NCBI GenBank assembly: GCA_009668925.1 | Contig: SBEK01000210.1 | Location: 1-6,153 of the forward strand | Length of the DNA stretch: 6,153 bases | Source of the DNA: Deltaproteobacteria bacterium | GTDB taxonomy: Bacteria > Desulfobacterota > Syntrophia > Syntrophales > Smithellaceae | Direction: 5' to 3' | Shown here: positions 1 to 6,153 of the stretch, piece by piece | Layout of the letters: each line of letters opens with the position of its first letter | Position numbering within the stretch: position 1 is the stretch's first letter | Translations under genes and position numbers: made by a program | The notes under the pieces: generated by a model | Database searches by the model: none | Told to the model about the DNA's origin: nothing | The model's input: only the letters and a program-made list of their open reading frames with translations

Positions 1-261
1 GCGGGCGCCGTTCTTTATGGAGCGGGCCTGACGATTGCATACGGCATTTTAATTTTCGCCGCCGGGGCGCGGATGTTGTCCCCTTTCATTCTTCTGGGTC
101 TCGTCAGTCTGCCCTTTGCCGTCAAATCATTCGCCGTCATGGGCCGCCATCTGAATGATCCCCTGGCCATGGCCCCGGCCAATCTGGCGATGATCAAAGT
201 CCACAGTCTCACGGGCGCAGCCATGATTATCGCTTATTTAATTGAAGTCTTCCGCCTCTGA
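1..261 (+). CDS. C-terminal part of a UbiA-family prenyltransferase-like membrane protein (5' end outside window)
   Basis: The frame is open from the first base to a TGA at 259-261, giving 86 residues of the C-terminus. It is strongly hydrophobic, with three likely membrane segments at about residues 3-22, 26-45 and 64-85. Between the second and third lies a basic cytoplasmic-type loop (GRHLND, then PANLAMIKVHSLTG). A short charged loop followed by an N/H-containing stretch and a final LTG-A helix is the usual ending of UbiA-superfamily prenyltransferases, which attach isoprenoid chains to aromatic acceptors in quinone, heme or lipid synthesis. The catalytic Asp-rich motifs would be upstream and cannot be seen, so the substrate cannot be named. 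It is separated from cfa by 137 bp, so co-transcription is possible but not shown. Another polytopic membrane protein is the main alternative. Confidence 0.65.
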   Translation, partial: AGAVLYGAGLTIAYGILIFAAGARMLSPFILLGLVSLPFAVKSFAVMGRHLNDPLAMAPANLAMIKVHSLTGAAMIIAYLIEVFRL

Positions 262-384
262 TCAATTGCCCCTGGAAAACGCCGCCCGCCGGGTTCCCCG
301 CGAAAACAAAAGAACCGTAAAATGCGCACAAAGATTGCCATTGCGATCAATCCGCTTTTTTGTTAATGATCTTTGCCTTTTGTG

Positions 385-392
385 AAAGGAGG
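385..392 (+). promoter_or_regulatory. Strong Shine-Dalgarno of cfa
   Basis: AAAGGAGG lies six bases before the ATG at 399. This near-consensus site selects that ATG over the in-frame TTG at 360, which has no comparable site and would add 13 residues unlike the family N-terminus. Confidence 0.85.
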
Positions 393-398
393 CGCACC

Positions 399-1640
399 AT
401 GCCTGATAATTTTTCGTCTCCCCGGCAGACAGTCCTTCGCCAGCAGCCGACTATCCTGGAGCGGTCCTGTACAAATCTGGTCATCGCCTTATTCAATAAA
501 ATTGTCATCGGCGGACTTACATTGATTCTGCCGGACGGAAGCGAGCGGCATTTCGGTGACAGGCACTCACACGTCCATGGCCGGATGGTGGTTCATGACC
601 ACCGTTTTTTCAAGGACGCCGTTTTAGGAGGCGATATCGGTCTGGGCGAAGCCTATATGAAAGGTTACTGGGATACCGACGATATTCCCTTATTATTCAG
701 CGTCTTCATCAAGAACCGAAAGGCGCTGGCGAACGGCCACATGACCACGGCATGGCTCATGCGCCAGAAGGATCGTCTCCTGCATGCCTTGCGGGCAAAT
801 ACGCCCGGCGGGTCGCGCCGGAATATCGGTGAACATTATGACCTGAGCAATGATTTCTTCCAGACATTTCTGGACCCGACCATGCTTTACTCCTGCGGCC
901 TCTATGGCAGCGAAAGTGATACCTGCGAAGATGCGCAGCACCGTAAGCTGCACCGCATCATCGAAAAAGCGCAGATTGGACCTGCGGATCATGTCCTGGA
1001 AATCGGCTGCGGCTGGGGCGGCTTTGCTCTGGAAGCAGTCCGGGAAACGGGCTGCCGCGTCACCGGCATTACCGTTTCCGAAGAACAATTTGCACTGGCG
1101 CGCGAGCGGGTCCGGATGGCCGGCCTGGAGGACAGGATCAGCATTTTGTTTAAAGACTACCGTCATATCACCGGCGTGTTTGATAAAATTGTCTCCATCG
1201 AAATGCTTGAGGCGGTCGGCCACAAATATTTGGGGACATTCTTCAAGGCCTGCGACAAGCTCCTGAAACCGACGGGCAGGCTGGTCATCCAGGTCATTAC
1301 CATTCCGGATCAAAGTTACGAGAATTACCGTCGAACATCGGATTGGATCAAGAAGTACATCTTCCCCGGCGGACATCTTCCGTCGGTTACCGCCATGTCG
1401 CAAGCCGTTACCAGACATACCGGCATGCTGATGGAACAATTGGAAGACATCGGCACGAACTATGCCCGGACACTTAAGGACTGGCGTGAAAAATTTGTGC
1501 GCAATATCGACAAAGTGAACACGCTGGGATTCGACGACGTCTTTAAGCGCAAATGGATCTATTACCTGGCGATTTGCGAAGCCGGCTTCCGGGAACGAGC
1601 CATCGGCGACATCCAGGTCGTCTTCCGTAAACCGGCGTAG
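399..1640 (+). CDS. cfa: Cyclopropane-fatty-acyl-phospholipid synthase
   Basis: This 413-residue protein is slightly longer than the roughly 380-residue E. coli Cfa. It transfers a methylene group from S-adenosylmethionine to the double bond of unsaturated acyl chains in membrane phospholipids, forming cyclopropane rings at the membrane surface. An N-terminal lipid-binding region (about residues 30-115, including GDIGLGEAYMKGYWD) precedes a class I methyltransferase fold. Family signatures are visible in order: EHYDLSN (145-151), MLYSCG with the conserved Cys166, the SAM-binding motif VLEIGCGWGG (199-208), SIEMLEAVGH (266-275) with an active-site acidic residue, FPGGHLPS (322-329), and a C-terminal FRERAIGDIQ stretch. 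All key motifs are intact, so the enzyme is probably active. The start is fixed by the strong Shine-Dalgarno at 385-392. Cfa is commonly induced in stationary phase or acid stress, but no such control site was recognised here. Mycolic-acid-type relatives share the fold but are less likely in this context. Confidence 0.95.
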   Translation: MPDNFSSPRQTVLRQQPTILERSCTNLVIALFNKIVIGGLTLILPDGSERHFGDRHSHVHGRMVVHDHRFFKDAVLGGDIGLGEAYMKGYWDTDDIPLLFSVFIKNRKALANGHMTTAWLMRQKDRLLHALRANTPGGSRRNIGEHYDLSNDFFQTFLDPTMLYSCGLYGSESDTCEDAQHRKLHRIIEKAQIGPADHVLEIGCGWGGFALEAVRETGCRVTGITVSEEQFALARERVRMAGLEDRISILFKDYRHITGVFDKIVSIEMLEAVGHKYLGTFFKACDKLLKPTGRLVIQVITIPDQSYENYRRTSDWIKKYIFPGGHLPSVTAMSQAVTRHTGMLMEQLEDIGTNYARTLKDWREKFVRNIDKVNTLGFDDVFKRKWIYYLAICEAGFRERAIGDIQVVFRKPA

Positions 1641-1683
1641 ACAAAAATGGATCAAGGTGCAAGGGGATCGAAGTTGGTTAATT

Positions 1684-1723
1684 CCCTCTCCCTCACATGC
1701 CCTTGGGGTATGACGGGAGAGGG
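1684..1723. repeat. Inverted repeat, possible dispersed REP-like element
   Basis: CCCTCTCCC (1684-1692) is perfectly complementary to GGGAGAGGG (1715-1723). Inside, TCA/TGA and CAT/ATG pairs extend the dyad around a CCC-TT-GGG centre. It sits 43 bp after the cfa stop. Similar CCCTCTCCC...GGGAGAGGG palindromes are common as multi-copy intergenic elements in proteobacteria, so a dispersed repeat is the likeliest reading. Copy number cannot be judged from one window. Confidence 0.55.
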
Positions 1724-1738
1724 TAAAAACACCCTTTT
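1718..1738 (+). terminator. Possible rho-independent terminator after cfa
   Basis: AGAGGGT (1718-1724) can pair with ACCCTTT (1731-1737), with one G-U, around the loop AAAAAC. The T-tract runs 1735-1738. The stem is only four strong pairs plus weaker A-T/G-U pairs, and the T-tract is partly used in the stem. It also shares GGG with the right arm of the larger inverted repeat, so the two structures exclude each other. It would end the cfa transcript before the hydrolase gene. Confidence 0.3.
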
Positions 1739-1795
1739 CAATAGTTCTTATTCGCGGACATGAAAAGACAGCTGGGAGAAATTGTATTACGCTAA

Positions 1796-2773
1796 ATGAT
1801 CACCGAGATTTCTGAAAATTTCTATCGCATTACCCTGCCGATGCCTTTCCGCCTGCGCCACGTCCATGCCTACGCGCTGGCCGGAGATAAGCATATCGCC
1901 CTCTTTGACACGGGGATGCATATGCCGGGCGCCTACGAAAAACTGGAGGCGGACTTAAAGAGCATCGGCCGGGCCGTGGAGGAGGTAAGCGACATCTACC
2001 TCACCCACGTGCACACCGATCACTGTGGCCTCGCCGGCTCCATTCAGGAAAAATCAAAGGCGCGTCTTCATCTGTCCGAAGTCGCGAATCAGGTTCACGC
2101 CCATTTCCGGGAGGGAGATTATCTTATCGCCCAGGCCCGGATCTTTTACGCTAAACACGGTATGTCCGCCCGCGACGTGGAAGCCGTCGTGGAAGAAATC
2201 GAAGATATGAGGGGCCGGATTCCGCGATGGGAGGTAACAAGTTTTCTGGAGGATGGGAAGGTTTGCCGCTTCGGTGATCGTTCCTTTGAGGTCATTTCCA
2301 CACCCGGACATGCCGCCGGCCATGTCTGCTTTTTCTTCCGGGACGAAGGCCTGTTGCTGGCCGGCGATCACATCCTGCCCTATATCGCCCCGAGCTTAAG
2401 CCCCAATATCTATGACGAAATCTTTCAGCCGCTCCAAAGCTATCTCACATCCCTCACCGTCATTGAAAAGCTGCCCATCAGCATCATCCATCCCGGACAT
2501 GGAAATTCGCTTGGCGGCATCGATGAACGGATCCGGGAAATCCGCAGCCACCACCGCCAGAAAAAGCAGGCGCTCCTGCAGATCATCGGCGCAGAACCGA
2601 AGACGACATATTCGATCTCAAACGAACTGATCGGCGCGGCATCGGCAAACTGGGATGAATGGGAGAAATTCATGGCGCTCAACGAAACCTACGTCTACCT
2701 GCAGGACCTGAGGCGCGAAGGGGTCATTCGGGAAACCATGAACGATCACAAGCTGTTTTACACAGCCTCCTGA
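1796..2773 (+). CDS. Metallo-beta-lactamase-fold hydrolase with C-terminal winged-helix-like region
   Basis: This 325-residue soluble protein has no signal peptide. The complete di-metal site of the fold is visible: THVHTDHCG (70-78; His71, His73, Asp75, His76), TPGHAAGH (169-176; His172), LAGDH (188-192; bridging Asp191) and HPGHG (232-236; His235). After about residue 245 the chain becomes helical and ends with an NETYVYLQDLRREGVI-type segment (about 295-310). This resembles the winged-helix domain found behind the lactamase fold in LACTB2-like hydrolases and endoribonucleases. Relatives include glyoxalase II, thioesterases and nucleases, so the substrate cannot be assigned from sequence. 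The ATG at 1796 has only a GGGAG (1774-1778) 17 bases upstream, which is long spacing. An in-frame TAA directly before the ATG rules out an upstream extension. The gene lies 155 bp after cfa and is followed by a 638-bp gap. Confidence 0.88.
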   Translation: MITEISENFYRITLPMPFRLRHVHAYALAGDKHIALFDTGMHMPGAYEKLEADLKSIGRAVEEVSDIYLTHVHTDHCGLAGSIQEKSKARLHLSEVANQVHAHFREGDYLIAQARIFYAKHGMSARDVEAVVEEIEDMRGRIPRWEVTSFLEDGKVCRFGDRSFEVISTPGHAAGHVCFFFRDEGLLLAGDHILPYIAPSLSPNIYDEIFQPLQSYLTSLTVIEKLPISIIHPGHGNSLGGIDERIREIRSHHRQKKQALLQIIGAEPKTTYSISNELIGAASANWDEWEKFMALNETYVYLQDLRREGVIRETMNDHKLFYTAS

Positions 2774-2786
2774 GAGCCGCCGACAT

Positions 2787-2815
2787 AAAAAACTTTCGCG
2801 AAAATCGCGCGAAGG
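2787..2815 (-). terminator. Minus-strand terminator-like hairpin just after the hydrolase gene
   Basis: Read on the minus strand, TTCGCG pairs with CGCGAA around a 7-nt loop. The stem gains one outer C-G after a mismatch and is followed within two bases by T6 (2792 down to 2787). The + strand has the same stem, with a U-G wobble in place of the mismatch, but no T-tract, so the terminator polarity is minus. No minus-strand protein gene lies upstream of it; the obvious client is the candidate RNA at 2895-3063. Confidence 0.45.
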
Positions 2816-2894
2816 CATCTGAATTCGTAGGGAAGGCAAGAAGAAAACTATCAATAAAAAAGTATGGTTCGGAATACTTCACCGGACAAAGAAA

Positions 2895-3063
2895 GAAGAG
2901 AGCTGCAATGCTTTTTTTACCATAAGCTGTAGTCAGCTCATTTTATAACTGCTCCCCTGAGCAATTCAGCATTCTCTCTAATACCCATCGATGCTTTTGT
3001 CATGACCTCCTGTGGAACTTAAGTAACTTCCGGTCACAGCACACGGGCATTGCAGCACTCTTC
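2895..3063 (-). ncRNA. Candidate structured small RNA (~170 nt), class unknown
   Basis: The predicted 5' end (3063-3047) and 3' end (2911-2895) are inverted repeats of 17 bases with one U-U mismatch, forming a closing helix. The 3' arm is followed by a T-rich tract (TTTCTTTG, 2894-2887), as expected for an intrinsic terminator. A consensus-like promoter at 3070-3098 places +1 at about the first base of the 5' arm. Inside are AAUUGCUC-AGGG-GAGCAGUU (2966-2947, 8 bp), AUGAGCUG-ACUA-CAGCUUAU (2941-2922, 8 bp), AGCAU/AUGCU (2995-2991 with 2972-2968), and GUGACC/GGUCAU (3037-3032 with 3007-3002) enclosing GGAA/UUCC. Each 8-bp hairpin contains a G-U that would be an A-C mismatch on the + strand, supporting minus-strand RNA. 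CCGUGUGCUGU (3046-3036) could instead pair with ACAGCUUAUGG (2930-2920), extending the closing helix. The length and end-pairing recall 6S-type RNAs, but no family was recognised. A relic of a mobile element with terminal inverted repeats is the main alternative. Confidence 0.5.
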
Positions 3064-3069
3064 GATTTT

Positions 3070-3098
3070 AATGTACAGCCGCAGTCTGTTAATGTCAA
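3070..3098 (-). promoter_or_regulatory. Sigma70-type promoter of the candidate small RNA
   Basis: On the minus strand the -35 box is a perfect TTGACA (3098-3093). A 17-bp spacer follows, then TACATT (3075-3070), four of six matches to TATAAT. The expected start is 6-8 bases further on, about 3064-3062, which coincides with the first base of the right arm of the 17-bp inverted repeat. It is the best promoter match noticed in the intergenic regions. Confidence 0.55.
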
Positions 3099-3256
3099 GC
3101 GGGGCGACTTATCTTTAAGAAAATTGGCACTCCGGAGTTCCGCAGGAACAGGATAGCGGCAATGGCGGCGCGAATGGGACAATATCAGAATAACAGGGCG
3201 TCGCGGGCTGAAATAATTCGACGTATTTGCTTCTACTATTTTCCGGAACCCCGCCG

Positions 3257-3287
3257 GTAACTAATGGATGAACACTCCAGAAGTTAC
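3257..3287 (+). promoter_or_regulatory. Stem-loop upstream of purL
   Basis: GTAACT (3257-3262) pairs with AGTTAC (3282-3287), and TGGA (3265-3268) pairs with TCCA (3276-3279). These give 10 perfect pairs with an AA/GA internal loop and a 7-base apical loop. Two more C-G pairs can form outside it if G3256 is bulged. No T-tract follows, so it is not a terminator. It lies 124 bp before the purL ATG and upstream of the promoter candidate at 3326-3354. It could be a protein-binding dyad or, if transcription starts further upstream, a leader structure. The function is unknown. Confidence 0.35.
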
Positions 3288-3325
3288 GGATATTTACGGC
3301 GCTCTCTCCGGCACATATTTGTCCA

Positions 3326-3354
3326 TTGCATATTTGGGGCGTTTTGGGTATAAG
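3326..3354 (+). promoter_or_regulatory. Possible sigma70 promoter for purL
   Basis: TTGCAT (3326-3331) and TATAAG (3349-3354) are separated by exactly 17 bp. The -10 box matches five of six consensus bases but the -35 only three. Transcription would start near 3361, leaving a leader of about 50 nt before purL. An 8-bp direct repeat, CATATTTG (3314-3321 and 3329-3336, 15-bp period), overlaps the -35 region and could be an operator, but this is speculative. Confidence 0.3.
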
Positions 3355-3400
3355 CGCATCATCTGCTTTATGTCGACAGATCAAAAATATCGGAAATATC

Positions 3401-3404
3401 AGGA
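3401..3404 (+). promoter_or_regulatory. Ribosome binding site of purL
   Basis: AGGA lies seven bases before the ATG at 3412. The upstream in-frame ATG at 3370 lacks any purine-rich site, so 3412 is preferred. The site sits inside a tandem pair of AAATATCNG repeats (3385-3402). Confidence 0.55.
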
Positions 3405-3411
3405 TAAATCC

Positions 3412-6153
3412 ATGGCGGACAGAATTGAAGTTGGTTTTAAAGAGGGTATTCGCGACGCGCTCGGCGAGAAGACGAAAAAGCGCATCATCGATAATATGGG
3501 GCTTCCGGTTGCCAATATCGCGACGATTGAAGTCTACACCGTAGCCGGAGATCTCACCGAGTCCGAGCTGCACGAGGCGGCCAGAGGCCCGCTTTCCGAT
3601 CCGGTCATTCAGGATTATTCCATCAACCGGCCGCTCGCCCGGGATTTCGACTGGCTCATTGAAGTCGGTTTCCGACCCGGCGTCACCGACAATGTCGGCA
3701 AAACGGCGCGCGAAGCCATCACTCTTTTGCTCGGCAAAAGCCTCGGATCCCGCAAAATCAGCGTTTACACATCCCGCCAGTATTTGATTTCCGGCCCGAT
3801 CTCTAAAACCGACGCCGAAAATATCGCCTCCGGGCTTCTCGCGAACGACCTGATCGAACGCCATCAGGTGATTGGAGCGGCCCAATTCGATTTCAACCGC
3901 GGCCTTGCCGCCTACATTCCGCAGGTGACAGGCAAAGATGAACCGAAGGTCGCCGACATTAACCTGACGGTGCTTACCGATGAGACGCTGCTCGAGATCA
4001 GCCGGGAAAAATTGCTGGCGCTCAATCTGGAAGAGATGCAAACCATTCAAACTTACTACCGGAATCCCGCCGTTGTCCAAGCGCGCCGGAAATTCGGGCT
4101 TGATCAGTGCACGACGGATGTGGAACTGGAGTGTCTGGCGCAGACCTGGTCGGAGCACTGTAAACACAAAATTTTCAACAGCCGGATCGATTATACGGAC
4201 GGCCGCACGAAGAAGGTCATCAACTCGCTGTTCAAGACGTACATCAAGGGCTCAACGGCCAGGATCCGCAAAGCCAAGGGCAGGAAGGATTTCTGCCTGT
4301 CCGTGTTCGTGGACAATGCGGGCGTGATTAAATTCAACGACGAACACAACCTCGTCTTTAAAGTGGAAACGCACAATTCGCCCTCCGCGCTCGATCCTTA
4401 CGGCGGGGCGCTGACCGGCATCGTCGGCGTCAACCGCGATCCATTCGGCACGGGGATGGGCGCCAAGCTCATCTTCAACACGGATGTGTTTTGCTTTGCC
4501 TCGCCCTTCCATAAAAAGAAACTGCCGCCCCGCATTCTGCATCCGCGCCGGATTTACGAAGGCGTCCGCGAAGGGGTCGAGCACGGCGGCAACAAAAGCG
4601 GCATCCCCACGGTAAACGGCAGTCTCGTTTTTGATGAAAGGTATCTGGGGAAGCCCCTGGTTTACTGCGGCACCGCCGGCATTATGCCCGCGAAACTCAA
4701 CGGCAAACCGACGCACACCAAAGAAATCAGGCCCGGCGACGTCATCGTCATGACGGGCGGGCGCATCGGCAAGGACGGCATCCACGGCGCGACATTCTCC
4801 TCGGAAGAGCTTCACGAAGGCTCGCCGGTAACGGCCGTCCAGATCGGTGATCCAATCACGCAGAAGAAGATGACGGACTTTCTGCTCATCGCCCGCAACC
4901 GGGGCCTGTACCGCGCGCTCACCGACAACGGCGCGGGCGGCCTGTCTTCTTCCGTGGGCGAAATGGCTACTTATTCCGGCGGCTGCGAAATCGATCTGTC
5001 GCTCGCCCCGCTCAAATACGCGGGCCTGCAGCCCTGGGAAATTCTTGTTTCCGAAGCGCAGGAGCGCATGACCCTGGCCGTCGATCCGAAGAAAGTCGAC
5101 GCCTTCATGGAACTGGCCCGCAAGATGGGCGTAGAAGCCACGGCCATGGGCCGGTTTACAAAGTCCGGCCTGTTCCATGTCCGCTATGGTGAAAAAACAG
5201 TGGCCTGCCTGGATATGGAATTTCTGCACGAGGGCGTGCCGCAGATGAAACTCGCGGCGAAATGGAAAGCGCCGAAAAACGCGGAGCCAAAATTTGCGGC
5301 GCCCGCTGATCTGAATAAAGCGCTCGGCCGGATGCTGGCGAGACTGAATATCTGCTCGAAAGAATCCGTCGTGCGCCAGTATGATCATGAAGTCCAGGGC
5401 GGCTCCGTCGTCAAGCCCCTGGTCGGCGTACAAAACGACGGGCCTTCGGACGCGGGTATTATCCGGCCGGTTCTCGAATCCATGGAGGGCGTCGTCGTGG
5501 CCCACGGCATCTGTCCGCGCCTGAGCGATATCGATGCCTATCACATGACCGCCTGTGCCATTGATGAAGCGGTGCGCAACGCCGTGGCCGTCGGCGTCGA
5601 TCTGGACCACCTGGCGGGCCTCGATAACTTCTGCTGGTGCGATCCGGTCCAATCCGCCAAAACTCCGGACGGTGAATACAAACTGGCCCAGCTGGTCCGC
5701 GCCAACATGGCGATTTATGATTACACAACCGCCTACGGCGTGCCCTGCATCTCCGGCAAGGACAGCATGAAGAACGACTACTCCATCGGCAGGACGAAAA
5801 TTTCCGTTCCGCCGACGCTGCTTTATTCGGTCATCGGCAAGATCAAGGATGTCCGCAAAGCCGTGACCATGGACGCCAAACGCGCGCAGGACCTGGTTTA
5901 CATTCTGGGCGAGACCCGCGACGAACTGGGCGGCTCCGAATGGTTCGCGGAGCAAGGCGCGGTGGGCAACAACGTTCCGCAGGTCGATGCCAAAAAGGCC
6001 CTGAAGCTCTACAGAGCGCTGGGCAAAGCGATTCAGGCGGGCCTGGTCGCTTCCTGTCATGACTGCTCCGACGGGGGCTTAGGCGTGGCGCTTGCGGAAA
6101 CCGCTTTTGCCGGGGGCTTCGGTCTGAACATCGACTTGAGGGATGTCCCCTAT
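3412..6153 (+). CDS. purL: Phosphoribosylformylglycinamidine synthase, PurS-PurL fusion type (3' end outside window)
   Basis: This enzyme converts FGAR, ATP and ammonia from glutamine to FGAM, the fourth step of de novo purine synthesis in the cytoplasm. 914 codons are present without a stop; relatives of this form are about 1,000 residues, so the last ~90 are probably missing. Residues 4-160 hold two PurS-like units, with matching starts IEVGFKEG (5-12) and IEVGFRPG (83-90). A linker with LNLEEMQTIQ and TWSEHCKHK (245-253) follows. The first synthase half has VETHNSPSALDPYGGALTG (from 318), GRIGKDG (about 450), QIGDPIT (about 477) and DNGAGGLSS (505-513). The second half has RLSDIDAYHM (703-712), SGKDSMKN (781-788) and HDCSDGGLG (883-891). 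No glutaminase triad is seen up to the window edge, so a separate PurQ is expected. The neighbours are not purine genes on the left side. The ATG at 3412 is chosen for its Shine-Dalgarno and for where the PurS-like domain begins. Confidence 0.95.
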   Translation, partial: MADRIEVGFKEGIRDALGEKTKKRIIDNMGLPVANIATIEVYTVAGDLTESELHEAARGPLSDPVIQDYSINRPLARDFDWLIEVGFRPGVTDNVGKTAREAITLLLGKSLGSRKISVYTSRQYLISGPISKTDAENIASGLLANDLIERHQVIGAAQFDFNRGLAAYIPQVTGKDEPKVADINLTVLTDETLLEISREKLLALNLEEMQTIQTYYRNPAVVQARRKFGLDQCTTDVELECLAQTWSEHCKHKIFNSRIDYTDGRTKKVINSLFKTYIKGSTARIRKAKGRKDFCLSVFVDNAGVIKFNDEHNLVFKVETHNSPSALDPYGGALTGIVGVNRDPFGTGMGAKLIFNTDVFCFASPFHKKKLPPRILHPRRIYEGVREGVEHGGNKSGIPTVNGSLVFDERYLGKPLVYCGTAGIMPAKLNGKPTHTKEIRPGDVIVMTGGRIGKDGIHGATFSSEELHEGSPVTAVQIGDPITQKKMTDFLLIARNRGLYRALTDNGAGGLSSSVGEMATYSGGCEIDLSLAPLKYAGLQPWEILVSEAQERMTLAVDPKKVDAFMELARKMGVEATAMGRFTKSGLFHVRYGEKTVACLDMEFLHEGVPQMKLAAKWKAPKNAEPKFAAPADLNKALGRMLARLNICSKESVVRQYDHEVQGGSVVKPLVGVQNDGPSDAGIIRPVLESMEGVVVAHGICPRLSDIDAYHMTACAIDEAVRNAVAVGVDLDHLAGLDNFCWCDPVQSAKTPDGEYKLAQLVRANMAIYDYTTAYGVPCISGKDSMKNDYSIGRTKISVPPTLLYSVIGKIKDVRKAVTMDAKRAQDLVYILGETRDELGGSEWFAEQGAVGNNVPQVDAKKALKLYRALGKAIQAGLVASCHDCSDGGLGVALAETAFAGGFGLNIDLRDVPY

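Follow-up and report, generated by a model that had tools for sequence, protein, structure and literature searches.

A conserved structured RNA of Syntrophia and its frequent tandem relative: a candidate Hfq-independent regulatory RNA family

Comparison with described small RNAs

Several described bacterial RNAs resemble the gene considered here in one feature or another. 6S RNA (RF00013), a rod with a central bubble, binds sigma70-RNA polymerase and templates pRNA; Qrr and OmrA/OmrB are multi-copy, trans-acting small RNAs that act with Hfq, the protein that commonly assists small RNAs in bacteria. The window, i.e. the whole 6,153-nucleotide stretch of Smithellaceae DNA that was analysed, contains a putative structured RNA, here termed RNA-I, on its minus strand (2893..3064, with the 5' end near 3063-3064), as delimited by a covariance model and by the stability of its fold. 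It lies in the 638-base gap between a gene for a metallo-beta-lactamase-fold hydrolase (1796-2773, plus strand) and purL (reading from 3412, plus strand).

RNA-I shares with 6S RNA a length of approximately 170-190 nt, a long stem pairing its ends, and an arrangement as a stand-alone gene with its own promoter, but its interior is multi-branched and not a rod with a central bubble. The earlier suggestion, made from the sequence of the window, of a 6S-like or other regulatory RNA survives in the paired ends but not in 6S identity, which is ruled out by the presence of a separate 6S RNA, scoring above the Rfam cut-off, in all 16 other genomes tested. At E ≤ 10 nothing in the window matches RF00013 itself, and at E ≤ 5 nothing in loci L081-L084 does. 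Like CsrB and RsmZ, RNA-I is a stand-alone structured RNA containing GGA; unlike them it has few such motifs, as judged by eye in one alignment (A6), and CsrA was not found in 25 of the 35 genomes that host RNA-I, although these are possibly incomplete. As with Qrr and OmrA/OmrB, a genome may carry related RNA genes, each with a promoter of its own, that are arranged in tandem or spread over several loci. Those RNAs, however, depend on Hfq, which was detected in none of the 155 genomes of this class by a search that was positive in five of 14 control genomes; an Hfq-type small RNA is rejected on that search.

What is observed for RNA-I, namely its own promoter, a conserved and covarying fold, and unlinked loci, is characteristic of stand-alone structured bacterial small RNAs. 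The Infernal search proposed for the region found no Rfam 15 family overlapping RNA-I at E ≤ 10, and no gathering cut-off was reached by the window, by L081-L084 or by ten loci of a related RNA, RNA-II, described below. All of these gave sub-threshold matches only; those to cspA at RNA-II loci are probably the nearby csp genes. Keyword searches of the literature on small or structured RNAs of Syntrophus, Smithella and the Deltaproteobacteria/Desulfobacterota showed no earlier account of RNA-I among the papers listed.

Promoter, fold and covariation of RNA-I

The predicted minus-strand promoter consists of a -35 box TTGACA (3093..3098) and a -10 box TACATT (3070..3075) separated by 17 nt, with the closing stem starting five or six bases past TACATT. 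By itself, this promoter is statistically unremarkable in the window: three promoter-like sites are found in the gap against 1.0 ± 1.1 expected from shuffles, and it is overlapped by a competing match, TTAACA-16-TAAAAT (3092-3065, minus strand), with the same score of 10 of 12. Comparison between copies separates the two, because 41 of 45 RNA-I copies retain TTGACA, and TTAACA is found upstream in only 15 of the same 45; TTGACA together with TAnnnT at a spacing of 16-17 nt is present in 37. A hairpin resembling an intrinsic terminator, with a T run behind it (2795..2813, minus strand), lies approximately 80 bases past the fold, one of three terminator-like sites found against 0.8 ± 1.0 expected, such that the primary transcript may begin with the 170-nt fold and extend to approximately 270 nt. 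As both the promoter-like and the terminator-like sites barely exceed their counts in shuffled sequence, the case for an RNA gene rests on conservation.

The ends of RNA-I are formed by an inverted repeat with arms of 17 nt each (2895-2911 and 3047-3063), 94% complementary with one mismatch and 135 nt apart. The sequence-only reading had judged such a repeat improbable by chance, and indeed none of 1000 dinucleotide shuffles of the gap produced any repeat of 17 nt with one mismatch or fewer. The 5' arm GAAGAGTGCTGCAATGC (3047..3063, minus strand) and the 3' arm GCATTGCAGCTCTCTTC (2895..2911, minus strand) make up the closing helix, in which 87% of cells are paired across 43 copies, and the 3' arm is directly followed on the minus strand by TTTCTTTG, as had been described. 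The stable hairpins reported between the arms were also reproduced: the minus-strand sequence from 3063 to 2887 folds with -65.4 kcal/mol (z = -4.76), a stability equalled by none of 200 shuffles, and the z score lies below -2 in 41 of 41 RNA-I copies (mean -5.2, weakest -2.26). The covariance model matches the window over model positions 1-173 with 167.6 bits, the window being one of its five training sequences. Two inner hairpins lie towards the 3' end, AATTGCTCAGGGGAGCAGTT (2947..2966, minus strand; helix 5), with 89% of cells paired and both-side changes in five of seven pairs, and AGCTGACTACAGCT (2925..2938, minus strand; helix 6), the best conserved, with 96% of cells paired and both-side changes in three of seven. 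Elsewhere in the window, a hairpin CCCTCTCCC...GGGAGAGGG (1684-1730), for which Rfam gave sub-threshold matches only, is found between a cyclopropane-synthase-like gene and the hydrolase gene.

Covariation was assessed on alignments comprising 43 of the 45 copies (A5, leaving out L146 and L147) or 41 (A6, leaving out the fragments L146 and L147 and the close duplicates L120 and L141). The model-fitted alignment (43 copies) has 87% of its cells paired and shows 105 both-side changes, against 49.6 in shuffles. Because such an alignment leans towards its own model, the minimum-energy fold of the window was additionally imposed on a sequence-only alignment of 41 copies, in which 73.5% of cells pair against 32-48% when the fold is slid along the alignment, and 86 both-side changes compare with 59.2 in shuffles. 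This test is weaker on covariation, since a slide of +1 gives nearly equal values (89 both-side changes against 86 and a covariation score of 0.155 against 0.162, with 48% of cells paired against 74%) and the pair types do not exceed those of shuffles, being reached by 155 of 500. The closing stem and the two 3' hairpins are well supported by covariation, and the central helices are weakly supported. Every comparative test agrees with the proposal that the region holds an uncatalogued gene for a structured RNA, whose start, strand and length are those originally predicted; comparison between genomes establishes the putative RNA-I gene with its strand, promoter, fold and conservation, together with the tandem partner considered below.

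Distribution of RNA-I, its neighbours and RNA-II

The check suggested from the sequence was whether the pairing is conserved in the purL-upstream regions of relatives. PurL relatives were recovered at 80 loci, the best being 87-79% identical and coming from assemblies named Smithellaceae or Deltaproteobacteria, and blastn found no RNA-I copy upstream of purL in any of them, some having little upstream sequence; the best E value, 0.58, belonged to 18-nt matches elsewhere. A purL leader is rejected on these grounds. Conservation is found at other sites, where promoter, closing stem and hairpins recur in 40-odd homologues. The homologues lie beside varied genes, and RNA-I is accordingly not tied to purL or the hydrolase gene.

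Among the first ten genomes searched with blastn, two gave strong matches (1.4e-34 and 2.7e-30), two weaker ones (4.8e-8 and 5.2e-6), five only chance-level matches (E of 0.2 to 4) and one no match. Five aligned copies have the promoter, the closing stem, a GGAGGT motif and the hairpins in common, and at E ≤ 0.1 a model built from five copies gave matches in 53 of the 155 genomes searched within the order. With a refined model, matches were found in 47 of the 155 class genomes at E ≤ 0.01, and 44 loci in 35 genomes scored above 50 bits, with one copy in 27 genomes, two in seven and three in one. This count leaves out loci below 50 bits, i.e. cross-matches to RNA-II, opposite-strand matches reflecting the near-palindromic sequence, and a few unclassified cases (for example 43.2 bits at G020:C7 and 26.4 bits at G007:C226). 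An even sample of the phylum, searched with stricter filters, yielded RNA-I in four of 395 genomes, all four already among the class genomes. As far as sampled, RNA-I therefore appears limited to this class and to a minority of its genomes, many of the 155 being probably incomplete.

The nearest genes at ten RNA-I loci are mostly unrelated, encoding a sulfate permease, transglycosylases (twice), a nitroreductase, an ABC ATPase, SecG, a short-chain dehydrogenase, a PilZ protein, a thioredoxin, Sel1 repeats (twice), a diguanylate cyclase and an MFS transporter, among others. Neighbours are shared within small groups of loci, with up to five loci per real gene family, as is expected for related species. 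At one locus in another genome (L129, G050), a homologue of the window's metallo-hydrolase lies within approximately 1 kb of RNA-I, possibly as remnant synteny.

A second RNA of approximately 155 nt, RNA-II, was first seen as weak matches behind RNA-I, and lies 12-72 nt downstream of it at 32 of the 44 loci; it was also noticed at L082, L083 and L084. It is related to RNA-I, the RNA-I model scoring 39.1 bits on RNA-II and the RNA-II model 37.7 bits on RNA-I, and is the more strongly conserved of the two (mean column identity 85% over 24 copies), often with a terminator AGCCCCTCG...CGAGGGGCTTTT. At E ≤ 1e-4 its model matched 75 of the 155 class genomes. Once two of 125 rows lying on RNA-I had been dropped, 123 matches remained; these span 192.8 to 30.5 bits, some being weak and others partial, such as those of 59 nt (G036:C22) and 56 nt (G009:C28). 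In the phylum sample, RNA-II occurs in 12 of 395 genomes, three of them outside the class genomes. None was detected by this model in the window, where the best match is RNA-I itself (10.6 bits, E of 0.028), nor at E ≤ 1e-4 in three genomes with RNA-I (G005, G060 and G061). Unpaired matches number 91. For the 90 unpaired copies with enough upstream sequence, TTGACA is found upstream in 44 and TTGAnn with TAnnnT at 16-18 nt in 38, so that about half of them show a promoter of this type of their own. Direct pairing between the two RNAs, through ACUGGAG and CUCCAGU as seen by eye, was considered and dropped, given an extra G in the longer RNA-I subtype and the three RNA-I genomes without RNA-II.

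Some loci depart from this pattern. Behind RNA-I at L201 and L212 (G087), only remnants of RNA-II or of a shared terminator can be seen by eye, which suggests loss of RNA-II by deletion. Contig C1 of G078 carries two RNA-II matches (L277 and L298) and no RNA-I above 50 bits. Five weak RNA-II-like matches (L313, L319, L320, L325 and L331) lie 30-34 nt behind a conserved gene whose product, as judged by eye, resembles a B12-binding radical-SAM protein, and are perhaps a third branch of the family.

Cold-shock (csp) genes recur near these RNAs. Of the 135 RNA loci, 12 have a csp gene within 500 nt (three of 44 RNA-I and nine of 91 unpaired RNA-II). Contigs G046:C90 and G045:C64 contribute overlapping pairs to the 135 regions, a large number of which are cut by contig ends. 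At ten of the 135, in nine genomes, csp is on the same strand and upstream, 80-121 nt separating the end of the protein match from the RNA (L217, L248, L250, L254, L260, L261, L262, L273, L276 and L327, the last being a 59-nt truncated RNA-II); at the other two it is divergent, 414 and 453 nt away. None was found in the 80 purL loci (858 kb), a control that also spans other groups, and the background is approximately 171 csp genes in approximately 142 Mb of 44 genomes. By eye, several csp-linked loci share spacer sequence, so the linkage partly reflects common descent and may have been inherited from few ancestral loci.

Possible action of RNA-I and rival explanations

RNA-I is most probably a stand-alone, Hfq-independent regulatory RNA family, and we infer both its transcription and a regulatory action in trans that does without Hfq. 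RNA-I carries a conserved Shine-Dalgarno-like GGAGGT (3005..3010, minus strand) that has no start codon at the normal distance. The motif is exact in 36 of 41 copies and inexact or missing in five, within a constant segment CACTGG(G)AGGTAA, and is mostly paired in predicted folds (mean unpaired probability 0.27). A masked Shine-Dalgarno copy of this kind suggests contact with the anti-Shine-Dalgarno end of 16S rRNA or with transcripts bearing CCUCC; as the motif is mostly paired, such contact needs a structural switch. Under the mechanism proposed, RNA-I would be expressed from its sigma70-type promoter on the minus strand, and its ends would pair in a stem of 16-17 bp that should protect it and, with a U-rich tail in those copies having one, may aid the end of transcription. 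Between the ends stand two or three hairpins and the partly sequestered GGAGGT segment, which refolding or binding of RNA-I would open as a contact site; pairing with 16S rRNA or CCUCC-bearing transcripts would then tune translation, perhaps with the participation of cold-shock RNA chaperones. This mode of contact is preferred, but held only tentatively. A pattern for the 16S 3' end found no match in 22 genomes, in whose assemblies the rRNA is perhaps missing or masked.

The main rival, given the csp linkage and a conserved motif in RNA-II, is that RNA-I and RNA-II are partners of the Csp chaperones, binding or regulating them, with csp and RNA forming a functional unit. The same-strand arrangement at ten RNA loci against no csp at all in the purL loci favours this, as does TCTTnGTGG, present in 24 of 24 RNA-II copies, which in part resembles the heptamer GTCTTTG/C reported for Bacillus subtilis CspB (PMC7825780). 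That heptamer is a DNA consensus, and GTCTTTG occurs in full in five of 24 RNA-II and in 0 of 41 RNA-I copies. With few RNA-I loci close to csp, one of the ten same-strand cases truncated, and shared spacers that may make the linkage ancestral and passive, a Csp partnership seems doubtful. In a more far-reaching proposal, RNA-I and RNA-II would be halves of a single regulatory system, free of Hfq, in syntrophic bacteria, standing in tandem and ancestrally placed behind csp. On release, the masked Shine-Dalgarno copy of RNA-I, which has no normal start codon, would mimic mRNA and engage the anti-Shine-Dalgarno of the 30S subunit, and the corresponding ACTGGAT segment of RNA-II would stay paired within RNA-II, to ACTCCAGT; the whole would act as a translation brake responsive to growth or temperature. 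This is speculative and rather improbable. The position of some RNA-II copies behind csp, that of the weak matches behind the radical-SAM-like gene, and the neighbours shared in small groups would also be compatible with an element acting in cis on a neighbouring gene, as part of its leader or of its 3' UTR, which is nevertheless quite unlikely: the promoter of RNA-I is its own and keeps a nearly fixed distance from it, in the window RNA-I faces the 3' end of the convergent gene and points away from purL, and different groups of loci have different neighbours.

The remaining explanations are less probable still. Titration of CsrA by the GGA segment, withholding it from mRNAs in the manner of CsrB and RsmZ, might be expected from the position of GGA in a partly looped segment, from a second GGGA in the longer RNA-I subtype and from CACTGGAGGT, which resembles CsrA sites. 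It is very unlikely, because CsrA is no commoner in genomes with RNA-I (10 of 35) than in the others (34 of 120; 44 of 155 overall), and as a general role it is rejected on this distribution; each RNA also has few GGA motifs, and conservation extends beyond them. Translation of a small peptide from GGAGGT would account for conservation of the site, and ATG stands one base behind the motif in five of 42 copies with GGAGGT or a variant, the window included, opening 21-28 codons. A spacing of one base is too short for a normal Shine-Dalgarno start, ATG or GTG 2-14 nt behind the motif occurs in none of the 42, and loop lengths shift out of frame. As for other starts, GTG occurs at 15 nt in four (3-15 codons) and TTG at 12-14 nt in seven, one copy having TTG at 13 nt with 39 codons. 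A peptide mRNA is accordingly rejected as highly improbable on the start-codon scan. Genomes with RNA-I hold one to three copies of it, unlinked sites included, which could indicate a repeat, whether mobile or palindromic, or a retron RNA with paired ends, yet the copies diverge with promoter and fold kept, and such an origin is scarcely credible. No transposase or reverse transcriptase was found among Pfam hits of the window's proteins or of 19 flanking frames at ten of the 44 loci (four of the 19 frames giving no hit), and the lack of an adjacent reverse transcriptase distinguishes RNA-I from retron RNAs. A phage or plasmid element is rejected, as the window RNA had no match in phage and plasmid collections and one strict pattern had none in viral contigs.

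For annotation, the gain is an RNA superfamily, comprising two or more branches, for which Rfam 15 yielded no match. Syntrophic fatty-acid degraders live near the energy limit, and a pair of RNAs kept across part of a class in whose 155 genomes Hfq was not found would provide an entry to gene control in such cells. If the GGAGGT segment does act as a Shine-Dalgarno copy, RNA-I would influence translation in a manner unusual among small RNAs.
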